From: Oceanisphaera avium
GTDB taxonomy: Bacteria; Pseudomonadota; Gammaproteobacteria; Enterobacterales; Aeromonadaceae
Direction of reading: 5' to 3'
Assembly: GCF_002157875.1 (NCBI RefSeq)
Contig: NZ_CP021376.1
Span: 1,302,001-1,366,000 of the forward strand
DNA length: 64,000 nucleotides
The notes beneath the pieces were generated by a model, which did no database searches, was not told the origin of the DNA, and saw only the letters and a list, made by a program, of their open reading frames with translations. The position numbers and the translations under genes were made by a program. Below, piece after piece: positions 1 through 64,000 of this stretch; position 1 is the stretch's first letter, and each line of letters begins with the position of its first letter.

Positions 1-106
1 CTAGTGCCTTGCCTCTGTCTTCGGCAAAACCTTGTTGGCGCAATTTATCTAAGCCTTGTAGATCATTGGCCAGTAAGCTGTTGCTATATGAGTCGATGGG
101 TTTCAT
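1..106 (-). CDS. flgJ: FlgJ, N-terminal fragment (cut by window edge)
   Basis: This partial gene runs off the left edge, and only about 35 codons are visible. The translation begins MKPIDSYSNSLLAND and continues with GLDKLRQQG, the kind of amphipathic start seen in the rod-capping domain of FlgJ. FlgJ caps the growing flagellar rod in the periplasm, and in many gammaproteobacteria it also carries a C-terminal muramidase domain, which lies outside this window. The ATG whose last base is at 104 has an AGGAGT Shine-Dalgarno just upstream. It follows flgI on the same strand, the standard flgF-G-H-I-J order. The identification rests on synteny plus the short N-terminus. Confidence 0.75.
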   Translation of the reverse strand, partial: MKPIDSYSNSLLANDLQGLDKLRQQGFAEDRGKAL

Positions 107-175
107 ACATACTCCTTTTAATACAGCTATCAGCCTTGAGCTGAGTGCTATAAAAAAAATCTAAAACCTATATTG

Positions 176-280
176 GCCACGGAATACACAGAACAACACG
201 GAAATAAAAATTTTAATGAGTAAGAACTCATAAAGAAAAAATTCTTCTCTTCGTCCGTGTACTTTCGTGTATTCCGTAGC
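176..280. repeat. Imperfect 27-bp inverted repeat element between flgI and flgJ
   Basis: The arms at 176-202 and 254-280 are reverse complements of each other at 22 of 27 positions. Both contain the core ACGGAATACAC and end in ACACGGA. The A/T-rich interior holds two smaller inverted repeats, at 217-230 (TGAG/CTCA) and 233-246 (AAGAA/TTCTT). The whole could fold into a long hairpin in the flgI-flgJ spacer or be a small non-autonomous (MITE-like) element. No transposase is present, and no target-site duplication was identified. Confidence 0.6.
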
Positions 281-321
281 AAAAATTTTTGATCTTTTAG
301 TTACTTCTAGAAGCACTGTTA

Positions 322-1425
322 TTAAATAATGACTAACTCGCCTTGTATGGCGCCAGCTTGGCGTAGTGCTTCTAAAATTGCCACTAAATCGCCGGGGGCA
401 ACGCCTACTTGATTCACAGCGCGCACTAAATCATCGAGCGTGGTGCCAGTATCTAGCTTAAACATGCGACTATCTGCTTGTTGCACATTCACATTACTGT
501 TAGGCACTACTACGGTTTCGCCATCAGAAAAGGCATTAGGTTGTGACACCTGGGGGTTTTCTGAAATCATAATGGTTAAGCCACCGTGAGTAATAGCAGC
601 CGGTTTAAGCTGCACACTTTGTCCTATGACAATAGTGCCGGTGCGTGAGTTCACAATAATCTTGGCGGCTTCATCGGCTACATCCACCACTAAATTTTCT
701 AAGCTCGACAAATAATTGACACGCTCGCCGGGGTCACGCGGGGCATAGACTTGCACCGAGGTTGCATCTAGTGCTTGAGCATTATTAGGACCTACCAAGT
801 CATTAATGGCTTCGGCCATGCGCTTAGCGGTAGTAAAATCAGAGCGGTGTAAGTTAAAAACAATGGTATCGCCGCGGCCAAAGGAGCTTTCTACTTCTCG
901 CTCCACCATGGCTCCACCGGGAATGCGCCCTACGGTAGGAATATTAATCATAATAGAAGAGCCATCGGCACCCTCGGCACCTAAGCCTCCTACCACTAAG
1001 CTGCCTTGAGCGAGGGCATACACGCGCCCATCCACCCCTTTTAAGAAGGTTTGCAATAAGGTGCCACCGCGCAAACTTTTAGCTTCGCCAATGGCCGACA
1101 CGGTAATGTCGATAGTTTGGCCAGGCTTAGCAAAGGCCGGCAGTTCGGCATGCACGGCCACCGGTGCCACGTCATTCATTTTAGGGCGTAGGTTTTCTGG
1201 TACTGTAATACCAAAGTTATTGAGCATGGTTCTAAAGGTTTGAGCGGCAAAGGCGTTATTACGCTCACCGGTACCAGGCAAGCCCACCACTAAGCCATAA
1301 CCCACTAATTGGTTAGCGCGCACACCGGCCACCGAGCTAATGTCTTTAATACGCGCCGCATGCGCGGGCGCCAACACACCTGTGAATAAGGTTAAGCTCA
1401 GTAAGATACCGGTGAGCTGCTTCAT
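322..1425 (-). CDS. flgI: Flagellar P-ring protein FlgI
   Basis: FlgI assembles the periplasmic P ring, the bushing around the rod at the peptidoglycan layer. The 367-residue length is normal. Residues 1-23 are a Sec signal peptide ending AHA. The mature protein opens [20 protein letters not shown], the family signature. A typical C-terminus ends GELVII. An AGGAGA Shine-Dalgarno precedes the ATG. It sits between flgH, which lies 389 bp upstream across a repeat-filled gap, and flgJ. It is probably transcribed from the flgF promoter, although the repeat cluster upstream could reduce read-through. Confidence 0.97.
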
Positions 1426-1484
1426 GTATTTCTCCTGAACAAAACCTAAATTAAAGCGAATGCTTAAAACTGTAAAAATCTAAA

Positions 1485-1795
1485 AAACCAGATCCTGATG
1501 TGCATCAGGATGACGGCTGTTTTGTTATGCCGTCTGGCTAAACAACCTACCACTCTGTACCGTCATACCGAGCTTGCCTCGGTATCTCATGCAGACAACT
1601 CTGGCCTAGAAAAGATCCTGACTTTTATCAGGATGACAGCATAAACCCACGTCTCACGTCTTATCGTCATACCGGACTCGCTCCGGTATCTTGTTTTAAG
1701 ACTTAAACCAGATCCTGACTTTCGTCAGGATGACAGCTGTTTTCTGTCATACCGATACTCCATCAAGTTCAGCATAACGGCTCCGGTATCTCCTG
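1485..1795. repeat. REP-like palindrome cluster between flgI and flgH
   Basis: This gap of 389 bp contains no gene. It holds alternating copies of two palindromes. Family A (GATCCTGA...TCAGGATGAC) occurs at 1491-1514, 1614-1637 and 1711-1734. Family B (GTCATACCG...CGGTATCT) occurs at 1562-1587 and 1666-1691, with a degenerate copy from about 1745. The same families recur elsewhere in the window. In the mRNA each would form a hairpin in the flgH-flgI intercistronic region, where it could affect stability or partial termination. Confidence 0.85.
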
Positions 1796-1814
1796 CCTCA
1801 TCAGCAATAAAAAA

Positions 1815-2501
1815 CTAAGGCATCCACGGGCTATTAAAGAACTTAGATAACCAGCCGCGGGTTTGGGTATTAGCAAAATCGCCGGTACCGCCGTAATAAA
1901 TACGCGAGTTAGCCACGCGATTCGAGGCAATGCGGTTATCTGAGCTAATATCTTGCGGGCGTATCATGCCGCTAATGCGTACATATTCTTCACCGGTATT
2001 AAGCATGATCCACTTTTCGCCCTGCACCAGTAAATTTCCGTTAGCTAATACCTGAGCCACGCTTACAGTAATGCTGCCTTGTAAGCTGTTGCTTTGATTA
2101 GTATTCGCTTGGCCATCAAACTCATTGCCGCTCGACATAGAAGCACTAAGTGGATAACCCGCCACCGCTAACGCCGAGCCGCCCAAGGTAGGTGTGCCAA
2201 TATTAAAGCTGGAGTCTTTACCTTGCTGGGTCGTAGCGCGCTTTTGCGCACGAGTAGACTCCGCCAGCTCCACGGTAATAATGTCGCCTACGCTGTGCGC
2301 TTTTACATCAGAGTACAAACTGTTGGCATAACTTTCTTGAAAAATAGAACCATTAGGCTCAAGTTGGCGCTCACTTAAGCTAGGAATAACAGGCGCAAAC
2401 GCCGGATCGTCAGGCTTAGGCGTATAAGGCGTGCTGGAGCAGCCGGCTAAACTTAAGCCTGCAATCACCACTGCACTTATTACCGTTATGTGTTTGCGCA
2501 T
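1815..2501 (-). CDS. flgH: Flagellar L-ring lipoprotein FlgH
   Basis: FlgH forms the outer-membrane L ring of the flagellar basal body. The protein has 228 residues, starts MRKHITVISAVV and has a clear lipobox LAGC, so Cys21 should be lipidated. The conserved segments SLYSDVKAHSVGDIITVEL, GSITVSVAQVLANGNLLVQGEKW and the RPQDISSDN motif identify the family. It lies 50 bp downstream of flgG on the same strand. The long repeat-containing gap to flgI is the only break in this operon. Confidence 0.97.
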   Translation of the reverse strand: MRKHITVISAVVIAGLSLAGCSSTPYTPKPDDPAFAPVIPSLSERQLEPNGSIFQESYANSLYSDVKAHSVGDIITVELAESTRAQKRATTQQGKDSSFNIGTPTLGGSALAVAGYPLSASMSSGNEFDGQANTNQSNSLQGSITVSVAQVLANGNLLVQGEKWIMLNTGEEYVRISGMIRPQDISSDNRIASNRVANSRIYYGGTGDFANTQTRGWLSKFFNSPWMP

Positions 2502-2551
2502 ATCTATTCCTACCTTTATTAACTAACTGCTATTAATTTATCGCGCCTGCG

Positions 2552-3340
2552 TTACAACTGCTGGTTAATATACGCCAGCATGTCATCTACCGATGAAATC
2601 ACCTTAGAGTTCATCTCATACACGCGCTGCGCTTGAATAAGGTTCACTAATTCTTCGGTCACGTTAACGTTAGAGGTTTCTAACATGCCCTGCTTAATGG
2701 TGCCGTAACCATCAGCACCGGCAATGCCTTGCATCGCAGCACCACTGGACTGGGTTTCTAAATACAAGTTTTCACCCTTTGGCTGTAAACCCGCAGGGTT
2801 AGCAAAGTCGGTAATAATTAACTGACCAATGATTTGGGCCTCGGCTTGGCCGGCCATTTGCACCGAGACTTCACCGTTAGTCCCTACACTAATGCTTTGC
2901 GCGTTCTCAGGAATTTGCATTTCTGGCTGTAGCGGATAACCGTTACCTGGAGTAACAATCACGCCCTCTTCGTTCAGCGCAAACTGACCATTTCGGGTAT
3001 AACTGGTGGTGCCATCGGGTAGCAATACTTCAAAAAAGCCACGGCCATCAATCATCACATCCAGCGCGTTATCTGTGGTTTGCACGCTACCTTGGGTAAA
3101 GGTTTTTTGCGTAGCAACCACTTTACTACCGGCACCTAACATTAAGCCGGAGGGTAAGTTGGTATCGGCTGAGGCTCGGCCACCGGGCTGGTGAATATTT
3201 TGATAGAGCAAGTCTTCAAAAATCGCTCGGCCTTTTTTAAAGCCCACGGTGCTGGCGTTCGCTAAGTTATTTGAGGTGACCGAAATATTGGTCTGCTGAG
3301 CGTCTAAACCGGTTTTACTGATCCATAATGCTGGGTTCAT
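2552..3340 (-). CDS. flgG: Flagellar distal rod protein FlgG
   Basis: FlgG builds the distal rod that links the proximal rod to the hook. The 262-residue length is typical. The N-terminal rod motif TNISVTSNNLANASTVGFKK and the C-terminal motif ETSNVNVTEELVNLIQAQRV are both intact; these coiled ends pack in the rod. It lies 11 bp downstream of flgF and 50 bp upstream of flgH, all on the minus strand. It should be cotranscribed from the sigma-54-type promoter upstream of flgF. Confidence 0.98.
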   Translation of the reverse strand: MNPALWISKTGLDAQQTNISVTSNNLANASTVGFKKGRAIFEDLLYQNIHQPGGRASADTNLPSGLMLGAGSKVVATQKTFTQGSVQTTDNALDVMIDGRGFFEVLLPDGTTSYTRNGQFALNEEGVIVTPGNGYPLQPEMQIPENAQSISVGTNGEVSVQMAGQAEAQIIGQLIITDFANPAGLQPKGENLYLETQSSGAAMQGIAGADGYGTIKQGMLETSNVNVTEELVNLIQAQRVYEMNSKVISSVDDMLAYINQQL

Positions 3341-3351
3341 TACATTCTCCT

Positions 3352-4095
3352 TTAGATGCGCAGCAGCTGAGCATGGGCTTTATCGTTTTCTTCTGCATGA
3401 CTCATCATTTTTAATTGGGTTTCAAAGCGGCGTTGCAAATCAATTAAGTGGGTCATTTCTGATACGGGATTGACGTTACTGCCCTCCAGCGCGCCGGCAA
3501 TTAATTGCACTTGAGCCGAAGCTGCCTCAACTTGTCCGTCTTTACGGCGAAATAAGCCATCTTGGCCTTTTTCAATCTCGGCATTATTAGGCAACACGGT
3601 TTTAATGCGCTGTAGCTCTTCACCGCCATCGGTGGGTTCCCCTTCAAGGCGCGCAAAGATAGTACCGTCTTTATTTATTTCCATTTTCTCTAATGGCAGC
3701 GGCAAAATAATCGCGCCACCATTATCATCTAATACGTTTAAACCGGTGCTGGTTTGCAAGCGGCCATCAGGAGCCACCTGCAAGTTACCAAAACGGGTAT
3801 AAGCTTCACTGCCATCTTTAGATTCCACCGCCAGCCAACCTTCTCCTGCCACGGCAACGTCAAGATCTCGACCTGTGGTTTGAATGGGTCCGGTGGCAAA
3901 ATTTTGCCCAGGGCGCTCTGTCATGGCAAACACGCGCGTTGGCGCACCTTCACCAAACGCTTGCATGGCGCGCGCTTGCTCCATGTCGGCTTTAAAGCCG
4001 GTGGTATTGGCATTGGCCAAGTTATTAGAGCGCACGGCCACGCTGTGCATGTTCTCTTTGGCGCCAGACATGGCGATATAAAGCAATTTATCCAT
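3352..4095 (-). CDS. flgF: Flagellar proximal rod protein FlgF
   Basis: FlgF is a proximal-rod component with 247 residues, the normal length. The N-terminal motif VRSNNLANANTTGFKAD and the C-terminal EGSNVNPVSEMTHLIDLQRRF are characteristic of the FlgE/F/G rod-hook family. The N-terminus MDKLLYIAMSGAKENM is FlgF-specific. It is the first gene of the flgF-G-H-I-J block. A near-consensus -24/-12 promoter lies about 80 bp upstream, and a tandem repeat array separates it from the flgE terminator. Confidence 0.97.
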   Translation of the reverse strand: MDKLLYIAMSGAKENMHSVAVRSNNLANANTTGFKADMEQARAMQAFGEGAPTRVFAMTERPGQNFATGPIQTTGRDLDVAVAGEGWLAVESKDGSEAYTRFGNLQVAPDGRLQTSTGLNVLDDNGGAIILPLPLEKMEINKDGTIFARLEGEPTDGGEELQRIKTVLPNNAEIEKGQDGLFRRKDGQVEAASAQVQLIAGALEGSNVNPVSEMTHLIDLQRRFETQLKMMSHAEENDKAHAQLLRI

Positions 4096-4175
4096 TTCAG
4101 CTCCGTCGACCTTGGTCGAATAAGTACTGATTAATACTGGGCCAACAGGCTAGCCAGCGAATTGTTTAAATACAA

Positions 4176-4191
4176 TGCAAGAAAGGTGCCA
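4176..4191 (-). promoter_or_regulatory. Sigma-54 (RpoN) promoter of flgF-G-H-I-J
   Basis: On the minus strand this reads TGGCACCTTTCTTGCA. GG and GC are exactly 10 nt apart, and it fits the TGGCAC-N5-TTGCA consensus completely. It lies about 80 bp upstream of the flgF start. In Vibrio and Aeromonas, polar-flagellum rod/hook genes are RpoN/FlrC-dependent, so this agrees with known regulation. The start site has not been mapped here. Confidence 0.85.
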
Positions 4192-4260
4192 CAAAATGTA
4201 AGAAGTAAGGTGTGAAGCGTGAGGAGAGGAAAACAAATGCTGAGCTGGGTAGCACTATAC

Positions 4261-4302
4261 TGTAGCTGGCATCTCGAACTCTGTAGCTGGCATCTCGAAC
4301 TC
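4261..4302. repeat. 21-bp perfect tandem duplication
   Basis: The 21-bp unit at 4261-4281 is repeated exactly at 4282-4302. It begins TGTAGCTGGC and ends TCGAACTC. It sits between the flgF promoter and the 112-bp tandem array. It codes for nothing recognisable. Confidence 0.9.
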
Positions 4303-4382
4303 GCTGTCATCCTGATACCGGGTCGTAGCTCGGCATGACGAAGCTTCGGGATCTCGCTTTATTGTTTAATACACTAACACCA

Positions 4383-4743
4383 GATCCTGACGTGCGTCAG
4401 GATGACAACAAGAACGTAGCAGATTCAGCAGCCGTCATACCGGACCTGCTCCGGTATCTTGCACTTAGCATTTTTTCTTTAAACCTAAAGGCGAGATCCT
4501 GACGTGCGTCAGGATGACAACAAGAACATAGCAGATTCAGCAGCCGTCATACCGGACCTGCTCCGGTATCTTGCACTTAGCATTTTTTCTTTAAACCTAA
4601 GGGCGAGATCCTGACGTGCGTCAGGATGACAACAAGAACATAGCAGATTCAGCAGCCGTCATACCGGACCTGCTCCGGTATCTTGCACTTAGCATTTTTT
4701 CTTTAAACCTAAAGGCGAGATCCTGACGTGCGTCAGGATGACG
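4383..4743. repeat. 112-bp tandem repeat array built from REP-like palindromes
   Basis: The family A palindrome GATCCTGACGTGCGTCAGGA starts at 4383, 4495, 4607 and 4719, a constant 112-bp spacing. Each full unit also contains one family B palindrome (GTCATACCGGACC...CCGGTATCT). There are three complete, nearly identical units plus a partial fourth. The array fills most of the 780-bp gene-free stretch between flgE and flgF. Flanking degenerate copies lie at 4300-4355 and 4765-4805. The high identity suggests recent amplification by slippage or unequal recombination. Confidence 0.93.
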
Positions 4744-4807
4744 GCAAAAGCAGAGCAAATCCTAGAGCCGTCATGCGAACAACAACTCAGTATCAGGATG
4801 AGGGCAA

Positions 4808-4836
4808 TAAAAAAAACCGCTCTTTGTAAGAGCGGT
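4808..4836 (-). terminator. Rho-independent terminator after flgE
   Basis: On the minus strand a 7-bp stem, ACCGCTC/GAGCGGT, with a short loop is followed by a run of eight T residues. It lies about 40 bp after the flgE stop codon. It should end the flgB-C-D-E transcript and so makes the separate flgF promoter necessary. Confidence 0.88.
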
Positions 4837-4875
4837 GTTAGAGTTTTCTTATAGCTTAAAGCTTCGAGCTATGCC

Positions 4876-6165
4876 TTAACGGATCTGCAGTATGGTCTGT
4901 TGCAGTGTACTGTTCACTTCTAGCGCCCGCGAGTTAGCTTGGAAGTTACGCTGCGCGGTAATTAAATCGACCAGCTCGGAGGTTAAGTCGGTGTTAGATT
5001 GCTCTAACGCCGCCACACTTACCTTACCGAAAATACCAGTATTAGGCTGGCCGGTAACTGCCTCGCCCGATAACAAAGATTGGCGCCATTGGGTATCACC
5101 AATTTGCGTTAAGCCCTGCTCGTTAGGAAAGCGCGCCATGGCCACTATGCCTAAATTTTCTGTAGAGCCATTACTGTAAGTGGCTTGTACTAACCCATCC
5201 GGGCCCACATCCACCTTAGTTAAACGCCCTACTGTAGTACCGTCTTGGCGAGACTCAGTGATCTCAAAGGCACCGGAGTTAAGCGTGGCATCAGGGATCT
5301 TAATGTTTATCTTTTGACCTGCGTCTGAACCATTAGTAAAACCTAAAGCAACCGTCTCAAACTCTGTAGGTAATGGAGCAGTTAATACGCCGCTGTTATC
5401 AAAGGTTAAATCCAAGGTATCACTGGCAGGCGTACCACCTTGTTTCATTTGTCCATCAACTGCCACCCGCATTTCCCATTGGTTGCCAGTGATAGCAGGA
5501 ACAACATTCGGATTAGGACCAATCTTAGTGAAATACTGAGTGAGCGTATGTGTATCACCCATAGAGTCATAAATCGTCATCGAAGTGGACGAGGTATAGG
5601 TCGCGGAGTCTTCGCGATCAAAAGGGGTCGCGACTCGGTCCATGGCATTAGCTTTTACCGGCAAGTTAACGCTGGTGCGAGCTTCTGCAGTTTGCTGCGG
5701 CTGGCCGGCTTTATCTGGTATGCGCAGCGGCTGTGTGCTATTAATGCCTAAGCCAGCAGGGGAGCCGTCGCTGTTCGCTTTATAGGTTTGTAAAAAGTGC
5801 CCTTGAGAGTTAGTTACAAAGCCTTCGTTATTTAAGCGAAATGCGCCAGCTCGAGTAAAGGTACGATCCAGTGAGCCAATTTCGTTAGACACCACAAAGA
5901 AGCCACTGCCGTTAATCGCCATATCGAGCGAGTTATCGGTAAATTGCAGTGCGCCTTGGTGAAACTGCTGCGATACGGCGGCGGTTTGTACACCACTACC
6001 GGTTTGAGTTTTGGCGTTAGCAAAAATAGAGTTGGCATAGACATCAGCAAACTCGGCGCGCGACTCTTTAAAACCGATGGTGTTAACGTTAGCGATGTTA
6101 TTTGCAGTAACGTCGAGGTCTTTTTGGGCTGCGTTAACGCCGCTTAGGGCAATATTAAAAGACAT
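4876..6165 (-). CDS. flgE: Flagellar hook protein FlgE
   Basis: FlgE polymerises into the hook, the universal joint between rod and filament. The protein has 429 residues. It has the N-terminal MSFNIALSGVNAAQ and DVTANNIANVNTIGFKESRA motifs, a variable central hook region, and the C-terminal EQSNTDLTSELVDLITAQRN signature. It lies 11 bp downstream of flgD and is the last gene of the flgBCDE block, with a terminator immediately after it. Confidence 0.97.
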   Translation of the reverse strand: MSFNIALSGVNAAQKDLDVTANNIANVNTIGFKESRAEFADVYANSIFANAKTQTGSGVQTAAVSQQFHQGALQFTDNSLDMAINGSGFFVVSNEIGSLDRTFTRAGAFRLNNEGFVTNSQGHFLQTYKANSDGSPAGLGINSTQPLRIPDKAGQPQQTAEARTSVNLPVKANAMDRVATPFDREDSATYTSSTSMTIYDSMGDTHTLTQYFTKIGPNPNVVPAITGNQWEMRVAVDGQMKQGGTPASDTLDLTFDNSGVLTAPLPTEFETVALGFTNGSDAGQKINIKIPDATLNSGAFEITESRQDGTTVGRLTKVDVGPDGLVQATYSNGSTENLGIVAMARFPNEQGLTQIGDTQWRQSLLSGEAVTGQPNTGIFGKVSVAALEQSNTDLTSELVDLITAQRNFQANSRALEVNSTLQQTILQIR

Positions 6166-6176
6166 AGTTGTGCTCC

Positions 6177-6875
6177 TTACGCCGCTTTACGGCCAGCAAT
6201 TTCAAGTACTTGGTTCAAAGGAACACCCCCTAAACCAGATAAATTAACCAAAGTCGGACTATTAGCACTACCCAAAGTGACGCTATCTACCCGGCCAAAG
6301 GCCAATGCATTAAGATCTTCACGCTTATCATTCACTAAGCCGCTGATCTTAATTTTGTAGCGCCCTGCTACTGCAGGCTCGCCATTTTCTTGTAAACCAT
6401 CCCACGTAAAAGGCACGTTGCCTCGCTGTGGCCCCTCTAGCGCAATTGAGCGCACTAACTGACCTTGTTCATTTTCAATGCGCACTAATACGTTATTAGC
6501 GCCCTCGCCCGTTACTGCCACGCCGTCTACCGGCTCTGCTTGATCCCAATAAGCAATGTTACTGGGTAGCAATACTTTTTGGCCCACTAGACTTGAGGCC
6601 TGCAGCGCTTGGCTAGAAGTCATTACCTCACTTAAGCCAGATAACTGCTCACCCATTTTACTAATGCCATCGGCACTGGTAAAAGCGGTCATTTGGGCAA
6701 TCATGTCGGAGTTATCCGCCGGTTTAAAGGGGTCTTGATAGGCCAACTGTTGCGTCATTAGGGCAAAAAAGTCTTCTTGCCCTAATTGCGCACGACTGGG
6801 ATCTTTAGCTTTTTCTGCAGGGCTTTGTTCGCCCGGCCATTTCATGCCATCTAGATAATCTTGGTTAATTTGCAT
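6177..6875 (-). CDS. flgD: Flagellar hook-capping/scaffolding protein FlgD
   Basis: FlgD forms the temporary cap needed for hook polymerisation and is not part of the finished organelle. The 232-residue protein has the N-terminal GQEDFFALMTQQLAYQDPFKP motif region (residues about 32-52) and a C-terminal FlgD Tudor/Ig-like region with VPFTWDGLQENGEPAVAGRY. It lies 6 bp after flgC and 11 bp before flgE, which fits tight cotranscription. Confidence 0.96.
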   Translation of the reverse strand: MQINQDYLDGMKWPGEQSPAEKAKDPSRAQLGQEDFFALMTQQLAYQDPFKPADNSDMIAQMTAFTSADGISKMGEQLSGLSEVMTSSQALQASSLVGQKVLLPSNIAYWDQAEPVDGVAVTGEGANNVLVRIENEQGQLVRSIALEGPQRGNVPFTWDGLQENGEPAVAGRYKIKISGLVNDKREDLNALAFGRVDSVTLGSANSPTLVNLSGLGGVPLNQVLEIAGRKAA

Positions 6876-6881
6876 GGCTTA

Positions 6882-7301
6882 TTACCCCTTACCAAGACGC
6901 AGTGTTTGCTGCAGCATCTGCTTAGCGGCATCTGCTACTTGCACGTTAGTTTGATAATTACGTGAGGCACTGAGCATGTCGGTCATTTCTTCCACTACAT
7001 TCACATTTGGCTTATAAATAAAGCCCTCGGCATCTGCCATAGGATGATCGGGATGAAATTCTTTAAGTAAGGGCTTATCCGTTTCGACGATGCCCATCAC
7101 CTTTACGCCGACACTTTCTTGACGATCTGAAAGCGCCTGGTTTAAGTCGGCGGCAAATACCGGTTTACGCGCGCGGTAGGTTTCATTAATACTTGAGCTC
7201 ACACTGTCGGCGTTCGCCAAGTTACTGGCTGTGGTATTAAGGCGCACCGACTGAGCGCTCATGGCGCTGCCGGAAATATCAAATACCTTAAATAGGCTCA
7301 C
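6882..7301 (-). CDS. flgC: Flagellar basal-body rod protein FlgC
   Basis: FlgC is a proximal rod subunit. The 139-residue length is standard. The N-terminal [17 protein letters not shown] and C-terminal [20 protein letters not shown] motifs are diagnostic. The start is GTG and overlaps the flgB stop in the sequence ATGTGA, which suggests translational coupling. It belongs to the flgBCDE transcription unit. Confidence 0.97.
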
Positions 7302-7699
7302 ATTGATTCTCCTTTAATGGCTTTTAACAGGCCGCTTATCTTGTCATTTAAAAACTCAAGCGAAGCTTGGTATTGCAAGGCGTTTTCCATGTAATTATTA
7401 CGCTCGGTTTGTACATCCACCGTATTGCCATCCCCAGTATCAGGCTGATTAGGCACTCTAAACTGCACCATACCCGGCGGCGCAATATCTACCGCAAAGT
7501 GCTGCTGGTTAGTGCGCGCCAATGAAAAGCCTTGGCTGTTTTGGGCTTGGCTTAGCGCCGCCTGAAAATCCACATCTTTGGCTTTATAGCCAGGCGTGTC
7601 GGCATTGGCTAAGTTACTGGCTAATACCTCGGCGCGATTAGAGCGCGCCGTTAAGGCGTGCTGATGTATCCCAAAGGCTTTATCAAATGAAATCGCCAC
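7298..7699 (-). CDS. flgB: Flagellar basal-body rod protein FlgB
   Basis: FlgB is the first proximal rod protein. It has 133 residues, starts with GTG and opens as [16 protein letters not shown]. It has the rod motif [21 protein letters not shown]. The C-terminal helix includes [24 protein letters not shown] upstream can serve as a Shine-Dalgarno. It is the promoter-proximal gene of flgBCDE, about 140 bp from a near-perfect sigma-54 element. FlgB and FlgC overlap by 4 bp. Confidence 0.97.
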
Positions 7700-7839
7700 C
7701 CTGCACCTCGTATCTCGTTAATTAGCGGCTTGCCGCTGCGGCAGTCTGTTGCCACCTTGGCCAAATTAAGCGTTTATTCACTAGTAAATTGAATATTACA
7801 CGCTTATTTATCGCCTCTTACTTATCTTGATTTATATTA

Positions 7840-7855
7840 AGCAAAAGCCGTGCCA
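7840..7855 (-). promoter_or_regulatory. Sigma-54 (RpoN) promoter of flgB-C-D-E
   Basis: On the minus strand the sequence is TGGCACGGCTTTTGCT. It matches the extended RpoN consensus TGGCACG-N4-TTGCW completely, with GG and GC 10 nt apart. It lies about 140 bp upstream of the flgB start. The 188-bp repeat array begins only about 33 bp further upstream, so any enhancer (FlrC-type) sites must lie inside the array, beyond it, or downstream of the promoter. Confidence 0.9.
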
Positions 7856-7888
7856 AGGTTATAACGGTAAGTTAATGAGTCGCCTCCG

Positions 7889-9042
7889 CCATCCTGACAA
7901 AAGTCAGGATCTGGTTTACGTCTTGAAACAAGATACCGAGGCAAGCTCGGTATGACGGTATAGTTGTTTAGCTGTCATCCTGATGAACATCAGGATCTCT
8001 TAAAGTATTGAGTCGTGGGTATGAGATACCGGAGCAAGCCCGGCATGACGATACGAGGTGATGTTGGGTTATGCCGTCATCCTGACGAACGTCAGGATCT
8101 AGTTTACGTCTTGAAACAAGATACCGAGGCAAGCTCGGTATGACGGTATAGTTGTTTAGCCGTCATCCTGATGAACATCAGGATCTCTTAAAGTATTGAG
8201 TCGTGGGTATGAGATACCGGAGCAAGCCCGGCATGACTATAGGGAGTGATGTTGGGTTATGCCGTCATACTGACGAAAGTCAGGATCTGGTTTACGTCTT
8301 GAAACAACATACCGAGGCAAGCTCGGTATGACGGTATAGTTGTTTAGCTGTCATCCTGATGAACATCAGGATCTCTTAAAGTATTGAGTCGTGGGTATGA
8401 GATACCGGAGCAAGCCCGGCATGACTATAGGGAGTGGTGATGGGTTTAGCCGCCATCCTGACAAAAGTCAGGATCTGGTTTACGTCTTGAAACAAGATAC
8501 CGAGGCAAGCTCGGTATGACGGTATAGTTGTTTAGCTGTCATCCTAATGAACATCAGGATCTCTTAAAGTATTGAGTCGTGGGTATGAGATACCGGAGCA
8601 AGCCCGGCATGACTATAGGGAGTGGTGATGGGTTTAGCCGCCATCCTGACAAAAGTCAGGATCTGGTTTACGTCTTGAAACAAGATACCGAGGCAAGCTC
8701 GGTATGACGGTATAGTTGTTTAGCTGTCATCCTGATGAACATCAGGATCTCTTAAAGTATTGAGTCGTGGGTATGAGATACCGGAGCAAGCCCGGTATGA
8801 CGATACGAGGTGATGTTGGGTTATGCCGTCATCCTGACGAAAGTCAGGATCTGGTTTACGTCTTGAAACAACATACCGGGGCAAGCTCGGTATGACGGTA
8901 TAGTTGTTTAGCCGTCATCCTGATGAACATCAGGATCTCTTAAAGTACTGAGTCGTGGGTATGAGATACCGGGGCAAGCCCGGTATGACGATACGAGGTG
9001 ATGTTGGGTTATGCCGTCATACTGACGAAAGTCAGGATCTTG
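7889..9042. repeat. 188-bp tandem repeat array (about 6.1 copies) of four-hairpin units
   Basis: The first palindrome of each unit (ATCCTGAC...GTCAGGAT) begins at 7891, 8079, 8267, 8455, 8643, 8831 and 9019, an exact 188-bp period without indels. Each unit carries four palindromes in the order A (CTGAC/GTCAG), B (ATACCGAG...CTCGGTAT), A' (CTGATG/CATCAG) and B' (ATACCGG...CCGGTAT or CCGGCAT). The linkers are conserved too, for example TTTACGTCTTGAAACAA and GAGTCGTGGGTATGAGATACC. The array fills the 1.36-kb gene-free gap between cheR and flgB. No ORF with coding character was seen in it. Confidence 0.96.
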
Positions 9043-9061
9043 CTTTAAAAGATAACGAGGC

Positions 9062-9883
9062 TTATTTAATGCGATAAATAATGCCGGGGTTACAGCGGAT
9101 CATTTCAAATTTATCTGATAATCCGGTTAACGACTCAGAAGCACCTAATAGCAAATAGCCTCCGGGGTTTAGGGAGCTGGCAAATTGATTGAGGATTTTC
9201 GTCTTATTAGCCGGTGAAAAATAAATAAGCACATTTCGACAAAAAATAATGTCAAATTTGCCTAATAAGCTATAGCTATCCAGTAAGTTAAACGGGCGAA
9301 AACTCACCATGTTTCTCACTTTTTCTTGCAGCTGCATCTTGCCCTCAGCTAGCGGCGTAAAAAAGTGACTTCTGCGCTCAGGCGACAAACCTCGCGCTAG
9401 CGATAAACTATCGTAAATTCCGGTTTTGCACTGTTCAAGCATACTGGCCGAAATATCGGTGGCCACAATTTGCAGCCCCGGCAAGCTTCCCGGCTTTCTT
9501 GCTTGATACTCTAGAGCGGTCATTGCAATAGAATAAGGCTCTTGGCCAGACGAGCTGGCCGCAGACCACACTTTTAAAATTTTCCCAGGCTTGGCTAATT
9601 CCGGAAATAACTTTTCTGTGAGTAACGTAAACGGATAGGTATCGCGAAACCACAGGGTTTCGTTGGTAGTCATGGCGTCAATCACGGCGGTTTTAAGCTC
9701 ACGCTCGCGCATATTCATCGACTTAACCATGAGATCGTTAAGCGACTCAATTTTAAAGCGCGCCAGCAAAGGCGACAGCCGGCTTTTTACCAAATACTGT
9801 TTATTATCACCCAATACGATCCCGGTACTGGTTTCTAAAAAACGGCAAAAAGTTTGATATTGTTCGTCGGTCAGATTTTTCAT
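9062..9883 (-). CDS. cheR: Chemotaxis protein methyltransferase CheR
   Basis: CheR methylates glutamates on chemoreceptors using S-adenosylmethionine, working with CheB to set adaptation. The 273-residue protein has an N-terminal helical CheR domain (about 1-70). The C-terminal SAM-binding domain shows the motifs WSAASSSGQEPYSIA, IVATDIS and FDIIFCRNVLIYFS. The ending GIIYRIK is also family-like. It lies 18 bp downstream of cheV, so the two form an operon, as in Vibrio and Aeromonas flagellar clusters. Confidence 0.97.
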   Translation of the reverse strand: MKNLTDEQYQTFCRFLETSTGIVLGDNKQYLVKSRLSPLLARFKIESLNDLMVKSMNMRERELKTAVIDAMTTNETLWFRDTYPFTLLTEKLFPELAKPGKILKVWSAASSSGQEPYSIAMTALEYQARKPGSLPGLQIVATDISASMLEQCKTGIYDSLSLARGLSPERRSHFFTPLAEGKMQLQEKVRNMVSFRPFNLLDSYSLLGKFDIIFCRNVLIYFSPANKTKILNQFASSLNPGGYLLLGASESLTGLSDKFEMIRCNPGIIYRIK

Positions 9884-9901
9884 CCGTTTCCTTACAGAAA
9901 T

Positions 9902-10816
9902 TTAGAATGCAGCCTTCACGGCCGTTGCCAGCTCGTCGGGATGGAATTTGGCGATAAAATTATTGGCGCCGACTTTTTCAATCAGTGCTTTGTTAAACAC
10001 ACCACTTAAGGAGGTATGTAAAATAATATGCAAATCTTTAAGGGCTGCGCTATTGCGAATCTCTGCGGTGAGCGTGTAGCCGTCCATTTCTGGCATTTCC
10101 ACATCAGAAATCACCATTGATAACTGATCAAGAATGGGGCCATTTTCTGCCAGCTCGCGCAATTTATTCAAAGCAAGCTTGCCGTTCTCTACCACTATGC
10201 ACTCAATGCCTAAGCTTTCTAGCGTCTTTTGAATTTGGCGCCGTGCCACTGAAGAGTCATCAGCCACTAAAATCGGCTTTTGGGTAGCTGATTTTAAGTC
10301 TGAAACTTCATCCACTAATTCTTGTTTTACGTTTACTTCTCGTGGAGAAATTTCATCAAGAATTTTCTCTACATCTAAAATTTCTACTAACTCACCGTCT
10401 ATTTCGGTGACGGCCGTCATATAATTACTGCGCCCCGTACCTTTAGGCGGTGGTAAAATGTCTTCCCAATTCATATTGACGATGCGCTCGACAGAGCTCA
10501 CCAAAAAGCCCTGCACTGAACGATTATATTCAGAGATAATCACAAAACTGGTGTCAGTTTGTTCTACTGGGCGCCCGCCCATGGCCTTACTAATATCAAT
10601 AATAGAAATGGTTTGACCACGAATATTAGCCACGCCTTTGATCACCGCATTACGCTGAGGGAGCGCCGATAACTTGGGGCACTGCAATACTTCTTTTACC
10701 TTGAACACGTTAATGCCAAATCTTTGACGGCCGTTTAGCCGAAACAGTAGTAACTCTAATCTATTTTGACCCACTAACTGTGTTCTTTGGTTTACCGAGT
10801 CGAGTATCCCCGCCAT
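9902..10816 (-). CDS. cheV: Chemotaxis coupling/response-regulator protein CheV
   Basis: CheV joins a CheW-like coupling domain (about 15-165) to a receiver domain (about 175-300). It links receptors to CheA and buffers signalling by being phosphorylated. The receiver has the acidic pair in ILVADDSS and the phospho-acceptor Asp in VISDVEMPEMDG. The ATG at 10816 (MAGILDSVNQRTQL) is preferred over an upstream in-frame GTG at 10834, because GGGAGA lies at correct spacing before the ATG. The length is then 304 residues. It is upstream of cheR and divergent from flgA. Confidence 0.95.
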   Translation of the reverse strand: MAGILDSVNQRTQLVGQNRLELLLFRLNGRQRFGINVFKVKEVLQCPKLSALPQRNAVIKGVANIRGQTISIIDISKAMGGRPVEQTDTSFVIISEYNRSVQGFLVSSVERIVNMNWEDILPPPKGTGRSNYMTAVTEIDGELVEILDVEKILDEISPREVNVKQELVDEVSDLKSATQKPILVADDSSVARRQIQKTLESLGIECIVVENGKLALNKLRELAENGPILDQLSMVISDVEMPEMDGYTLTAEIRNSAALKDLHIILHTSLSGVFNKALIEKVGANNFIAKFHPDELATAVKAAF

Positions 10817-10856
10817 CGCAGTATCTCCCTTCACACCATGCTATTATTTTTAGCCC

Positions 10857-10872
10857 TGGCATATTTAATGCA
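10857..10872 (+). promoter_or_regulatory. Probable sigma-54 promoter of flgA
   Basis: TGGCATATTTAATGCA has GG and GC 10 nt apart and matches the -24/-12 consensus except for T for C in the -24 block and A for T in the -12 block. It lies about 120 bp upstream of flgA on the same strand. It resembles the two stronger RpoN sites in this cluster. It could be a chance match in an A/T-rich spacer. Confidence 0.6.
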
Positions 10873-10992
10873 TGTTTCATGCTTCTTAATATATTCAGCA
10901 CCAGCTTAGCACCCGCTAAAAACTGGCGCCATTCGCGCATAACCGAGACGTGACATCGGCCACTTAATTTACATATCGGCCAAGAGGGCAGA

Positions 10993-11742
10993 ATGCTTAA
11001 AAGAATTTTATTAATATTAACAGCCGCTTTTTCACGTATTAGCACTTTACTCGGGCTTGGCGCGCTGTTTCTCTTACTGCTCACCGCTACCACAGCGCAA
11101 GCACAATCTTTAGGTGGCAGTAGTGTGCACGATGAAATTCGCCGCTACGCAGAGCAGTACGTTAAAGATCTCGTCCCCTTGCAACCAGAAGATAAATTGT
11201 TGGTTCAAGCGGCTAGCATAGATACGCGCCTTGCCTTAACCGAATGTCTAGGACAGTTAACCGCTGATATTCGCGGTTCAGGAGATGTAAAGCGCAATAC
11301 CCACGTGTATTTAAAGTGTCATGAAAACCCCGGCTGGGAGATTTTTGTGCCGGTGCGAGTTAAAATACTTAAGCCGGTAGTCACGGCGGCTGACCCTATT
11401 ACACGCAATACTTTGTTACAGGCGCAGCACCTAAGCGTGGATTATCAAGATGAAGTGTTATTGCGCGGTGATATTTTTAGTGATCCTAGCGAGCTTATTG
11501 GCTCGCGTAGCAAACGAGACTTGCGCGCCGGACAACCTATTTTAAGCAGCCAATTATGTGTAGTGTGCAAAGGCGATAGAGTCAGCATTTTGGCCCAAAC
11601 CGGTGGCTTAACTATTAAAACCGACGGCATCGCTAAAGAAGATGGCACTTTTAATGATAGTATTAGAGTCAGTAACGTGAACTCAGGCCGAGAGATCAGT
11701 GCGCGCATTATTAGCGCCGGCCAAGTACAAGTGCGACTATAA
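10993..11742 (+). CDS. flgA: Flagellar P-ring assembly chaperone FlgA
   Basis: FlgA is a periplasmic chaperone that helps FlgI form the P ring. The 249-residue protein has a long hydrophobic N-terminus (residues about 18-37, ending TAQAQS) acting as signal sequence. A SAF/FlgA C-terminal domain follows, with the segments VTAADPITRNTLLQAQHLSV, DLRAGQPIL and GDRVSILAQTGGLTIKTDGIA. It is slightly longer than the roughly 220-residue enterobacterial version because of the N-terminal extension. GAGGGC precedes the ATG. It lies upstream of flgM-flgN and divergent from cheV. Confidence 0.95.
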   Translation: MLKRILLILTAAFSRISTLLGLGALFLLLLTATTAQAQSLGGSSVHDEIRRYAEQYVKDLVPLQPEDKLLVQAASIDTRLALTECLGQLTADIRGSGDVKRNTHVYLKCHENPGWEIFVPVRVKILKPVVTAADPITRNTLLQAQHLSVDYQDEVLLRGDIFSDPSELIGSRSKRDLRAGQPILSSQLCVVCKGDRVSILAQTGGLTIKTDGIAKEDGTFNDSIRVSNVNSGREISARIISAGQVQVRL

Positions 11743-11762
11743 AGTTGGCTGCTAATTATTCC

Positions 11763-11789
11763 TAAAGTTATTAAAGTCCACGCCGATAC
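11763..11789 (+). promoter_or_regulatory. Sigma-28 (FliA) promoter of flgM-flgN
   Basis: TAAAGTTA, then exactly 11 nt, then GCCGATAC. This matches the FliA consensus TAAAGTTT-N11-GCCGATAA with one mismatch in each half. It ends 35 bp before the flgM start. FliA-driven transcription of its own anti-sigma factor FlgM is a known late-class feedback arrangement. Confidence 0.92.
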
Positions 11790-11824
11790 CCTTGTACGCA
11801 GCAGCAAAATAGGACTTTCATATT

Positions 11825-12145
11825 ATGGCTATCGACAAATTACCTTCAGGAGTTGGCACTAATGCCCCACTTCCTGCTAACAAATTTAAGCAAAACGTGA
11901 GCACAGACACCCCGAGCACGGCCGCACCCAGCACCAGCGTGGCTAAGCAAGACTCGGTTACTCTTACCTCCCAAGCAAAACACTTGAGCCAAGTGCAGCA
12001 ATCTTTGGCAAATGCGCCAGCGCCAGACAATAGTGTTCGTCTTGAAGCGCTGAAAAAAGCCATTAACGAGGGCAGCTATCACGTAGACAGCGATCGACTG
12101 GCAGCCAATATCTCCCGTTTTGAACAGGATTTAGAAGGCCTCTAA
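11825..12145 (+). CDS. flgM: Anti-sigma-28 factor FlgM
   Basis: FlgM binds FliA (sigma-28) until the hook is complete, then is exported and releases late-gene transcription. The 106-residue protein has the typical disordered, Ala/Ser/Thr-rich N-terminal half. The conserved C-terminal region includes DSVTLTSQAKHL and RLEALKKAINEGSYHVDSDRLA, the sigma-28-binding segment. flgN starts 1 bp after the flgM stop. The FliA promoter immediately upstream supports the call. Confidence 0.95.
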   Translation: MAIDKLPSGVGTNAPLPANKFKQNVSTDTPSTAAPSTSVAKQDSVTLTSQAKHLSQVQQSLANAPAPDNSVRLEALKKAINEGSYHVDSDRLAANISRFEQDLEGL

Positions 12146-12146
12146 T

Positions 12147-12560
12147 ATGTCGCTTGCTGCGCTATTAACTCAACAGAAATCCCAACTTGAGCTTTTGTTA
12201 GAGATCACTCAACAAGAGCTTGAGTTGATCGTAAAACGCCAAGCACTAGACTTACCCGCCTTAGCTGAGCGCAAACAGACACTGCTGATTAATATTCAAA
12301 ATACCGATGCAGAGCTGGCAAGTCATGAAGAGCGCGAGCGTTTAACCACTGATTTTCAACCGCAAGTAGACAGTCTTCGTCAATTAGTCACTACCTGCCA
12401 AGAGCAAAGTGCGGTCGCCGAGCAATTACTTGAACAATCTCTAAATGGCGTGCGCCAGCTCGCTAATATTTTAAGCCGTCTGCACGAGCGCCAAAGCATG
12501 ACTTACGATCAAAAAGGTCATACTAAAGGCATCAATAAAGGCAGCGGCTTTAAAGTGTAG
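12147..12560 (+). CDS. flgN: Flagellar export chaperone FlgN
   Basis: FlgN is the cytoplasmic chaperone for the hook-filament junction proteins FlgK and FlgL. The 137-residue sequence is almost entirely helical, with coiled-coil-like stretches QKSQLELLLEITQQELELI and ALAERKQTLLINIQNTDAEL. It has the FlgN-family pattern of an early L-x-x-L-x-x-I/L heptad. Sequence conservation in this family is low, so position directly after flgM is the main support. Confidence 0.9.
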   Translation: MSLAALLTQQKSQLELLLEITQQELELIVKRQALDLPALAERKQTLLINIQNTDAELASHEERERLTTDFQPQVDSLRQLVTTCQEQSAVAEQLLEQSLNGVRQLANILSRLHERQSMTYDQKGHTKGINKGSGFKV

Positions 12561-12582
12561 TTTTACTGTTAAACGCTAAATT

Positions 12583-12672
12583 GAAAGATCCTGACTTTCG
12601 CCAGGATGACGGCTGTTTTTCGTCATACCGATACTGAATCAAGTTCTGCATGACGGCTCCGGTATCTCTCGT
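12583..12672. repeat. REP-like palindrome pair between flgN and flgP
   Basis: One family A palindrome (GATCCTGACTTTCGCCAGGA, 12588 onwards) is followed by a degenerate family B copy (GTCATACCGATACTGAATC... CGGTATCTC). It lies between the convergent genes flgN and flgP and may act as a bidirectional terminator-like hairpin. No other terminator was found in this 115-bp spacer. Confidence 0.8.
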
Positions 12673-12675
12673 TCT

Positions 12676-13083
12676 TTATCGTCCAAGGCGCAGATTTTCA
12701 TACAGTTTTAAATCTAGCTCTAACTCAGTAATGTACATATCGCCATCGGGATAACTGTTCACTACGCGCGCACCGCGCACCACACCGCGGCTACTGTTAG
12801 TGACAGGGCCATCTTGTAAAATATTGCTGTTAGTTACGCTAGAGCTAGAAGTTAATACCCCACTGAGTTGTTCGGTTAGCTCACGATAAGCGTCTAATTT
12901 AGAGGCGCGCATGGCGTGGAGTAATTTTTGCTGCGGATCTTGTGGCTGTTGCAAGCTAATAGGTGCATATCCTACAGCATACAAATGATTTTTAGCCGCC
13001 TTGGGGCCCCCCGTTGGCTGTTGGCTACAGGCAACTAATGGCCATAACAATAAAGCAATTAATAGCCCACGCTTATTTAGCAT
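12676..13083 (-). CDS. flgP: Outer-membrane lipoprotein FlgP
   Basis: FlgP belongs to the LPP20 family and forms outer-membrane basal disk structures in polar-flagellate bacteria. The 135-residue protein has a lipobox VAC, with Cys19 the likely lipidation site. The conserved region runs KLDAYRELTEQLSGVLTSS to TELELDLKLYENL. Its start overlaps the end of flgO by 11 bp, consistent with translational coupling. In Vibrio cholerae the flgOP pair is needed for full motility. Confidence 0.93.
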   Translation of the reverse strand: MLNKRGLLIALLLWPLVACSQQPTGGPKAAKNHLYAVGYAPISLQQPQDPQQKLLHAMRASKLDAYRELTEQLSGVLTSSSSVTNSNILQDGPVTNSSRGVVRGARVVNSYPDGDMYITELELDLKLYENLRLGR

Positions 13084-13822
13084 AACGGCTCCTATATTCA
13101 GGGGTAATTACTTGTACTTTTGGCTCTGGCCCTTGGGCTTTAACTAAACTGGCCACCAAATACTGTGGAATAAACTGCTGGGCGCTCCCAATCACGCTGT
13201 TATCGCCCATGGAAATTAAGCGCGCATTCACTAATTTACCACCAGAGGTATCACTAATGGTGCCGTGAACTAAATATTGAGCGCCAATGCGTGAGCTAAG
13301 TTGGCGATAATCGCGGCTCGTACTGAGATCGCCCTCAGGAGTAATGCGAATAAAAGGCAGCGTTTTAAAGTCCACTACCCGCAAGCCATATTGATTAAGT
13401 TGAAACATCATGGTCTCTGACAATAAGCGGCCAAATTCACTTTGTGTTTTATAATCTTCTTGATCCACAAAACCACTAACGGCGATGCCAGAGCCCGCAT
13501 TTAATTGGTGACCACTGGATACTAAACGATAAGCCAATGCTGACATATGTTGCTGTAATTGCGTTTGCCCGCCCACTAAAGAAGGCCCAGCTTGAGGTAA
13601 ATACGCACTGCGCGTACCCGCACTCATGCGCATCGGAATGCCATCTTGGCTATGACGAGGCGATACCTCAGGTGCAACTAATGGCCCTAAGGGTTTGCGA
13701 TTAATATAATGAGCCGCATGATCATGGGGCAGATAATGATTATTAGCATCAAACTGCTGCTCTTCTGTATTGGTACAAGCACTTAGCCCTAGTACCATTA
13801 GCAGAATAAGAGATCTGGTCAT
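13073..13822 (-). CDS. flgO: Flagellar outer-membrane protein FlgO
   Basis: FlgO is an outer-membrane lipoprotein associated with the flagellar H ring/basal disk. The ATG at 13822 (MTRSLILLMVLGLSAC) is chosen because GGAG lies 5 nt upstream; an adjacent ATG at 13825 and a further upstream in-frame start are less well spaced. This gives 249 residues and a lipobox LSAC. The FlgO-domain segments SGFVDQEDYKTQSEFGRLLSE and IGAQYLVHGTISD are visible. It overlaps flgP downstream and diverges from flgT. Confidence 0.93.
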   Translation of the reverse strand: MTRSLILLMVLGLSACTNTEEQQFDANNHYLPHDHAAHYINRKPLGPLVAPEVSPRHSQDGIPMRMSAGTRSAYLPQAGPSLVGGQTQLQQHMSALAYRLVSSGHQLNAGSGIAVSGFVDQEDYKTQSEFGRLLSETMMFQLNQYGLRVVDFKTLPFIRITPEGDLSTSRDYRQLSSRIGAQYLVHGTISDTSGGKLVNARLISMGDNSVIGSAQQFIPQYLVASLVKAQGPEPKVQVITPEYRSRYAK

Positions 13823-14040
13823 CATGACTCCATAAAATAAAATGCCCACTTGGGCTAGCTGACTAAGGCTATCGGCCTAGCACTGGCAAACTTTACTGCT
13901 CGCCCGCATTTCCTAACCTAAGCGGCAAAAAAATGCCGTTTATTTCACTACGCTTTATTTATCATTAATAACGCGCTAGCCGCGGCTAGCAAAGGCTGAA
14001 GCGCTAAGAGTCATCTTGCTGACTATTTAATATTACTAGT

Positions 14041-14056
14041 AGGCAAGCTTTTTGCA
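14041..14056 (+). promoter_or_regulatory. Candidate sigma-54 promoter of flgT
   Basis: AGGCAAGCTTTTTGCA has the GG/GC pair 10 nt apart and a perfect TTGCA -12 block. The -24 block is AGGCAA instead of TGGCAC. It lies 67 bp upstream of flgT on its strand. It overlaps the candidate minus-strand site at 14053-14068. The 300-bp spacer between flgO and flgT contains no gene. Confidence 0.5.
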
Positions 14057-14068
14057 TAAACCTTGCCA
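14053..14068 (-). promoter_or_regulatory. Candidate sigma-54 promoter of flgO-flgP
   Basis: On the minus strand the site reads TGGCAAGGTTTATGCA. The GG/GC spacing of 10 nt is correct and one mismatch falls in each consensus block. It points towards flgO, about 230 bp away, and shares 4 bp with the plus-strand candidate for flgT. The long leader to flgO makes it less certain than the other RpoN sites here. Confidence 0.5.
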
Positions 14069-14122
14069 ACAATTGATTGCTGAGCCATATATCTTTTGCT
14101 CGCTGCTAACTAGGACGCTATC

Positions 14123-15271
14123 GTGTCAAAAAAAGCCCTGTTGCCCACATTAGTATTACTACTGCCGCTTGCGTTTAGCGCGCAGGCTGACTGGTATCAA
14201 GCAGAAGGCTCGGCGCCCCTTGGCCAAGGAATAGAAATGGCGCGCCAGCAAGCCATGGAGCAAGCTCTTACCGACGCCCTACTTCAAGCAGGCGCCTCGG
14301 TGGCGACGGTACAGTCCGTTACTAATGGGGCGCTTTCTGGCCAGCGACTGGATATTGCCGCTCAAGGTGAGCTAATGGATTATGTAGTGACTAATGAGCG
14401 CCGCTCACAAGGACGGTTATGGCTGACCTTGCGCGCCGATATTTGGCCCAACCCTCAGCAAGTACAAGCCCAGTGCGCTAGCCGTTATCGCCCTGGCATT
14501 AGCCTAACGCCCTTTGCGCTGCAATATCCTGAGCAAGGCCGATTTGGGCAAATTTATGAACTGGGACACGCGAGCAGCCAACGCTTAGCCCAGCATTTGG
14601 CGAATAGCGTCAACTTAATGACTCAACTTGATCATCAATTATTAACCGACTCTCACCTACCGCGCAGCCAAGGCCTACGTAAAGGCAGTGATGTACTGGC
14701 TAATAAACAACAATCGCGCCTGCTGCTCAGTGGGGTGATCAATGACATTAGTATGGAAGATGGCAACTGGTTAGCTTGGCAAAAAAAACGCCAAGTGCGC
14801 CAATTTTCAATCACCATTCACTTAGAAGACAGCTTCACCGGCGAGCGCTTAATTTCGCAGCAATATCATATTGAAGCGCCGTGGACCTTTAAAAAGCATG
14901 ACAAGGTCAATGTGGCACAACAAAGCTTTTGGCAATCTTCTTATGGCGTCGCCGCCGACCAACTATTACAACGTATTGCCCGCGATATAGTAAAAGCACA
15001 ATCGTGCATGAAAGCGATAGCGCATATTTTGCAGCAATCTGATGAAGGGATTTTAATGGACTTAGGCCGCCAAGCCGGCATTCAGCCAGGCGATCGATTT
15101 ACACTGATTCACCGGCGCCAGTTACAGCCGGGCTTTTATAGCGAAACCTCGTCTAAAGCGCAATTTGTGGTACAACAAAGTCATACCGATTACAGCATAT
15201 TGGCACCCGCCGATGCCGCGGCTCGCCAAATTCGTATTACGCCTGGCGACATGCTGACCTCGGTAAAATAA
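14123..15271 (+). CDS. flgT: Flagellar H-ring protein FlgT
   Basis: FlgT is a periplasmic protein that forms the H ring around the LP ring of sodium-driven polar flagella and helps stator assembly. The protein has 382 residues, starts with GTG and has a signal peptide ending AFSAQA. The N-terminal domain carries ARQQAMEQALTDALLQAGASV. The C-terminal domain (DLGRQAGIQPGDRFTLIHR) is typical of the FlgT C-terminal fold. It stands alone on the plus strand opposite flgO-flgP. Confidence 0.92.
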   Translation: MSKKALLPTLVLLLPLAFSAQADWYQAEGSAPLGQGIEMARQQAMEQALTDALLQAGASVATVQSVTNGALSGQRLDIAAQGELMDYVVTNERRSQGRLWLTLRADIWPNPQQVQAQCASRYRPGISLTPFALQYPEQGRFGQIYELGHASSQRLAQHLANSVNLMTQLDHQLLTDSHLPRSQGLRKGSDVLANKQQSRLLLSGVINDISMEDGNWLAWQKKRQVRQFSITIHLEDSFTGERLISQQYHIEAPWTFKKHDKVNVAQQSFWQSSYGVAADQLLQRIARDIVKAQSCMKAIAHILQQSDEGILMDLGRQAGIQPGDRFTLIHRRQLQPGFYSETSSKAQFVVQQSHTDYSILAPADAAARQIRITPGDMLTSVK

Positions 15272-15287
15272 TAGTTAGCGCCCAGCC

Positions 15288-15605
15288 CTTTGCCGTTATG
15301 CTGATACTGAATCGAGTTCAGCATGACGTAGATTAAGTACCGGTAAGACGACTAACTATCAGCCGTAAGCTATCAGGAAAAACACCGCCAGCCCTTTGCC
15401 GTCATCATGACGCACGTCAGGATCTCGGTTTAATCTATAGACCTTAAACATCAAAGCGAGATACGGTCGCCGCCATGCTGATACTGAATCGAGTTCAGCA
15501 TGACGTAGATTCAATACCGGTAAGACGACTAACTATCAGCCGTAAGCTATCAGGAAAAACACCGCCAGCCTTTTGCCGTCATCCTGACGCACGTCAGGAT
15601 CTATG
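15288..15605. repeat. 177-bp imperfect tandem duplication with REP-like palindromes
   Basis: The segment beginning CTGATACTGAATCGAGTTCA at 15301 recurs at 15478, and the family A palindrome at 15398 recurs at 15575, both 177 bp apart. About 1.75 copies are present. It covers most of the 406-bp gene-free stretch between flgT and the deaminase gene. The short open frame at 15475-15699 lies within the repeat and shows no coding signal. Confidence 0.9.
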
Positions 15606-15677
15606 TTTTAATACTCAAGCTCACCCTCTCATTTCACTCAACACTAAAACTCAACATCGTATTAAGCGAGTCGTTTT

Positions 15678-16160
15678 CTATTCAGTAATACCAAAATAGC
15701 GTTTATGCAGCGCTTTAACTTGCTCCATTAGCTCCAGTACCGGCCCTTGTACTTTAATATCGGGCGCGACTTCATTAATAGATAACGCCTTAACTGGCGA
15801 GGGTGGCACGCCCCACTCTGCACACCAAGTAGCAAATTGCTTAGCCGAGCAAATATAAACCACCCGCCCTAACCCCGCCCAGGCATGAGCCGCCGCACAC
15901 ATAGGACAATGCTCGCCCGAGGTATACATAGTGGTTTGCGCACGTTCTGTTTCACTTAAATGCTCGGCGGCCCATTGCGCCAGTGTCAACTCTGGATGAA
16001 AAGTGGCATTGGTATGAATTTGATTATGATCTTCGGCCAGCACTGCTCCTTGTGCCGATACCAATACTGAACCGAACGGTTGATCACCCTCCGTCAATGA
16101 TTCTTCTGCCAGCGCCACACAACGGCGTAAATATCGTAAGTCCTGTTCGCTTATGGTCAT
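15678..16160 (-). CDS. Cytidine/nucleoside-deaminase-fold enzyme
   Basis: This 160-residue protein has the zinc-dependent deaminase fold. It has PFGSVLVSAQGAVLAEDHNQ near the N-terminus and the zinc motif PCxxC-like sequence SGEHCPMCAAAHAW. The first zinc/catalytic motif reads HPE (in TFHPELTLAQW) rather than the more common HAE. Members act on guanine, cytosine, tRNA adenosine or other aminated rings; the substrate cannot be told from the sequence. The ending (HKRYFGITE) resembles guanine-deaminase-like enzymes. It stands alone, next to the 177-bp repeat. Confidence 0.85.
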   Translation of the reverse strand: MTISEQDLRYLRRCVALAEESLTEGDQPFGSVLVSAQGAVLAEDHNQIHTNATFHPELTLAQWAAEHLSETERAQTTMYTSGEHCPMCAAAHAWAGLGRVVYICSAKQFATWCAEWGVPPSPVKALSINEVAPDIKVQGPVLELMEQVKALHKRYFGITE

Positions 16161-16397
16161 CTCAAAGCCTCCTGCCTACTAAACACGCATCTAGCTTAAC
16201 CCTACCTAAATAGAAACGCCTTGGCCACGAAAGAACAAATACAGGGCAGCGCCCGGCGCCTAGCACCAAGCTAAAAGAAAGCGGTACGTCTAACGCTGTA
16301 CGCCATGCGTTAAAGATAAAACTGGTTTGGTTTTTTCGTATAGTGGTCGGCGTAAAGCGTATAGCCGTCTGCTAAGCTTTAATTAAATGTTCAAAAT

Positions 16398-16447
16398 AAT
16401 GTACAATATTTATAATTAATCGCCAACTGTAGGTTATTTTGTACATT
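16398..16447 (+). promoter_or_regulatory. Inverted operator pair upstream of hipB
   Basis: AATGTACAA at 16398-16406 and its exact reverse complement TTGTACATT at 16439-16447 are 32 bp apart. The second copy abuts the hipB ATG at 16448. HipB-type antitoxins bind palindromic operators over their own promoter, so this is a likely autoregulatory site. Both copies contain the self-complementary hexamer TGTACA. No strong Shine-Dalgarno is present. Confidence 0.65.
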
Positions 16448-16690
16448 ATGGATTATTTAGAGCTAGGCAAAATAATACGCGAACTACGCCAACAGAAAAA
16501 AATTTCGCAACAACAAATGGCCGACCATTTGGCGATGTCTCGCACCACAATCAATGCTTTTGAACTGGGCCGTTCGGGCGACGTTGGTCTGAGGAAGGTC
16601 ATGAAAATGCTGGATTATTTGGGCTATGAAGTCTCAATTCGTGAAAAATCTCCGTTCCCTACCTTTGAGGAGCTACGCGATGGCCATTAA
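16448..16690 (+). CDS. hipB: HipB-like antitoxin (XRE-family HTH)
   Basis: This small 80-residue protein is essentially one helix-turn-helix domain: LGKIIRELRQQKKISQQQMA followed by the recognition helix region MSRTTINAFELGR. It should bind DNA and neutralise the downstream kinase. The ATG at 16448 is chosen over an in-frame TTG at 16439, which lies inside the operator copy. Its last 11 bp overlap the hipA start, the usual arrangement for translational coupling of antitoxin and toxin. Confidence 0.88.
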   Translation: MDYLELGKIIRELRQQKKISQQQMADHLAMSRTTINAFELGRSGDVGLRKVMKMLDYLGYEVSIREKSPFPTFEELRDGH

Positions 16691-17852
16691 TAAAAAGTCT
16701 TTGTCTGTAAGGGTAGCGGGACAAGCCGCCGGTGAGTTATTTAACGAACAAAACGAATTTATATTTCGTTATGACTCTGACGCAGCGCAGCAAGATTTTG
16801 TTTCGTTAACCATGCCGGTGCGTGGTAGGGATTATTCACATTCTGCATTACCTCCATTATTTGAAATGCACTTACCCGAGGGATATTTGCTATCAGTATT
16901 ACAACGTCATTTTGCTAAGCTCAATGGTGCCGATGACCTAAGTTTGTTGAAGCTATTAGCGCCTAGCGTACGCGGACGAGTTCACTATCAGACAAACACA
17001 GACACAACTCAGCCCCTAGAACTAACCGATTTACTGTCACCCGCTGCAGGATTATTCGACGAACTAGTCGCTCGTTTTGCTTTGCACTCACCTGTGAGTG
17101 GTGTGCAGCCCAAGGTGTTGGCGCAGATCCAAGATAAAGCTACCTTGTGTATAGAAGATTACATAGTTAAAGCTTGGGGACCAGATTATCCACAGTTAGC
17201 ACTCAACGAATATTGGTGCATGCGGGTATTAAAAGCTGCGGGCATTACAGTGCCCGAGTTTTATTTATCTGACGATGGCGCGCTTTTTATCATGAAGCGT
17301 TTTGACTTTACATCCTCAGGGCAATGGCTCGGTTTTGAGGACATGTGCGTATTAGCAGCAAAAAGTCGCCAACAAAAGTACGAAGGCAGCTACGAACAGC
17401 TAGCTAAAACCATTGCCAACTTTGTTTCCCCTGCACATAAAGTCACAGCATTGCAGCAGTTTTTTAAGATGTTGGTGCTGAATAATCGTTTACAAAATGG
17501 CGATGCTCACTTAAAAAATTTCGGCCTCTTGTATGAAGACATCTATAATATCTGGTTGGCACCGGCTTTTGATGTGGTTAGTACTACGGCCTACATTAAA
17601 AATGATGTGTCGGCTTTAACTTTAATGGGCAGTCGTAAATGGTGGGCACGTAAGCATCTGTTAACATTTGGCGTTCAACATTGCGCATTAACTCAAGCAC
17701 AGGCAAATGCTTTATATGACGAGTGCGAGCAAGCAATGCAGCGAGTAGCAACGCAAATACAGCAGGCATTAGTCACAGAGGAAGTGGCTGACAAACAGCA
17801 GATACTTACACATTTACTGTCATGTCTGACACCAGACCAAATAATAGAGTGA
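16680..17852 (+). CDS. hipA: HipA-family serine/threonine kinase toxin
   Basis: HipA kinases phosphorylate translation factors such as glutamyl-tRNA synthetase and cause growth arrest or persistence; the target here is unknown. From the ATG at 16680 (MAINKKSLSVRVAG) the length is 390 residues, near that of E. coli HipA. The N-terminal coupling domain spans about 1-110. The glycine-rich loop is SGVQPKVLAQ, the likely ATP-contacting lysine is in DYIVKAW, the catalytic loop is NGDAHLKNFGLL and the metal-binding Asp is in APAFDVVST. All look intact. The start overlaps hipB by 11 bp. Confidence 0.9.
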   Translation: MAINKKSLSVRVAGQAAGELFNEQNEFIFRYDSDAAQQDFVSLTMPVRGRDYSHSALPPLFEMHLPEGYLLSVLQRHFAKLNGADDLSLLKLLAPSVRGRVHYQTNTDTTQPLELTDLLSPAAGLFDELVARFALHSPVSGVQPKVLAQIQDKATLCIEDYIVKAWGPDYPQLALNEYWCMRVLKAAGITVPEFYLSDDGALFIMKRFDFTSSGQWLGFEDMCVLAAKSRQQKYEGSYEQLAKTIANFVSPAHKVTALQQFFKMLVLNNRLQNGDAHLKNFGLLYEDIYNIWLAPAFDVVSTTAYIKNDVSALTLMGSRKWWARKHLLTFGVQHCALTQAQANALYDECEQAMQRVATQIQQALVTEEVADKQQILTHLLSCLTPDQIIE

Positions 17853-18113
17853 AAAGGACTGACTGAGATAAAGCTGTGAAGAGAAACTGCTAATACAGTG
17901 CCAAGCGCACAAATGTAGTCGCGTGCTTTAACAGCGAAAACCAGCGCAGTTAACTCCCATGCAGATGTTCATCCCAGAACATTTCCGGTTGAAAGGTCTA
18001 GTGCAACCAATAACGGTACCTTTTTAAGCGCAAACCAATGCCGCCAAGATCAAGGTAAGCCCTTCATGAGTCTGATAAAGTAGCGAACAAGTTTCCAATA
18101 TTAAAGCGCCACT

Positions 18114-18710
18114 ATGTCGGTTGACTATTACCAGCAACAAGCCAATTCTTTTTATCAAAGCACCGTCGGTGTTGATATGGCGCCGCTGTATGATCGGTTT
18201 TTGCCTCACCTTCCGGATGGCGGCCATATTATTGATGCAGGTTGCGGATCCGGTCGCGACAGCCTGCATTTTGCTAATTTAGGTTTTAAAGTTAGCGCCT
18301 TCGATGCCAGCCCGGCATTAGTGGAATTGGCTCAACAACATACCGGCTTAGCCATCAGCGTCTGTCGCTTTGAACAATTTAACGTTATTGCTCCCGCCGA
18401 AGCTATCTGGGCCTGTGCCTCTTTATTACATGTACCCAGATCAGAACTCGCTCAAGTCATGGCGCACTTATGCACGCAGTTAAAAGCCGGCGGCATTTTT
18501 TATTGTTCATTTAAATATGGCCAAGGCGAAGTGGCCAGAGACGGGCGCCACTTTACCAATCTCGATGAAGCAGGTTTAAACGAGTTAATCAGCGAACTGC
18601 CACTGACATTAATTGAGCATTGGCAAACCGGCGATCTGCGCCTAGGGCGAGAGCAAGAACGCTGGCTTAATGCCATTTGTAAAAAGCAGTTAATTGAGGA
18701 TGCGAGTTAA
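18114..18710 (+). CDS. Class I SAM-dependent methyltransferase
   Basis: The 198-residue protein has a Rossmann methyltransferase core: motif I IIDAGCGSGRDSLHFA, the acidic residue of motif II in VSAFDASPALV, and WACASLLHVPR at the motif IV position. It resembles the TehB/SmtA-like small-molecule methyltransferase group and lacks the NPPY/DPPY signature of DNA amino-methyltransferases. The stop overlaps the ATG of the next gene (TAATG), so the two are translationally coupled. No good Shine-Dalgarno precedes the ATG. The substrate is unknown. Confidence 0.88.
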   Translation: MSVDYYQQQANSFYQSTVGVDMAPLYDRFLPHLPDGGHIIDAGCGSGRDSLHFANLGFKVSAFDASPALVELAQQHTGLAISVCRFEQFNVIAPAEAIWACASLLHVPRSELAQVMAHLCTQLKAGGIFYCSFKYGQGEVARDGRHFTNLDEAGLNELISELPLTLIEHWQTGDLRLGREQERWLNAICKKQLIEDAS

Positions 18711-21214
18711 TGAATACTCCACAACTGCTCACCGGTGGCAGTGCTCAAGACCCTAGTTTCAATCAGCCGTTATTACCGTGCTTATTAACCGCCATTAATA
18801 ATACGGTGCAAGATAGCCAGATAACGATTGCCGTATCCTTTATTCGCCACAGTGGTTGGCGACTACTACAGGATGCTTTATTTGAAGCATTAAACAGAGG
18901 CGTGAAACTTATCATCGTCACCTCAGATTATCTTGATGTAACAGAGCCTGTGGCACTGCGCGAAATGATGCTATTGGCTGAACGCGGTGCTGAAATCAAA
19001 ATCTATGAAAGCGCCAGTAATGCCGGCTTTCACCTTAAATCTTATCTTTTTATCCAGCATAATGATCAGCAACGAATAACGGGCTTAGGTTTAGTGGGCT
19101 CCAGCAATATTTCAAAAGCCGCTCTCACCTCATCGCTGGAATGGAATTGGCAGCTCAAAGTTAATGATGCGCTAACCAGTGATGCAGCTCAGAGTTTGCT
19201 GGCATTGCAGGCCCAACTAGCCAAGCTAAAACAAGACTCACGGGTAGTACCGCTCAGTCATTACAGGATTGATGCGTATCTTCAGCGCTATCAAGATAGC
19301 CCTTTAACCCAGCTGCGCACTATTACCGGTGATCATGCCAGTGATGATGAAACCCTACGCGAAACGCCATTACCCAATGCAGTACAAGAAGCAGCGTTAG
19401 CCGCTTTGCAGCAGACTCGGCAACTGGGCTTTAAGCGCGGTTTGGTGGTGATGGCCACCGGCCTTGGTAAAACATGGTTGGCCGCTTTTGATGCCCGTCA
19501 GCTTAAAGCTAAAAAGCTATTATTTGTTGCTCATCGCGATGAGATTATTCGTCAAGCACAAGCCACTTTTATTCGCATGAACCCCAGTGCCCACACCGGT
19601 TTATATAATGGCCAACAGCAGCAAGCAGCGGATTGGCTATTTGCCTCAATACAAACCTTAGGCCGCGACCATCACTTGCAGCAATTTGCCCACGATCATT
19701 TTGACTACATCATAGTGGACGAATTTCATCACGCCACGGCACCGACCTATCGCCGTTTATTAGATCACTTTCGCCCGCAGTTTTTACTCGGCCTCACCGC
19801 TACCCCAGATCGCACCGACCAAGCGGATATTCTCGCCTTATGCGATGACAACTTAGTCTTTGAACGAGGTTTGCGTGATGCCATTGTCGAACGGCATTTA
19901 GTGCCTTTTATTTACCAAGGTGTGTATGACGAATTTATCAATTACGACGAAATTCCCTGGCGTAATGGCCGTTTCGATCCACAAGCGCTAGACGCGGCCT
20001 TCGCCAGTCAAAAGCGGGCAAAACATGCATTAGAAAAGTGGCTAGAGTTTAGCCAAAGTCGCACCTTGGCGTTTTGTATCTCCACTCGTCATGCCGACTT
20101 TATGGCGCGCATTTTTAATGCCGCCGGCATCAAGTCCGTCGCCATTCATTCCAAATCAGCCATGCCGCGCAACCAGGCGCTCACCGAATTAGCAGACGGC
20201 ACCTTACAGGTTATTTTCTCTGTCGACTTATTTAACGAAGGCACCGACTTACCAGCCATCGACACCCTGTTAATGCTGCGCCCCACCGAATCGCGCATCG
20301 TATTTTTGCAGCAACTCGGGCGCGGTTTACGGCTGTGCGCCGGCAAGACTCACTTGATGGTGGTGGATTTGGTGGGCAGTCATAAAGCTTGTTTGTTTAA
20401 ACCCGAATTACTGCGAGAAGTGACTCAGGCGGTAACCGGCACGGTAGACACCGCCACACCCAGCTTACCCGATGGCTGCTTTATCAATCTTGAGCCGCAA
20501 TTGCTGCCCTTGATGGACCAACTGCGTTACGGCGGCCGCGTTAAGGTAGTGGACGATTATCGCCGTTTAAAAGAACAACTCGGTTATCGACCCACGGCCG
20601 TGCAAGCGTTTCAAGCAGGGTTTGATTTCACTAAGCTGCGCAAGAAACATGGCAGCTGGTTTGAATTAGTATTTAGTGAAGATGACCTAACTCCATCACA
20701 AATTAGGGTATTAGATAAACTTAAAGACTTTTTGCTAATCGGTATCGAAACCACTCCGCTCACCAAGAGCTTTAAAATCATCTTGCTGCAAGCTTTGCTC
20801 GAAATAGACGGTTTATCCAAACCACCAACTTTACAGGCACTGGCCGAGCAATCTCGCTATGTATTAGAGCGCCAGCCCGACTTATTGCAGCTCGACTTAT
20901 CCGCCACCCAGCAAGCCATGACAGCCGACTCAAAAGCTTGGTTAAGTTACTGGAAAGGTAATCCGATTAAACATAGCAGTAATGTAGGCAACAACCGAAA
21001 AGTGGCTGAAGCAGGGAAAGATTACGACATAGCTGCCGCAGCCCAAGATAAAACTGCTCAGTATTGGTTTAGTAGAAACAACGAACGCTACACGCCCGAC
21101 TTTAGCTTTCCCGAAACTGAGTTAGACACCCTGCACCAGATGATGCAAGAGTTGATCGATCTACGACTGGCGGAATATAAGCGTAGAAAAACTAATGCTT
21201 TGGCCAAACATTAG
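18710..21214 (+). CDS. PLD-like nuclease / SF2 helicase fusion protein
   Basis: The 834-residue protein has an N-terminal phospholipase-D-like domain (about 20-170). It shows an HxK motif in FHLKSYLF followed by LGLVGSSNISKAAL. An SF2 helicase core (about 220-600) follows: Walker A VMATGLGKTW, DEFH box in IIVDEFHHA, motif III GLTATPDR, and motifs V-VI FNEGTDLPAID and QQLGRGLRLC. The C-terminal region (about 600-834) is unassigned. Such HKD-nuclease/helicase fusions occur in restriction-like and DNA-repair contexts. Coupling to the methyltransferase suggests joint action. The specific function is not established. Confidence 0.85.
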   Translation: MNTPQLLTGGSAQDPSFNQPLLPCLLTAINNTVQDSQITIAVSFIRHSGWRLLQDALFEALNRGVKLIIVTSDYLDVTEPVALREMMLLAERGAEIKIYESASNAGFHLKSYLFIQHNDQQRITGLGLVGSSNISKAALTSSLEWNWQLKVNDALTSDAAQSLLALQAQLAKLKQDSRVVPLSHYRIDAYLQRYQDSPLTQLRTITGDHASDDETLRETPLPNAVQEAALAALQQTRQLGFKRGLVVMATGLGKTWLAAFDARQLKAKKLLFVAHRDEIIRQAQATFIRMNPSAHTGLYNGQQQQAADWLFASIQTLGRDHHLQQFAHDHFDYIIVDEFHHATAPTYRRLLDHFRPQFLLGLTATPDRTDQADILALCDDNLVFERGLRDAIVERHLVPFIYQGVYDEFINYDEIPWRNGRFDPQALDAAFASQKRAKHALEKWLEFSQSRTLAFCISTRHADFMARIFNAAGIKSVAIHSKSAMPRNQALTELADGTLQVIFSVDLFNEGTDLPAIDTLLMLRPTESRIVFLQQLGRGLRLCAGKTHLMVVDLVGSHKACLFKPELLREVTQAVTGTVDTATPSLPDGCFINLEPQLLPLMDQLRYGGRVKVVDDYRRLKEQLGYRPTAVQAFQAGFDFTKLRKKHGSWFELVFSEDDLTPSQIRVLDKLKDFLLIGIETTPLTKSFKIILLQALLEIDGLSKPPTLQALAEQSRYVLERQPDLLQLDLSATQQAMTADSKAWLSYWKGNPIKHSSNVGNNRKVAEAGKDYDIAAAAQDKTAQYWFSRNNERYTPDFSFPETELDTLHQMMQELIDLRLAEYKRRKTNALAKH

Positions 21215-21374
21215 CTGAATAAAATAATAAATGGCTACACAGAGGAAAGCACTGCAGCTTCAACACTCGCTACGTACTAGATGAACACTTAAGCAAACTT
21301 TATCACCTATCTGATTTAGGTTACTTAATTCATGAATGACAAACGGCTTTGCATCGGGAATTGGCGATATGACC

Positions 21375-21899
21375 TCATTTAGCTTGTAGGTCTGACAAGT
21401 ATATCTTTAAGGCGTAATGGAGCTCACTCACTTTATAAGTTGCTTGAGCGGGAAAGCGGATCAAAGGGAAAACAGCGGATTGGCATGCGTCTTCTAAAAA
21501 AGCATCTCTAATCTGTCTTTTAGCGCTGTTATGAGAGCGATCGTCCAGCTCTATGGCACATAAGAACGACAAGTCATGTTTGCGGCATAATACAAAGTCG
21601 AAGTGTTTGGCAGAGATCTTATTGAATGCCGTTTGCCACACGCCCTTTACCGTACTTTTTTGCGGTGTGAGCACGTCTGCTACCCGCACCTTACCAAAAA
21701 TAGCAGCGTCATCCCCTACCGCTTGGCTTAATACGCCGAAGAAGGAACGTTCAGCGGGAGTGAAGATCGCATTTAATCTTTTATACGGATGAATTAATTT
21801 TCTACTGCGAGCTTTAATACTTATCAAAACCACAACAATAAAAAACAAAACACTTAAAACAATTATTGATGTGAGCGACGTGAACAATTCCATATCCAT
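21375..21899 (-). CDS. DUF2726 protein, membrane-anchored nuclease-like
   Basis: This is a 174-residue protein. One N-terminal transmembrane helix (about 8-30, SIIVLSVLFFIVVVLI) is followed by a DUF2726 domain. Its restriction-endonuclease-like core is suggested by HFDFVLCRKHDLSFLCAIEL with a following DDRSH, an Asp...Glu-Leu-Asp pattern. A late arginine/phenylalanine motif, FPLIRFPA, fits the family. No function is assigned to DUF2726. It lies 25 bp downstream of the beta-CASP gene and is probably cotranscribed with it. Confidence 0.8.
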   Translation of the reverse strand: MDMELFTSLTSIIVLSVLFFIVVVLISIKARSRKLIHPYKRLNAIFTPAERSFFGVLSQAVGDDAAIFGKVRVADVLTPQKSTVKGVWQTAFNKISAKHFDFVLCRKHDLSFLCAIELDDRSHNSAKRQIRDAFLEDACQSAVFPLIRFPAQATYKVSELHYALKIYLSDLQAK

Positions 21900-21923
21900 T
21901 ATTTTGCTTCCTAGCGTTTGTGA

Positions 21924-23348
21924 TTAAGGGATCAGCACCTCTGTATCTGGCAGTAACTCGTTGAGCTTATGCTGCAATACAGCTTTGGCATGTGCTTCGC
22001 CGTGGACTAAGCGTATTTGTTTAGGTGGTGGGCTAATGGCGGTAGCAAAGTTAAGTAAATCGTCTTGGCCGGCATGGGCAGAATAGCCGCTAACTTGATG
22101 CACTTGGGCGCGAATAATATAGCGATGACCGTCCAGCTCTACCCAAGGCTCTGGCTTAGCTGAAACGGCAACCTCACTTGGAGTTTCATCGACCTGGTGA
22201 GGATTGAACGCGGGTCCATAGTCTAAAATAGCGCGCCCTGGCGTGCCTTCGGCTTGGTAGCCAACAAACAATACGTCGTTGCGGGACTCCCCCAATAGGG
22301 CTTTAAGGTAATTGACAACGCGGCCACCGGTGCACATGCCGGAGCCCGCTAGCACGATAAAGGGCTTATGGCTGCGAGCTAAATATTGCACGGCGTTTAA
22401 GTGATCTTGATGATTATCGATCACCGTCATTTGCTCAAAAGCCAAGGGATGGCGCCCAGCTTTAAGTCGCGCTTGTGCTTCAAGATTCCAAAACGGTTTT
22501 AGCTTACGATAAAGAGCAGTAAAGTTAGCAGCCAGTGGGGAGTCCACCACAATTTCAAGCTCCTGCCACGGTAAGTTGGGTGCCGCATGGCCTTGGCCAA
22601 ATTCGCTGATAATGCCTTCAATTTCATATAATAAATCTTGGGTGCGTCCCAGACTAAAGGCGGGGATCAATAAGGTGCCACCATCTGTCAGAGCATGCTC
22701 AATGGCGGCTTTTAAGCGTAAGCGGCGATCAACTCGACTGTCATGATTTTTATCGCCATACGTGCTTTCAAGAATTAACACATCTGCTGTAACGGGCGCT
22801 TGGGGTGGCATTAATAATGGCGAGTGCGGTGCGCCTAAGTCGCCACTAAACACAATAGTTTGGTTAGCAGTGGCACACTCAACATAAGCCGAGCCTAAGA
22901 TATGACCGGCTCTTTGCAAGCGAATTTTTAGCTCCATATCCGCGATGGGCTGCCAGTCGTTATAGGCCAGCGGGCAAAGTTGCGACTCAAGCTTGGCTAA
23001 TATCTGGGCGATTAACGCTTTATTTTTAGTAAAGCCGATTTTTAGCGCATCTTCTAATATGGCGGGCAATAAGAGTGCTGAGGGCGCCGAGCAATAAATA
23101 GGGCCCGTAAACCCTGCTGCTAGTAAGTAAGGAATACGCCCCACATGATCGATATGCACATGAGTAACAACCAAGGCGCGAAGCTGTTCAATGGCAAAAT
23201 CTATTGCTAAACCATCACGCTGCTCTCGGCCTTGAAATAATCCGCAGTCTATTAATATGCTCGCCTCGCCTACCTGTAATTGGTGGCAAGAACCGGTAAC
23301 GCCCTCTGTTGCACCGTGATGCAAAACAAAGATGGCCGCTTGCTGCAT
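21924..23348 (-). CDS. Metallo-beta-lactamase/beta-CASP ribonuclease-like protein
   Basis: This 474-residue protein belongs to the beta-CASP group of metallo-beta-lactamase hydrolases that includes RNA-processing nucleases (COG1236, YSH1-like). The zinc motif HVHIDH follows LVVTH. Other signatures are FSGDLG, ESTYGDK, the beta-CASP region with GSGMCTGGRVVNYL, SGYSAHAGQDDLL and the terminal LVHGEAHAK. The start has AGGAG 7-8 nt upstream. Stand-alone bacterial members probably cleave RNA, but the substrates are unknown. DUF2726 follows directly. Confidence 0.9.
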   Translation of the reverse strand: MQQAAIFVLHHGATEGVTGSCHQLQVGEASILIDCGLFQGREQRDGLAIDFAIEQLRALVVTHVHIDHVGRIPYLLAAGFTGPIYCSAPSALLLPAILEDALKIGFTKNKALIAQILAKLESQLCPLAYNDWQPIADMELKIRLQRAGHILGSAYVECATANQTIVFSGDLGAPHSPLLMPPQAPVTADVLILESTYGDKNHDSRVDRRLRLKAAIEHALTDGGTLLIPAFSLGRTQDLLYEIEGIISEFGQGHAAPNLPWQELEIVVDSPLAANFTALYRKLKPFWNLEAQARLKAGRHPLAFEQMTVIDNHQDHLNAVQYLARSHKPFIVLAGSGMCTGGRVVNYLKALLGESRNDVLFVGYQAEGTPGRAILDYGPAFNPHQVDETPSEVAVSAKPEPWVELDGHRYIIRAQVHQVSGYSAHAGQDDLLNFATAISPPPKQIRLVHGEAHAKAVLQHKLNELLPDTEVLIP

Positions 23349-23611
23349 TTGCGCGCTCCTTATTGAGTAAACTACACCTTGATAGCTGGCGCATTTGAAT
23401 CCAGTATAGTTAATGACGCACTGCTTGAGCAGGCAAATAAATAAAGGGAGCCAAGCTTAGTGCAAAAGCTGACGCACCTAAGGCGCCAAGGCTCGCTATG
23501 AGATGTCATTAAGCTACGCTTAGCAAAGGTGTGCTAATGATACGATTGAGTAGTACGCCCGCTTTTTTATCAAATTATTATCGTCTAACGACTATATAAG
23601 AGGAGATAGCC

Positions 23612-24079
23612 ATGCAGGTCACCAATTTCACGCAGCTTATTGATTGGACTCGCCAACTGCACCAGCAACTCGCTCAAGTATTAACCCGTGGTGGTGAGCT
23701 ACATTCACAAGAGCGCGCCCGGATGCTACTTAAAAGCTTAGCCGAACAAGAGCAAGAGCTGGCTAATACCCTTCACGAATTTGATCAACAAACCAAAACC
23801 GAAGCGCTAGATGCCTATGTCCCTTATTTATATTCGGCTTTTGAGCAGCGCCCTATTAATACCCAGCAAGTCTATACCCAACCTTTTGACCGTTTATCTA
23901 TTGCCGAAATCTCAAAGATGATGTTTGAGGTACACGATCAAGTGGTGGATTTTTATCAAAGGCTGGCTCAAGAAAGCCAAGTACCAGAAGCTAAAGAGTT
24001 AGTAGACTCCTTGCTAGAATTAGAGCAAGAAGCAGAAAAACAGATCGCCAGTAAAATTCAAGGAATGGAAGATATGTAA
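23612..24079 (+). CDS. Small helical protein, ferritin/hemerythrin-like appearance, function unknown
   Basis: This 155-residue protein is predicted by eye to be almost wholly alpha-helical. It is rich in Glu, Gln and Leu (LLKSLAEQEQELANTLHEFD, SLLELEQEAEKQIASKI), with regularly spaced Glu and His residues resembling a four-helix bundle. No signal peptide or membrane segment is present. AGGAGA precedes the ATG. It is a single gene between divergent and convergent neighbours. I do not recognise a characterised family with confidence; the metal-binding bundle idea is speculative. Confidence 0.75.
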   Translation: MQVTNFTQLIDWTRQLHQQLAQVLTRGGELHSQERARMLLKSLAEQEQELANTLHEFDQQTKTEALDAYVPYLYSAFEQRPINTQQVYTQPFDRLSIAEISKMMFEVHDQVVDFYQRLAQESQVPEAKELVDSLLELEQEAEKQIASKIQGMEDM

Positions 24080-24101
24080 CAGGAATTTGCGGACAAGTTG
24101 C

Positions 24102-24416
24102 TTATCTTTTGCGTTTGGCACGGGCTTGGCGCTGTGCCTTGCGCTCTTGTTTATTAGGTAAATGCTCACGCGTCGCTAACACTTGTTTTAACTCTTGGTA
24201 GGCGTTTTTCCAGACTTGGCTGTCTTTATAGCGAATAGGAAGTAATAACGAGGCTTTATCTTGGGCGGTTAGGTTTGAGCTTTCTGGGCAAGCGAGGAGT
24301 GCGCGTCGGCGACTCATTAAACTGCCGGTGTGCATAGCGTCAAGCTCAGCTAGGCTTTTAGGCGCAATCTCTTTAGGCGATAAAGACGGCTTAGCTAATG
24401 AACTCGACTCAGACAC
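24102..24416 (-). CDS. Conserved hypothetical basic small protein
   Basis: This is a 104-residue soluble protein with a Ser/Pro-rich N-terminus (SSLAKPSLSPKEIAPKS). The middle is MHTGSLMSRRRALLACPESSN, and the C-terminal tail is strongly basic (KQERKAQRQARAKRKR). The basic tail suggests binding to nucleic acid, but no domain is recognised. It is convergent with the helical protein upstream in the window, with only 22 bp between them. Codon use looks normal for the region. Confidence 0.7.
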   Translation of the reverse strand: MSESSSLAKPSLSPKEIAPKSLAELDAMHTGSLMSRRRALLACPESSNLTAQDKASLLLPIRYKDSQVWKNAYQELKQVLATREHLPNKQERKAQRQARAKRKR

Positions 24417-24488
24417 CCGCCACCTCGCCTATCACTAATGGGTTGTTATTCATTCTTACTACTACTTACCTCTACTTTTTTACCGGTA

Positions 24489-25241
24489 CTAGGCGCCTTT
24501 TAAGGCGGCAATGTGTTTCACTAATTTAGGCGGGTTCTCAATATCAAATTTTGCAGAATAACTTAATAGGTAATCTATTAATTGTTCATTGCCCATAATC
24601 GGCACATTAGAGTCATTAGCGATATTAGCACTCACATTATGATGACTAAATAATACCACTCCTTGGATCCAAGCTCGGGAGTGCTTCGCTTTTAACTCGC
24701 CCGACAATAACCAAATTAAGCGCTTAACCTGAGCAATGGGATTGCGCATGGTTTTACCATAAATGCCGCCTCTGCGACTCACTTTTTTAACGCGCCATTG
24801 GGCATCACTGTCGCTGCCACTAATACGCCCGCTATTGTGTTTTACTTCAATAATAAAAACGGCATTCGGCCCCACTACAATAATATCTGCTTCATTAAAG
24901 CCAGTGCGCGATCTTGCATTAGGAATATCTACTTGGTTATACACGGTAAAAGTGTCGGGGAGTTGGCGCAAGCGCTCCATTACTTTATCTTCACCTGCTG
25001 CACCTGCGAGTAACACCGGATGACTTTTTTGCAGCCACCAGCATAAGGCGATGAGCACTAATACCAATGGGGTCGCAGGCAAGTAAAAAGCAGACACCAC
25101 AAAGGCAATACCTAACCCGACTAATAGGATCAAGATACGATTGGTGCTTTTATAACCATGGGCATCTAATGTCAGCTTATTGGCAGTGACATAATCAAAA
25201 TTAGCCACAGTCTGCTCCCTAAGTGATGATTTTACAGACAA
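24489..25241 (-). CDS. NERD-domain (nuclease-related) membrane protein
   Basis: The 250-residue protein has two adjacent hydrophobic segments (about 33-66: ILILLVGLGIAFVVSAFY and LVLVLIALCWWL). A NERD domain follows: AGEDKVMERLRQLP, GFNEADIIVVGPNAVFIIEVKH, and the trailing W-x-V pattern. The D/E...E-V-K arrangement resembles restriction-endonuclease-like active sites. NERD proteins are thought to act in DNA or RNA processing, but the physiological role is unknown. It has a downstream neighbour of unknown function on the same strand. Confidence 0.88.
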   Translation of the reverse strand: MSVKSSLREQTVANFDYVTANKLTLDAHGYKSTNRILILLVGLGIAFVVSAFYLPATPLVLVLIALCWWLQKSHPVLLAGAAGEDKVMERLRQLPDTFTVYNQVDIPNARSRTGFNEADIIVVGPNAVFIIEVKHNSGRISGSDSDAQWRVKKVSRRGGIYGKTMRNPIAQVKRLIWLLSGELKAKHSRAWIQGVVLFSHHNVSANIANDSNVPIMGNEQLIDYLLSYSAKFDIENPPKLVKHIAALKGA

Positions 25242-25296
25242 GTTTAAGCGTTAATCATAACAAGTTGAGCCTCTGAGTAAAGTTTTGCTCGCGCAT

Positions 25297-25334
25297 AAAA
25301 AGCGCCGCCCTCTTATTAAGGGCGGCGCTTTTTT
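25297..25334. terminator. Strong bidirectional terminator after the MCP gene
   Basis: A perfect 11-bp stem (AAGCGCCGCCC / GGGCGGCGCTT) with a 9-nt loop is flanked by A-rich and T-rich runs on both sides. It ends transcription of the chemoreceptor gene on the minus strand. Confidence 0.93.
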
Positions 25335-25344
25335 AATTTACTTA

Positions 25345-27036
25345 TTACACCTTATAACGGGCAACTTCTTTTTCTAGCTCAATGGCTAGTGCTGCTAAAC
25401 GCTCGGTGGCGCTGCTGGCGCGTTGTGTGCCTTCACTGGTTTCATCGGTGATTACCACAATTTGGTGCACATTTTGGTTAATTAATTCCGATACACTGGT
25501 TTGCTCTTCAGCGGCACTGGCAATTTGGGTGTTCATTTCAGTAATGGTATTTACTGCAGCAGTAATACGCTGTAAAGCTTCGTTAACTTGCGTCGTTTCG
25601 CTTACAGTCGCATCACTGCGCTCACTTATGGCAGCAATAATAGTCACGGCATTAGTGGCGCCATTTTGTAGCACTTCTATGGTGTGTTGAATTTCTTGCA
25701 CGCTTTGTTGGGTACGACTGGCTAAGGTGCGCACTTCATCAGCCACCACCGCAAAGCCCCGCCCTGCCTCACCCGCTCGGGCAGCTTCTATGGCTGCGTT
25801 CAGCGCGAGTAAGTTCGTTTGCTCGGCAATGGCGCGGATCACCTCTAGCACGGTATCAATCTGGTTTGAGTCTTCGCCTAGGGTTTCAATGACCTTAACG
25901 CCCTCTGCTACTTGCTCAGATAATCCCGAAATGACTTGTTGAGTTTGATATAACAAGCCTTGAGCATCGCGAACTTGGGCACTGGCATTATTTGCCGCAT
26001 GAGAAGCTTCACTGGCGTTACTGGCGACATCTTGTGCAGTGGCCGTCATCTCATTCATAGCGGTGGCCACTTGGTCACTTTCTGTTTTTTGACGCTGCAC
26101 GCCCGACTCTGCCGCTTGCATAGTTTGGCCAAGCTCGGTGCTGGCTTCATTAAGGGTGCGCGATGAGCTTAGCACTCGTTTTACTAAATCGTGTACTTGA
26201 TTGGCAAAACTATTAAAGGCCAATGACAGCTGACTAATTTCATCTTTACCATTTACTGCTAAGCGGCGGGTAAGATCCCCATCGCCATTAGCAATATCAT
26301 GCATGGCTTTTACTGCCACATTGAGTGGCCCTATGATGCTGCGCACCACAATTAAAGCTAAAATCACAATCAGTATTAAAGCGATAATGGCAGTAGCAAT
26401 CGAGCCTTTAACGGTGTCACTAATGGACTGATTAACGCGCCCCTGCATGGCTTGTACGTCTTGTTCTAAGCCAGAGGTCCACATACCGGTACCAATCATG
26501 GCGTTCCATTTCGGTAAGAGCACGCCAGAGACGATTTTGGGATCCACGGTACCTGTGCTTTTATTCTCCCAGCTGTAATGACTAAAAGTATTCTCTTGAG
26601 CCGCTTTTAATAAGCTGCGAGTAGTGTAAACGCCATTAGGATCTTGGGTATCCCATAAATTTTTACCTTCTATGGCGGGGTTCATGCCATTCATTAAACT
26701 CACGCCGTTAAGATCATAGGCAAAAAAGTATCCCTCATTACCTGAGTCATCAAAGCGTAATTGTCGCAATATTTGCCAAGCTTGTTCTTTAATGCTCGGA
26801 TCCGTGGTGGCATCGGGATGATTATATAGATGAGCAATGGCGGTAGTGGCAAGCTGGAGGTTATTTCTTAGCTCATCTTCTTGGTTTTCATAAAGGCTCT
26901 TTGAAAAATTACTCACGGCCCTATCACCAATTTTTTGGGTTTGGTGGTAGTTATAAGCGGTGAGAAACACGGTAAGCGCAATGACGGGCACTAATGCTAA
27001 AAGCAACACCCGTAGCCGAATAGTAAGATTGTTCAT
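25345..27036 (-). CDS. Methyl-accepting chemotaxis protein with single Cache domain
   Basis: This 563-residue transmembrane chemoreceptor has a first TM at about 8-27, then a periplasmic sCache_2-type sensor (about 40-185) with [16 protein letters not shown] and [19 protein letters not shown] second TM follows at about 205-227. A HAMP domain ([15 protein letters not shown]) precedes a signalling domain with the conserved hairpin tip [19 protein letters not shown]. There is no C-terminal CheR-docking pentapeptide. The ligand is unknown; sCache receptors often sense small organic acids. It is transcribed alone and ends at a strong terminator. Confidence 0.95.
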
Positions 27037-27342
27037 TAGTTGCCCTATCTTGCCAAGGTAGTAGTAGATATTTGCTGTCGGTCAGATTCTTTGTAACAGA
27101 ATGCCGCCCGCCTTACCCGAAAAAGTAACTATATTGTTAACAGGATGTGACCCTATTCACTGTTAGCGACATTTTTATTTTTTATGGCTTAGCTAACTAA
27201 ATCAATGTGTTGTAATAGCCATATATAGAGTGTTGATATAAAAAGGAATACACCTAGTGCTAAGACACTGTTTAGCGGCGGTAACTGCGGCCGCTAAATG
27301 CTCTTTTATAAAAACGGCGGTATCTAAGTCAGAGACGAGCTT
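27037..27342. other. Gene-free spacer between the MCP and a secreted protein gene
   Basis: The two flanking genes diverge from this 306-bp stretch. It contains a hairpin at 27271-27298 (TTTAGCGGC/GCCGCTAAA), a leader or terminator-like structure 45 bp before the next start. No convincing FliA promoter for the chemoreceptor was found. Nothing else was recognised. Confidence 0.6.
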
Positions 27343-28311
27343 ATGAAATTTCTATTTACGCTATTGGCCACCCTACTAACATTTTCTGTCGCGGCTCAAG
27401 AAGCCCAACAAGAACTCCTATTTAAAGAGTTTCTTAAGGGCTATGAAGCGCTTGATAGCTTAGCAGTACTGGATAAAATTGAGGCGAACTTAGCGCTAAA
27501 TAAACAGCCTACTTCTATATTTTTAGCCTCTGCGACTATTAATCCGTTAGCAAAAGCGATGTTGGCGCTAGAGGCCGTAGAAGGAGTGCGAGATAGGGTG
27601 CGCTATCGCATTAGTTATGGCGTTGAGTCGATAAATAATAATTTAAACGCTAACCGGATACCGATGAGCTTTATCCAAGTGGATCGCTTTAGTTTAGGGC
27701 AAACCATCCGCCAAGCGACGATTGAAGATTATGGTGAACAGCATGTAGCGCCACCGTCAGCGTTTGATGTGGGCCCTCATGTATCTTGGCGTATGGTAAC
27801 TCAGCCAGTACAAGGCACAGTGGCCGATATTCAAGCCATCGGCCGCACTGAGCTTAGCCAAAGTAAAGCCCTAAAGATGCAGTGCTTTACTGTGCCATGC
27901 TTATCGCTCCTAGATTGGTCGCCCCCTGTTCATCACACCGAAGCACAGCCAACTCCGCTTGCAATAACAGCGCCTTTTCAAGTGATACGCCAAGGCATAT
28001 TAAGCCCAGCTGCGGCTATTACGCAGCTTATCCACGAGCTAGATATCACTGAAGTAGAAAATTACCATGACACACCTCAACTGCCTGAGCCTGTTATAGA
28101 AGCTATTATCGACATTAATTTAGGCCAAGATACGGGTATGGTCGCGGCGTTGCGCAGATCCCATTTAATGGATGACTCTGTTAGTGCAATATGGCGCCTA
28201 ATCAGTGTTATGCCCCAAGATACTGAGTTAGCACCTAGGCTTGTGCAAAGCGAAGGGGTTGAGTGCCAGCGCGGCCAACGCTTTCCTGCTGGTGGTGAAC
28301 TGTGCCCCTAG
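27343..28311 (+). CDS. Secreted protein of unknown function
   Basis: This 322-residue protein has a clear signal peptide (MKFLFTLLATLLTFSVAAQ, cleavage after AAQ or nearby). The mature part starts with a helical, charged stretch (QQELLFKEFLKGYEALDSL). It contains two cysteine groups, CFTVPC (about 185) and a pair near the end (VECQRGQRFPAGGELC), which may form disulfides. No domain is recognised. It is transcribed alone and is followed by a terminator shared with the convergent dehydrogenase gene. Confidence 0.75.
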   Translation: MKFLFTLLATLLTFSVAAQEAQQELLFKEFLKGYEALDSLAVLDKIEANLALNKQPTSIFLASATINPLAKAMLALEAVEGVRDRVRYRISYGVESINNNLNANRIPMSFIQVDRFSLGQTIRQATIEDYGEQHVAPPSAFDVGPHVSWRMVTQPVQGTVADIQAIGRTELSQSKALKMQCFTVPCLSLLDWSPPVHHTEAQPTPLAITAPFQVIRQGILSPAAAITQLIHELDITEVENYHDTPQLPEPVIEAIIDINLGQDTGMVAALRRSHLMDDSVSAIWRLISVMPQDTELAPRLVQSEGVECQRGQRFPAGGELCP

Positions 28312-28320
28312 CAACAAAAA

Positions 28321-28348
28321 AAGCGCAAACTTGGCCAAGTTTGCGCTT
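28321..28348. terminator. Bidirectional terminator between convergent genes
   Basis: A nearly perfect palindrome (AAGCGCAAACTTGG / CCAAGTTTGCGCTT, 28 bp in total) is flanked by an A-run on the left and A/T-rich sequence on the right. It lies between the stop codons of the secreted protein gene and the dehydrogenase gene. Confidence 0.88.
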
Positions 28349-28366
28349 AATATTAAAAAAGAGTAC

Positions 28367-29143
28367 TTAGTCTAGCGTTTGTACGCCGCCGCCATTAACA
28401 AATAACACTTGGCCGCTCACCCAATTAGAAATAGGCGCGGCAAAATATAAGACGGCACCGGCAATATCTTCTGGCTCGCCTAAGCGCTTAAGCGGCGTAT
28501 GCGCCAACATAGTAGCTTCAATTTCAGGAGTAAGCACCGAGGCTAAGGCATCGGTTCTTACCGCACCTGGCCCTACGGCATTAACTCGAATACCGGCAGG
28601 CCCGTAGTCAAAAGCTAAATTTGCTGTCATGTGGTTAATGGCCGCTTTAGACGACGCATAGGCACTGATTGCTGGGCTTTTATTAATTGAGCTCATGGAC
28701 GACATATTAATAATGGAGCCATAGCCGGCATTTTCCATGTGCGGCGCACATAATTGGGCAAGGCGCCAATTACTAAATACGTTAAGCTCAAAGGTGCGCG
28801 CAAATTGCTCCACACTCAAGGAGGCTGGGCTCTCGCGCCCTGCTCCGCCACCACCGACGTTATTCACTAAGATATTAATTTGTCCAAATTCGGCTAAGGT
28901 GGTGTCCACTAAATTTGTTAGGTCAGTATCTTCTAATACATTGCATTGTACGGCTCTAGCGTGGCCGCCTGCCTCTTGGATTTCACTGGCGGTGGCTTGA
29001 GCCGCTTCTAAGTTAAAATCGGCAATCACTATCTTAGCGCCGTGTGCGGCTAACATCTGGCTACAGCCTTTACCAATACCCTTAGCGCCACCGGTAATAA
29101 TGGCGACTTTTCCCTTTAGATCAAACAAGCTTGCTGGGTTCAT
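28367..29143 (-). CDS. Short-chain dehydrogenase/reductase (hydroxysteroid-dehydrogenase-like)
   Basis: The 258-residue protein is a classical SDR. It has the cofactor motif TGGAKGIGKG (about 18-27), NNVGG (about 94), the catalytic Ser in INMSSMSS, and YASSK (about 162-166) supplying Tyr and Lys. VGPGAVRTDAL and the terminal VSGQVLFVNGGG are typical. The acidic residue after beta-2 (IVIADFN) suggests NAD preference. The overall pattern resembles 7-alpha-hydroxysteroid dehydrogenase, but substrate assignment by eye is unreliable. It is monocistronic. Confidence 0.9.
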   Translation of the reverse strand: MNPASLFDLKGKVAIITGGAKGIGKGCSQMLAAHGAKIVIADFNLEAAQATASEIQEAGGHARAVQCNVLEDTDLTNLVDTTLAEFGQINILVNNVGGGGAGRESPASLSVEQFARTFELNVFSNWRLAQLCAPHMENAGYGSIINMSSMSSINKSPAISAYASSKAAINHMTANLAFDYGPAGIRVNAVGPGAVRTDALASVLTPEIEATMLAHTPLKRLGEPEDIAGAVLYFAAPISNWVSGQVLFVNGGGVQTLD

Positions 29144-29304
29144 AATCTTTCCTCTTAAATGATAGAAATATTATTTTTGCCATAAAAATAAGCATTAAAG
29201 ATAAATGGATGAGATAACACTACACTCAAGCCTAGCTAGAGCTGCATCACTTGCTAACCTGCCCTGCACTTTTACTCTTCACCTGTATTGTGACGAAGAA
29301 ATCG

Positions 29305-30681
29305 TTAGTCTTTTGTCATCAAATAGTCCGCTACCGCCTGGTAAGCCGGCAACGAAGTCGCATCGTTAGCACTATTGCTGGCCACTGGGTGTGAGGCAAA
29401 ACGTACTAACACCATCTCGGCTTTAGGATCGATATAGATGGTTTGCCCGTGAACACCTCGAGCAGCAAAGGCACCATTGTTATTATGAGTAACCCACCAC
29501 ATATTGCGGTAAGACCAGCCTTTAAGAGAGTTATAGCCAGCTTTTGCAAAAGCTTCGGGATCTGCGCCTTGCTGGATATCGGCAATAACGGCTGCAGGAA
29601 TAATTTGCTTGTTTTTCCACCGTCCTTGGTTGCGAATAAGCTCACCAAAACGGGCCATATCTCGAAGGCCGGCGCTTAAGCCTCCACCTGCAAAAGGAAT
29701 GCCCAGTTCATCGACTTGATAATAAGCATCTTGCTCCATGCCAAGGCGTTGCCAAATTTTTTCTGACAATAGCTCAGCGACGGACTTACCGGTTACTCGA
29801 GAAATTATCCAGCCTAGCGCATCGCTGTTAATGGTTTTATAAGCAAAGGCCTCGCCATGCTCGCCTTGTTTTTTAACCTGCTGTAAATATTCAAAATAAC
29901 CCACAGGTCCCTGATATTCTTTAGGCTTAGGTAAAGGATTGCCCGCCGTAGAGTAGGCCCAAATTTCGGCATCTGGGTCGGCGTAGTCTTCGCTATATTT
30001 TAAGCCAGTGGTCATGTCCAGCACTTGGCGCACTGTGGCATCACCAAAGGCTGAATCTGTAAGCTCAGGTACATATTCAGCGACGGTTTTAGTGTCATCC
30101 AATGCCCCTTCTGCCACTAGCATGGCGGCTAAGGTGCCGGTAAAAGATTTAGTGACCGACATAGCCGCATGCTTATTTTTGGGAGTTAGTGCGCCAAAGT
30201 AGTCTTCGTACACTAATTTTCCTTTGTGCAACACCACGATGCCATCTGTGTAGTTATGCCACAGTGAGTCGGCAAAGGTCATGGTTTTATGACTATGCCA
30301 AGGCGTAAATTCAATCTCTGCGATGGCTTTATCAATGGCCTTAGGGAATAACTGACTCATCGTAATGCCCCGCGACACATTTACCGTGGGCAAAAACTCC
30401 CGCATATGTACCACGCTATAGCGCAGCGCTGGAAAGGTAAAAAATGAGCCATCTGCAACACTTAAGCGCTTTTCAGGTGGCGGAGGGAAACCCTGCATCC
30501 ACCCTAAAGTCGTGGGATCACTGTCTTGTGCTGATAATAAGGCAGGAGCAGGCAGCACTGGGCTGGCAACAATGGCTTGTACTTGGCCACTCAGCGGCCA
30601 TAAACACAGCATAGGCAGTAACAGCGCGCTCGCTTTGCGTTTAAGTGGGTTAATAAAAGCAGTGGGCGTGAATAGGCTCAT
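29305..30681 (-). CDS. Serine hydrolase of the beta-lactamase class C / NylB-like family
   Basis: This 458-residue protein has an N-terminal signal sequence (to about QVQA, residue 36), so it is probably periplasmic or secreted. The catalytic SxxK motif is in MSVTKSFTG. The segment DDTKTVAEYVPELTDSAFG and the later AFAARGVHGQTIYIDP correspond to other conserved parts of the penicillin-binding-like fold. Relatives include 6-aminohexanoate-dimer hydrolases and esterases, so beta-lactam resistance should not be inferred. Transcribed alone. Confidence 0.88.
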   Translation of the reverse strand: MSLFTPTAFINPLKRKASALLLPMLCLWPLSGQVQAIVASPVLPAPALLSAQDSDPTTLGWMQGFPPPPEKRLSVADGSFFTFPALRYSVVHMREFLPTVNVSRGITMSQLFPKAIDKAIAEIEFTPWHSHKTMTFADSLWHNYTDGIVVLHKGKLVYEDYFGALTPKNKHAAMSVTKSFTGTLAAMLVAEGALDDTKTVAEYVPELTDSAFGDATVRQVLDMTTGLKYSEDYADPDAEIWAYSTAGNPLPKPKEYQGPVGYFEYLQQVKKQGEHGEAFAYKTINSDALGWIISRVTGKSVAELLSEKIWQRLGMEQDAYYQVDELGIPFAGGGLSAGLRDMARFGELIRNQGRWKNKQIIPAAVIADIQQGADPEAFAKAGYNSLKGWSYRNMWWVTHNNNGAFAARGVHGQTIYIDPKAEMVLVRFASHPVASNSANDATSLPAYQAVADYLMTKD

Positions 30682-30924
30682 TGGGGCTCCGCAGATGCCA
30701 ACGAACAGCGTGGCATGCTAAAAAGTAGTAAAAAGCTTACCTTAATGGGCGGCCGACTTAAAATTTGCGCCGCTCATTATGGGTAACAAAGTATGTAAAT
30801 AAATAAGTGTATTACATATTTTACTCGCAACGTCATTTTACATTAGCTTAAAGCAATACGCAGGTAATAGTGGCATCTCGCTAGGTAGCTCCCTGCTTGG
30901 CAAAGAGAGGTTTAGCCTATAAAA

Positions 30925-30946
30925 AAGCCCCGCAAGCTGGGCTTAA
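30925..30946 (-). terminator. Terminator-like hairpin after the CaCA exchanger gene
   Basis: AAGCCC and GGGCTT pair around a GC-containing loop about 10 bp after the exchanger stop codon. On the minus strand it is followed by TTTTTTAT, consistent with intrinsic termination. Confidence 0.65.
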
Positions 30947-30956
30947 ATACCATTCG

Positions 30957-31937
30957 TTAATGACTAGCGCTAAGAACCTCTTGTGCTAGCCAGCCGCTAT
31001 AGCTGATATAAACTAGCAATAACAGCGCACCTTCAATGCGATTAATTCGTCCTTGGCGCTTTTTAAAGCCATAGCCTAAAACAAATAACGAGACCGTTAA
31101 GCCAATCATTACTAAAAAGTCCCGACTGATCACTTCACTGGCCACCGGCAGCGGGCTGATCACGCCTGCTAAACCGACGACCACCAAGGTATTAAAGAGG
31201 TTTGAGCCAATAACATTACCAATAGCTAAGTCATGCTGGTTTTTGCGAATAGCTACAATAGAAGACGCAAGCTCAGGCAAGGAGGTACCAATCGCCACTA
31301 TGGTTAAGCCAATAATTAAATCACTCACACCAAAGGCTTGAGCAATATTTACCGCGCCCCACACCAGTAACCGCGAGCTTGCCACTAACAATACTAAGCC
31401 TAATACCAGCCAAATAATGGCCGCTTTAGCCGTCATGGCTTGCTCATCAATAACCTGTTCTTCTTCGGCCGCGAGTTTATCTTGTGGTTGAGCCATGGCT
31501 TGGCGAATACTCCACGCCATTAATAAAGCAAATACTGCTAATAAAATAATGGCATCAACCCGCGAGAGCATGCCGTTCCATACTAAAGCTAATGAAAGTA
31601 AAGAGATCACTAGCAGCACCGGCAACTCTTTGCGCAACACTTGTGAGTGCACCTTAATGGGACTAATAAGCGCGGTAATACCTAAAATCACACCAATGTT
31701 AGCAATGTTTGAGCCATAGGCATTCCCTAGCGCAAGGCCAGGATTTCCCTCCAGTGAAGAAATAACCGATACCACAATTTCTGGGGCCGAGGTACCAAAA
31801 CCGACCACTATCATGCCGATCAACAATGGTGGCATGCCTGCATAACTCGCAGTAGCAGAGGCGCCATCGACGAAGCGGTCTGCACTCCACACCAAAATGA
31901 TTAAGCCCACCACAATGGCGGCAAGAGAAATTAGCAT
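30957..31937 (-). CDS. CaCA-family cation:Na+/H+ exchanger (YrbG-like), probable Mn2+ or Ca2+ efflux
   Basis: This inner-membrane protein has about ten hydrophobic segments and the two inverted alpha repeats of the CaCA family: VVGFGTSAPEIVVS (about 50-63) and VAIGTSLPELASS (about 225-237). An acidic cytosolic loop lies between them (DKLAAEEEQVIDEQ). The ATG at 31937 has AAGGA at 8 nt; two upstream in-frame ATGs lack a Shine-Dalgarno. The length is then 326 residues. Family members exchange Ca2+ or other cations. The manganese-type riboswitch in its leader suggests Mn2+ efflux here. Confidence 0.92.
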   Translation of the reverse strand: MLISLAAIVVGLIILVWSADRFVDGASATASYAGMPPLLIGMIVVGFGTSAPEIVVSVISSLEGNPGLALGNAYGSNIANIGVILGITALISPIKVHSQVLRKELPVLLVISLLSLALVWNGMLSRVDAIILLAVFALLMAWSIRQAMAQPQDKLAAEEEQVIDEQAMTAKAAIIWLVLGLVLLVASSRLLVWGAVNIAQAFGVSDLIIGLTIVAIGTSLPELASSIVAIRKNQHDLAIGNVIGSNLFNTLVVVGLAGVISPLPVASEVISRDFLVMIGLTVSLFVLGYGFKKRQGRINRIEGALLLLVYISYSGWLAQEVLSASH

Positions 31938-31988
31938 GACAGGCATCCTTGCACTAATGAGGCACATTTTTTAGATAGGAAAAGCTCG

Positions 31989-32011
31989 CGGTGCAAACCA
32001 GTGGCACCGCA
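31989..32011 (-). terminator. Terminator/attenuator-like hairpin in the exchanger leader
   Basis: On the minus strand GCGGTGC and GCACCGC form a perfect 7-bp stem with a 9-nt loop, followed by GAGCTTTTCC. It lies between the riboswitch and the exchanger start. A second large hairpin (GGGCGGGA/TCCCGCCC) is at 32055-32093. Either could be part of the expression platform; the T-run is short. Confidence 0.5.
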
Positions 32012-32108
32012 GTAGAAGTGTTCAATCACAACTCTAGACATAACGACTCGTTGAGGGCGGGATAAATACCAGAGCCAAGCTTAGTTCCCGCCCAGAGAAT
32101 AAACTTAG

Positions 32109-32218
32109 CTCAGGTCTCACCAATCTTAAGCTAATGCTTAAACACCATTACCATAAGCATGACGCTTAGAGATTGTTGATAATGGTTTCGGCAGGTGCCG
32201 AACGGTTACTCCCCCAAG
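32109..32218 (-). ncRNA. yybP-ykoY family (Mn2+) riboswitch
   Basis: Read on the minus strand, the leader of the exchanger contains the hallmark elements of this class in order: GGGGAGTAAC near the 5' end, TCAACAATCTC in the middle, and GGTGAGACCT near the 3' end. Four helices can be drawn: P1 CUUGGG/CCUGAG; P2 GUUCGGC/GCCGAAAC with one bulge; P3 ACCAUUA/UAAUGGU with an upper UAAGC/GCUUA; P4 UUAAGC/GCUUAA. The class binds Mn2+ and turns on efflux genes such as mntP and alx. It was not checked with a covariance model. Confidence 0.85.
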
Positions 32219-32494
32219 AAGCGCTCATTGTGCCAGCTCGTTAAACATTTGCAAAGCAGCTATTTTAAAAATTTATTACTCTTTTTTAATCATATAAATG
32301 CTAGCTAAGTCGCTTTTTATTAAGCTAAACCAACCGCCAATTGTGAGCCAGCTCCCAAATTCATAGCGTTTAAAACTAATGTCGGCTTGACTTAACACTC
32401 TTAGCATTCAAATGTGACTCTTTGTCGCCTATTTGTTATTTTTTTGTGTTTTATGCAAAGCTAATAATAATTTATTTCACCTTGATAACATTAA

Positions 32495-32508
32495 TTGATC
32501 TAAATCAG
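32495..32508 (+). promoter_or_regulatory. FNR/DNR/NnrR-type box upstream of nirK
   Basis: TTGATCTAAATCAG matches the FNR-family consensus TTGAT-N4-ATCAA at 9 of 10 positions. Its centre is about 41 bp before the position expected for a start site 6-7 bp after TATATT at 32530-32535, the class II activator geometry. A second, weaker half-like site (TTGATAACATTAA) starts at 32482. It should give oxygen- or nitric-oxide-responsive control of the nitrite reductase operon. Confidence 0.78.
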
Positions 32509-32529
32509 CATTTATTTATTTTACTTAAT

Positions 32530-32535
32530 TATATT
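32530..32535 (+). promoter_or_regulatory. Putative -10 element of the nirK promoter
   Basis: TATATT lies 21 bp after the FNR-type box and about 78 bp before the nirK start. The spacing fits a class II FNR-dependent promoter without a -35 element. The start site has not been determined. Confidence 0.55.
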
Positions 32536-32613
32536 GGCATCTGAAATGCTCATTTAGTTTTGTGTTAATAACAACTATTAAAAATAAGCCAACTGAATAG
32601 CTGGGAGTAGTAT

Positions 32614-34035
32614 ATGAAATTAAAAACCCTTGTTGCTGCAATCGGTATGACCTTTGCTTTATCTGTACAAGCAAGTGAGTTACCTGTCATTGATGCAGTA
32701 TTAACTTCCCCTCCCATGGTGCCACCACCCATTAGCCGAGATCATGCGGCAAAAGTGGTTGTTAAAATGGAAACTGTTGAAAAAGTCATGGAAATCGCCG
32801 ATGGCGTTGAGTACATGTTCTGGACATTTGGTGGCTCAGTACCTGGTCAATTCTTACGAATTCGTGAAGGCGATGAGGTTGAATTTCATCTTTCAAACCA
32901 CCCCAGCTCTAAAATGCCGCACAACATAGACTTACACGCGGTTAACGGCCCAGGCGGTGGTGCTGCTGCCTCTTTTACTGCTCCTGGCCACACCTCAGTA
33001 TTTAACTTTAAAGCCTTACATCCGGGCTTGTACGTGTATCACTGTGCCACCGCACCGGTGGGCATGCACATTGCTAATGGCATGTACGGTTTAGTTTTGG
33101 TTGAGCCTAAAGAAGGCTTGCCAAAAGTGGATAAAGAATACTACGTCATGCAAGGCGACTTTTATACGAAAGGCGCATATGGCGAACAAGGCTTCCAAGC
33201 TTTTGATATGGACAAGGCCATTAAAGAAGATGCGGATTATGTCTTATTTAACGGCGCAGTGGGTGCACTCACAGGCGATAAAGCCCTTACCGCTAACGTA
33301 GGTGAAACCGTACGTTTATTTATGGGTAATGGTGGCCCTAACTTAGCGTCTTCTTTCCACGTCATTGGCGAGATTTTCGATAAAGTAAACGTAGAAGCAG
33401 GTACGCTCGAAAACCATAACGTACAAACATCTTTAATTCCGGCCGGTGGCGCTATTACCGCCGAATTTAAAGTGGATGTACCGGGCAACTTTATTATGGT
33501 TGACCACTCAATCTTCCGTGCCTTTAATAAAGGCGCACTGGGCATGATTAATGTCGATGGCCCAGAAGATAAAGTCATCTATTCTGGAAAAGTATCAGAA
33601 ACCGTTTACTTGCCAGAAGGCTCGGCCGTACAGAGCATCCCTAATAACCGTCCTAAGCAAGCGGCTAGCAGTAAAGAAGACCAAATGCTCTATGGTAAGC
33701 GCGTCTATGAAGCTAACTGCCAAGCATGTCACCAAGCAGATGGTAAAGGTATCCCAGGTGCGTTCCCTCCATTGGCGAAGTCTGACTTCTTGAACGACGA
33801 TCCTACTCGTGCCATCGATGTCGTCGTGCATGGCTTAAAAGGCCCCATCAAAGTCAATGGCGCCGCCTTTGACAGTATTATGCCTGCGATGGCTTTATCT
33901 GATGAAGATACCGCTAACGTCTTAACCTATGTGCTCAATACGTGGGATAACAACGGCACAGTAGTGAGTCCAAAAGAGGTGAAAAAACGTCGTGACTCAG
34001 GTAAGCCGTTAGTAATGGAAGGGAGTGCACACTAA
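32614..34035 (+). CDS. nirK: Copper nitrite reductase fused to cytochrome c (NirK, three-domain type)
   Basis: This periplasmic enzyme reduces nitrite to nitric oxide in denitrification. The 473-residue protein has a signal peptide ending VQA. Two cupredoxin domains (about 25-345) follow with copper ligands visible in [40 protein letters not shown] and MVDHSIFRA; the catalytic Asp is in NIDLH and His in SFHVIG. A C-terminal class I cytochrome c domain has CQACH and a late Met in IMPAMALS. This fused form is known from Ralstonia and Pseudoalteromonas. Its stop overlaps the nirV start (TAATG). Confidence 0.96.
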
Positions 34036-34856
34036 TGACTAGGGCACTATTGCTGGGCTTGGCCGCCTTAGCAAGTGGGGTGCCCCCCCTCTTTGCAGCC
34101 TCTTCAGAGGCTGCTAATTTCAATGTTGAGCGAATGGTCGAACTTCCCAGCGGGGAAGTTCGACCGCTTTATCTCACCAAAGACAGCCCATTGACCCCGG
34201 TGGCCTCCTTTTGGTTGGACACCCACCCAGTCACTAACGCTGAATTTGCCGATTTTGTACGCCAACATCCTGCTTGGCAAGCCGACCAAGCGCCCGCTTT
34301 ATTTGTAGAGTCTCAATATTTAACACACTGGCCCAGTAATAATGAAAAAATGACCGCCACCCAAGCGGCGCAACCCATGACCTATGTATCTTGGTATGCA
34401 GCTGATGCTTATTGCCAAGCTCAAGGCAAACGCTTACCTACTGTGTCGGAATGGGAGTATGCGGCTCAAGCCTCTGAACAAAAAAGAGATGGCAGTAAAG
34501 AAGAGGGCTATACCCGACGGATTTTATCCTGGTATGCCAAGTCGGCCACTACCGAGTTAAATACGGTAGGTCAAAGCCCAGCTAACTACTGGCAAGTTTA
34601 TGATTTACACGGGTTAGTATGGGAGTGGACCCAAGACTTTAACTCCGCTTTAGTCACTGGAGAGTCCCGTGGCGATAGCACGATAGATCAAGGTTTATTT
34701 TGTGGCTCGGGTGCTGCTGGCAGTGCCGATCCTTCAGATTATGCCGCATTTATGCGCTACGGCTTTCGCTCAAGTTTAAAAGCTGCCTACACCTTAGGTA
34801 ACTTAGGGTTTAGGTGTGCACAAGATAGCAGTGAGCCTAAGCAAGGAGCTATATAA
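34035..34856 (+). CDS. nirV: NirV-like formylglycine-generating-enzyme-family protein
   Basis: This 273-residue exported protein has a signal peptide ending FAASSEA and an FGE-sulfatase (SUMF1-like) domain. It shows TNAEFADFVRQHP, PMTYVSWYAADAYCQAQGKRLPTVSEWEYAA, DLHGLVWEWTQDF and YGFRSSLKA...LGFRCA. NirV sits next to nirK in many denitrifiers, and its exact role is unresolved. It may assist nitrite reductase maturation. The gene is coupled by TAATG overlaps to both nirK upstream and the Sco-like gene downstream. Confidence 0.9.
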   Translation: MTRALLLGLAALASGVPPLFAASSEAANFNVERMVELPSGEVRPLYLTKDSPLTPVASFWLDTHPVTNAEFADFVRQHPAWQADQAPALFVESQYLTHWPSNNEKMTATQAAQPMTYVSWYAADAYCQAQGKRLPTVSEWEYAAQASEQKRDGSKEEGYTRRILSWYAKSATTELNTVGQSPANYWQVYDLHGLVWEWTQDFNSALVTGESRGDSTIDQGLFCGSGAAGSADPSDYAAFMRYGFRSSLKAAYTLGNLGFRCAQDSSEPKQGAI

Positions 34857-35398
34857 TGAGAATGCTATTTACCCTTCTTATGTTAGTGTTATTGCCGCTA
34901 ACGGCATACGCTAAGCTACCCAGTGATTCGGTTTATCACCTTAATAATCAATGGCAAGATAGCCAAGAAAACAAGCTTAATTTCGCCGATCTTGCAGGAA
35001 AAAAGCAAATTGTAGCGCTAATTTATACCGACTGTATCACCGCCTGCCCAGTGATTGTGTCGGATATGAAAGCCATTCAAGATGCGCTTACCCCTGAGCA
35101 ACAAGCCCAAATGGGCTTTGTATTAGTGTCACTCACGCCCGCGAGAGACACCCCTAAAGTCATGCGCCATTTTGCTAAAAAGCGAGAGCTAGATCAACAC
35201 TGGACACTGCTCAGTGGTAAAGACGATGATGTACGCACTCTCGCCATGGCCTTAAATATTCAGTATATGGGCTTACCGGATGGGGAAGTGGCTCACTCTA
35301 ATGCTATTACCGTCCTTGATGAGCAAGGCCGCCTACAGTTACAGCAAGTGGGTATGACAGGCGGCCCACACGCATTAATAAAAAAAGTATTTAACTAA
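34856..35398 (+). CDS. SCO1/SenC-family copper chaperone or thiol protein
   Basis: This 180-residue exported thioredoxin-fold protein has a signal peptide ending AYA. The copper-binding/redox motif is CxxxC in YTDCITACPV, and the distal His is in VAHSNAITVLD. Sco proteins deliver Cu to oxidase centres or keep cysteines reduced. In this operon the likely client is the copper nitrite reductase; that is an inference from position. It overlaps nirV by TAATG and is followed by a strong terminator. Confidence 0.92.
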   Translation: MRMLFTLLMLVLLPLTAYAKLPSDSVYHLNNQWQDSQENKLNFADLAGKKQIVALIYTDCITACPVIVSDMKAIQDALTPEQQAQMGFVLVSLTPARDTPKVMRHFAKKRELDQHWTLLSGKDDDVRTLAMALNIQYMGLPDGEVAHSNAITVLDEQGRLQLQQVGMTGGPHALIKKVFN

Positions 35399-35416
35399 CT
35401 AGCCTAACTAAACACT

Positions 35417-35452
35417 AAAAAGCCCAATCACTGACGTGATTGGGCTTTTTTA
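35417..35452 (+). terminator. Terminator of the nirK-nirV-sco operon
   Basis: A 10-bp perfect stem, AGCCCAATCA/TGATTGGGCT, with a CTGACG loop is followed by six T residues. It lies about 20 bp after the sco stop codon. Confidence 0.93.
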
Positions 35453-35505
35453 TGAATACACCCTTGCTGGTTTTTGTCCTACCGGACCTATCGCTACCTT
35501 TATAA

Positions 35506-35742
35506 AGCCAGATCCTGATGTTCATCAGGATGACCGCTAAAGCAAGACGATACGTTTAACGCCATACGCCATAAGTTAAACTAGACACGGGTTTAGCTTT
35601 TTCGTACCGCACTTAGCGTAAGACGTATAACGGTCAATTCGAGATCCTGACTTTCGCTAGGATGACGGCGGTTTTTGTCATACCGGGCTTGCCCCGGTAT
35701 CTTCCTAAAGCCAGATCCTGACTTTCGCCAGGTTGACGGGTG
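35506..35742. repeat. REP-like palindrome cluster between sco and yceH
   Basis: Family A palindromes occur at about 35509-35534, 35640-35668 and 35708-35737 (the last two with changes in the stem). One family B copy (GTCATACCGGGCTTGCCCCGGTATCT) starts near 35676. They fill the 325-bp intergenic stretch between the nirK operon terminator and the yceH stop. Confidence 0.85.
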
Positions 35743-35777
35743 TGCTGAGGTTAGCGTTTAGTATGGAAAATACGCGC

Positions 35778-36404
35778 TTAGTCTTGCTCTAGTTCAGCGA
35801 TGCGTGCCTGTAGTTTAGCAATATTGGCTTGCAACTCGGCTACTTGCTCGTGCAGGGCTTTATTATCGCTGTCACTGCCAGTTTCGGCGTAGTATTCATA
35901 ATCCACATCACAGAATAAATGCGCATAGCGAGCATCACGCTTGCCTGGTAATTTTGCTAATTTAACGACATAGGGCCCGTTACTGATTAAGCGCTCTAAA
36001 CTGGCTTCTACCTCGGCGGCGGTCGTAAATTGATGTAGGCGCGCGCTGCGGCTACGTAACTCGCCGGGCGTTTGGGGGCCACGCAGCAGTAACTCGGTAA
36101 TAATGGCAAGCTCTGCCTCATTAAATTGCAAGTCCCCAAACTCGGTATTACAAAACCGGTGCTGATACTTAGCCGTACGGGCATTAAAATCGGCACAGTT
36201 ATTTACTAAGTGGCGCGCAATTAACGAGTCTAGCACCACTTGCAGCTCCGCTTCTGTCACTTCTAAAACGGGTTGGCGATTACTTTTTTGATTACAGGCA
36301 TTAAGTAATACTTTAAAAGTGAGCGGATACCCTTCAGGAGTAGACACCTGTTTTTCGATTAAACAACCGATGACTCTTTGTTCTAATGGCGAAAGCACGT
36401 CCAT
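35778..36404 (-). CDS. yceH: YceH (DUF480/UPF0502) family protein
   Basis: The 208-residue protein has the two winged-helix domains of the YceH family. The N-terminal LSPLEQRVIGCLIEKQVSTP and TFKVLLNACNQKSNR motifs are diagnostic, and RGPQTPGELRSRSARLHQF starts the second domain. A heptad-like C-terminal tail (LHEQVAELQANIAKLQARIAEL) should form a coiled coil. Function is not well defined; DNA binding is implied by the fold. It is monocistronic and divergent from the isochorismatase-like gene. Confidence 0.93.
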   Translation of the reverse strand: MDVLSPLEQRVIGCLIEKQVSTPEGYPLTFKVLLNACNQKSNRQPVLEVTEAELQVVLDSLIARHLVNNCADFNARTAKYQHRFCNTEFGDLQFNEAELAIITELLLRGPQTPGELRSRSARLHQFTTAAEVEASLERLISNGPYVVKLAKLPGKRDARYAHLFCDVDYEYYAETGSDSDNKALHEQVAELQANIAKLQARIAELEQD

Positions 36405-36592
36405 ATATCAACTCCTCTTTTTTCTCCAGCCTAACCGATGGCTGGATAAAGACCAAGCGTAAAGCTCACACAGCGCCATATTGAACCTTTCAGCTCAGTA
36501 GCCAGCATCATGACAGTTTAGGGTACACTCAGGCATACTTAGTTTTTAAGCTGCGCAACTTTCTAGCGCTTTCATGCAGAAGTGGAGAACGT

Positions 36593-37183
36593 ATGTCTGC
36601 CCCTCTTAATACTCAGCCTCGTCTGAGCGCCCCTTTAATTGATGCTAATAACGCGGCCTTATTAGTAATAGATGTACAAGAAAAACTGGCGCCAGCCATG
36701 GCAGATAGCGACCAGTTAAGTGCACGCATTCAATGGTTAATTGGTGCTTGTGAGCAACTTTCGCTACCTATTTTGTTTAGCGAACAATATCCAAAGGGCT
36801 TAGGCCACACTTTACCGACGTTATTAGCACAAGTGGCTTCGCCCACCGTCGTTGAAAAAAGCTATTTTTCCCTCGTCGCCGCCGACTGCCTGCCGACTGA
36901 CTGGCAGCAATATCAACAAGTGATTGTGCTGGGCATGGAAACTCACGTATGTGTGCTACAAACCGTGCTAGAGCTAATTGCCCAAGGTAAACAGGTATTT
37001 GTGGTCGCTGATGCAGTGGGCAGTCGTAGTGAAGATAACCATCAATTAGGTTTAGCACGCATGCGCCATGGCGGTGCTGAGATAGTGACTCGAGAAATGG
37101 TGGTCTTTGAATTATTACGCCACGCCGGACATGAGCAATTTAAGCACATTAGCAAAACGTTTTTACGCGGCGAGCAACCTTAA
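36593..37183 (+). CDS. Isochorismatase-family cysteine hydrolase
   Basis: This 196-residue protein has the isochorismatase-like fold. The catalytic triad is visible: Asp in LLVIDVQEK, Lys in VVEKSYFS, and Cys in GMETHVCVLQT, which contains the cis-peptide motif. Its compact size resembles YcaC and nicotinamidase-like hydrolases. The substrate is unknown. GGAGAA precedes the ATG. A strong hairpin terminator separates it from the convergent symporter gene. Confidence 0.9.
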   Translation: MSAPLNTQPRLSAPLIDANNAALLVIDVQEKLAPAMADSDQLSARIQWLIGACEQLSLPILFSEQYPKGLGHTLPTLLAQVASPTVVEKSYFSLVAADCLPTDWQQYQQVIVLGMETHVCVLQTVLELIAQGKQVFVVADAVGSRSEDNHQLGLARMRHGGAEIVTREMVVFELLRHAGHEQFKHISKTFLRGEQP

Positions 37184-37189
37184 TCTTTA

Positions 37190-37225
37190 CTCACTGGCTC
37201 CCATAATAGGAGCCAGTGAATATTT
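37190..37225. terminator. Terminator between convergent genes
   Basis: A perfect 11-bp stem, TCACTGGCTCC/GGAGCCAGTGA, has a 7-nt loop. The flanks are A/T-rich but lack a long T-run on either strand. Confidence 0.75.
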
Positions 37226-37244
37226 AAGTGAACCACTTAATCAT

Positions 37245-38681
37245 TTAATGAAGTGGCGGGCGAGAGTCTGGCCAAATCCCCTCTTCTAGCTGTGATCTCA
37301 GCTCGGGATATTTAGCTACATCTAGGGTCGGCGTTAAGCCTAGTTTTCGTTGGCCGTTATAATCGGTTGCTAATTTAATCACCACATTTGCTAGTAATAA
37401 AATAGCCACTAAATTAATCACCGCCATCACCCCCATCGAGATATAAGCCAGCGTCCACATGGTATCTATTTTTCCTATAGCGCCAAACATCACCATGCCA
37501 AGTGCAAATAAGCGAAAAGTCACCAAGCCTGCGGCATTATCGAGCTCCAAAAATACCAAGTTATTTTCGGCATAAGCATAATTGGCGACAATACTGGTGA
37601 AGGCAAAAAACAAAATGGCGATAGCAATAAAAGGACTGCCCCAAGCCCCCACTTCATGAGCCAATGCCCGTTGTGTTAATTGAATACCCGTAACGCCAGA
37701 GCCGGGCTCAAATTGATTTGACAGTAATATAATGGCCGCAGTACAGGTACAAATCACCAAGGTGTCTATAAATACGCCTAGCATTTGAATATAGCCTTGT
37801 GACGCTGGATGTGGCGGATAGGGGCTGGCGGAGGCGGCGGCATTGGCCGCCGAGCCCATGCCCGCCTCATTAGAGAATAAGCCGCGCTTAATGCCATTTA
37901 TTAGCGCTTGCGTCACCGCATAGCCCGCCACACCTCCGCTGGCTTGCTCTAAACCAAAGGCAGATTTTACAATTAATAATAATACGCTGGGCACTTGGCC
38001 AATATTCATCACCACCACAATTAGAGCAATCAATAAATAAGCCAGCGCCATTACCGGCACCACTAATTCAGCAAAGCGCGCAATGGTGCGCAGTCCACCA
38101 AATACAATTAAGCCCGCCAGCACCGATAACACCACCCCAGAAAGCCAAGTAGGAATATCAAAGGCCACTTCCATGGCAACGCTAATGGCATTAGCTTGCA
38201 CGGCGTTAAAAATTAAGCCAAAAGCGACGATTAAGCAGATAGCAAACAAGGCGCCCATCCAACGCACCCCTAGGCCGCGCTCCATATAATAAGCGGGCCC
38301 ACCGCGATAATTGCCGGTTTCGTCGGTCACCTTATACAGTTGAGCCAGCGCGCTTTCGGCAAAGGCGGTCGACATACCAATTAAAGCAATCAGCCACATC
38401 CAAAATATGGCTCCCGGCCCCCCTAAATAAAGGGCAATTGCCACCCCCGCCAAGTTACCGGTACCTACTCGCGCTGCCAAGCTGGTACAGAGTGCTTGAA
38501 AAGAAGATATTCCCGCAACACTGTCGCGGCGGCTATTTTTTAACACCGTAAACATATGACTAAAATGGCGAAATTGAATAAATCCTAAGCGCACGGTAAA
38601 AAACGCGCCTGCTCCAAGCAGCATATAAACCAGCAAACTTCCCCAGAGCAGATCATTAATAAAGTTGATCATGGCATCCAT
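37245..38681 (-). CDS. Alanine/glycine:cation symporter (AGCS family)
   Basis: This 478-residue inner-membrane transporter imports alanine or glycine with Na+. It has about eleven hydrophobic segments. Family motifs include GISSFQALCTSLAARVGTGNLAGVA (positions about 57-81), YRGGPAYYMERGLG, and FSNEAGMGSAANAAASA. The start is ATG with a recognisable AGGAGC. No glycine-riboswitch motif was found in the 284-bp spacer to talB, from which it diverges. Confidence 0.95.
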   Translation of the reverse strand: MDAMINFINDLLWGSLLVYMLLGAGAFFTVRLGFIQFRHFSHMFTVLKNSRRDSVAGISSFQALCTSLAARVGTGNLAGVAIALYLGGPGAIFWMWLIALIGMSTAFAESALAQLYKVTDETGNYRGGPAYYMERGLGVRWMGALFAICLIVAFGLIFNAVQANAISVAMEVAFDIPTWLSGVVLSVLAGLIVFGGLRTIARFAELVVPVMALAYLLIALIVVVMNIGQVPSVLLLIVKSAFGLEQASGGVAGYAVTQALINGIKRGLFSNEAGMGSAANAAASASPYPPHPASQGYIQMLGVFIDTLVICTCTAAIILLSNQFEPGSGVTGIQLTQRALAHEVGAWGSPFIAIAILFFAFTSIVANYAYAENNLVFLELDNAAGLVTFRLFALGMVMFGAIGKIDTMWTLAYISMGVMAVINLVAILLLANVVIKLATDYNGQRKLGLTPTLDVAKYPELRSQLEEGIWPDSRPPLH

Positions 38682-38965
38682 AAAGATGCTCCTATTAAGG
38701 TAATACTCACGGAAAGCGAAGCCACTCGCCGCTGTGTTAGGCGGGCGTGCATTTCAGTGTGTGTTAAAACGCTAGAGTTAGCGCTGAGTAATTATACTAA
38801 AAATAGCCTGCATCCAAAATGATCCCAGATAAGTAATGCCTAAACTTAAGCACTATGCGCTGAAATCCGCTGAATTTAGCGCCCGTTAACGCACTGGCCT
38901 TTATTTTGCTGCCTACAATGAGCGATACTTAACTCCCGTTTATGCCGACCCTCAGGATCTTTGCC

Positions 38966-39925
38966 ATGACAGACAAGCTGACTCAACTACGTGCGCTTAC
39001 CACAGTGGTTGCCGACACCGGTGATATTGACGCTATTGCTAAGTATCAACCTCAAGATGCCACTACCAACCCTTCTCTTATCTTAAAGGCCGCACAACTT
39101 CCTGACTATCAGCCGCTACTTGCACAAGCGGTCAGCTGGGCAAAAGAACAAAGCCAAGACCCTAACCAACAGCTCATGGATGCCTCAGATAAACTGGCAG
39201 TGAGCATTGGCTGTGAAATTCTTAATATTATTCCAGGGCGTATTTCTACCGAAGTCGACGCCCGCTTATCTTTTGATACCCAAGCCAGCATTGCTAAGGC
39301 GCGCCACTTAATTGCCTTGTATCAAGCAGCCGGCATCAGTCGAGATCGTATTTTAATTAAACTGGCTGCCACTTGGGAGGGCATTCGCGCCGCTGAAGTA
39401 CTAGAACAAGAAGGCATTAATTGTAATCTCACCTTATTGTTTAGCTTTGCCCAAGCCAGAGCCTGCGCCGAAGCGGGTGTGTATTTAATCTCTCCTTTTG
39501 TGGGGCGTATCTTAGACTGGTATAAGAAAAATACCGAACAAAAAGAATACAGCCCACAGCAAGACCCCGGTGTGGTATCCGTCACTGAAATTTATAACTA
39601 CTATAAAGCGCATGGCTATAACACAGTGGTGATGGGCGCAAGCTTTCGTAATATAGACGAAATTTTAGAATTAGCAGGCTGTGACAGATTAACTATCGGG
39701 CCTGACTTACTCGAAACACTTAGCCAAACAACAGGAGACGTGCCCTTAAAGCTCCAAGCTGGCACCGCCACCCAAGCGCGCCCTATCGCGATGACAGAAG
39801 CAGAATTTCGTTGGGAGCATAATCAAGACCCCATGGCCAATGAAAAGCTGGCAGAGGGCATTCGAAACTTTGCTGCCGACCAACATAAACTTGAAGTGAT
39901 GCTGCAAGCTCTATTAGAAAAGTAA
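38966..39925 (+). CDS. talB: Transaldolase
   Basis: Transaldolase transfers a dihydroxyacetone unit between sugar phosphates in the pentose phosphate pathway. From the ATG at 38966 ([15 protein letters not shown]), with AGGA 8 nt before it, the length is 319 residues, close to E. coli TalB. The signature [13 protein letters not shown], the Schiff-base lysine in [11 protein letters not shown] and the phosphate-binding region [11 protein letters not shown] are intact. An upstream in-frame ATG at 38942 lacks a Shine-Dalgarno. Monocistronic. Confidence 0.97.
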
Positions 39926-39934
39926 AAATACTTT

Positions 39935-39961
39935 CACCCCAAGATAATATCGCTTGGGGTG
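39935..39961 (+). terminator. Hairpin after talB
   Basis: CACCCCAAG and CTTGGGGTG form a perfect 9-bp stem about 10 bp after the talB stop. The following GATTTATAAA is only weakly T-rich, so termination may be partial. The 288-bp stretch to the next gene holds no other feature that I can support. Confidence 0.65.
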
Positions 39962-40213
39962 TGATTTATAAAACGCATTATTAATAGGCTGCGACGCAGA
40001 GTATATTAATAATAAGTAATTAGTAAGCGACTTATTTATCTTCAAGCCATCACTTTTATTTAATTCAATGAGTGCTGTTAATAAGCGAAACCTTATTAAG
40101 TTATATGACCAAGCTCACCTTTATAACCATAATATAACAAATAAATTCATCTCTATAACGTATCGTGATATATACAAGGGGCACTTCAACTGATAGCAAT
40201 AGGAGAGAGCCCC

Positions 40214-40405
40214 ATGGATAGGAATAGCTTTAATCAGGACCTTGTTGTTGCACCGGTTAAGCGTGCCAAAACTCGCGAGTCGGCTAAAAAAAGCAGATGG
40301 CGGGAAATAGAAGCGCTACAAGACCAAAAACGCTTACAAGAAGAACTACAGCAATATGGCTGCACGCTAGATCTTGAAGAGCTAGCTGCCGAGCTTGAAC
40401 AGTAG
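40214..40405 (+). CDS. DUF3545 family small protein
   Basis: This 63-residue protein is charged and helical, with RESAKKSRWREIEALQDQKRLQEEL and a C-terminal acidic run (LDLEELAAELEQ). It matches the DUF3545 pattern found in Vibrio, Shewanella and Aeromonas relatives. AGGAGA precedes the ATG. The basic first half followed by an acidic tail is typical; no function is known. A terminator follows immediately. Confidence 0.85.
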   Translation: MDRNSFNQDLVVAPVKRAKTRESAKKSRWREIEALQDQKRLQEELQQYGCTLDLEELAAELEQ

Positions 40406-40420
40406 CAAACGCAGACATTT

Positions 40421-40442
40421 AAGCGCCGCAAGGCGCTTTTTT
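40421..40442 (+). terminator. Terminator after the DUF3545 gene
   Basis: AAGCGCC/GGCGCTT with a GCAA-containing loop is followed by a T-run. It lies 16 bp after the stop codon. Confidence 0.88.
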
Positions 40443-40663
40443 ATGGCCAATGTTTATCGCCAAGGCGTAATCACTGCTCTTATTAATAGGCAGCTGCGTT
40501 TTTAACAAAGTCTTCTTCCTTAACTTCCACCTTCTTCAGTCGGTTGCTTTAATCAGTGCGTTAGATGCGTATTAAACCCTGTGGTTAACAATATCATTCG
40601 ACCTTAGCCATCGCCTTAGTGCAAAATAGCATAAGCTTGTTTTTTTAATTAAGGATAACTGTC

Positions 40664-41041
40664 ATGCAACTGCGTGTTGTGGCTCTAGCCCTACTTACCT
40701 TGGCCTTAAGTGGCTGTGCTAATCATTGGGGATTTAACAGCAATGTGTCGCCAGAGGGAATTAAGGACTATTACAAAGGCGACCAAGTCACCCTTTATAG
40801 TAAAGCACAATTAGAGGGGCTAAATTATGTCACGCTCGGCTCGGTTGAAGGCGAAGCCTGCCAAATTAAAACCGATGAAGCACCGCCTAAAGAAGCCGAT
40901 GCCCGTGCCAGTATTCGCCGCCGTGCCGCCGACATGGAGGCCAATGGTTTAATACTTGATCAATGCCTGCGCTTTAACGACATGCCTGGCTGTTTAGAAC
41001 AAGTATTATGCAGCGGTCAGGCGCTAAAGGTAGCCAAGTAA
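40664..41041 (+). CDS. rcsF: Outer-membrane lipoprotein RcsF (envelope stress sensor)
   Basis: RcsF detects envelope damage and signals to the Rcs phosphorelay. The 125-residue protein has the lipobox LSGC (Cys18). The mature domain has four cysteines (GEACQIK, LDQCLR, PGCLEQVLC), which form the two disulfides of RcsF. The neighbours trmO and proS are the same as in E. coli, supporting the call. The stop overlaps the trmO start (TAATG). Confidence 0.92.
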   Translation: MQLRVVALALLTLALSGCANHWGFNSNVSPEGIKDYYKGDQVTLYSKAQLEGLNYVTLGSVEGEACQIKTDEAPPKEADARASIRRRAADMEANGLILDQCLRFNDMPGCLEQVLCSGQALKVAK

Positions 41042-41796
41042 TGATGCCTGTTTTGCCTAATGACCAGCCTAATTCAGAACCAGGCGCGCCATTACTTCTT
41101 GAGCCTATTGGTATTATACGCTCGCCTTATAAAGAAAAGTTTGCCGTCCCTCGCCAACCTGGCTTGGTCAGCCAAGCGCGGGCGCAATTAGAAATCTTAG
41201 CGCCCTATAATGAGCCCAGCGCCTTTCGGGGCTTGGCAGAGTTTAGTCATTTATGGTTGGTGTTTATGTTTCACCAAACTCAAGATAAAGGCTGGAATCC
41301 CACGGTGCGCCCGCCTCGCTTAGGCGGGAATGAACGAGTGGGCGTATTTGCCACCCGCTCTACTTTTAGGCCCAACCCCTTGGGCTTATCTGTGGTGCAG
41401 TTGTTAGATATGTGTAAAGACGGCAATAAAGTGTGGCTGGAGCTGGGCGGTGTGGACTTAGTAGATGGCACTCCGGTCTTGGATATTAAGCCCTATTTAC
41501 CTTGGGTAGATGCGGTTCCCGAGGCTCATGGCGGCTTTGCACCGGCGCCGCCAGATTTAAATATGGAAGTGATTTTTAGTCCAGAAGCCGAGTTGCAATG
41601 CGCTCAGTCCTCGGTGCCAAATTTACGCGATTTTATTAGCGAAGTATTAGCCCAAGATCCGCGCCCCGCCTATAAGCGCCAGCAACAACATTGGCAAGAA
41701 TATGGCGTGCGTTTATATCATTACAATGTGCGCTTTGAAGTATTTGGCCATTTAACCCGGGTACTCAGCCTAGAAGTGTTAGCCGATAATACCTAA
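41041..41796 (+). CDS. trmO: tRNA (t6A37) N6-methyltransferase TrmO
   Basis: TrmO (YaeB/TsaA) methylates N6-threonylcarbamoyladenosine at position 37 of tRNA-Thr with a distinctive beta-barrel fold. The ATG at 41041 overlaps the rcsF stop and gives 251 residues. A second ATG immediately follows. An upstream in-frame start inside rcsF is rejected. Motifs include IGIIRSPYKEKFAVPRQPG, FSHLWLVFMFHQ, GVFATRSTFRPNPLGLSVV and LDIKPYLPWVD. Part of rcsF-trmO-proS. Confidence 0.95.
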   Translation: MMPVLPNDQPNSEPGAPLLLEPIGIIRSPYKEKFAVPRQPGLVSQARAQLEILAPYNEPSAFRGLAEFSHLWLVFMFHQTQDKGWNPTVRPPRLGGNERVGVFATRSTFRPNPLGLSVVQLLDMCKDGNKVWLELGGVDLVDGTPVLDIKPYLPWVDAVPEAHGGFAPAPPDLNMEVIFSPEAELQCAQSSVPNLRDFISEVLAQDPRPAYKRQQQHWQEYGVRLYHYNVRFEVFGHLTRVLSLEVLADNT

Positions 41797-41979
41797 CAAG
41801 GTAGCGCTTCATTAATAGCATCGCTTTGCTAGTAACACTCTGCAGCAAAAAAGACGCAAGCAGTGGGAAATATCTTTGCACTTCTGCCAAGCCTGCCCCC
41901 CTGCTACAATTAGCCACTTTTATTTTTAGCTCAGCTCCAAATTTAGTCTGGAGTATTTAGCACCATAAGGTTTTAGCAC

Positions 41980-43695
41980 ATGCGCACCAGTCAGTACTTG
42001 CTTTCCACTCTTAAAGAAACTCCCAGCGATGCAGAAGTCATTAGCCACCAGCTGATGCTGCGCGCCGGTATGATCCGCCGTTTGGCCTCTGGCCTCTACA
42101 CTTGGTTGCCCAGTGGTCTTCGAGTATTGAACAAAGTGGCGACCATTGTGCGTGAAGAAATGAATCGCGCCGGCGCCATTGAAATGCTGATGCCCGTGGT
42201 ACAACCCGCCGAGCTGTGGCACGAAACCGGGCGCTGGGATAAATTTGGCCCCGAATTACTGCGTATTAAAGATCGCAACGATCGTGGCTTTGTATTAGGC
42301 CCGACTCACGAGGAAGTGATCACCGCCGTAGTGCGCAATGAAGTCTCTTCTTATAAGCAGCTACCACTGAATTTATATCAGGTACAAACGAAGTTTCGTG
42401 ATGAAGTACGCCCGCGCTTTGGCGTGATGCGCTCTCGTGAATTTATTATGAAAGATGCTTATTCTTTTCATACAACCCAAGAAAGCTTAGCCCAAACCTA
42501 TGAGGCAATGTATCAAGCCTATAGCCGTATTTTTGAGCGCATGGACTTAGACTTTAGAGCCGTATTAGCTGACACCGGTGCCATTGGTGGCAGTGCTTCC
42601 CATGAATTTCACGTATTAGCCAAAAGCGGGGAAGACGATATCGCCTTCTCTAGTGTGTCTGATTACGCCGCTAACATTGAAATGGCAGAAGCACTCGCTC
42701 CTAAAGCGCAGGCGGGTGCGCCCACTCAAGAGCTGCAGTTAGTAGATACGCCCGATGCCAAAACTATTAATGAGTTGGTCGAGCAGTTCGGTTTAGACAT
42801 TAAGCAAACCGTAAAAACTTTATTAGTGCATGCCAGTGAGGGCCAAGCCTCACCCTTAGTCGCACTGTTAGTGCGTGGCGATCACGAGCTTAATGAAATT
42901 AAAGCCGAAAAATTAGCGCAAGTGGCCAGCCCCTTAGTGTTTGCCAGTGAAGCTGAAATTCGCCAATTAGTGGGTGCGGGCCCAGGCTCCTTAGGACCTG
43001 TGAAGCTAAATGTCCCTGTGATTGCCGATCGCTCAGTGGCGGTAATGAGTGACTTTGCCGCCGGCGCTAACGTCGATGATAAACACTTCTTTGGTATTAA
43101 CTGGGGGCGTGACTTGGCACAGCCAGAAGTTGCGGACTTGCGTAATGTTCAAGAAGGCGATGCCAGCCCCTGTGGCCAAGGCGTACTACAGATTAAGCGT
43201 GGTATTGAAGTGGGGCATATCTTCCAGCTCGGCAATAACTACTCCAGCAAGATGAACGCCACCGTCTTAAATGAGCAAGGTAAGTCGACCATCTTAGAAA
43301 TGGGTTGTTACGGCATAGGCGTATCACGCATAGTGGCCGCCGCCATTGAACAAAACCATGATGAGCGCGGCATTATTTGGCCCGCCGCCATAGCGCCATT
43401 TCAAGTGGCGATTATTCCGATGAATATGCACAAGTCACAAACCGTAGCCGATGCCGCTGAGGCGCTTTATGCCGAGCTAAGTGCCGCCGGCATCGAAGTG
43501 CTATTTGATGATCGCAAAGAGCGCCCCGGCGTGATGTTTGCCGATATGGAGCTATTAGGCGTGCCGCACCATATTATTATTGGTGATCGCAGTCTTGAAA
43601 ATGGCGTGGTGGAATACAAAACCCGCCGTGAAGGTGAAAAGTCTGAGGTAGCACTTACAGAGATAGTGGCAAAAATTACTGCCGCAATTAAGTAA
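41980..43695 (+). CDS. proS: Prolyl-tRNA synthetase (bacterial type, with editing domain)
   Basis: ProS charges tRNA-Pro. The 571-residue length is that of the bacterial-type enzyme. Class II motifs 1-3 are visible: [39 protein letters not shown] and [14 protein letters not shown]. The trans-editing INS domain (about 225-395) includes KTLLVHA and FGINWGRDL. The anticodon-binding C-terminal domain ends with KITAAIK. A terminator follows. Confidence 0.98.
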
Positions 43696-43724
43696 TTACC
43701 CGCCCCCCTTCTTAGCTAAATAAG

Positions 43725-43756
43725 ACACCTCTTTGCTATGCAAGAGGTGTTTTTTT
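43725..43756 (+). terminator. Terminator after proS
   Basis: ACACCTCTT/AAGAGGTGT with a 7-8 nt loop is followed by seven T residues, about 30 bp after the proS stop. Confidence 0.93.
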
Positions 43757-43958
43757 ATGCGCTTAATTTAAAAATGAGCTCGGAATAACGAGCTGGTTAG
43801 CCGTCCTCCTGATGAGTGTCAGCCTCTTTTAAAGTACTGAGCCCTATGAGCGTTGCCATTTAGCATTCACGGCCTAGCTCACACTTAAGCCTCGATTTGT
43901 CGGCAAGCCTTGGTGCTTAATCAACAAATCCTTATACTGGCTAAAAAGAGAGGGATCT

Positions 43959-45101
43959 ATGGACTCAGAAGAAAGTAACGCTTGTGCCTTAGTGCTCACC
44001 GGAGGCGGCGCTAGAGCGGCGTATCAAGTAGGGGTGCTTAAGGCCATTGCTGAGCGTTTACCACGAGGCCAAGCCATCCCTTTTCCTATTTTAGTGGGCA
44101 CTTCTGCCGGCGCTATTAATGCCACGGCACTGGCTTGTTATGCCTCTTGTTTTCAATTGGGTGTTAAGAAGCTGGAGCATGTGTGGAGCAATTTACATAC
44201 CCAAGATGTATTGCGCTTGCAGGTGGGGAAAGTAGTCGGTCACTCTCTCAAAAGCGTGTTTTACAGTGCCCTTGGTAAGCCATCGCAAATTGCGCTGCCT
44301 TGGTTTGATAACAGTCCGCTAGAGCGACTATTAGAAAAGCTGATTGATTTTCAACGCATCGATAATAATTTACTTTATGGCGCACTCGAAGTGTTAGCCA
44401 TTACCGCGTCTAATTATAATACCGGTGACTCCACCACGTTTTACCAAGGTCGCCCTTATCACGAGCCGTGGGCCAGAGCGGGCCGTTCTGGGCGTTCAGC
44501 AATTATTGCCTCGCCTCATTTAATGGCAAGCAGCGCACTGCCTTTTATTTTTAAACCTTGTCGCTTACAAAACCACCATTATGGCGATGGATCCATTCAC
44601 CAACTCAATCCACTAAGCCCGGCTATTCACTTAGGCGCCCAGCGCATTTTAATTGTTAGCTTAGCGCCTGATGAGCGCAGTGCTACTACACTGCCAAGCG
44701 ACCCAAGCAGCTCAGACATTGCCGGCCATTTATTGGATACGGTTTTTACCGATGCGCTCACCTCAGATATTGAACGCCTACAGCGAGTTAATAACACCAT
44801 TAAGCTGATTCCTGAGCGCAAGCGCGAGCAACTCTCACTGCGCCACATTGATAATTTAGTATTAAAACCCAGTAAAAACCTTGATGCCATGACCCATCAG
44901 CACTTTGACAAGCTGCCCTATAATATTCGCTCATTACTGCGTTTATTTGGCGTTAACGCCGGTGATGCCACGGGGCTATCTAGCTTTTTATTGTTTGAAA
45001 AAGACTACTGTAAGGAGCTTATTGCGCTGGGCTATCAAGACACGCAAGCGCGCTTAGAGGAAGTGTGTACTTTTTTGGGCATCACGCCCATTGCGCTATA
45101 A
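43959..45101 (+). CDS. Patatin-like phospholipase
   Basis: The 380-residue protein has the patatin catalytic dyad framework. It has the oxyanion motif TGGGARAAYQVGVL (about 14-27), the nucleophile Ser in GTSAGAIN (about 46-53) and an Asp-Gly motif in HHYGDGSIH. No signal peptide is visible, so it probably acts at the inner membrane face. It is likely a lipid acyl hydrolase; the substrate is unknown. It converges on hda with a 6-bp overlap of coding ends. Confidence 0.9.
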   Translation: MDSEESNACALVLTGGGARAAYQVGVLKAIAERLPRGQAIPFPILVGTSAGAINATALACYASCFQLGVKKLEHVWSNLHTQDVLRLQVGKVVGHSLKSVFYSALGKPSQIALPWFDNSPLERLLEKLIDFQRIDNNLLYGALEVLAITASNYNTGDSTTFYQGRPYHEPWARAGRSGRSAIIASPHLMASSALPFIFKPCRLQNHHYGDGSIHQLNPLSPAIHLGAQRILIVSLAPDERSATTLPSDPSSSDIAGHLLDTVFTDALTSDIERLQRVNNTIKLIPERKREQLSLRHIDNLVLKPSKNLDAMTHQHFDKLPYNIRSLLRLFGVNAGDATGLSSFLLFEKDYCKELIALGYQDTQARLEEVCTFLGITPIAL

Positions 45102-45803
45102 GCCTAATACTTCTTTGGCAAAGGGGGTGCTAATTTTACGTTTAGCTTGAAAAGAGGCATTGTCTAATAAGTCTAATGCCGCTAATAAGGTATTCATATC
45201 TCGAGATAAACGGCTTAGCAAAAAACGTCCCACATCGGTGGGTAGCTTAAAACCACGCAGCTCAGAGCGTAACTGCAAAGCACTTAGCTTACCTTCATCA
45301 TCTAGCGGTTTAAGTTGGTACGCCACTCCCCAATCCAAGCGAGAAGCTAAATCCGCTAAGCGCAACCCCACATGGCGCGGTGCATGATTAGCCGTTACCA
45401 CTAATGAGCCAACGCCTTTTTCATGGCGGCGATTAAAAAAGTTAAACACCGCCTGCTCCCAGCTAGCCACGCCGGCAATGGCATCCAAATTATCTAAGCA
45501 CACCAGCGCTAATTGCTCCATGCCATCCAAAATATGCGGTGACATTTGAGGATGTAAGTCGAGCGAAATATAGCCAGCGACCGCTTGCTCACTATCTAAT
45601 TCCGCACAGGCCGCATGCAGTAGATGGGAGCGACCACTGCCTTCTTGCCCCCAAAAATAAAGCAAATTATCGCCCTGGCCAATGGCGGCGTTTTTTAAGG
45701 CGGTGATCAGCTGAGCATTATCGCCTGGGTAAAAACTGGCAAAAGTTTCATCGTCGGGCAATTGTACGGCTAAAGCGAGTTGCTGCTGAGTGTCATCTAT
45801 CAT
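45096..45803 (-). CDS. hda: DnaA regulatory inactivator Hda
   Basis: Hda binds the sliding clamp and stimulates DnaA-ATP hydrolysis to prevent re-initiation. The 235-residue length fits. The N-terminal clamp-binding QLALAVQLPDDETFASF is present. A degenerate P-loop (WGQEGSGRSHLLHA) and a Walker B-like VCLDNLDAIAG follow. The arginine-finger and sensor regions continue to the end. The gene lies next to uraA/upp, as in E. coli. Confidence 0.95.
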   Translation of the reverse strand: MIDDTQQQLALAVQLPDDETFASFYPGDNAQLITALKNAAIGQGDNLLYFWGQEGSGRSHLLHAACAELDSEQAVAGYISLDLHPQMSPHILDGMEQLALVCLDNLDAIAGVASWEQAVFNFFNRRHEKGVGSLVVTANHAPRHVGLRLADLASRLDWGVAYQLKPLDDEGKLSALQLRSELRGFKLPTDVGRFLLSRLSRDMNTLLAALDLLDNASFQAKRKISTPFAKEVLGL

Positions 45804-45845
45804 ATAAGCTCGGCCTCAGGCCCGAGAATGTTCGTCACTGGTAGG

Positions 45846-47123
45846 CTAGTGCACCGGACTTTTAGGTAAGACCAGATTTAATAAGATACCGACTATACCG
45901 CATAAGCTAATGCCTTGTAGACTAAAGCCACCAATTCCAAACGCCATGCCACCAATACCAAAGATCAAAATAACCGCCACAATACAAAGGTTGCGCGCTT
46001 GAGAAAGATCCACTTGGTGCTTAATCAAACTATTTAAGCCCACGGTAGCAATAGAGCCAAACAACAAAATCATAATGCCGCCCATAACAGGCGCGGGAAT
46101 ACTCAGCATGAGCGCACCAAACTTGCCGACAAATGCCAATACAATGGCAAAGCCTGCCGCCCACGTCATGATCACCGGATTAAAATTTTTAGTCAGCATC
46201 ACAGCACCGGTCACTTCTGAATAAGTAGTATTAGGCGGACCACCAAAACACGCCGCACCCATAGTGGCAATGCCATCACCTAAGATGGTGCGATGCAACC
46301 CTGGTTTTTTTAGATAATCTTTACCTGTTACTGAGCTAATCGCTAAAATATCACCAATATGCTCAATGGCCGGCGCTATGGCCACCGGCAACATAAACAG
46401 CACTGCCTGCCAATGCCACTGTGGCGCCACAAAATGGGGGAGAGAGAACCAAGCAGCACTGGTTACGCCACTAAAGTCCACCACCTTAAAATAAAGAGCT
46501 AAGCCATAACCCACCGCAATACCGGCGGTAATAGGCACCAATCGAAACACTCCTTTAGCCATAGTGGACACTAATAAGGTGGTAAGCAGTGCGGGCAGCG
46601 ATAACCACAGCGCAATATTTTGTTCAATTAATACCGCTGAACCATCGCCTGTTTTTCCAATCGCCATATTCACCGCCATGGGCGCCAGCCCCAGGCCAAT
46701 GACCATGATCACCGGCCCCACTACCACCGGCGGCAACAGTCGCGTTAATAAGGCAGTACCGCGCCAGCGTATCAGCTGGCTTAAAAGTACATACATAAAG
46801 CCAGCGGCCATAATGCCGCTCATGGTGGCAGGAATACCCCAAGTTTGTACGCCATATAAAATAGGTGCAATAAAAGCAAAGGAAGAGGCTAAAAAAATGG
46901 GCACCTGGCGCTTAGTGCAAATTTGAAAGACTAAGGTGCCAAGCCCAGCAGTAAATAAAGCAACGTTAGGGTCAAGACCGGTAATTAAAGGCATTAATAC
47001 CAGCGCGCCAAAGGCCACAAATAACATTTGTGAGCCCGCCAGTGCTTGGCGCAAAGGACTATGGGTAATGGCTATTTCGGGCTCGGGTGAAGTGGGCGCA
47101 TTTGGCGCAGAATCAGACGTCAT
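45846..47123 (-). CDS. uraA: Uracil permease UraA (NCS2 family)
   Basis: UraA imports uracil by proton symport. The 425-residue membrane protein has about fourteen hydrophobic segments. The family signature region is ISSVTGKDYLKKPGLHRTIL and GDGIATMGAACFGGPPNTTYSEVTGAV (about 260-300). It is preceded by upp on the same strand, the E. coli order for uracil salvage. A hairpin terminator between upp and uraA may reduce read-through. Confidence 0.95.
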   Translation of the reverse strand: MTSDSAPNAPTSPEPEIAITHSPLRQALAGSQMLFVAFGALVLMPLITGLDPNVALFTAGLGTLVFQICTKRQVPIFLASSFAFIAPILYGVQTWGIPATMSGIMAAGFMYVLLSQLIRWRGTALLTRLLPPVVVGPVIMVIGLGLAPMAVNMAIGKTGDGSAVLIEQNIALWLSLPALLTTLLVSTMAKGVFRLVPITAGIAVGYGLALYFKVVDFSGVTSAAWFSLPHFVAPQWHWQAVLFMLPVAIAPAIEHIGDILAISSVTGKDYLKKPGLHRTILGDGIATMGAACFGGPPNTTYSEVTGAVMLTKNFNPVIMTWAAGFAIVLAFVGKFGALMLSIPAPVMGGIMILLFGSIATVGLNSLIKHQVDLSQARNLCIVAVILIFGIGGMAFGIGGFSLQGISLCGIVGILLNLVLPKSPVH

Positions 47124-47160
47124 CGACTAGACCTTAGTTGACTAATAAAAAATTAACGGA

Positions 47161-47185
47161 AAAAAACCGGCCATGGCCGGTTTTA
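47161..47185 (-). terminator. Terminator/attenuator hairpin between upp and uraA
   Basis: An 18-bp perfect palindrome, AACCGGCCATGGCCGGTT, is flanked by A-runs and T-runs, so on the minus strand it is followed by TTTT. It lies just after the upp stop. It could set the upp/uraA expression ratio or give full termination. Confidence 0.85.
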
Positions 47186-47193
47186 AAAATCAG

Positions 47194-47820
47194 TTACTTA
47201 GTACCAAATATTTTATCGCCGGCATCCCCTAAGCCGGGGATAATATAACCATTACTATCGAGGCGCTCATCAATACCTGCGCAATAGACCTCTACCTCGG
47301 GATGTGCTGCCTCTAATGCACGTAGGCCCTCAGGTGCCGCCACTAATACGATAACTTTAAAGTGCTGGCAGCGTTTTTCTTTTAATAAGTCGATAGTAGC
47401 AATCATAGAGCCACCCGTGGCCAGCATAGGATCCACAATTAAGGCGATACGCTCATCAATATGGCTCACTAACTTATTAAAATAATGCACCGGTTGTAAG
47501 GTGTCTTCATCACGATATACCCCCACTACACTCACTCGTGCGCCGGGCATGTGTTCTAGTACGCCATCCATCATGCCTAAACCGGCACGCAAAATAGGCA
47601 CCACTGTGACTTTTTTGCCTTTTAGCTGATCGACGACGGTAGGGCCATTCCAGCCTTCTATGGTAGTGGTTTCGGTTTCAAAATCTGCTGTGGCTTCATA
47701 AGTGAGCAAGCTGCCAACTTCTCTGGCCAGCTCGCGAAAGCGTTTGGTGCTAATGTCGGCTTCGCGCATTAACCCTAACTTGTGTTTAACTAAAGGGTGT
47801 TTAACCTCAACGACTTTCAT
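47194..47820 (-). CDS. upp: Uracil phosphoribosyltransferase
   Basis: Upp makes UMP from uracil and PRPP. The 208-residue length is exact for the family. The N-terminal [14 protein letters not shown], the PRPP-binding [16 protein letters not shown], and the C-terminal uracil-binding [16 protein letters not shown] are all intact. It is upstream of uraA and divergent from purM. Confidence 0.98.
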
Positions 47821-48275
47821 TCACCTATTCTCCCGACTTGTGTCTGCGCAGCCACACATGGACAACGCCCATATGCACAAAAAAACCGCAAAATTTTATC
47901 ATAAAAAAATCATCAACGGCAGATTTTTCCCACACTGACTTTAATATTTTCCAAATAAACACTAACTCATCAAATTACTAAACTCACGCTTAAGTGCGTA
48001 ATATGTGAACTCAACAAGCTCTGTTTATGTTTCAGGCGCAGAGCAATTATTTTAGCCCGTGGATGCGTGCGCAACTGTCTCTTTTTTAAAATGCATTTAC
48101 GTCTCAGGTCGCTGTGAGCTAGCACTGTATGGCGCATTAAATTAGAATAGCCAGCGAAACCGAGGCAAACCGCTAACCGTGTTAGTTTTTAGCCATGCCA
48201 GCCCCAATCTGGCGCGCTAAAATAACCAGGATAGCCACACTGTCTACCCCCCAAATAATGACAAGGTACTTTCTC
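47821..48275. other. Gene-free spacer between upp and purM
   Basis: This 455-bp A/T-rich divergent region carries both promoters. A small hairpin (CTAAC-CGT-GTTAG) followed by five T residues lies at 48173-48190 on the plus strand and could be an attenuator-like element before purM. A left half similar to a PurR operator (GGCAAACCG) is near 48164, but its right half does not match. No ORF is supported. Confidence 0.55.
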
Positions 48276-49313
48276 GTGACGCAGAACAAACCCCTGAGCT
48301 ATAAAGACGCTGGTGTCGATATTGATGCTGGTAATGCACTGGTAGAACGCATTAAAGGCGTGAGCCGTCGCACACAACGCCCAGAAGTAATGGGCGGACT
48401 CGGGGGCTTTGGCGCATTGTGCCAGCTTCCCACCGGCTATAAAGAACCGGTATTAGTAGCCGGCACCGATGGTGTTGGCACCAAATTACGCTTAGCTATC
48501 GATCTTAAACGCCACCAAGGCGTGGGCATCGACTTAGTTGCCATGTGCGTTAATGATTTAATTGTACAAGGTGGCGAGCCGCTATTTTTTCTCGATTACT
48601 ATGCCACCGGTAAATTAGACGTAGACGCCGCCGCTGAAGTCGTTACTGGCATAGGTAAAGGCTGTGAGCTCAGTGGTTGTGCCCTCATTGGTGGTGAAAC
48701 CGCAGAAATGCCCGGCATGTATCAAGCCGGTGATTACGACCTCGCCGGTTTTTGCGTAGGTGTGGTAGAAAAAAGTGCCATTATCGATGGCACTAAAGTG
48801 GCCGCCGGTGATGCGTTAATCGCTCTCGCTTCCAGTGGTCCGCACTCTAATGGCTTTTCGCTGATCCGTAAAATTTTAGAAGTCAGTAACGCCGACTTAC
48901 AGCAGCCCCTAGCTAACACTACCTTAGCCGATGCGCTAATGGAGCCCACGCGCATTTATGTAAAACCGGTATTAGCCTTACAGAAAAAATTTGATATTCA
49001 TGCGCTAAGCCATATTACCGGTGGCGGTTTTTGGGAAAACATTCCTCGCGTCTTACCAAAAGGCACGAAAGCACTCATTGATGGCAGCAGCTGGCAGTGG
49101 CCAGAGGTGTTTAATTGGTTACAAAAAGCGGGCAACGTAGAAACGAAAGAAATGTATCGCACCTTTAACTGTGGTGTGGGCATGGTGATCGCCCTACCCG
49201 CAGCGCAAGCTAAGGCCGCCGTAGACTTTATGAACAACCAAGGCGAGCAATGCTGGTTAATTGGTCACATTGATAGCGCAAGTACTGATGAAGAGCAGGT
49301 TGAAATTAAATGA
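48276..49313 (+). CDS. purM: Phosphoribosylformylglycinamidine cyclo-ligase (AIR synthetase)
   Basis: PurM catalyses the fifth step of purine synthesis (FGAM to AIR). The GTG at 48276 ([17 protein letters not shown]) has AAGG 9 nt upstream and gives 345 residues, the E. coli length. Upstream in-frame ATGs would add a non-conserved leader. Motifs include GAGVDID-like [24 protein letters not shown], and [13 protein letters not shown]. It overlaps purN by ATGA. Confidence 0.97.
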
Positions 49314-49969
49314 GTGTTGCCCAAGCAAGCCGCACGACTAATAACATAGTGGTGCTTATTTCCGGTAATGGCAGTAATTTACAAGCGCTGCTCGACCAAT
49401 CTCCGCCATTAGGCGGTGAAATTGTGGCGGTAGTGAGCAATAACGCCAATGCCTATGGCTTAACGCGCGCTCAAGACGCAGGCATTGCCAGTCATGTGGT
49501 AGACCATAAAGACTTTAGTGATCGGTTAAGCTTTGATAAGGCGCTAATGGCAATCATTGACCAATATGAGCCTAATTTGGTCGTGCTGGCCGGCTTTATG
49601 CGTATTTTAACGCCAGAATTTGTCCAGCATTATCAACATTGCTTGCTTAATATTCATCCCTCTTTACTCCCTCGCTATCAAGGCTTACACACCCATCAAC
49701 AAGCCATTGATGCCGGTGATGCCGAGCATGGTTGCAGTGTGCACTTTGTCACCGACCACCTCGATGGCGGGCCGGTTATCTTGCAAGCGCAAGTGCCAGT
49801 ATTTGAAGATGATGATGCAGCAGGCCTTGCCGAGCGCGTACAAGTCCAAGAGCATGCGATTTATCCACTCACCATACGCTGGTTTTGTGAAGGTCGCGTA
49901 GTACTGTATCAGGGTAAAGCTTATCTTGATGGCGCCCTGCTGCCTGAACAAGGTTATGCCCAAGAATAG
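49310..49969 (+). CDS. purN: Phosphoribosylglycinamide formyltransferase PurN
   Basis: PurN formylates GAR with 10-formyl-THF in purine synthesis. The 219-residue protein has [16 protein letters not shown] near the N-terminus and the catalytic Asn/His motif in [16 protein letters not shown]-like [15 protein letters not shown] follows, with the catalytic Asp in the last motif. It overlaps purM by 4 bp and is followed by a terminator. Confidence 0.97.
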
Positions 49970-49993
49970 CGTTAGACATTAGATGAAAATAAT

Positions 49994-50026
49994 AAACCTC
50001 GAGTCTCACGGCTCGGGGTTTTGTTT
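49994..50026 (+). terminator. Terminator after purN
   Basis: AACCTCGAG and CTCGGGGTT pair (one G-U) around an 8-nt loop, followed by TTTGTTTTTT. It lies 25 bp after purN. Confidence 0.88.
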
Positions 50027-50175
50027 TTTAAGCGGTCGTTAACAATACCTTAGGCTTTAACACCCAACAATCAGAGCCAATGCAAGACGCCATGGCACTT
50101 TTCCCTTAAGATGGCCCTCCATTTTTATTGCGATCCCCGCGCTTCGCTGAACTTAATCTAGGTAATAACGTAGTT

Positions 50176-51402
50176 ATGACGACAGATGTGAACCTTCCCC
50201 ACTCCCGCTTGCCACCAACGCGCACGGTTAAGCGAGGCGTTATTTTACTGGTCTTAGCACTGGGTACTTTTATCTTAGGCTTGGCAGAGTTTTCAATGAT
50301 GCCGATGCTGCCTCTTATCAGTGACACATTTAATAGTACGCCTGCGCAAAGTGGCTATGCCATTAGTGCTTATGCACTTGGCGTGGTGGTAGGGGCGCCT
50401 ATTTTAATGCTGGCAACGGCCAATATTAAAAAGCGCACCGCCTTATTAATATTTTTAAGCTTAATGGCGGTAGCTAATACCTTAAGTGCCTTTGCTAGCT
50501 CACTTGAGCAATTGGTATTGTTTCGATTTTTAAGTGGCCTGCCCCACGGCGCTTATTTTGGCGCCGCTATTTTATTTGCCTCTACCCTAGCGCCTCTTGG
50601 CAAGCGAGCCCGCTTTATGTCGAATGTCTTTATGGGCTTAACCATTGCCACCATAGTCGGCGTGCCTATTACCACCTTAGTAGGACAATATTTAAGTTGG
50701 CGATATTGCTTGGCCGGTGCTGGCGTCTTATCTTTTATCGCCTTTATCTGCGTGTATCGCTTAGTACCACAACTCAAAAACAGCCAAGCGTCTCATTTAT
50801 TAAATGAGTTAGGGGTATTAAAAGATAAACTGGTGTGGTCGATATTGGGCATAGTGATTATTGGTTTTGGTGGGGTATTTTGTATTTACACTTATATTGC
50901 CGACACCATGTTAGACGTCACGCAAAGCCCGGCTTACACTATTTCGATTGCCATGGTGATGTTTGGCATTGGCTCTACTTTAGGCAATTATGTGTTAGGG
51001 AAAGCCGCCGATAAGTCGGCTCTTAATAGCACCGGCTGGGTATTAGTAGGCGCGGTATTGTTTGGGATAGCTTATGTCTGGGCCAGTCAGCATCTTTGGC
51101 TATTATATGGCGTGGTCTTTTTTATTGGCTGCAGCCTAGGGCTTGCCACTTTAATTCAAAGCTTATTAATGGATGTGTCACCAACTGGTCACGCCATGAT
51201 AGGCGCGCTGGTACAATGTGCCTTTAATATTGCTAACGCCATTGGACCTTGGTTAGGCGGCATTATGATAGCCAACGGCGGTGCGCCCAGCGACACCGGT
51301 TATGTGGCTGCGACGTTATTTGGTGGTGGCTTAGTGATGTGGGCGCTAAGCTATATTCAGATACAGCGCCAACAACATAAGCTTGCTCTGTGTAAGGTGT
51401 AA
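50176..51402 (+). CDS. MFS transporter (DHA1/AraJ-like exporter)
   Basis: This 408-residue inner-membrane protein has twelve hydrophobic segments. The first helix (VILLVLALGTFILGLAEFSMMPMLPLI) and the segment SAYALGVVVGAPILM resemble sugar- and nucleoside-efflux members such as AraJ, YdhP and NepI. The ATG at 50176 (MTTDVNLP) is preferred over an upstream start at 50128. The substrate is unknown. It is convergent with a DUF2177 gene, 1 bp apart. Confidence 0.9.
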   Translation: MTTDVNLPHSRLPPTRTVKRGVILLVLALGTFILGLAEFSMMPMLPLISDTFNSTPAQSGYAISAYALGVVVGAPILMLATANIKKRTALLIFLSLMAVANTLSAFASSLEQLVLFRFLSGLPHGAYFGAAILFASTLAPLGKRARFMSNVFMGLTIATIVGVPITTLVGQYLSWRYCLAGAGVLSFIAFICVYRLVPQLKNSQASHLLNELGVLKDKLVWSILGIVIIGFGGVFCIYTYIADTMLDVTQSPAYTISIAMVMFGIGSTLGNYVLGKAADKSALNSTGWVLVGAVLFGIAYVWASQHLWLLYGVVFFIGCSLGLATLIQSLLMDVSPTGHAMIGALVQCAFNIANAIGPWLGGIMIANGGAPSDTGYVAATLFGGGLVMWALSYIQIQRQQHKLALCKV

Positions 51403-51403
51403 A

Positions 51404-51817
51404 TTAAGCTAGCCAGTTAAAGCGATAAGCCAGCGCGGCCACTCCAGCACTTACGGCACCCGTTAATAAGCCGCCCCACAGAAAATCCACGAGGGCGGTT
51501 TCTAGAGTAAAGCCTTTATAGAGAGCCAAGTTAGTAAAGTCGTAGGTGCCATAGGCCATTAATCCAATTAGGCCTCCCAGCAAGAAAATGCCAATCACGC
51601 TAGTACCGACTTTAATTTGTGGATATAGCACTAAGAGACACAGCGCTAATATATAAAAAAGATAAAACGCACCGGCAGCCCCCATATTGGGTTTATCTGC
51701 AAGTAAATGACCTATTCTTGGCTCATAGAATAAGCCCTTCATGGTGGTTAACCACACTGTATCCACTCCCAAAAAGATAACTACTGCCGCCAGATAAACA
51801 AAGACATAGCCCATCAT
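51404..51817 (-). CDS. DUF2177 membrane protein
   Basis: This 137-residue protein has four hydrophobic segments. The DUF2177 patterns VDTVWLTTMKGLFYEPRIGHLLADKPN and GTYDFTNLALYKGFTLETALVDFLWG are conserved. Function is unknown; it is an integral membrane protein. It stands 51 bp upstream in the window of yafJ, on the same strand. Two adjacent ATG codons are possible starts; the first is reported. Confidence 0.9.
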   Translation of the reverse strand: MMGYVFVYLAAVVIFLGVDTVWLTTMKGLFYEPRIGHLLADKPNMGAAGAFYLFYILALCLLVLYPQIKVGTSVIGIFLLGGLIGLMAYGTYDFTNLALYKGFTLETALVDFLWGGLLTGAVSAGVAALAYRFNWLA

Positions 51818-51868
51818 ATTATCCTTTTGTTGTACGCGCGTAATGGCCCTTTGTTTTAGCCTAGTCGA

Positions 51869-52660
51869 CTAAACTAAGTCGGTGGCAGCAATACGCTCAC
51901 CCAGTAAGAATAAATTAAACTCTCCAGGCTGCATTTTCTGCCACGGCTCATTATGAGTTAGCGGTTGCGTGGCAATCACGGTCACGACATCGTTGGGTGT
52001 GGTTTCTTTTTGAAAGTCTATTTCTACATCTTCATCAATTAAACGGGCGGGGCCAAAAGGGGCGCGACGAGTTAACCAATGTAAGTTATTAGTACAATAG
52101 GTCATTAAATACTCGCCATCGGTAAGCAGCATATTAAAGACCCCAAAACCGCGCAGCTCATCGCATAAACTGGCCACATACTGAAACATGGCTCGCATCT
52201 CGGCCCCCGCTTCGGGCTTAGTGGGGTAGCGACGCTCCATGGCATCGAGTAGCCAACAAAAAGCTAATTCACTGTCGGTTTCGCCCACCGGATTATGACG
52301 CCCAGTTTGCAAATGACTGTAATCACTTAACTGGCCATTATGAGCAAAGGTCCAATAACGTCCCCACAATTCACGAGTAAAAGGATGAGTGTTTTCAAGT
52401 GCAATGCCGCCGCGATTCGCTTGGCGAATATGACTGATCACAGAGCAGCTTTTAATGGGATACTCTTGTACTAATTTAGCAATGCGTGACTGGCTAGAAG
52501 GCTTAGGATCCTTAAAGGTGCGCAAGCCTTTACCTTCGTAAAAGACGATGCCCCAGCCATCTTTATGGGGGCCGGTGCGCCCGCCCCGTTGAATTAGGCC
52601 GGTAAAGCTAAAACAAATATCCGTGGGCACATTCGCGCTCATCCCTAGCAGTTCACACAT
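51869..52660 (-). CDS. yafJ: Class II glutamine amidotransferase YafJ
   Basis: The 263-residue protein has an N-terminal nucleophile Cys2 ([14 protein letters not shown]). The glutaminase core has [43 protein letters not shown] and [13 protein letters not shown]. It is a class II (Ntn) glutamine amidotransferase. Its partner domain or acceptor substrate is unknown. It lies 5 bp after gmhA, as in E. coli (lpcA-yafJ). Confidence 0.95.
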
Positions 52661-52665
52661 AATAG

Positions 52666-53247
52666 TTACGCTTGCTCCATTTCTTTTTCAATTAATTGGA
52701 TCAAAATATGAATAATCTTAATGTGCACTTCTTGGATACGATCTGCATAACCAAAATGAGGAACTCGGATTTCAATGTCTGCCAGACCCGCCATCTTGCC
52801 GCCATCTTTACCAGTGAGTGCGATAACTTTAATGCCCTTCGCCTTAGCAGCAGTAATCGCATTAATAATATTGGCTGAATTACCGCTAGTAGATAAACCA
52901 AACAGCACATCCCCTGGCTGACCCACGGCTTCTAAATAGCGTGAAAAGACAAATTCAAAACCAAAATCATTGGCCACACAAGAAATATGGCTAGGATCTG
53001 AGATGGCAATGGCCGCATAGCCAGGGCGATTTTCTCGATAGCGCCCCGTTAATTCTTCGGCAAAGTGCATGGCATCACAGTGAGAGCCGCCATTACCACA
53101 AGACAATACTTTTGAGCCGGCCTTAAAACGCTCAGCCAATAACTTAGCAGCCTGCTCAATTGCCGCTAAATTATTGTCATCGGCTAAGAAGCGCTGTAGC
53201 ACCTCACTCGCTTCTATCAGTTCGTTGCGGATCAGACTCTGATACAT
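52666..53247 (-). CDS. gmhA: Sedoheptulose-7-phosphate isomerase GmhA
   Basis: GmhA makes D-glycero-D-manno-heptose 7-phosphate for the LPS inner core. The ATG at 53247 ([10 protein letters not shown]), with AGAGG 7-8 nt upstream, gives 193 residues, one more than E. coli. Motifs include [41 protein letters not shown] and [15 protein letters not shown] (SIS domain). It is in the gmhA-yafJ operon, divergent from fadE, the same synteny as E. coli. Confidence 0.97.
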
Positions 53248-53428
53248 GGAATTGCCTCTCACTCACAAAAAATCTATTTTGGCATAGATTACGCCAAGCG
53301 CCCAGCGCCGTGGTGCCTTGAGAAGGCGCACCATTCACAGTTCACTTAATTAATAACAGTAGCTAAGTAACGCCGTTAACTTTTTCATTACTTGATTTAA
53401 ACATTTGTATACCTTACAACTAATCACA

Positions 53429-53445
53429 TACAGGTCTGACCTGAC
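53429..53445 (+). promoter_or_regulatory. FadR-type operator upstream of fadE
   Basis: TACAGGTCTGACCTGAC contains the core GGTCNGACC of the FadR operator in a near-perfect palindrome (AGGTCTGACCT). It lies about 30 bp before the fadE start. In E. coli FadR represses fadE in the absence of long-chain acyl-CoA, so this site has the expected place and function. Confidence 0.75.
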
Positions 53446-53476
53446 TTTACATAATTCCCTGCCAAAGGAGTGTTTG

Positions 53477-55219
53477 ATGATAACCCTACTACTGCTCTTG
53501 CTTGCTTGGGGAGTGTTGGCCTATCGCCGCGCGCCGTTAGGCACTTTTACTATTACCACCGCTGTCATCTTAATCGCTGGCACCTTATGGGGTGAAGTAG
53601 GCCCCGCAAGCTGGCTTATCTTTGTGCTGGTGGCCGCCCTTATTAATATCTTAGCGCTGCGCACCTCTCTACTCAGTGCGCCTATGTTTCGACTGTATAA
53701 GCGCATTATGCCCCAAATGTCGAGAACCGAGCGTGAGGCCATAGAAGCCGGCACCGTCTGGTGGGAAGCTGAGCTATTTGCAGGCAAACCAAACTGGGAG
53801 CGGTTGCACGCTTTTCCAAAACCTAAGCTTAGCGAAGAAGAACAAGCGTTCTTAGATGGGCCGGTGGCCGAAGTTTGCCGCATGACCAACGACTGGCAAG
53901 TCACTCATGAATTAGCCGACTTATCACCCGAGGTGTGGGCCTATTTAAAAGAGCATAAGTTTTTTGCCATGATCATTAAAAAACAATATGGCGGCTTAGA
54001 ATTCTCTGCTTATGCTCAGTCTCGGGTATTACAAAAACTCTGTACCACCAGCGCCGTGTTAGCTTCTACGGTAGGTGTGCCCAACTCCCTTGGGCCGGGT
54101 GAGCTATTGCAGCACTATGGCACCACAGCCCAAAAAGATTATTATTTACCCCGTCTAGCAGCGGGAGAAGAAATTCCCTGTTTTGCGCTCACCGGCCCTG
54201 AAGCAGGCTCTGATGCCGGCGCAATTCCCGATGTGGGCATTATTTGTAAAGGGGAATGGCAAGGCGAGCAAGTGCTTGGTATGCGCTTAACATGGAATAA
54301 ACGCTATATTACGCTCGCGCCTATTGCTACCGTACTAGGCTTGGCTTTTAAGCTACAAGACCCAGATGCCTTATTGGGTAATAAGCCAAACTTAGGCATT
54401 ACTTGTGCCTTAATTCCTACCGACTTAGCCGGCATTACCATTGGCCGGCGCCATTTTCCGCTGAACGTGCCTTTTCAAAACGGCCCAACCCAAGGTCAAA
54501 ATGTCTTTGTGCCCTTAAGCTTTATTATTGGCGGGCCCGAGATGGCCGGACAAGGATGGCGCATGTTGTCAGAGTGTCTATCGGTGGGGCGTGGCATCAC
54601 TCTTCCCTCTACCGCCACTGCTGGCACTCGTCTGTCTGCATTAGCATCGGGCGCTTATAGTCGAATTCGTCGCCAGTTTCGTATTCCTATTGGCAAGATG
54701 GAGGGGATTGAAGAACCCTTGGCACGCCTTGGCGGTAATGCCTATCTTTCTGATGCGGCAAGTCAGCTCACCGTCACCGGCATAGATATGGGTGAAAAAC
54801 CCTCAGTAATTTCAGCCATTGTGAAATACCATCTTACTCATCGCAGTCAGCAATGTTTAATTGATGCTATGGATATTCATGGCGGCAAAGGCATTTGTTT
54901 AGGGCCTAATAACTATTTAGCCCGTGGCTACCAAGGCGCTCCCATCGCCATCACAGTCGAAGGCGCAAATATTTTAACGCGCTCTATGATCATCTACGGC
55001 CAAGGCGCTATTCGTTGCCACCCTTTTGTATTAAAAGAAATGTTAGCAGCACAAGTCCCCGACCCGCAGAGCGCACTGCGCCAATTTGATGCCGCTGTGT
55101 TTGGTCATATTGGCTTTGCTATTAGCAACCTGGTGGCCAGTTTATGGTTAGGCCTCACTAATGCTCGCTTTAGCATGAGTCCCGTCACGGATGCCACCGC
55201 CCCTATTATCGCCATATGA
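53477..55219 (+). pseudogene. fadE: fadE, N-terminal part (acyl-CoA dehydrogenase; frameshifted)
   Basis: FadE is the membrane-associated acyl-CoA dehydrogenase that begins beta-oxidation. From the ATG at 53477 ([17 protein letters not shown] at about 6 nt) this ORF gives 580 residues. It has two hydrophobic N-terminal segments and the dehydrogenase region: [56 protein letters not shown], and the catalytic-region [20 protein letters not shown]. It ends abruptly in DATAPIIAI. Homologous FadE continues RYYQHLNRLSANL, which is found in the -1 frame from a C4 run at 55200-55203. This could be an assembly error, a real mutation or programmed frameshifting. Confidence 0.85.
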
Positions 55220-55965
55220 ACCGCTTAAGCGCCAACTTAAGCCTATTATCTGATATTTCTATGGCTACCTTAGGTGGCGAGCTTAAACGAAAAGAGCGAC
55301 TCTCGGCGCGGCTTGGCGATATCTTAAGTCAGCTTTATTTAGTGTCCGCCACCTTAAAGCGCTTTAATGATGAAGGCCGCCCTGAGGCGCTCTTACCTTT
55401 GGTACACTGGGCTTGCCAAGATGGCTTATATCAGGCGCAAAGCGCAATGCTAGGATTATTAGACAACTTTCCTTCACGCTTAACCGCGCTATTATTGGAT
55501 GTGATCATTATGCCCTGGGGCCCGCGTTTAATGGCACCCTCGGATCGCTTAGATAAAGTCGTAGCGCGTTCACTACAAAATACCGGTGGGGTGCGCGATG
55601 CACTGGCGAAAGATTTATACCTTACGCCTGAGGCAAGCAATCCGCTGGGCATGCTAGAGCAGGCCTTACTGGATATTGAACAAGCAGAGCCTATTTATAA
55701 TAAAATAGTGGATGTGCTGGGGCGGCGCCCCTTCACCGGTTTAGATAAGCTAGGCGAAGAAGCCCTAAGCGCAGAAATTATTACTCAAGAACAAGCAGCC
55801 ATATTAAGCAAAGCCGAAACTAGCCGCTTACAGACCATTAACGTGGATGATTTTGCACCACTGGATTTGGTGGTCAATAAAGCGCTCTTTAAGGATGATC
55901 TCTATAATGAACCCACGGCGCATCGCCCTAAGCTAAAAGTCACATTGACTGCTAAAAACTCTTAA
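55216..55965 (+). pseudogene. fadE: fadE, C-terminal part (separate ORF after frameshift)
   Basis: This ORF of 249 residues starts [21 protein letters not shown] and continues LKRKERLSARLGDILSQLY, matching the C-terminal domain of FadE-type acyl-CoA dehydrogenases (DUF1974 region). The in-frame codons just upstream of the ATG read RPYYRH, which equals the missing junction of the first ORF. Its ATG overlaps the first ORF stop as ATGA, so re-initiation is possible. Together both parts total near the usual 815 residues. Confidence 0.85.
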
Positions 55966-55997
55966 GCGGCTTTATTATTAAGAGATAAAGACTAACA

Positions 55998-56184
55998 CCA
56001 GATCCTGATTTTCATCAGGATGACGACAAAAAAGCACCGAGTTTGAGCTCGGTGCTTTTTATTTTAGCTTGATGCTGGACGCTGCTCTTAGTTATGGGCC
56101 GTCATGCCGGACTTGCTCCGGTATCTCGCAGTGATGGTTAAGGGCTAAAGACTAACACCAGATCCTAATTTTCATCAGGATACG
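55998..56184. repeat. REP-like palindromes after fadE
   Basis: Family A copies lie at about 56000-56024 and 56158-56182 (the second has GATCCTAA and has lost a base near its end). A family B copy (GTCATGCCGGACTTGCTCCGGTATCT) starts near 56100. They flank a fadE terminator. Confidence 0.8.
56030..56062 (+). terminator. Terminator after fadE
   Basis: An 11-bp stem (AAAGCACCGAG/CTCGGTGCTTT) is followed by TTATTTTAG. It lies about 65 bp after the second fadE ORF. Confidence 0.88.
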
Positions 56185-56189
56185 CTACA

Positions 56190-56226
56190 AAAAAACCCCG
56201 CGCCTGCAATCAGGCTCGGGGTTTTA
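56190..56226. terminator. Bidirectional terminator after kdsA
   Basis: The outer stem AACCCCG/CGGGGTT encloses an inner stem GCCTG/CAGGC with a CAAT loop. Flanks are A-rich on the left and T-rich on the right. It lies 16 bp after the kdsA stop and also faces the fadE side. Confidence 0.88.
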
Positions 56227-56241
56227 TTTTAGCAAACGCGC

Positions 56242-58158
<1,917 letters not shown>

Positions 58159-58166
<8 letters not shown>

Positions 58167-59001
58167 GCAGCCTCCCAGACCACTGAGCCAAGGTGATACG
58201 CTCATTACCGCCATAATCACACCGCGTTTGTACGCTTTGATAACCGTGTTGGGTGCAGTAATCGCGCACTTGTGCCCCTTGTTGCCAGCCGTGCTCTAGC
58301 AACAGCCAGCCTTGTGCTGTTAAATAATGGGGAGCTTGGCGAATAAGATGCACTAAATCTGCCAGCCCCGCCTGCGGCGCCACTAACGCAGAAGCCGGCT
58401 CAAAGCGCAGATCGCCTTGCTCTAAATGAGGATCTGTTACGTCAATATAAGGGGGATTAGATAAGATCATATCAAAGGTCATTCCCGCTAGCGGCTCAAA
58501 CCAACTGCCATGGTGCACTTCAATATCTAGCCCAAGACGCGCGCTATTGCGCTTTGCTAATGCCACGGCATTGGCATTAAACTCCACCGCCATCACGCAA
58601 TCGTGAGGCCGTTCACTTTTAAGCGCTAAGGCAATCGCGCCGGTGCCGGTGCCTAAGTCCACCAGTTTGGCTGGGCTATTTGGCAGCAACTCGAGCGCCG
58701 CTTCAATCATAAGCTCGGTGTCGGGGCGAGGTATTAAGGTATCGGCGGAAACTTCGAGTAATAAAGTCCAAAAGCCCCGCTCTTTCGTTAAATGCGCAAT
58801 AGGCTCGCCAAGCTTGCGGCGAGTGACTAAGGCTGTTAACTCACTTAGCTGCGCTGCTGTGAGTTGATACTCTGGCCAACTGAGTAAGAAATGCCGAGGT
58901 TTTGCTAGCACATGACACAATAATAAGTCGGCATCGAGCGCTGCAGTGTCCGAGTTTGTTAGCTGCTCACGCAGTCGATGTCGCCATTGCGCTAACGTCA
59001 T
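58159..59001 (-). CDS. prmC: Release factor glutamine methyltransferase PrmC (HemK)
   Basis: PrmC methylates the GGQ glutamine of release factors RF1 and RF2. The 280-residue protein has an N-terminal five-helix domain and a SAM domain with LIPRPDTELMIEAAL, VDLGTGTGAIALAL and the NPPY motif in ILSNPPYIDV. It lies 13 bp downstream of prfA, whose product is its substrate, and overlaps sirB1. Confidence 0.97.
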
Positions 59002-59014
59002 ACACTCATCACCA

Positions 59015-60100
59015 TTAAGACTCAGACAAAGCCGCCAGCATATCGGCTTGATGCTCTTGCAAGATAGGCTGGGTCAGCATATCTAGGTTGCCTTCTAACA
59101 CTTCATGTAAGCGATAGAGCGTTAAGTTAATGCGGTGATCCGATACTCGCCCTTGCGGGTAGTTATAGGTACGAATGCGATCGGAGCGATCACCGGTACT
59201 TAATAAATTACGGCGCACATCTTGCTCGGCGGCGTGGCGAATATCTTCTTCACGCTGAGCAAGACGCGAGTTTAATACCTTCATCGCCTGGGCCCGGTTT
59301 TTATGTTGCGAGCGCCCATCTTGGCACTCTACCACTAAGCCGGTGGGTAAGTGCGTAATACGAATGGCAGAGTCAGTTTTGTTTACGTGCTGACCACCAG
59401 CACCCGAGGCACGAAAGGTGTCCACGCGAATATCCGCAGGATTAATGACAATGGCTTCGGCTTCAGGAATTTCTGCCATGATAGCCACAGTACAAGCAGA
59501 GGTGTGCACCCGTCCTTGAGACTCGGTTTCGGGTACGCGCTGCACCCGATGCCCACCGGACTCAAACTTCATCTTACCGTATACGCCGGTGCCACTAATA
59601 TGAGCGATAAGTTCTTTAAAGCCGCCATGCTCACCTTCATGAACGCTCACAATTTCAATTTGCCAGCGCTGTTGCTCGGCATATTTGCTGTACATGCGAA
59701 ATAAGTCGCCCGCAAAAATGGCCGCTTCATCGCCACCGGCACCGGCGCGCAGCTCTAAGAAACAGTTATTATCGTCATTAGGATCTTTTGGCAGTAATAA
59801 AATTTGCAGCTGGTGGCTAAGCTCCGCAATGGTTTCTTTGGCGGTGGCCATTTCTTCTTCTGCCATCTCGCGCATTTCTTCATCATCTTCGGCGAGCATT
59901 TCTTGTGCGGCCGCTAAGTCGGCTTGTGCTTGGCAGTAGTTAACATAACAAGCCACCACATCTTCTAACTGGGCGTATTCTTTAGTGAGGGTGCGATATT
60001 GCTCTTGATCGCTGATCACCGAGGCTTCACTTAACAGTGCTTGAATTTCCTCATGGCGCTCTTGTAAGCCTTCTAGCTTTCTTAATATGGATTTATTCAT
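59015..60100 (-). CDS. prfA: Peptide chain release factor 1
   Basis: RF1 ends translation at UAA and UAG. The 361-residue length is normal. The GGQ motif is in [15 protein letters not shown]. The stop-codon-reading tripeptide position reads PET ([12 protein letters not shown]) where E. coli has PAT, keeping the Pro and Thr. It lies 20 bp after hemA and 13 bp before prmC. Confidence 0.98.
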
Positions 60101-60120
60101 GAATTCTCGCCGTGGCGCAA

Positions 60121-61380
60121 TCAGTGTTGGCCAAGTTTTAAATTATGGGCAAGCACGGTTAGCAAGTCTTGATTGCCGTCTTTACCCGCTTGGTTGAGTG
60201 CCTGAGTGGGCGTGTGGATCAATTTATTGGTGAGGCGGCGTGCTAAACGCTGCAGCACTTGTTGGCTATCTTTGCCTTGGGCAAGTGCTTGCAGCGCTAA
60301 TAATAATTCTTGTTGGCATACCTGCTCTGCATGACCGCGATAATCTTGAATGAGTTTGACCGACTCAAGCGAGCGATACCAGGCCATAAAGTTGTCACGC
60401 TCTTCTTCAATGATGATCTCTGCCTGATTAGCCGCTTGTTGGCGAGTGGCCATATTTTGCTCAATAATGCCTTGCAGATCGTCCACCGTATATAAGTAGG
60501 CGTCGTTTAGCTCATCCACTTCTGGCTCAATGTCTCTGGGCACGGCAATATCGACCAATAAAATCGGCTGTTGGCGCCGTGCTTTTAAGGCGCGCTCCAC
60601 TAAGCCTTTACCAATAATGGGTAAAGGACTGGCGGTGGAGCTGATCACTATGTCCGCTTGCGGTAAATAATCGGGTATTTGCTCGAGCGTCATGATCTTG
60701 GCATCAAACTCTTGGGCTAAGTTTTGCGCACGCTCCAAGGTACGGTTGGCGACCATCATCTGACTGACTGCTTGTTCTTTTAAATGTCGCGCCACCAGCT
60801 CAATGGTTTCACCAGCCCCAACTAATAGCACCTTGGTGTGACTTAAGTCGGAGAAAATGCGCTTAGCTAAACTCACCGCGGCAAATGCCACCGACACGGC
60901 ACTGGCACCAATTTCGGTTTCGGTGCGCACCCGTTTCGCCACAGAAAAGGTTTTTTGGAACATGCGATCTAGCGTGCCTTTAAGGCTACCCACTTTTTGC
61001 GACTGGGTATAAGCCAGCTTCATTTGCCCCAAAATTTGTGGCTCACCCAAGACTAAAGAGTCCAGACCACAGGAGACACGCATTAAATGGCGCACCGCTT
61101 CTTCACCGTGATATTGGTATAAGCAGCTATTGAGCTCATTTTCATCTAATTGATGAAAATTTTGCAGCCACATACGCACCAAATGGCTATCACCTTCCGG
61201 CTCTAAGCTACAATAGAGTTCCGTGCGATTACAGGTTGACAGTATCACCGCCTCACCTACGCCTTGGGTACACATGAGCTCCTGTAGGGCTCTAGGAGCC
61301 ACTTCAGGACCAAATGCAACTCGCTCGCGTAGTGCGACGGATGCTGTCTTATGATTAATTCCCAGTACCAACAGGCTCAT
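60121..61380 (-). CDS. hemA: Glutamyl-tRNA reductase HemA
   Basis: HemA reduces glutamyl-tRNA to glutamate-1-semialdehyde, the first step of C5 tetrapyrrole synthesis. The 419-residue protein shows the catalytic Cys in [26 protein letters not shown], the NADPH-binding [16 protein letters not shown] and a C-terminal dimerisation helix. It is the first gene of hemA-prfA-prmC-sirB1-kdsA and diverges from lolB, exactly as in E. coli. Confidence 0.98.
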
Positions 61381-61503
61381 GAGGGTTGTATGCGGCTCGT
61401 TACATCTTTCAAGTAGCCGAGTATTGTACGAGAAACACTAAGCCTTTAAAAGCTGAGACGCTTACCCTTATACTTAGCTTTCATTTTTTATTGAGGATTA
61501 AAC

Positions 61504-62079
61504 GTGCGCAATCTACTGATAATGTTCACGCTATTATGGCTAACAGGCTGTGCCTACAAGGCTGAGCAAGCGCCCGCTGGCTCTTGGCAAGCACAACAAA
61601 AAACGTTATCACAACTGCAAGATTGGCAACTTAGCGCCAAGCTTGGCATCGTTACTCCCGATGAAAGAGGCAGTTTAAGTTTATTTTGGCGACAAAACAG
61701 CCAAGATTATCGCATGAACTTAACCAATGTCGTGGGCAAGCGCGTGTTTGACTTAAGCCGCACCGGACAACGAGTGCAATTAACCGACAGTAAAGGCCAA
61801 GTGCATCAGGCTCAAAATGCCCGTGACTTAGTGCAGCAACTCACCGGCTGGAATTTACCAGTAGAACAATTGGCTTATTGGATTAAAGGGCTACCAGGAG
61901 CAGGCGATACCGTTATTTATGATGAGCATCAACGCCCTAAGACCATTCAAGCTCATGGCTGGGAATTAGAATATTTAGGCTATACCCAAATTGATGGCTT
62001 GTGGCTGCCAAGCCGTCTGAATTTAAGTCATGATGACACTCAATTACGACTCGCCATTAGCCAGTGGCAACTGAAATAG
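61504..62079 (+). CDS. lolB: Outer-membrane lipoprotein insertion factor LolB
   Basis: LolB accepts lipoproteins from LolA and inserts them into the outer membrane. The 191-residue protein starts with GTG and has lipobox LTGC (Cys16). The LolB core includes DWQLSAKLGIVTPDERGSLSLFWRQ and LPVEQLAYWIKGLPGAG. A GAGG Shine-Dalgarno-like element precedes the start. It is divergent from hemA and upstream of ispE. Confidence 0.95.
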   Translation: MRNLLIMFTLLWLTGCAYKAEQAPAGSWQAQQKTLSQLQDWQLSAKLGIVTPDERGSLSLFWRQNSQDYRMNLTNVVGKRVFDLSRTGQRVQLTDSKGQVHQAQNARDLVQQLTGWNLPVEQLAYWIKGLPGAGDTVIYDEHQRPKTIQAHGWELEYLGYTQIDGLWLPSRLNLSHDDTQLRLAISQWQLK

Positions 62080-62250
62080 CGTGACTCACTACTATTCACT
62101 AAGCCTTAATTGATAAGGTTTTTCTCTTAGCGAAGGTCACTCTTATCTTTATTGCTCAGTGGCGCGGTGTTTTAGAGTTGAGGTTGTACTTACAACGCTC
62201 AGCATAAATGTATTGCGCTATTCATACCTCTATGATTAAGAGAGTTACTC

Positions 62251-63102
62251 ATGCTAGTGCTTCCCGCGCCCGCTAAATTAAATTTATTTTTAACCATTAC
62301 CGGTCAGCGTGCCGACGGTTATCACTTATTACAAACCTTGTTTCAGTTTGTCGACTTTGGCGATACCTTAAGCTTTAGCTTGGCACCCCAAGGACAGCTG
62401 AGCTTAATCGATGGCCCTGCCGATATTGAGCCTGAGCAAAATTTAATTATAAAAGCCGCTCGTTTATTACAAGCTCACACTCACACTCAACAAGGCGCGC
62501 AGATTAAGCTAACTAAGCGCTTACCCATGGGCGGTGGCTTAGGCGGTGGCTCCAGTGATGCCGCCACTACCTTATTGGCTCTAAATCACCTTTGGCAGCT
62601 AGGGTTAACGCGCGCTGCATTAGCCGAGCTTGGCTTGCGCTTAGGCGCAGATGTGCCGGTATTTGTGCACGGCTTTGCCGCCTTTGCCGAGGGCGTGGGC
62701 GAGCAGCTCACTGCGGTGGCTCCTGCTGAGCCTTGGTATTTAATCCTTTGGCCAGACATTTCCATCTCCACGGCCGGTATTTTTAACGAGCCTGAGCTTA
62801 TTCGCAATAGTCCAAAACTTGCCCTAGCAGACTGGTTAAGTGGCAGTCATCCACAGGGGAAGTGGCGCAATGATTGCGAGCCATTGGTTAAAAAACGCCA
62901 CCCCGAGGTTGCCAAGCTCCTTGGCTGGTTGGTAGAATATGCGCCGCCAAGAATGACGGGCACAGGTGCTTGTATCTTCGCCAGTTTTGACACTCAACAG
63001 GCGGCAGAGCAAGTATTAGCCAAGGCGCCTTCAGGCGTGTCAGGTTTTGTGGCGAAAGGCTGTAATCAGTCGCCATTAATTCGCGCCCTAGCGTTGCGTT
63101 AA
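62251..63102 (+). CDS. ispE: 4-diphosphocytidyl-2-C-methyl-D-erythritol kinase
   Basis: IspE is the GHMP-family kinase of the MEP isoprenoid pathway. The 283-residue protein opens with [21 protein letters not shown]. The ATP-binding motif is [18 protein letters not shown] (about 90-107), and a third GHMP motif [11 protein letters not shown] lies near the C-terminus. It lies between lolB and prs, the conserved E. coli order. Confidence 0.97.
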
Positions 63103-63442
63103 TTCGTTACGTTAGCGCAAATTAGCTTAACACTTAGGTAATCTCTAAGAGCTAAAGGTAATTTGCGCGTTAACTATGGCCACAACAGCAATGCCAGAAA
63201 CTGGGGATGGGCCCACTTTCGCTCTTGTTTCCAAGGGTTAATTGACTGTTAGGTGTGATCGACAGGTTGATAAGGCTTACGCCATCTCGCCGTTTGCGTC
63301 ATCTGACTCAACATCCTGTAAGATGCACTTTTATACTCCAGATTTACAAAACGGGCTGGATAGCGAAATTTTATTTCGTGATAACGGGTTCACGGCCCCG
63401 TCCAGTCTCGCCACCCATGAAACAATCCCGAGGTTTTCAACC
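63103..63442. other. Gene-free spacer between ispE and prs
   Basis: This 340-bp stretch contains the prs leader. A GTTTGCGT half-site at 63292-63299 equals one half of a PurR operator, but the other half does not match. No ORF or RNA gene was recognised. Confidence 0.5.
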
Positions 63443-64000
63443 GTGCCCGACATGAAGCTGTTTGCTGGTAATGCTACGCCGGAACTCGCCCAACGTATCG
63501 CTGATCGTTTGTTTATTAAACTGAGTGCTGCCGATGTTGGCCGTTTTAGTGACGGTGAGATCAGTGTGCAAATCAACGAAAATGTACGGGGCGGCGATGT
63601 GTTTATCATCCAGTCGACCTGTGCGCCAACCAACGATAATTTAATGGAACTGATCGTGATGGTAGATGCGCTTCGCCGCGCCTCTGCTGGGCGAATTACT
63701 GCCGTTATCCCCTACTTTGGTTATGCTCGCCAAGACAGACGCGTGCGCTCTTCTCGTGTGCCTATTACCGCTAAGGTAGTCGCCGACTTTTTATCGAGTG
63801 TGGGCGTGGATCGCGTGCTTACCGTTGACTTGCACGCCGAGCAAATTCAAGGCTTCTTTGATGTGCCAGTAGACAATGTATTTGGCACACCTGTGCTACT
63901 AGAAGATATGTTGGCTAAAAACCTGCAAGATGCCGTAGTTGTATCACCAGACATTGGTGGCGTAGTACGCGCTCGCGCCGTGGCTAAGTTACTAGATGAA
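63443..64000 (+). CDS. prs: Ribose-phosphate pyrophosphokinase, N-terminal part (cut by window edge)
   Basis: Prs makes PRPP from ribose 5-phosphate and ATP, feeding purine, pyrimidine and histidine synthesis. The first 186 codons are present. The start is GTG ([20 protein letters not shown]), as in E. coli, with GAGG about 9-10 nt upstream. [27 protein letters not shown] and [13 protein letters not shown] are nearly identical to the E. coli enzyme. The gene continues past the right edge. Confidence 0.98.

Follow-up and report, generated by a model that had tools for sequence, protein, structure and literature searches.

A divergent yybP-ykoY-class riboswitch and a conserved small open reading frame ahead of a CaCA-family exchanger gene in Oceanisphaera avium

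Genes and features of the locus

The window, that is, the whole 64,000-nucleotide stretch of Oceanisphaera avium DNA analysed here (contig NZ_CP021376.1, positions 1,302,001 to 1,366,000 of the forward strand), carries on its minus strand a gene for a CaCA-family exchanger, which is preceded by a small open reading frame (uORF) and a structured RNA leader. The features are listed below in window coordinates.

30957..31937 (-): CaCA exchanger of 326 aa, probably starting at ATG 31937; PF01699, TIGR00367, NCX_Mj 1.3e-38
31931..32041 (-): small ORF (uORF) of 36 codons plus TAA, its stop overlapping the exchanger start
31946..31950 (-): Shine-Dalgarno AAGGA of the exchanger, within the uORF, 8 bases upstream of ATG 31937
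32047..32049 (-): GAG, a weak Shine-Dalgarno for the small ORF, 5-7 bases before its AUG in 22/22 leaders
32055..32093 (-): stem B, GGGCGGGA (32093-32086) with UCCCGCCC (32062-32055); the 5' strand sits within the stem A loop
32068..32115 (-): stem A, with a core formed by 32111-32100 and 32083-32072 that lengthens to 32115/32068 when the sequence is folded singly; a competitor of P1
32109..32225 (-): yybP-ykoY-type Mn2+ aptamer (putative ligand), whole match of model R1; R1, RF00080, covariation
32109..32114 (-): 3' strand of P1, CCUGAG, also the 5' strand of stem A
32124..32143 (-): P4 hairpin, 97.7% of cells paired, 2 pairs changed on both sides
32144..32186 (-): P3 with the L3 block UCAACA (32179-32174) and inner helix 32168-32154; 4/7 outer pairs change on both sides
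32187..32202 (-): P2 hairpin, 100% of cells paired, 1 pair changed on both sides
32207..32214 (-): L1 block GGGGAGUA from the RF00080 alignment; of its 8 bases, the final 7 (GGGAGTA) occur in 22/22 leaders
32213..32218 (-): 5' strand of P1, CUUGGG, partner CCUGAG 32114-32109; G-C to A-U on both sides in 7/22 leaders, at one pair
32227..32256 (-): promoter-like CTTTGC (32256-32251) N18 CACAAT (32232-32227), by consensus only

The minus-strand frame 31967-30957 scores 242 bits against Pfam PF01699 (Na_Ca_ex) and 261 bits against TIGR00367 (calcium/sodium antiporter), above the cut-off of 179.65; it is thereby placed in this wider family, while its 287.8 bits against the YrbG equivalog NF008005 lie under the curated cut-off of 432. 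Two Na_Ca_ex domains are present, each repeat bearing GTS.PE and GN..GSN motifs, as in YrbG-like CaCA proteins, and the nearest solved structure by sequence is NCX_Mj. The sequence-only reading of this DNA had begun the gene at 31967; the start is more probably ATG 31937, because the family models align from residue 11-12 of the longer frame, AAGGA stands 8 bases upstream, and an ATG occupies this site in 23/23 loci of the genus. No Mn2+-specific residue was seen by eye in riboswitch-linked YrbG-like exchangers; the site motifs are identical in the rows of the genus, in rows of family genus g2 without the leader, and in G049, a genus-mate described below, so the protein itself appears to carry no marker of a Mn2+ carrier. 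On the plus strand, the divergent neighbour (32614-34035) encodes a copper nitrite reductase that ends in a cytochrome c domain, and it is followed by an FGE-sulfatase-type gene and a SCO1/SenC gene (34035-35398).

Identity of the aptamer

The leader was described in the sequence-only reading as a yybP-ykoY riboswitch with three conserved sequence blocks and four helices, and both parts of that description are upheld: L1 GGGGAGUA, L3 UCAACA and GAGACC are all found in it, and P1-P4 are recovered from aligned leaders. An RF00080 search, the check that had been proposed, returns a match at 32214-32122 (-) with E 6.8e-6 (841 bases, both strands); its 28.7 bits fall short of the gathering score of 45, a classification cut-off and not a biological feature, so that the cut-off alone would not settle the matter, and no Rfam model attains its gathering score anywhere in the window. 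R1, a covariance model built solely from the exchanger leaders of the genus, gives 111.3 bits at the window aptamer, whose own sequence is part of that model. The L3 of the window leader has one extra base relative to RF00080, and P4 is short in 18/22 leaders; UCAACA is kept in 21/22 (CCAACA in L023), and 7/22 leaders have GAGACU in place of GAGACC and AGGGAGUA in place of GGGGAGUA. The L3 adenine that was aligned by the analysts with A41 of L. lactis, and taken as the N7 donor, is invariant. On this evidence the window leader belongs, as a divergent member, to the yybP-ykoY (Mn2+) riboswitch class, and Mn2+ would be its ligand. Upstream, a CA[ACG]AAT hexamer lies within 30 bases of 21/22 leaders (the CTTT part was judged by eye), and the transcription start is guessed to lie near 32220.

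Conservation and covariation of the leader

The exchanger was searched in 75 genomes of the family, from which a same-genus group of 23, including the O. avium genome itself, was drawn; this group is one GTDB genus, with records named Oceanisphaera, Oceanimonas and Zobellella, and it includes cultured members. The leader is kept at the exchanger in 22 of the 23. The remaining genome, G049 (locus L024), has a similar exchanger without a leader, and none of the matches listed by the RF00080 search of the family falls in it.

When the 22 leaders were folded by RNAalifold with no prior structure, P1, upper P1, P2, P3, inner P3 and P4 were all recovered, and 99.7% of the 682 helix cells (31 pairs) can pair; sliding the partner columns by 1-3 lowers this to 20-42%. 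Nine of the 31 pairs change on both sides, a count reached by 5/500 shuffles, and the cells with changes on both sides number 44 against a shuffled mean of 12.7, which none of 500 shuffles reached. Further pair types do not rise above the shuffles in these leaders (21 versus 20.4). Recognition is also reciprocal: R1 finds the leaders of G149 (61.0 bits; 58.5 by RF00080) and G124 (55.2; 53.3), both above the RF00080 cut-off and both before GDT1 (MneA-type) genes.

Chance resemblance, or a riboswitch in decay, might be suspected from a score under the Rfam cut-off; such an account is exceedingly improbable given covariation across 22 genomes and the conservation of both position and platform. 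At the gathering score, RF00080 passes none of the 20 genus loci searched, the window's included, and a permissive listing finds 13/17 of them at 20-34 bits, with 4/17 absent; the standard cut-off therefore misses this riboswitch clade in all 20 loci. Outside the genus, the nearest exchangers have no such leader: across 30 loci plus G049, searched with R1 unfiltered, the best score is 14.8 bits and falls within an opposite-strand gene, and Rfam, run on 20 of these 31 loci, likewise shows none.

The expression platform

Two hairpins between the aptamer and the start codon were put forward in the sequence-only reading as candidate platforms. The first (32093-32055, stem B) holds up, with both strands in 22/22 leaders: GGGCGGG and TCCCGCCC are near invariant, and no covariation signal arises from them. 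The second (about 32010-31988) falls inside the small ORF, nothing similar was seen by eye in the other leaders, and it was set aside as a platform. An intrinsic terminator after stem B was likewise discarded, as no U-tract is seen there by eye. Upstream of stem B, stem A takes in the 3' strand of P1; by RNAalifold, 9 of its 12 pairs change on both sides, yet up to 6 of the 22 sequences break a pair.

Competing folds of the leaders were compared, one with P1 forced and one unconstrained. The unconstrained fold is on average 13.5 kcal/mol lower over the 22 leaders, as against 4.5 for shuffled platforms, and in 15/22 leaders no more than 5 of 100 shuffles go as far; trimming the 5' end to near the guessed transcription start gives 11.5 versus 4.3 kcal/mol, with 14/22 leaders. 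Because this stability exceeds that of shuffled platforms, a competing P1-free state seems to be built into the platform.

Masking of the first start site is predicted, but weakly. The 5' strand of P1 can pair with the region of the first ribosome-binding site, through near-invariant bases on which covariation is uninformative; a scan of helices between this strand and the start region gives 5-10 pairs over the 22 leaders, a figure with no shuffled control behind it (rows L023, with no middle helix, and L163 and L168, where GGGAGTA was taken inside the aptamer, were left out). Computed accessibility of the start site (15 bases) rises with P1 in 19/22 leaders when 20 upstream bases are included. 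Once the 5' end is trimmed to the vicinity of the guessed transcription start, it rises in 13/22, the means moving from 0.48 to 0.51, and in the window leader it stays at 0.61 with and without P1.

A conserved small open reading frame

The first AUG downstream of stem B lies 11-14 bases away in 22/22 leaders. In correction of the sequence-only reading, the start codon at this distance from the switch is not that of the exchanger; it belongs to the conserved small ORF in every one of these leaders. The weak GAG of the small ORF is, in L015, the second GAG of GAGAG. The small ORF reaches the exchanger start in frame in 22/22 leaders, its stop falling at +4 of the exchanger so that the overlap reads ATGcTAA/TGA/TAG; an ORF placed at the start site of the switch, with a stop overlapping the next start, is the sequence arrangement looked for in termination-reinitiation at a uORF. 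Eight lengths occur (20, 21, 22, 24, 29, 33, 36 and 50 codons), all differing by multiples of three, and at least 8 length-class changes are needed on the tree of the exchangers, many inner branches of which are unsure; eight classes require no fewer than 7. Open in 22/22 leaders, the frame exceeds a shuffled control (mean 11.2, maximum 18 in 500); the other two frames are open in 6/22 and 9/22. Substitutions avoid the second codon position (82/359 pairwise differences over three groups, the pairs not being independent). The peptides vary widely, so it is the translation of the small ORF, rather than its sequence, that seems to matter.

In order genus g6 the layout is similar, but there it is the AUG of the exchanger itself that follows the corresponding element, at 12 bases in 11/11 loci fetched, as it does at 14 bases in the single f13 locus. 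We read this arrangement as a switch that controls the first AUG, with a small ORF intervening before the exchanger in the Oceanisphaera/Oceanimonas/Zobellella genus. In the literature searched, no yybP-ykoY leader joined with a coupled uORF was recognised; the conserved uORF relay would be a new element for the Mn2+ riboswitch class, its relaying role and mechanism being deduced from sequence.

Translation of the uORF could, on another account, have no consequence, with the exchanger using its own Shine-Dalgarno and the overlap arising from its first codons (ATGCTGA and similar). A Shine-Dalgarno-like stretch does precede the exchanger start in many of the 22 leaders, any ORF in that frame must stop at the TGA, TAA or TAG found there, and the variable peptides fit as well; against this stand a frame kept through at least 8 length-class changes and open more often than in any shuffle, and a first AUG 11-14 bases from stem B throughout, which make this account improbable.

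Proposed mechanism

The model judged rather likely is of a Mn2+ ON switch that opens a landing pad in the form of a uORF, to which the exchanger would be coupled; the exchanger would then export Mn2+. In the Mn2+-free state, stem A would capture P1's 3' strand, while its 5' partner (UUGGGGG) would pair with bases (CCCUCAA..GAG) about the first ribosome-binding site. Once Mn2+ is bound, docking of the aptamer would keep P1 together and shorten stem A, whereupon the stem A loop strand GGGCGGGA could join UCCCGCCC as stem B and the start of the 36-codon small ORF would be freed. Ribosomes finishing the small ORF at the stop that overlaps the exchanger start might then re-initiate, helped by the exchanger's Shine-Dalgarno, and the CaCA YrbG-like exchanger so produced would export Mn2+. 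Several observations count against this model, namely the RF00080 score below gathering, the weak masking, the exchanger's own Shine-Dalgarno, the want of such a leader at the nearest exchangers outside the genus, the site motifs shared by YrbG-like rows with and without it, and G049, which lacks the leader. Unmasking of the exchanger start by uORF translation was considered as the coupling step; accessibility rises in 12/22 leaders only, so coupling by unmasking is not supported. A stronger form of the model, to which slightly less than even credence is given, is that in Oceanisphaera, Oceanimonas and Zobellella the riboswitch never acts on the transporter start at all: it would open an obligatory uORF pad that serves as a sequence-free adapter, through which a YrbG-like exchanger could have come under an already existing Mn2+ switch, with output set by termination-reinitiation.

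The same uORF might instead act as a translated shield, and not as a re-initiation pad, if Rho stopped transcription before or in the exchanger gene whenever the uORF went untranslated. The E. coli mntP riboswitch is reported to cooperate with Rho-dependent termination (PMC11647493), Rho is likewise put forward as an alternative in the work on the ppe2 uORF of M. tuberculosis (PMC11260477), and the want of a U-tract makes an intrinsic terminator unlikely at this site; the stop/start overlap in 22/22 leaders would, however, be left unexplained, and termination by Rho is regarded as somewhat unlikely.

Related leaders and exchangers

A canonical yybP-ykoY leader of 58.9 bits stands before an Mntp-family gene (L001, G000:C1:1229022-1229189) in the O. 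avium genome (2.90 Mb, one contig); it is the only copy listed by an RF00080 search of the genome at E<=10, the exchanger leader not being among the hits. By eye, the canonical leader has GUCGGG/CCCGAC 14 bases ahead of the gene's AUG, with no ORF between. The genome appears, from these two leaders, to possess two Mn2+-switched transporters. In three genus-mates (L040, L041, L042), the other leader precedes, in place of mntP, a gene identified with Pfam as GDT1 (UPF0016, MneA-like), whose start is probably TTG.

Leaders of the RF00080 class precede CaCA genes in three groups, delimited by identity and without a tree: the present genus, g6/f13, and family genus g2, which we take to be probably Aeromonas. 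For g6/f13, 11 g6 genomes and 1 f13 genome with such leaders were fetched. The g2 exchanger is 22-24% identical to that of the window, and a match lies directly upstream in 25/25 genomes by coordinates, 8 of the 25 loci having been read and an exchanger-search hit in G014 (25% over 68 residues) left out of the count. These distant g2 loci (L063, L064, L175-L180) have strong yybP-ykoY leaders of about 62-72 bits across the 25 genomes, and the g2 exchanger lacks the usual GSN repeat motifs in the two rows aligned. A similar uORF in g2 was sought and dismissed: in L063 the ORF ending at the exchanger start begins within the aptamer, and L175 lacks that stop. In g6/f13 (L163-L174), the platform carries one further exact copy of the aptamer strand TCGAGGG, and ahead of the start codon lies CCCTCG, a complement of either copy, each in 12/12, an aptamer-strand decoy; as a general rule, stem B as such a decoy was dropped, the copy being exact in g6/f13 and just partial in the genus of the window. 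In the order sample, at least 84 of 247 genomes hold an RF00080 match, and of 17 RF00080 loci read over family and order, 3 stand before a CaCA gene and 14 before frames judged by eye to be MntP- or GDT1-like, three of these (L065, L070, L074) having been checked with Pfam.

Repeated association of the class with CaCA exchangers favours Mn2+ as a physiological substrate. The leader could alternatively sense another or broader divalent ion, for example Ca2+ together with Mn2+, with the exchanger exporting Ca2+, as its annotation as a calcium/sodium antiporter would suggest; a review also states that one aptamer of the class, that of S. pneumoniae mgtA, binds Ca2+ more tightly than Mn2+ (PMC9495176). 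The invariant L3 adenine taken as N7 donor speaks against it, as do the canonical leader on the Mntp-family gene of the same genome and the reportedly Ca2+-insensitive expression of the B. pertussis exchanger gene BP3410, for which data are not shown in that source (PMC8546581), and the proposal is held to be decidedly improbable.

Comparison with known systems

The nearest precedent is BP3410 of B. pertussis, a CaCA exchanger for which both induction by Mn2+ via a yybP-ykoY riboswitch and Mn2+ export have been shown (PMC8546581). Since a CaCA exchanger under this riboswitch class exports Mn2+ there, Mn2+ export is a good guess here, and the window exchanger is probably a Mn2+ exporter by this analogy and by its linkage to the leader. 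The two loci are alike in having a CaCA-superfamily gene behind a yybP-ykoY aptamer; they differ in that transcription of BP3410 without Mn2+ is said to stop within the riboswitch, and in that no uORF is mentioned in the portions of that report drawn on here (PMC8546581). BP3410 may also belong to another CaCA subgroup, a guess from the weak Pfam E-values quoted in the same source (PMC8546581).

The sequence-only reading correctly placed a CaCA gene where mntP, alx or P-type ATPase genes are better known, but its suggestion of Mn2+ export by such an exchanger is not new, as BP3410 (PMC8546581) illustrates. A 2023 review table has 'YRBG', of Ca2+:cation exchanger type, among Mn exporters (PMC9936198), and V. 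vulnificus yrbG, a YrbG-type gene, is said to be under yybP-ykoY, the same class as at the window locus, on the basis of a RegPrecise prediction (PMC13274385). With the genus described here, a YrbG-like CaCA lineage with a leader of its own joins the genes under Mn2+ riboswitches, and Mn2+ transport by YrbG-type exchangers becomes directly testable. In comparison with RF00080, the window leader shares P1-P4, L1 GGGGAGUA, L3 UCAACA with its invariant A, and the GAGACC that closes P1, whereas the exchanger clade scores under the family cut-off even where it is found.

The off state of the E. coli mntP riboswitch is said to mask the Shine-Dalgarno (PMC11647493). By eye, the mntP leader resembles that of the window: two G-rich strands, one of them the GGGG strand of the aptamer, are joined by a C-rich one a short way ahead of the start codon, a pattern that was not seen by eye in the E. 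coli alx leader; unlike the window locus, it is mntP's own AUG that is regulated. The closest parallel to the uORF is the M. tuberculosis B12 riboswitch, which is reported to control a ppe2 uORF whose stop overlaps the next start and which serves as a landing pad, mainly through termination-reinitiation (PMC11260477). Riboswitch class, ligand and gene differ, and the mechanism is experimental in that report and deduced here (PMC11260477); both loci nevertheless have a uORF behind a riboswitch, with its stop overlapping the next start. The Oceanisphaera leader would accordingly stand beside the M. tuberculosis B12 riboswitch as a Mn2+-class case of a uORF that appears to relay the signal of a riboswitch.
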